From the NCBI GenBank assembly GCA_027858795.1, contig JAQICF010000054.1, forward strand, positions 1-14,786: DNA of 14,786 nucleotides, read 5' to 3'. This document shows, in pieces, positions 1 through 14,786 of the stretch. This DNA is from Candidatus Delongbacteria bacterium. GTDB lineage: Bacteria > Delongbacteria > UBA4055. The position numbers and the translations under genes were made by a program. The stretch's first letter is position 1. Each line of letters begins with the position of its first letter. The notes under the pieces are model-generated. The model was not told the origin of the DNA and made no database searches. It worked only from the letters and a program-made list of their open reading frames with translations.

Positions 1-480
1 AAGGAAAACCTTGTCAATTGGCTCTTCGTGGTAATCATCTTTGATCTCAGTTTTAGGAATTCTTAGAGTCTTTGTAAATTCGATAATCTTTTCATAATTT
101 TCTTTAAATTCTTTATAATCTGCAAGATACAACGCAAAAAGGTTTGATTCACCCATTTTCTTTAGCAATAAAGATGTATATGGCTCTTTTAGTTTAACCG
201 GTAGTTCCAGAGGCGATAGATATTCTTTGAATTTATTAATATCCAAAAAATCATAATATGATAAATCTTGATTCAATGGAAACAAATCCGGGAATTCTTT
301 TTGAATAAAACAAATCGTAAAGTATTTATTATTATGAACAACTAATTTTAATAAAACATCAATTATTTCTTGGGCAATATACTTACTTTCAAATAAATTC
401 TTTAATTCATCTAAATTTCTCGAATCCGTATAATACTCTATAAAATTCTTGTATGTACTAGATTTTAATTCAGAATACAA
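1..480 (-). CDS. Partial protein, tandem paralogue of the upstream 673-residue membrane protein (C-terminus outside window)
   Basis: The minus-strand frame is open from a TTG at 480-478 to the window edge (160 codons, no stop). An AGGAG lies at 494-490, nine bases before the TTG, and the first in-frame ATG comes only at residue 109, so TTG is the likely start. No known family is recognised. The translation aligns almost without gaps to the N-terminus of the next gene upstream: YYTDSRNLDELKNL (16-29) matches YYSDIKNIDELKDL (15-28), HNN (49-51) matches HNN (48-50), PDLF (64-67) matches PNLF (63-66), and ALYLA (116-120) matches ALYLA (118-122). This near-identical numbering also supports the chosen start. 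The gene begins 16 bases after the upstream stop and is probably last or near last in the Hsp70/DUF2971 operon. Whether it has the membrane segments of its paralogue cannot be seen. Function unknown. Confidence 0.82.
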   Translation of the reverse strand, partial: MYSELKSSTYKNFIEYYTDSRNLDELKNLFESKYIAQEIIDVLLKLVVHNNKYFTICFIQKEFPDLFPLNQDLSYYDFLDINKFKEYLSPLELPVKLKEPYTSLLLKKMGESNLFALYLADYKEFKENYEKIIEFTKTLRIPKTEIKDDYHEEPIDKVFL

Positions 481-489
481 ATATGAATT

Positions 490-494
490 CTCCT
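490..494 (-). promoter_or_regulatory. Shine-Dalgarno AGGAG fixing a TTG start
   Basis: On the minus strand AGGAG is followed by a nine-base spacer and TTG at 480-478. The same frame has a TAA at 507-505 just upstream, and no ATG or GTG lies between that stop and the TTG, so this site decides the start of the partial paralogue gene. Confidence 0.7.
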
Positions 495-496
495 TG

Positions 497-2518
497 TTAT
501 TCCTTTATTTCGATATCTTTACTGTTTGGTTTACTTTCTTTGGAAACTTCAATAGTTTTACTTTCTTTTCCAAGTTTATTTATTAAGTTATTAATTTTAT
601 TCAATAAAAAGGGATTCATAGTATTTAGATTTAAGTTTTTAATAGTGTAAAGCTTAATAAGTGCTTTTTCTTTGTCATTATAATAAAAATTGTTTAAAGT
701 AGTTAAAATAAATATTCTAAATGTTTGATTTAGTTTTTTTATGTCTCTTAGTATAAATTCAATTGCAAACAATGATTCTTCGATAACTATATTTTCGTTT
801 AATAAAACTTTATCGCATTTATCTGAATTTAATAATTCCAACAAAAACTCATCAGAAAGCCTAATCTTTTTTGAATTACTTGTATCTAGTATGTAATTAT
901 TCAATTCTTCTTTTTCAATTGATAAACAAAATTTAATCATTCTTTCGAAAGTTTCTTTATTTAGCTTATCTTTCAATTCATCGATTGATAAATTTTCCAA
1001 AGCTCCCAAGACATAAGAGAAATCAACAAGATTTTCTATCTTCTTTTTTATTTCTACATTGATCTTCACAATTTGATCTGCATCAGAAGTGTTATTGATT
1101 TGTTTTGATGATTCTTTTTTTATGGCTTCTACTTCTTTGGAAATGTTTATAACAAATTCTTTTAATGCCAAGCTGTTAATAGTAGCTCTCTTTTTTTTAT
1201 CAAATTTGACTCTCTCATAAATAATAGTAGGATTGTTATTTATGTCTATTACATACTTGTTTTTTACAAAATACTTTTTTAGCATACTATCTTTTATTAA
1301 TATATTAAGTACTCCTAAACTTTTACTTTTAGAGTTTTCATTAGAAAAATCAGTATGAATACATTTATATAATTCTACCTCATGTTTTTTAAATAATTCA
1401 TCAAAGATAGAAATAACAACCATAATTCCAAAAACCAAACCCATCATCAATAAAAAAATCAATAATAAAACTATACCTAAAAGGGTCAGGATAGGATTAT
1501 TTAATTCTTTGAAGTCTCCTTTTGCTATACTATTTACAATTATAACAACAAAATACAAGGTTGGGAATCCCAGTATTAAACCCACAAAAGCATCTTTCCA
1601 TTTAACATATGCAATAGTTATTTTAGTACGATGAAAATATCTTTTTTTTATAATTTTTTCATCTTCATTATAAATATGAATTTGTTTATTTGTGGCAAAA
1701 ACAATTGAATTCTTTTCAACTATCATTTTATCATAATAATAGTCCTGTACTTTGAAATTATTGATATTAAAAATTGAAATATTCTTTGATTCTATGTTGA
1801 ATTTGTACAACCATCTTCCTAAAATATCATATTTCCCATTAATTTGTTTAACTTCTTTTAAGGTAAAAAAATCTTGTGCAATGACCTTAGTATTGACTTC
1901 AACTTCTTGCAGCTTAAGTAACTTTAAATAATTTAATACTTCTTTTAATTTATCAAAATTCCCAGTTGATAATATTTTGCCTATTTCTCTTTTTTCTTTC
2001 TCTAAGAATGATTGAATTTTCTTCTTTTTAGTTACACCTTTTTTCTTTTGTAAATAATTGTATTTAATATTTTGAATGGTAGCACTTTCATTTTTAACTA
2101 TATCACATTCTTTCCTCGTTTTTTCAAAAAATTTCTCATACTTCGCTGAATTAGCTAAATACAAAGCTAAAATAATATTTTTATCAAATTTCTGATCTCG
2201 TAAATATTCAATTGATAAAAATTCTTCTACATTAAGTGTTTTTGTTAATGATTTTAGATATTTAGAATCAAATCCGTATTCGTCTATAAATGAGAAAGAT
2301 GAAATATCAATATCATCTTCAAATAAATTTGGCAAATATTTATATATAAAGTACTCTGTAAAAATTTCATTATTGTGTATTAGAAAGTCAATTATATCTT
2401 TCTTTAGATCGACTTCAAAATAATTGCTTTTACATAAATCTTTGAGTTCATCAATATTCTTTATATCGGAATAATAATTTGCTATATCATTGTATATTTC
2501 ATTTGCACGTTTTATCAT
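497..2518 (-). CDS. Unknown 673-residue membrane protein, first of two tandem paralogues
   Basis: No family is recognised. Residues 1-140 are helical and share a collinear homologous region with the gene immediately downstream. Residues 155-180 are strongly basic and probably coiled. Residues 205-295 look beta-rich (alternating hydrophobic and aromatic residues, with IHIYNEDEKIIKKRYF near 280-295). Two hydrophobic segments, about 310-331 and 343-372, should span the membrane as a hairpin, leaving both long ends on the same side, probably the cytoplasm. Residues 380-673 are charged and helical and end in a Lys/Glu/Ser-rich tail. An in-frame TAG just upstream fixes the ATG at 2518. It lies five bases after the DUF2971 stop without a clear Shine-Dalgarno sequence, which suggests translational coupling. 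The gene is very A/T-rich: one sampled 60-base line (1321-1380) holds 12 G/C. A role as a membrane partner of the neighbouring Hsp70 and DUF2971 proteins is inference from operon structure only. Confidence 0.85.
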   Translation of the reverse strand: MIKRANEIYNDIANYYSDIKNIDELKDLCKSNYFEVDLKKDIIDFLIHNNEIFTEYFIYKYLPNLFEDDIDISSFSFIDEYGFDSKYLKSLTKTLNVEEFLSIEYLRDQKFDKNIILALYLANSAKYEKFFEKTRKECDIVKNESATIQNIKYNYLQKKKGVTKKKKIQSFLEKEKREIGKILSTGNFDKLKEVLNYLKLLKLQEVEVNTKVIAQDFFTLKEVKQINGKYDILGRWLYKFNIESKNISIFNINNFKVQDYYYDKMIVEKNSIVFATNKQIHIYNEDEKIIKKRYFHRTKITIAYVKWKDAFVGLILGFPTLYFVVIIVNSIAKGDFKELNNPILTLLGIVLLLIFLLMMGLVFGIMVVISIFDELFKKHEVELYKCIHTDFSNENSKSKSLGVLNILIKDSMLKKYFVKNKYVIDINNNPTIIYERVKFDKKKRATINSLALKEFVINISKEVEAIKKESSKQINNTSDADQIVKINVEIKKKIENLVDFSYVLGALENLSIDELKDKLNKETFERMIKFCLSIEKEELNNYILDTSNSKKIRLSDEFLLELLNSDKCDKVLLNENIVIEESLFAIEFILRDIKKLNQTFRIFILTTLNNFYYNDKEKALIKLYTIKNLNLNTMNPFLLNKINNLINKLGKESKTIEVSKESKPNSKDIEIKE

Positions 2519-2523
2519 ATTAA

Positions 2524-3354
2524 TTATCTAATATTAATTTCACTTCTTAATATCGTATATTTTGAATCAGGTATATATTTACTACACAAAATCTCGATGA
2601 TATCATATGTTGCATCAGTAGCTTTGGGTCCCAATAGTATTTGTATGTCTTTGAAAGCATCTGGTCTAATATCAAGGAATAATTCATCTTCTTTAAATCT
2701 TAAATTTTTATATTTGTCACTTGATTTCAATTCTTCATCAAGTAGCTCACTTAGTGCCAATCGGTATCTCCATTCTTCTTCAAATTGCCAATGGAGATTT
2801 TTCTTTAAACCAACAATACTTATTTTAACCATATCCCCAACCATTTGATCGATATTGAAATTCTTTGATCCTGGCATATTAATTACTGTGGAGCAAATTC
2901 TTTCACTATTGTTTTTCGTATAACTAACTGGATAAGGACCAAACATATCTTCAATATATATTTTTCTTTCATTATTACCATTAATCGAAGTTATTTCAAT
3001 TTTCTGTTCAAGCTTCGATTTAAAACATTTATAATATTTATTAATAAAATAAGTATCATTAGTTTTAAATAAATTATATTGTAATCTAAAACGCAATCCT
3101 TTTAATTCTGTATATAATTTCCACATTGGTAACGATTCTTCAGAAGTAGCTGTCCATGACGAACAATAAACTAATTCTTGAGAATTTTTATAATCTTGAG
3201 AAATCCCATCAACAGGATCATTCATTAATGATAATTTGCGAAATTTGATAGTTTTATTCTTTAAAATTTGAGAAAAAGCCTCTATACTAGTATAATGATA
3301 CAGATATTTAGGAATATCTTCCTTTTTCAATAATATTTTTTCGTCGTGTTGCAT
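2524..3354 (-). CDS. DUF2971 family protein
   Basis: This 276-residue protein fits the DUF2971 family. It opens with LYHYTS (18-23), followed by the MNDPVDG block (44-50), where the family has a conserved Asn-Asp-Pro. A CSSWTATSEESLPMW stretch (64-78) matches the usual conserved Cys/Ser/Trp block. WQFEEEWR (189-196) corresponds to the family Glu-Glu-x-Arg motif, and IQILLGPKA (237-245) to the C-terminal Gly-Pro-Lys block. The biochemical function of DUF2971 is not established; members are common in accessory and defence-type neighbourhoods, and a link to ADP-ribosyltransferase-like folds has been suggested. No signal peptide or membrane segment is visible, so it is probably cytoplasmic. The ATG at 3354 follows GAGGTG at 3370-3365 by ten bases. 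That Shine-Dalgarno sequence lies between the gene and the Hsp70 stop at 3380, so the two are almost certainly co-transcribed. The family call is firm; the function is open. Confidence 0.85.
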   Translation of the reverse strand: MQHDEKILLKKEDIPKYLYHYTSIEAFSQILKNKTIKFRKLSLMNDPVDGISQDYKNSQELVYCSSWTATSEESLPMWKLYTELKGLRFRLQYNLFKTNDTYFINKYYKCFKSKLEQKIEITSINGNNERKIYIEDMFGPYPVSYTKNNSERICSTVINMPGSKNFNIDQMVGDMVKISIVGLKKNLHWQFEEEWRYRLALSELLDEELKSSDKYKNLRFKEDELFLDIRPDAFKDIQILLGPKATDATYDIIEILCSKYIPDSKYTILRSEINIR

Positions 3355-3379
3355 TTTACTTTTTCACCTCAATTTCTTC

Positions 3380-4933
3380 TTACTTCAATCTAGCAACTTC
3401 AAATTTATTAAAATATTCCTTTCCAGTCTTAAGATCAACCGCATCAACCATTAAAATTCTATTCTCATTCACATGAAAATCTAATTTCACCCTATCTTCT
3501 GATTTTACCGAAGGTGGATTAAGACTTATAAAACAATCTTGGGTTGTATTTAAAGGTACAATTTTCCTTGAAGCATCTTCTGAGCTACGATCTTTGATTA
3601 CAATAATATTTCCATTATCATCATAGGTTATATCTGATACCAGCTCTTCTGAATAAATGTTTTCCATCACTTCGAAAAATTTATATTCCATTTCAGTCTG
3701 ACCACTATATGGAGCTGCCACAACTAATTGTTTTATATTATTTGCAGGAAATTTTGTTTTTTGAGGAACTATAACTTCATACTCATAAATACCTCTATCC
3801 TTATTAAAATGTCTTAAGCTGTAGTTGTGATGCAGAAAATCTTCTACAATTGTTCCTGATATAAAATTGCAAGCACCCTTTATCACTGCGACAAAAGGTT
3901 CTTTTGCTTCTATCTTTGAACCAAAATTATTACGCATTATCTCAATAAATGATTTAAGTTGTGAGCTTCCACCAACTAAGAATACTTTTTTTATATCACT
4001 TTTTCTTATTCCATTCATTACTGCCAGTTCAGAAGCATTATCAATTGTATCCTGAATTTGTTGCGTAAAGAGATTTCTTTTTAATATTATTTCTAATTCT
4101 TTTTCATCTAAACAATAATCCATACAATAATCATTTTCTTTGTCCTCTATCTCGAAGCTTCCATGACCATTTTCGTTTACATCAATCTTTATTTTTTCCA
4201 ATTTCTGATATAATTCGGTTTTATAATTTTTAATATCTTCAACATTGAGATCCTGTTTTTCTAAAAAATCGAATAATAACCATTTATCAATATCTGCCCC
4301 ACCGAGATCTTTTCCTGCTTTACCGAATATATGAACTTTATTAGCATTTTTTGCATTATTTACTCTTAGAATATTTATATCAAGTGTTCCTCCACCAAAA
4401 TCAGCGATCATATAAGGATAGTCTGGAGATATTACTGCACCGTAACCAAGAGCAACAGCTGTAGGCTCATCCAATATCATGTAATTATATATACCTTTTG
4501 TTTCGCATAATTCTGAAAGAAAGATTCTATATACATCAAAACTATCAACAGGAGCAGTTATGATAATTTTATTTATCTCATCATTTGAATACTTTGTAAT
4601 CACAAAATCAATTACTAAACTCAAGAAATCCCTAGCAGCTTCTTTGTGATTAACTTTAAAATCATCAATCTTAATATTTCTTGCTTTGAATTTTGTAAAA
4701 TATAGCTTAAATCTTTCGAATATATTCTTAGGATCAGTGTTGATTAGATCTACATTTGCACCAATGTTAAACTTATTTCTTGTTTCATAGCTTATAATTG
4801 AAGGAATAACCGAATATTCCCCCAGCTTCTTGGAGATATCCGAAAAAGATTCAACTTTAACTTCTTTTGTAGTTATATCATAAACTCCAATCAGAGTATT
4901 TGATGTTCCGAAATCAATTGCAATGTTATACAA
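3380..4933 (-). CDS. Lidless Hsp70-family ATPase
   Basis: This is an Hsp70/actin-fold ATPase of 517 residues if it starts at TTG 4933. Nucleotide-binding motifs are intact: phosphate-1 DFGTSNT (7-13), the connecting stretch LDEPTAVALGYG (154-165), phosphate-2 DFGGGTLD (178-185), GKDLGGADID (207-216) and adenosine motif VFLVGGSSQ (317-325). After about residue 360 a beta-type substrate-binding domain follows; its end, LDFHVNENRILMVDA, matches the canonical beta-domain stretch that reads VTFDIDANGIL in DnaK. The chain stops there, without the roughly 100-residue helical lid and EEVD-like tail of a 630-640-residue DnaK. No DnaJ or GrpE gene is nearby. A GTG at 4957 would add eight residues, but TTG at 4933 has a better AGGAG at 7 bases and puts the phosphate-1 motif at the usual distance from the N-terminus. 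It is the first gene of the operon with DUF2971 and the tandem membrane-protein paralogues, and probably serves a dedicated client. Confidence 0.9.
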   Translation of the reverse strand: MYNIAIDFGTSNTLIGVYDITTKEVKVESFSDISKKLGEYSVIPSIISYETRNKFNIGANVDLINTDPKNIFERFKLYFTKFKARNIKIDDFKVNHKEAARDFLSLVIDFVITKYSNDEINKIIITAPVDSFDVYRIFLSELCETKGIYNYMILDEPTAVALGYGAVISPDYPYMIADFGGGTLDINILRVNNAKNANKVHIFGKAGKDLGGADIDKWLLFDFLEKQDLNVEDIKNYKTELYQKLEKIKIDVNENGHGSFEIEDKENDYCMDYCLDEKELEIILKRNLFTQQIQDTIDNASELAVMNGIRKSDIKKVFLVGGSSQLKSFIEIMRNNFGSKIEAKEPFVAVIKGACNFISGTIVEDFLHHNYSLRHFNKDRGIYEYEVIVPQKTKFPANNIKQLVVAAPYSGQTEMEYKFFEVMENIYSEELVSDITYDDNGNIIVIKDRSSEDASRKIVPLNTTQDCFISLNPPSVKSEDRVKLDFHVNENRILMVDAVDLKTGKEYFNKFEVARLK

Positions 4934-4940
4934 AGCAAAA

Positions 4941-4945
4941 CTCCT
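4941..4945 (-). promoter_or_regulatory. Shine-Dalgarno AGGAG favouring a TTG start for the Hsp70 gene
   Basis: AGGAG on the minus strand sits seven bases before TTG at 4933-4931. The competing GTG at 4957 would place this AGGAG inside the coding region and has no comparable ribosome-binding site of its own. The AT-rich context (AAAAGGAG) is typical of a strong site. Confidence 0.7.
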
Positions 4946-4984
4946 TTTAATTTTCACTCGTTTTATGGATTCAATGATATAGAT

Positions 4985-5013
4985 ATAATAAATATTTTAT
5001 GGTAAAGTAGCAA
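4985..5013 (-). promoter_or_regulatory. Candidate sigma70-like promoter of the Hsp70/DUF2971 operon
   Basis: Read on the minus strand, TTGCTA (5013-5008) and TATTAT (4990-4985) are separated by exactly 17 bases. They match four of six and five of six consensus positions. The -35 begins directly after the aminotransferase stop codon, so the accessory operon seems to have its own promoter rather than depending on read-through. The leader to TTG 4933 would be about 45 bases. It is a pattern match in AT-rich DNA, so chance is possible. Confidence 0.5.
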
Positions 5014-6120
5014 TTAAATTATGAATTCCTTAATCCTTTTCCCTGCTTCGATTATCTCAACTTCCGGTCTGGCGATATTAAACCTAACATATTTAGATCC
5101 ACTATCTGAGAAATGTATTCCCGGAACTGTAGCAACTTTCTTCTTATCGTAAAGATCCATAGAGAACTTTAGTCCGTCATCAAATTTTTCAGGTAATTTT
5201 GCCCAGATGAAATACCCTCCATCAATATGTGGAAAAGTAAAACCACATTCTGACAAGATATCATGTAATAGAAGAAAAGAATTCTTTATTTTTTTTCTTA
5301 GATCAAAAACATAAGCGTTACCAAAATCACTTTTTTCAAGATAAATAGCTACAGCTTCCTGCAATATAGATGGAGCACATAAACCTGTATAATCGTGAAT
5401 TAATCTAATCTTTTCCATATGTTCTTTCGAACAAAAATAGTAACCTATTCTCCAACCAGTGATAGACAATAGTTTTGAAAAACTGTTTACATAGAAAAAA
5501 CATTCACTATGAAAAACAGGCATAAAAGGTGGTTTTGAAAAATAAAGTTCACTGTAAACTGAATCAGCTATAACATAAATACTATACTTCTCAGCAATTT
5601 CTTTCAATTTTAAAATTTCTTCTTCTGACCAAATTGTTCCTAAGGGATTTCCCGGAGAATTAAAGAAGATAATACCAACATTCTCTTCCTGAACAAACTT
5701 TTCAAATATATTAAAATTTATTTTCCCGTTTTCTAATAGTGGGAAGACTTTGAACTCTCTATCAAATATACCTGGAAGTCTGCTATAACTTTCATAGACA
5801 GGATCAAACCCTAACGCAGTTTTACTTTTGTCCATAATTCCATTCAGGTATGTAAAGATCAGGGATATAGCTTCTGTTGCTCCATTGGTAACCATTATGT
5901 TATCTTCCGTGAAACCTTCGTACTTCTTCTTCAATAGATTTATAAGCTTAAGATTTCCATTTCCCGGAGCATATTGATGGATATTTTCTATCGCAATATC
6001 TTTGAGAATTTCAAGCAATTCTTTAGGTGGAGAGAACCCAGGTATTCCTTGGGCTAGATTTATACCTCCATGCTTTTTTACTTTATTGCTCATCAGGCTA
6101 ATGTATGATATCTTTTCCAT
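5014..6120 (-). CDS. Class I/II PLP-dependent aminotransferase
   Basis: This is a fold-type I PLP aminotransferase of 368 residues, slightly short for the group (usually 380-410). Visible signatures are NLAQGIPGF (21-29) near the N-terminus, the substrate/cofactor loop YAPGNGN (50-56), NSPGNPLGT (154-162) with the cofactor-contacting Asn158, D186 and Y189 in ADSVY, the Schiff-base lysine K216 in SFSKLLSITGWRIGYY, and R351 in FNIARPE for the substrate alpha-carboxylate. All catalytic residues are present, so it should be active and cytoplasmic. The NLAQG opening resembles the methionine/kynurenine/aspartate aminotransferase subgroup, but the amino-acid donor cannot be assigned from sequence alone. 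The ATG at 6120 has only a weak AAAGAG upstream. The gene is divergent from holB and lies just upstream of the Hsp70 operon on the same strand; there is no clear metabolic link to either neighbour. Confidence 0.9.
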   Translation of the reverse strand: MEKISYISLMSNKVKKHGGINLAQGIPGFSPPKELLEILKDIAIENIHQYAPGNGNLKLINLLKKKYEGFTEDNIMVTNGATEAISLIFTYLNGIMDKSKTALGFDPVYESYSRLPGIFDREFKVFPLLENGKINFNIFEKFVQEENVGIIFFNSPGNPLGTIWSEEEILKLKEIAEKYSIYVIADSVYSELYFSKPPFMPVFHSECFFYVNSFSKLLSITGWRIGYYFCSKEHMEKIRLIHDYTGLCAPSILQEAVAIYLEKSDFGNAYVFDLRKKIKNSFLLLHDILSECGFTFPHIDGGYFIWAKLPEKFDDGLKFSMDLYDKKKVATVPGIHFSDSGSKYVRFNIARPEVEIIEAGKRIKEFII

Positions 6121-6149
6121 AAGTTACGCTCTTTACTTTTCTTTTTAGC

Positions 6150-6178
6150 AAAATAATAAACTAATATTGATAATTCAA
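6150..6178 (-). promoter_or_regulatory. Possible promoter of the aminotransferase gene
   Basis: On the minus strand TTGAAT (6178-6173) is followed 17 bases later by TATTTT (6155-6150). Each box matches four of six consensus positions, so the call is modest. The 12-base tandem repeats start eight bases upstream of the -35, where an activator or repressor would act. Confidence 0.35.
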
Positions 6179-6186
6179 GGAATTAC

Positions 6187-6246
6187 TTGTATCATTTATT
6201 GTATCATTTATTGCATCTTTTGTTGTATCTTTTATGATATCTTTTT
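6187..6246. repeat. Five tandem copies of a 12-base unit in a divergent promoter region
   Basis: Read on the plus strand, the units are 6187-6198 and 6199-6210 (both TTGTATCATTTA), 6211-6222 (TTGCATCTTTTG), 6223-6234 (TTGTATCTTTTA) and 6235-6246 (TGATATCTTTTT). The first two are identical and the rest drift, with consensus TTGTATCWTTTA. The array lies between the aminotransferase and holB, just upstream of the candidate aminotransferase promoter and about 65 bases from the holB -10. It may be a multi-site protein-binding array, a slippage-prone spacer, or neutral simple repeat. No reading frame through it has a credible start. Confidence 0.85.
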
Positions 6247-6282
6247 AGCTTTACTATTATTAAATTATGGACTATATTCTAA

Positions 6283-6308
6283 ACTTTGTAAAACTATGTT
6301 AACAAAGT
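6283..6308. repeat. Inverted repeat in front of holB, possible operator
   Basis: ACTTTGT (6283-6289) and its exact reverse complement ACAAAGT (6302-6308) flank a 12-base spacer. The centres of the arms are 19 bases apart, close to two helical turns. The right arm ends four bases before the holB -10 hexamer, so a dimeric regulator bound here would cover the -35 position. A U-tract is lacking, so it is not an intrinsic terminator. Confidence 0.45.
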
Positions 6309-6312
6309 ACAG

Positions 6313-6318
6313 TATAAT
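6313..6318 (+). promoter_or_regulatory. Consensus -10 (TATAAT) immediately upstream of holB
   Basis: A perfect TATAAT ends six bases before the holB ATG at 6325. Transcription normally starts about seven bases after the -10, which here is the A of the ATG, implying a leaderless mRNA. No Shine-Dalgarno sequence is visible in the bases before the ATG. The 16-18-base -35 position (around 6289-6296) has no TTGACA-like match, so an activator may be required, or the hexamer is a chance match in AT-rich DNA. Confidence 0.45.
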
Positions 6319-6324
6319 AGCTTA

Positions 6325-7407
6325 ATGAACATATTTAAAGACATATTTGGGCAAAAAATAATAACTGAGAATTTTTCGTCAGCTATTTTGAATAATAAAC
6401 TTCACCATGCTTATCTTTTCAATGGTCCTGCGGGTGTTGGAAAAGAAGCTGTTGCTTTGGAAATTATTAAGATAACCAATTGCTTAGATGATTCTGAACA
6501 GGGAGCTTGCGGAATTTGTTCTTCATGTAAAGAATTCGGTGAGTTCAGATCAGATGATCTAATGTATATTTTTCCTAAGATAATAAAAAAAAGTGATGGT
6601 GACAAAGCTATCAGAGAAAAAAATAAGGATGTCGCAGATGGTCTGAAAGAAAAAGGGAAAATGAACGGATATTCCAAATTCACATTCAAACTTGGAAGAT
6701 TTATCACTTTAGATCAGATTAATGAGATAAAATACTTCTCTCAATTTAATTCTCTATCTAAGTATAAAAAATTTATTATAATATCTTCACCCGAGAAAAT
6801 GAATAAGGAAGCTCAGAATGCTCTGCTGAAAATATTGGAAGAGCCACCTGCGAATATGTATTTTTTCTTGATCTCTGAAAACCCAGCTTTTTTGTTAGAC
6901 ACAATTATCTCTAGATGTCAGAATGTTACTTTTCCAGCTCTGAATGAAAAAGATATTTTAAGTTACTGTGAAACATACTTGCAAGATGTTGATACAGAAT
7001 TGATACAAGATGCTGCATCAAGATCTCTCGGTTCAATAGACAAACTAAAAATGCTTGTTACTAAACAAGGCAATCAGTTAATGACTATTCAAAATGAAAT
7101 AGTTAGATTGTTCCTCAATTCAACACCTCCTGAATCCTTATCAATGATCGATACATTTGTGGAAGAATCTAAGTCACTTTCCGATGATGATATTGAATTC
7201 GTACTTAATGGAGCAGTTGAGAAACTAATACAAAATACTTTCAAAAATGAGAAAAAATCGTCTATTTATCATATCGAAAAGATCTTAACTCATTTTCAAA
7301 GATTCGGCTATATGTTCAAAAGAAACATTAACCCCAAATTATTAATGATAAACCTATATTTTAACTACAGGGAAGAATTAAAGAAATGGAAAAAAAATCA
7401 AACATAG
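6325..7407 (+). CDS. holB: DNA polymerase III delta-prime subunit
   Basis: Delta prime is the stator of the DnaX clamp-loader complex that opens the sliding clamp on DNA. This 360-residue protein has the AAA+ layout of the family. It starts with FGQKIITENFSSAI and HHAYLFNG (27-34), then a Walker A-like GPAGVGKE (34-41) in which the usual Thr/Ser is replaced by Glu. The four-cysteine zinc module follows (C53, C62, C65, C68), then NKEAQNALLKILEEPP (160-175) and the SRC sensor (S196-R197-C198). The Walker B region reads IIISSPEKM and lacks the acidic pair. Together with the altered Walker A this predicts no ATP hydrolysis, as known for delta prime, while the SRC arginine finger that acts on the neighbouring subunit is kept. 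A basic insertion of about 40 residues (85-125) separates the zinc module from ITLDQI. The ORF overlaps ricT by 22 bases; holB next to ricT is a widespread arrangement. Confidence 0.92.
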   Translation: MNIFKDIFGQKIITENFSSAILNNKLHHAYLFNGPAGVGKEAVALEIIKITNCLDDSEQGACGICSSCKEFGEFRSDDLMYIFPKIIKKSDGDKAIREKNKDVADGLKEKGKMNGYSKFTFKLGRFITLDQINEIKYFSQFNSLSKYKKFIIISSPEKMNKEAQNALLKILEEPPANMYFFLISENPAFLLDTIISRCQNVTFPALNEKDILSYCETYLQDVDTELIQDAASRSLGSIDKLKMLVTKQGNQLMTIQNEIVRLFLNSTPPESLSMIDTFVEESKSLSDDDIEFVLNGAVEKLIQNTFKNEKKSSIYHIEKILTHFQRFGYMFKRNINPKLLMINLYFNYREELKKWKKNQT

Positions 7408-8474
7408 ATATTAACAAAGATATATTATCACCAACAAGCGATATTGCAGAACTAGATACAACTGAAAGAAAAGAATTTTTAATTGAAACAAATTTCAAAG
7501 GATTAAGAAAATCTTATTTTTTAAATCCTAAAGCGATACCATTAAAAGTTGGAGAATTCATTATTGTTGATTTTGAAAATGGTGAAGATATGGGTGTCGT
7601 AAGTGCAATCGTAAGCAAACAGCTTAAAAAAGAAAACATTGATATTGAAGGAAGTATCATACGAAAAAGTAACCCAATCGATGTAAGAAGGCTAAATGAA
7701 AATAGAACTATTGAAAACAATATCTTGATTAATGCAAGAAAACAGGCTAAAGCTCATGATCTCGAGATGAAATTTATTGATATTGAATATAAATTTGATC
7801 GTAAAAAACTAGTATTCTTTTTTACTGCTGATGGAAGAGTTGACTTTAGAGAATTGGTTAAAACGTTCGCAGGTGAATATAAAACTAGAATCGAATTGAG
7901 GCAAATAGGTGTTCGTGACGAAGCACAAAAAATTGGAGGTATTGGAATTTGTGGCAGAGAACTATGCTGTTCACAATTCTTAACAAATTTTGTTTCAATA
8001 AATGTTTCGATGGCGAGAGATCAAAACCTTTTTGTTAAACCTGAAAAATTCTCAGGTCCTTGTGGAAAGTTGATCTGTTGTCTAAAGTATGAACATGATT
8101 TTTATCTTGATGAGAAAAAAGGCTTACCCGAAGTTGGAACAGAAATTCAAACTAAGCAAGGTAAAGCTGTAGTCTCTTTCATAGATGTATTTAATAGCAC
8201 AGTGTCTATTGACTACCGTTCCGGAGAATCAGAAATCATTCCAAAAGAAGTATTTTTAAAAAAATTAAACAAAGAAATTAAGTTTGTGAATAATGCATCC
8301 TCTTCTCAAGCAAATAAATCAAATCATGATTGTAAAGATTGTCCTCAAAAGGGTCAGGATAAAAATTCTTCTAAAGATATTAAAAAAAATAGCGATAATA
8401 GACCAGACCCGAAGAATAAAAACAACAATAATAAAAATGCTGATAAGAAAAAACCTTCCAATAATAAGGACTAA
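7386..8474 (+). CDS. ricT: PSP1-domain regulatory protein RicT (YaaT)
   Basis: This is a PSP1-domain protein of 362 residues. The conserved core covers about 50-240: VGEFIIVDFENGEDMGVV (55-72), the FFFTADGRVDFREL block (144-157), GIGICGRELCCSQFL (185-199) and GPCGKLICCLKYE (224-236). Six core cysteines (C189, C194, C195, C226, C231, C232) match the family's metal/Fe-S-associated cysteines. In Bacillus subtilis the homologue joins RicA and RicF in a cytoplasmic complex that influences RNA processing through RNase Y as well as competence and sporulation; in this lineage the partner is unknown. Residues from about 305 form a low-complexity Lys/Asn/Asp tail, with an extra CKDC pair (316-319), that is likely disordered. 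The start ATG lies inside the end of holB and follows AGGGAAG with a ten-base spacer, so the two genes are translationally coupled. Confidence 0.9.
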   Translation: MEKKSNIDINKDILSPTSDIAELDTTERKEFLIETNFKGLRKSYFLNPKAIPLKVGEFIIVDFENGEDMGVVSAIVSKQLKKENIDIEGSIIRKSNPIDVRRLNENRTIENNILINARKQAKAHDLEMKFIDIEYKFDRKKLVFFFTADGRVDFRELVKTFAGEYKTRIELRQIGVRDEAQKIGGIGICGRELCCSQFLTNFVSINVSMARDQNLFVKPEKFSGPCGKLICCLKYEHDFYLDEKKGLPEVGTEIQTKQGKAVVSFIDVFNSTVSIDYRSGESEIIPKEVFLKKLNKEIKFVNNASSSQANKSNHDCKDCPQKGQDKNSSKDIKKNSDNRPDPKNKNNNNKNADKKKPSNNKD

Positions 8475-8495
8475 TAAATATTAGATGAGGACAAA

Positions 8496-10043
8496 GTGTC
8501 AAAAAATTCAGAAACACAAAAATATTCGGTTAGAACTAACACCCAGGATAAAATAGAAGGTTTTCTGAAATCAAACCGTATTATTTATGGTGAATTGATG
8601 AATACTGTCATTTATTATGAGAGTAATACATTGCTTCCTAAAACTGGGATTCTTGTTCTAGAAGATGATGAGCTAGTATTTTATGGTTCAAAATCTATCC
8701 TCGAGAAAGAATATTTTTTAAAATTCAACTACGTAAACTTATATCTTTCTAAGAATACCGGATTTACAATCAACTTTGTAAATAGAGAACTCGAACAAAA
8801 AAAAGACAAATGCAAGTTCAGTATAGCCTGGGAAGACTATATTACGAAAAATATAAAACCTGATTTTGTATATAGATTAAGCATAAAAATCAAAGATAAA
8901 TTGATCCGAAAATCGACACAATTATTAAAAAATCAAGACACATCTAATGAAGCGTATGTTTATTATCACAGAATACTGAATGAAAAGATATATGATATTA
9001 ATTTTCTGATTGAATTTATGAAACTTATCCACATTGAGGCGGAAGCAGAATCAGAAGGAATTAATGATCTTTATGTGAAATATATTGAAAAGAAAAAAAA
9101 GTTTCTCATCAAAATATATCCATCACATCAAGATACTATTGAAAAACATTTAAACTTAGAAGGCTATGAAGAGCAAGAGATTCAAAGATCTGAAATTCTA
9201 ACGAATTTTACAGTTGATGAAGAAACACTAAAATCCAGTAATGAGACAGATAAAGTTGAAAACCTATTAAAAATACCAGGTATTCAAAAATTGATAGATG
9301 ATAAGATCGAAGAAAAAGTTGAAAACACAAAACAACAACTTTTGAAAGATTATTACGAAAAGGTTGATGCTTATTCATCTAGATTATCAATCGAAAAAGA
9401 GATCTATCGTGAAATAATAAAAGATAATGTAACTCTGTTAAAACAAATTGATCTAAAAAAAGTTGATCCTGATAAGGTGATTGACAGTATCATGGATTTC
9501 TATTTTAGATATAAAATTATAAACGATCAAATACCAAATTCTTTCACAATTGATCGGAAAAGACCTGATCCTGGTAAAAACAGATTACTACACATTCTTG
9601 AAGATCTGTCGGTGGATTATTTGAAGATTGTCGATCCATACTTCTTCCCAAGTGAACTTGAATTATTAAATGATCTTCCAAACGATATTGAGATCAAGAT
9701 CATTACTTATGCAGTAACACAAAAGAGTTTTGCAGATAAACTGAAATTATTCAAAGCAAAACTTAAAGATATCAGAAAAATAAGAATGGCAGATATCTCG
9801 GTCAAATTAATTAAGTTTCAGAATAGAGATCAAACTCCGTTGCACGACAGAGCTATTTTTTCAAAGGATTGGGGACTTAGTTTATCTAATTCATTATCTC
9901 AGATAGGATTGAATCATGATGTTATAGTTAGAAGAGTATTTAATACAGAACGAGAAGTAATTGATTTCGATGATTTCTGGTATATTGTAAATGAAATGAA
10001 AAGAGGCGGGAAGACTCTTAAAATAAAAGTAATCGATTTGTAG
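8496..10043 (+). CDS. Unrecognised 515-residue protein with C-terminal phospholipase D-like domain
   Basis: The start is GTG at 8496, five bases after GAGG at 8487-8490. Residues 35-130 look beta-rich, with short alternating strands (GILVLEDDELVFYG), and could be a PH/GRAM-like module; this is only a guess. Residues 255-345 are charged, helical and probably coiled-coil. The C-terminal part from about 370 resembles the phospholipase D superfamily: DYLKIVDPYFFPSE places D380-P-Y-F at the end of a strand, then an IEIKIIT strand follows. LHDRAIF with H450-D451-R452, followed by WGLSLSNSLSQIG, looks like a degenerate HxK motif with Arg in place of Lys, plus the usual Ser/Asn-containing turn. Only one such motif is present, so activity would need a dimer, or the domain is a non-catalytic binding fold. 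There is no signal peptide. It sits 21 bases after ricT, so it may be co-expressed with it. Function unknown. Confidence 0.75.
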   Translation: MSKNSETQKYSVRTNTQDKIEGFLKSNRIIYGELMNTVIYYESNTLLPKTGILVLEDDELVFYGSKSILEKEYFLKFNYVNLYLSKNTGFTINFVNRELEQKKDKCKFSIAWEDYITKNIKPDFVYRLSIKIKDKLIRKSTQLLKNQDTSNEAYVYYHRILNEKIYDINFLIEFMKLIHIEAEAESEGINDLYVKYIEKKKKFLIKIYPSHQDTIEKHLNLEGYEEQEIQRSEILTNFTVDEETLKSSNETDKVENLLKIPGIQKLIDDKIEEKVENTKQQLLKDYYEKVDAYSSRLSIEKEIYREIIKDNVTLLKQIDLKKVDPDKVIDSIMDFYFRYKIINDQIPNSFTIDRKRPDPGKNRLLHILEDLSVDYLKIVDPYFFPSELELLNDLPNDIEIKIITYAVTQKSFADKLKLFKAKLKDIRKIRMADISVKLIKFQNRDQTPLHDRAIFSKDWGLSLSNSLSQIGLNHDVIVRRVFNTEREVIDFDDFWYIVNEMKRGGKTLKIKVIDL

Positions 10044-10062
10044 TGCTGAGCACACAAATTTT
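10037..10062 (+). terminator. Hairpin with short U-tract before alaS: weak terminator or attenuator
   Basis: TTTGT (10037-10041) plus GTGCT (10043-10047) pairs with AGCAC (10049-10053) plus ACAAA (10054-10058), leaving A10042 bulged and G10048 at the centre. In RNA the innermost pair would open, giving a UGA loop and about nine base pairs. TTTT follows at 10059-10062. The stop codon of the 515-residue protein (10041-10043) lies in the left arm. The U-tract is short, so termination may be partial. The palindromic core GTGCTGAGCAC could instead be a DNA or RNA regulatory site for alaS. Confidence 0.5.
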
Positions 10063-10101
10063 CAAGTAATAGATTTATAACTAAAAGTGGATTAATAAGA
10101 T

Positions 10102-12708
10102 ATGAAATCAGCAAATGAAATTAGACAAGAATTTATTGAATTTTTTATAAATAAGGGACATACAAGAATTCCTTCTGCACCGGTAGTCCCACATGATGAC
10201 CCATCTTTGTTATTCACAAATGCAGGAATGAATCAATTTAAAGATATATTTCTAGGGAATGGCAAAAGGAATTATACTAGAGCAACCAATAGCCAAAAGT
10301 GTATCAGAGCAGGTGGCAAGCATAATGATCTCGATGAAGTGGGTAAGGATTCGTATCATCACTCTTTCTTTGAAATGCTTGGGAATTGGTCATTCGGTGA
10401 TTATTACAAAAAAGAAGCTATCGAATGGGCTTGGGAATTACTTACTGATGTTTGGAAACTTCCTAAAGAAAAATTACATACTACAGTTTATACAACTGAT
10501 GATGAAGCTTTTAAGCTTTGGGAGACTGTAACTGATATAGATAATTCAAGGATAACCAGACACGGAGATAAAGATAATTTCTGGTCTATGGGAGATATTG
10601 GACCATGTGGACCATCGAGTGAAATACACTATGACCTTGGTGAAAAGTATTGTAATATGAAAGATGTACCGGGACATGTTTGTGCCGTAAATGGTGACTG
10701 TGATAGAATTATTGAAATATGGAATCTGGTTTTTATTCAGTATAACAGAAAAAAAGATGGCACTTTGGAAGATTTGCCGGCTAAGCATGTTGATACAGGT
10801 ATGGGATTTGAAAGAATCTGCCAACTCCTGCAACATCAAGACTCAAACTATCATATCGATATTTTTAAAGATATAATTTCAGAGATTGAAAAAATATCAT
10901 CGGTAAAATATTCTCCTGATGAGAATGGAATACCTCATAGAGTTATCGCAGATCATGCAAGAGCTTTATTATTCTCTATTTCTGATGGTGGTATGCCATC
11001 AAATGAAGGACGTGGATATGTAATGAGAAGAATTTTGAGAAGAGCTTCAAGATTCGGTACAAAAATAGGGTTAACTGAACCTTACTTATATAAAATAGCT
11101 GAGAAAGTAGCTGAGGTAATGGGAGATGAATTCCCCGAGATCAGAAAACATTTAAAACATGCACAGAATATTATTAAAGCTGAAGAAACTGCTTTCTTAA
11201 AAACACTTTCTAAAGGAATGGAACTTTTCAATAAAATCGTCAATGATATAAAAAAAGAAGGTAATAATATAATTGATGGAGAAGTTGTCTTTAAACTTTA
11301 TGACACTTTTGGCTTTCCGGCAGATCTTACAGAACAAATGGCTGGAGAGATAGATTTTACTATTGATAGTAAAGGATTCACAGTCGCTATGAATAGGCAA
11401 AAAAATCAGTCTCGATCTAAACAAAAATTCAAAACTTCGGATCAAACTGAATGGATAGTATTAAATGACGCTGTTGCTACCGAATTTATTGGTTACTCAG
11501 ATTTAAGTTGTTCATCAGAAATAATTAAATATTCTCATGATGAAAAATATTTTAAGATCGTTCCAGCTTCATCATGCTTATATGCAGAATCAGGTGGTCA
11601 AGTAGCTGATAAAGGTTACATCGAACTTAATAATGTTAAGCTTGATGTAATTGACGTTCAGAAAGATGGTGAATACTTTGTGATAAAAACAAAATTCAAT
11701 CCTTCAATAGCTATAGATAAAGACACTCAACTTACTATGACAGTTGAACAAGTATTGAGAAATAACTGCCGAACTAACCATAGTGCAGCACATTTATTAC
11801 AATCTGCTATAAAACAAGTTCTTGGAGACCATATAGCTCAATCAGGTTCTTATGTTGATGAAAAAGGATTTAGATTCGATTATTCTCACTATGATAAACT
11901 TACTGAGAAAGAATTAAGCGATATCGAAATCATTGTAAACGGACATATACAGGATAATTCTACGGTGACAACCGATGTGATCCCAATTGAAGATGCAAAA
12001 AAACAAAATATTACAGCTCTTTTCGGTGAGAAATATGGTAATATGGTCAGAGTTGTAAAAATGGGAGATGCTTCTGCTGAATTATGCGGCGGTACTCATG
12101 CAGGAAGAACTGGAGATATTGGTTATTTCAAGATATTATCCGAATCAAGTATTGCAGCCGGCATTCGTAGAATCGAAGCTGTAACCGGTAAAACAGCTGT
12201 TGAAAAATCACTTGCTCAAAGAAGTATAGTTGAAGCTTTGAAAGACACTTTATCAGTGAAAGAACATCAAATTTTAGAAAGAATCGATAAACTTTCGGAA
12301 GGTAAAAAAGAATTAGAACGATCCATCAATGATCTTAATGAACAGGTTGCATTATCTCAGGTCAGTGAACTGATCGGGAAGAAAATATCAATCGGTGGAA
12401 TTAATGTTATTTCTTCATTGGTTAAAGTAAATGATAATCGTGTTTTAAAAATTCTAGCGGAAAATATTCGTTCAAGTATGTCAATGACAATAATACTGCT
12501 CGGAGCTGATATCGGAGGTAAAGCTGCTTTAGTTTGTGCTGTTACTGATGATCTGAAGAGTACCATTAAAGCTGGTCAAATAATAGGTCAAGTAGCTAAA
12601 ATGGTAGGTGGTGGTGGTGGTGGTGCACCTCATTTGGCAACTGCAGGTGGTAAAGATGTTAGTAAGCTTAAAGAAGCGATTGAATCCGTTAAGGATATTA
12701 TCTCATAA
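10102..12708 (+). CDS. alaS: Alanine--tRNA ligase
   Basis: Charges tRNA-Ala with alanine in the cytoplasm and removes mischarged Ser and Gly. It is complete at 868 residues (E. coli 876). The class II catalytic core starts with KSANEIRQEFIEFF and includes motif 1 around FTNAGMNQFKD, motif 2 around HHSFFEMLGNWSFGDYYKK and motif 3 at GRGYVMRRILRRA. The editing domain has all four zinc ligands: H560 and H564 in NHSAAH, and C662 and H666 in CGGTH. A coiled region (about 720-755) leads to the C-Ala domain, which ends in a six-glycine run followed by APHLATAGGKD. This Gly-rich ending without the usual KG interruption resembles Bacteroidota and relatives. The ATG at 10102 has only a weak GTGGA upstream. 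It lies 58 bases after the preceding stop, behind a hairpin, and 16 bases before the glycosyltransferase gene. Confidence 0.98.
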   Translation: MKSANEIRQEFIEFFINKGHTRIPSAPVVPHDDPSLLFTNAGMNQFKDIFLGNGKRNYTRATNSQKCIRAGGKHNDLDEVGKDSYHHSFFEMLGNWSFGDYYKKEAIEWAWELLTDVWKLPKEKLHTTVYTTDDEAFKLWETVTDIDNSRITRHGDKDNFWSMGDIGPCGPSSEIHYDLGEKYCNMKDVPGHVCAVNGDCDRIIEIWNLVFIQYNRKKDGTLEDLPAKHVDTGMGFERICQLLQHQDSNYHIDIFKDIISEIEKISSVKYSPDENGIPHRVIADHARALLFSISDGGMPSNEGRGYVMRRILRRASRFGTKIGLTEPYLYKIAEKVAEVMGDEFPEIRKHLKHAQNIIKAEETAFLKTLSKGMELFNKIVNDIKKEGNNIIDGEVVFKLYDTFGFPADLTEQMAGEIDFTIDSKGFTVAMNRQKNQSRSKQKFKTSDQTEWIVLNDAVATEFIGYSDLSCSSEIIKYSHDEKYFKIVPASSCLYAESGGQVADKGYIELNNVKLDVIDVQKDGEYFVIKTKFNPSIAIDKDTQLTMTVEQVLRNNCRTNHSAAHLLQSAIKQVLGDHIAQSGSYVDEKGFRFDYSHYDKLTEKELSDIEIIVNGHIQDNSTVTTDVIPIEDAKKQNITALFGEKYGNMVRVVKMGDASAELCGGTHAGRTGDIGYFKILSESSIAAGIRRIEAVTGKTAVEKSLAQRSIVEALKDTLSVKEHQILERIDKLSEGKKELERSINDLNEQVALSQVSELIGKKISIGGINVISSLVKVNDNRVLKILAENIRSSMSMTIILLGADIGGKAALVCAVTDDLKSTIKAGQIIGQVAKMVGGGGGGAPHLATAGGKDVSKLKEAIESVKDIIS

Positions 12709-12724
12709 ATTATAGGTGAAATAA

Positions 12725-13675
12725 ATGTATAAAGATAAAGTAATTTCAGTTGTTGTTCCATGTCATAATGAAGAAACCCAGATCGGAACAGTGATAGAAA
12801 CTATGCCTAATTTAGTAGATAAGATAATCATCATTGATGATGTGAGTGATGATAATACTATTGAAGTAGTTAAAAAACATATGCCTAAAGACGATAGAAT
12901 TATTTTAATTGAGCATGAAAAAAATCAAGGAGTAGGAGGAGCAATTGCTTCTGGTTACAAGTGGTCTAGAGATAATGACATCGATGTTGCCGTTGTCTTT
13001 GCAGGTGATGCTCAAATGGACCCTGATGACCTTCCTAATATTCTCGATCCGGTAGTTTCAGGTGAAGTTGATTACTCTAAAGGTAATCGATTATTCACGG
13101 GTGAGGCATTTAGCAAAATACCAAAAGTACGATATTTTGGAAATTCGGGTCTGTCATTGTTAACCAAGATCGCGTCAGGTTATTGGCATGTTGCAGATTC
13201 TCAGTCAGGATATACTGCTATAAATAAAAAAGCTCTTGATACAATCAATTGGGATAAGATGTACAAAAGATATGGACAACCAAATGATCTATTGGTAAAA
13301 CTGAATATCTATAATTTTAAAGTTAGAGATGTTCTTATCAATCCGGTCTATGATGTTGGTGAAAAATCAGGTATTAAAGTGAGAAAAGTCTTATTTACTC
13401 TATCATGGCTATTATTCAAACTGTTTTTACATAGAATGAAAGAGAAATATATTATTAGAGACTTCCATCCATTAATACTCTTCTATTCTTTTGGATTTGC
13501 ACTAATCGGTCTATCTATACCGTTATTTCTAAGAATGGCATACTACGGTATAATTGTTGGAGGCAACATACCTAAGATCAATTTCTTAACCTGGATGATG
13601 ACTATTATTATGGGTGAACAGTTTATATTATTTGCAATGTGGTTCGATATGGAGAGTAACAAAGATTTAAAGTAG
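12725..13675 (+). CDS. Membrane-anchored family 2 glycosyltransferase
   Basis: This GT-A fold family 2 glycosyltransferase of 316 residues resembles the dolichyl/undecaprenyl-phosphate sugar transferases. Motifs in order: VVVPCHNEE (9-17) at the nucleotide-sugar site, D38-D39 after the third strand, GVGGAIASGY (69-78), a DxD-type metal site in GDAQMDPDDL (94-103), and DSQSGYTAI (158-166) in the acceptor loop. The C-terminal part has two strongly hydrophobic segments (about 248-270 and 286-306), so the catalytic domain should sit on the cytoplasmic face with a membrane hairpin. It probably loads a lipid carrier with a sugar for surface glycans; donor and acceptor cannot be read from the sequence. 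AGGTGA at 12714-12719 lies five bases before ATG. It follows alaS closely and leads a run of surface-related genes. Confidence 0.88.
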   Translation: MYKDKVISVVVPCHNEETQIGTVIETMPNLVDKIIIIDDVSDDNTIEVVKKHMPKDDRIILIEHEKNQGVGGAIASGYKWSRDNDIDVAVVFAGDAQMDPDDLPNILDPVVSGEVDYSKGNRLFTGEAFSKIPKVRYFGNSGLSLLTKIASGYWHVADSQSGYTAINKKALDTINWDKMYKRYGQPNDLLVKLNIYNFKVRDVLINPVYDVGEKSGIKVRKVLFTLSWLLFKLFLHRMKEKYIIRDFHPLILFYSFGFALIGLSIPLFLRMAYYGIIVGGNIPKINFLTWMMTIIMGEQFILFAMWFDMESNKDLK

Positions 13676-13703
13676 ATCGTGTTTTTTGTTTAAGGCGAAA
13701 TTT

Positions 13704-14504
13704 ATGAAAAAAATTATAATTATAGGAATATTATTGGTAGTTATTGTTTTATTACTACTTTTGACTATATCTGATAATAAATCAAGTTTAAATAAAGTTA
13801 CATACGAGAATATTTTACATCAAGATACTTTAAATGTTAACAATATTAAATCAATTGAACAATTAGGGAAAAGTATTTTTTTTGAAGATTTCTCTTCTAA
13901 AAATATTTCTGACTGGAATATTGATTATCAAAATGCAACAAATTGGATCTACGAATTCACAGATAGTGATGGAATTATAATAAAACACATAATCAATGAA
14001 TCTTTTAGTAAGAATTTATACGGCCCTTGGGCTAATGTTATTATGAAAAAAACAATTCCAATTAAAGTCAGTATTATTTTCATATCTAAAATATCATGGG
14101 ATTCTTTTAATTCAATAACTGCAATGCAACATATTTATTTTTCTTTCTTAGATGCTGACGATAATGAGATGTTCTTTTTTGGATACAATGATCCATATAT
14201 TAGTTATCAAGGAGGAATTTTAACAAAATTTCATGATAAAGATTATTATTGGCATAAAAAAAGAGAACTGGATTTTAATGATAATTGTTTATTGAAGATG
14301 GTAAAAAAAGGTAAAAACATACAGCTTTATTATAATGATGAATTCATAGTTCAATCAACAGTAGAAAATGATATAAATAAAATCAATGTTGTTTGCGGGT
14401 ATTTTGCTTCGATAAATTATAAAGATTCAAATTTGAAATCTACCTTTGGTTTGCTTGGAATAGATTTTATCAATATTTCAACACACGATGATCTATTAAA
14501 TTAA
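13704..14504 (+). CDS. Unrecognised membrane-anchored extracytoplasmic protein, possible lectin-like fold
   Basis: The ATG at 13704 is preferred over the TTG at 13686 because AAGG (13692-13695) lies eight bases before it and because MKKIIIIGILL then begins directly with a signal-anchor segment (residues 4-22). No cysteine lipobox follows, so it is probably a membrane-anchored rather than a lipoprotein. The 266-residue product has a soluble outer part rich in aromatics and short beta strands, for example IFFEDFSSKNISDW (about 58-71), YGPWANV, HIYFSFLDADDNEMFFFGY and GKNIQLYYNDEFIV. An opening of the type phe-asp-phe with a later Trp, followed by a strand that ends in LYYND, recalls concanavalin A/LamG-like or DUF1080-type carbohydrate-binding domains. 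That fold is an inference; no family was identified. It lies between a glycosyltransferase and a polysaccharide deacetylase-like gene, which fits a cell-envelope glycan role. Confidence 0.72.
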   Translation: MKKIIIIGILLVVIVLLLLLTISDNKSSLNKVTYENILHQDTLNVNNIKSIEQLGKSIFFEDFSSKNISDWNIDYQNATNWIYEFTDSDGIIIKHIINESFSKNLYGPWANVIMKKTIPIKVSIIFISKISWDSFNSITAMQHIYFSFLDADDNEMFFFGYNDPYISYQGGILTKFHDKDYYWHKKRELDFNDNCLLKMVKKGKNIQLYYNDEFIVQSTVENDINKINVVCGYFASINYKDSNLKSTFGLLGIDFINISTHDDLLN

Positions 14505-14518
14505 TTAGGAAAGTAGTT

Positions 14519-14786
14519 ATCGATTTTACATTAAATAAATATAAAGAATACCTATTGATATTTCTTAGTAAAAACATAAAGTTTTATACATTTTCTGAGT
14601 TTATTAATAATCATAATAGTATAAATGAATTTGTAATAATTAGACATGATGTTGACAGAAAGCCTAAAAATGCTTTAAAAATGGCCGAGTTGGAAAATGA
14701 ACTTGGTATTAGATCAACTTATTACTTCAGACACAAGAAACATACTTTTTTTCCTAAAATAATAAAACAAATACAAAGTTTAGGAC
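14519..14786 (+). CDS. Polysaccharide deacetylase-like protein, 5' part only, start codon unusual
   Basis: The plus-strand frame is open from 14492 to the window end. It reads DFTLNKYKEYLLIFL, then FYTFSEFI, then VIIRHDVDRKPKNALKMAE and LGIRSTYYFR. RHDVD is the metal-site aspartate motif of NodB-like carbohydrate esterases, and the whole opening matches a family of bacterial polysaccharide deacetylase-like proteins acting on envelope or exported glycans. No ATG or GTG exists before the conserved core. The homologous N-terminus implies a start at about 14519, where the codon is ATC, with AGGA (14507-14510) eight bases upstream. TTG at 14555 is an alternative but removes the first conserved stretch. 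The gene is 14 bases after the preceding stop, so it is likely in the same operon. The start assignment is uncertain; the family call is fairly secure. Confidence 0.7.
   Translation, partial: MDFTLNKYKEYLLIFLSKNIKFYTFSEFINNHNSINEFVIIRHDVDRKPKNALKMAELENELGIRSTYYFRHKKHTFFPKIIKQIQSLG

Follow-up and report, generated by a model that had tools for sequence, protein, structure and literature searches.

A Candidatus Delongbacteria operon encoding a lidless Hsp70, a predicted ADP-ribosyltransferase-superfamily protein, and two orphan paralogues: a possible chaperone-gated effector

Introduction

Why should an Hsp70 without a lid be encoded with a DUF2971-like protein and two large paralogues, and do the four genes form a functional unit? 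The question arises at one end of contig JAQICF010000054.1 from a Candidatus Delongbacteria bacterium (assembly GCA_027858795.1). A preliminary description of this DNA, here called the window (the whole stretch of 14,786 nucleotides that was analysed), proposed a four-gene system served by its own promoter. We have examined each protein, its relatives, and the recurrence of the set in other genomes.

Results

Organization of the operon

The features on which the argument rests, all on the minus strand, are as follows.

6120-5014, minus strand: aminotransferase, followed on this strand by the Hsp70 gene
4985..5013, minus strand: promoter-like hexamers TTGCTA-17-TATTAT, from the scan; not above chance
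3380..4933, minus strand: gene 1, Hsp70-family ATPase without a lid, 517 aa if read from TTG 4933, within a frame open from GTG 4957; PF00012 (E 4.2e-21) and DnaK match
2524..3354, minus strand: gene 2, 276-aa protein of DUF2971 type whose predicted fold is that of an ADP-ribosyltransferase; PF11185 relatives, model, and motif counts
497..2518, minus strand: gene 3, orphan protein, 673 aa, two-TM hairpin; hydropathy and relatives P0124 and P0125
1..480, minus strand: gene 4, tandem paralogue of gene 3, TTG start, 160 aa within the window, running past the window end; paralogy, and AAGGAG before the TTG

Genes 1 to 4 follow one another on one strand with gaps of 25, 5, and 16 bases, so that the single strand and close spacing described earlier are accurate. 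The Hsp70 frame is indeed open from GTG 4957, the limit first assigned to the locus. The start is most likely TTG 4933, because 11 of 24 aligned relatives, the nearest seven included, begin exactly at the corresponding residue and AGGAG precedes this codon; the N-termini of the other 13 are 2–21 residues longer. Ribosome-binding sequences were recognized by eye upstream of genes 1, 2, and 4, and no obvious one was seen by eye at the junction preceding gene 3.

The dedicated promoter has not survived analysis. The hexamers at 5013–4985 match in 9 of 12 positions, but they are no evidence of a promoter, since the scan of positions 1–6400 finds 52 promoter-like sites, no better than the 44.8 (sd 6.1) in shuffled sequences. 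A terminator scan of the same interval found 0, with 1.1 expected, and at default thresholds the window contains no Rfam or tRNA features.

Beyond the aminotransferase, the plus strand carries holB, ricT, a 515-aa gene, alaS, and a glycosyltransferase. The 515-aa gene (8496–10043, plus strand) has no Pfam family, and the frame at 13686–14504 (plus strand) shows a weak match to DUF3242 (E 0.003) that falls under the cut-off. The flanking aminotransferase, holB, ricT, and alaS would suit a stress or housekeeping operon, in which a specialised Hsp70 would have membrane clients and the DUF2971 protein would be either a metabolic protein or an ADP-ribosyltransferase-fold protein that lacks transferase activity. 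The base composition of this AT-rich DNA leans the other way, with a G+C content of 23–30% across the operon and 26–35% after it, but the change is gradual and is weak as evidence.

A lidless Hsp70 with an altered linker

As judged from its residues, the Hsp70 retains an intact ATPase signature. In an alignment of 35 of 120 listed proteins, query included, D15, G17, K84, E164, D186, and G188–190 are invariant in all 35 rows; which of them are catalytic we assume from the corresponding residues of DnaK. The profile built from this alignment (A1; the fragment P0018 was left out of both A1 and a further profile, A4) aligns to DnaK over the NBD and again at the end of SBD-β. The second stretch is weak alone (i-E 0.07) but is collinear with the NBD. 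Because the protein ends after SBD-β, the α-helical lid is absent, and the initial identification of a lidless Hsp70 ATPase holds.

The hydrophobic interdomain linker of DnaK is replaced, in the aligned stretch, by V-E-D-F-L-H-H-N-Y. The residues D373, H377, and Y379 of the resulting D-x-x-x-H-x-Y motif are present in 35 of 35 rows. In DnaK, the linker transmits allosteric and J-protein signals. Since the DnaK-type linker has been replaced, it is unlikely that this Hsp70 is driven in the usual way.

The nearest full-length relative, P0005, is 75% identical and comes from a Ca. Delongbacteria genome; the 303-aa fragment P0018 is nearer still. Among viral contigs, a single-protein scan with the window Hsp70 (P0001) retrieved no relative, and a scan with the A4 profile retrieved seven distant Hsp70s of 22–24% identity. 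Plasmids yielded, at E 1e-20, one Hsp70 record, cyanobacterial and 30% identical.

Two orphan paralogues

The products of genes 3 and 4 are 33% identical across a stretch of 125 aa (E 2e-14) and match no recognised family in Pfam or NCBIfam, in agreement with the earlier account of two tandem paralogues; the second runs off the window. The only relatives of gene 3 found are P0124 and P0125, likewise without a recognised family when scanned, so that three such proteins are known, that of the window included. No relative of this membrane family was found on viral contigs, nor any plasmid record at E 0.01.

Hydropathy peaks at residues 310 and 351 of gene 3 indicate a two-helix membrane hairpin, which is seen as well in its two relatives but not in the 160 aa available of gene 4. 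The suggestion that both paralogues are membrane-type thus stands for gene 3 and lacks a counterpart in the visible part of gene 4. The predicted model of gene 3, of low confidence (pLDDT 45), has helical N- and C-terminal parts and a strand-rich middle. As orphans, these membrane genes are unlike housekeeping genes.

The DUF2971-like protein

Gene 2 scores 19.0 bits against PF11185, under the Pfam cut-off of 22. Its assignment to DUF2971, made at the outset, falls short by direct match and is upheld through relatives: P0126, P0127, and P0130, which carry PF11185, are 31–33% identical over 91–97% of its length. The predicted model (pLDDT 82.8) has DarT and Tpt1 as its best fold matches, though these are weak; by sequence, the DUF2971 profile finds no solved structure at E 1. 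Of the triads of the superfamily, H-Y-E or R-S-E, the sequence has H-Y-E, in the correct order along the chain, at H20, Y81, and E194. The triad and the weakly matching predicted fold together suggest that gene 2 encodes a member of the ADP-ribosyltransferase superfamily. This prediction is a worthwhile gain of the analysis. Our literature search encountered DUF2971 only in a genome reannotation and did not encounter ‘PDC-S31’.

Conservation of the triad bears on whether the protein could be a housekeeping component without transferase activity. In a 53-row DUF2971 alignment, from which L103 and L104 (472-aa frames) were left out, the tyrosine and glutamate are present in all 53 rows and H20 in just 40, as might be expected of such a protein. 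Within the clade of the window protein (the P0002 clade), however, all 27 rows have the full triad. The distribution of the family also has some appearance of a standing gene: 37 of 194 genomes in a cyanobacterial sample have DUF2971 matches, mainly short motif matches, and all 37 genomes are of 1.8–2.2 Mb. Loci L146–L174, from cyanobacterial genomes of about 2 Mb, hold a frame, mostly of 305–319 aa, that matches the N-terminal motif of gene 2. Weighing these points with the flanking genes, the orphan paralogues, and the base composition, we regard the housekeeping reading as unlikely.

Elsewhere, DUF2971 occurs in 17 of 96 genomes of a Verrucomicrobia-type sample and in 3 of 251 of a Chloroflexota-type sample, the latter mainly as short motif matches. 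Phages contributed one matching record.

The wider family of lidless Hsp70s

The window Hsp70 can be set against the wider family, taken here as the best 80 of 432 relatives (L001–L080). By title these come mostly from Cyanobacteria and Chloroflexota, and none is titled Delongbacteria. The proteins, of about 530 residues, align over nearly their full length with the window Hsp70 at 26–31% identity, and the D-x-x-x-H-x-Y linker is common to the aligned sample. The family is rare in whole-genome samples. At the E-value limits set, and with the centre genome included in each count, the phylum of L002 has it in 4 of 301 genomes, the phylum of L010 in 2 of 247, and the sampled relatives of the L010 genome in 2 of 57.

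Among these best 80 of 432, a GrpE-like gene lies on the same strand within two open reading frames in 21 loci; the label corresponds to a Pfam GrpE match of E 0.001, under the cut-off, in the two tested. Within 8 kb of the Hsp70 are found DUF1257 (15/80), DUF2997 (17/80), AAA (14/80), and radical-SAM (4/80) genes. Genes of HEAT/WD40 type are same-strand neighbours within two open reading frames in 13 of the 80; 10 of these 13 fall among 18 loci chosen because their titles did not suggest typical cyanobacteria. The neighbour profiles were built from members in some of the same loci (for HEAT/WD40, L001, L002, L006, L009, and L038), which therefore match by construction. A further worthwhile gain is this outline of an Hsp70 family that lacks the lid, has a changed linker, and counts large repeat proteins among its neighbours.

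Several individual loci are of interest. L002, L006, L008, L009, L010, and L038 all contain AAA, DUF1257, and HEAT/WD40 genes (6/6), with GrpE-like genes in four, DUF2997 in two, and radical-SAM in two. In L044 (2094–4808) an Hsp70 of the lidless family is fused to WD40 repeats, and in L022 (8019–10790) one has a long C-terminal extension. We also compared genes 3 and 4 with the HEAT/WD40 proteins that accompany other lidless Hsp70s, and homology is unsupported (probability 0.1%, E 0.56).

Recurrence of the gene set

The grouping was originally said to depend on Hsp70 and DUF2971 genes being adjacent in other genomes. Among 175 loci, 94 contain an Hsp70, 61 a DUF2971 gene, and none both, the close Hsp70 relatives (38–75% identity) lying outside this sample. 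The 94 comprise the best 80 of 432 relatives, with at most 8 kb on each side, and include the seven distant viral Hsp70s; two places are counted twice (L002/L139 and L010/L082). Of the 61, 56 extend up to about 1.5 kb per side. The result, 0/94 and 0/61, counts against a widespread Hsp70–DUF2971 two-gene module. DUF2971 proteins of the window type were likewise not found in 14 genomes that carry the Hsp70 family, in a search run without a positive control.

The pairing of Hsp70 with the orphan membrane family fares better. The entries for P0005 and P0124 give the same longest contig, 348,134, and the same Ca. Delongbacteria name; the two families apparently recur, near each other or not, on one contig of that genome. 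A smaller set, the Hsp70 together with the orphan membrane proteins, apparently recurs and so has better support than a system of all four genes; as a system, then, the earlier proposal describes a real operon here whose full set has not been found together elsewhere.

These observations bring forward the main rival to a four-gene unit. In this view a machine for the assembly or maintenance of a membrane complex could consist of the Hsp70 with the tandem membrane proteins, and the DUF2971 gene, a moron-like gene for defence or for a toxin, would be a mobile passenger inserted among theirs. No DUF2971 match has the contig value shared by P0005 and P0124, although this absence rests on a word-limited search. 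A mobile gene would also agree with the zero of 61 DUF2971 loci with Hsp70, with the five viral contigs (L083–L087) that carry the P0002 clade and have no Hsp70, and with 17 matching plasmid records (24–41% identity, 3 over at least 80% of the query). The neighbours of the viral DUF2971 genes include a tail gene in L085 and an integrase in L087. Large paralogous pairs beside an Hsp70 have precedent in L002, L006, and L038 (among the best 80 of 432), where two HEAT/WD40-type paralogues accompany it.

The gaps of 25 and 5 bases on either side of the DUF2971 gene, on the other hand, are tight for a recent insert. Moreover, P0025 (Hsp70, 41% identity) and P0132 (DUF2971, 35%) share a longest contig of 6,195. 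Of the 700 pairs that 25 close Hsp70s and 28 DUF2971 proteins make, this is the only one that matches exactly, and the 2632 pairs made with the 94 distant Hsp70s include none; about 0.05 would be expected by chance, because 21 of the 700 pairs lie within 200 bases. The shared value is a hint only: P0132 has 87.5% identity with a protein of Clostridium chromiireducens, which is not obviously in keeping with its lying on one contig with P0025. On balance we hold the passenger explanation to be doubtful, if less so than the housekeeping one.

Discussion

A proposed gated effector

If each of the four genes is to have a part, the simplest interpretation is an ADP-ribosyltransferase operon gated by a chaperone, similar in plan to CmdTAC but built on Hsp70. 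We favour it tentatively and rate its chance at somewhat less than even. Its physical interactions, enzymatic activity, trigger, and outcome are what we infer. The lidless Hsp70 ATPase would bind its operon partners and, by ATP-driven conformational change, would hold the DUF2971 protein silent, the latter being a putative effector of the ADP-ribosyltransferase superfamily. The two large paralogues, probably helical-repeat proteins of which at least one would be membrane-anchored, could serve as a sensor or scaffold for Hsp70 action. A trigger, either a phage product or membrane damage, might then occupy the Hsp70 or the membrane proteins and so free the effector, which would modify a cell component and stop growth.

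A more specific form of the gated-effector reading, an abortive-infection or stress switch, would have the lidless Hsp70 with its rewired linker take the place of a SecB-type chaperone in restraining the DUF2971 transferase, the trigger being read from the membrane-anchored repeat-protein pair. So detailed a scheme seems improbable.

If that scheme is correct, DUF2971 would represent a large unrecognised family of ADP-ribosyltransferase effectors, and Hsp70 would act as a toxin gatekeeper. The parts would also matter separately. Should DUF2971 prove to have the transferase fold, a family found on plasmids, on viral contigs, and in 17 of 96 genomes gains a testable activity; should the operon act as one unit, an Hsp70 would occupy the role of the SecB-like chaperones of toxin–antitoxin–chaperone systems.

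Comparison with known systems

No named system of this composition turned up in our literature search, as the preliminary description had anticipated, and the available portions of PMC11618068, PMC7159879, and PMC11090510 do not describe it. The closest parallel is CmdTAC, a toxin–antitoxin–chaperone system directed against phage (PMC11618068). There the SecB-like chaperone is drawn away by a capsid protein, and with degradation of the antitoxin the ADP-ribosyltransferase is freed. The likeness lies in a transferase effector, here predicted, encoded with a chaperone that may gate it. The chaperone in CmdTAC is SecB-like, whereas here it is an Hsp70 ATPase; no SecB family member was found among ten window proteins with Pfam and NCBIfam, in a window that ends inside gene 4. 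In place of a recognised antitoxin there is the pair of large paralogues, with a membrane hairpin in one member.

The solved folds that come closest, if weakly, to the DUF2971 model lead to DarTG and DarT1–NADAR (PMC11543638), and the H-Y-E triad is as in DarT2. They differ in that Pfam recognises no antitoxin family among the four genes here, and in that the sequence match to the DUF2971 protein is confined to the first motif.

Chaperones are described, in the available part of PMC7159879, as threshold setters in conflict systems, some GTPase-centred examples of which have Hsp70 and GrpE; the corresponding part of PMC11090510 reports an Hsp70-like protein, CnuD, in Type III CoCoNuTs. What the window would have in common with both is a dedicated Hsp70 within a proposed conflict system. 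No GTPase (TRAFAC), McrB/McrC, tubulin, or HEPN family was found by Pfam among 11 window open reading frames, again in a window that ends inside gene 4, and, unlike the GTPase-centred Hsp70/GrpE systems of PMC7159879, the window has no GrpE-like match. In PMC11090510 CnuD is said to have degenerate Walker-A-like motifs, whereas the ATPase residues of the window Hsp70 are intact.

The best 80 of 432 relatives provide a further comparison. Their GrpE-like, DUF1257, DUF2997, AAA, and radical-SAM neighbours are absent from the window, but the Hsp70 belongs to the same 530-residue lidless family and has the same D-x-x-x-H-x-Y linker, and the window shares with that family the theme of a lidless Hsp70 accompanied by a pair of large proteins.
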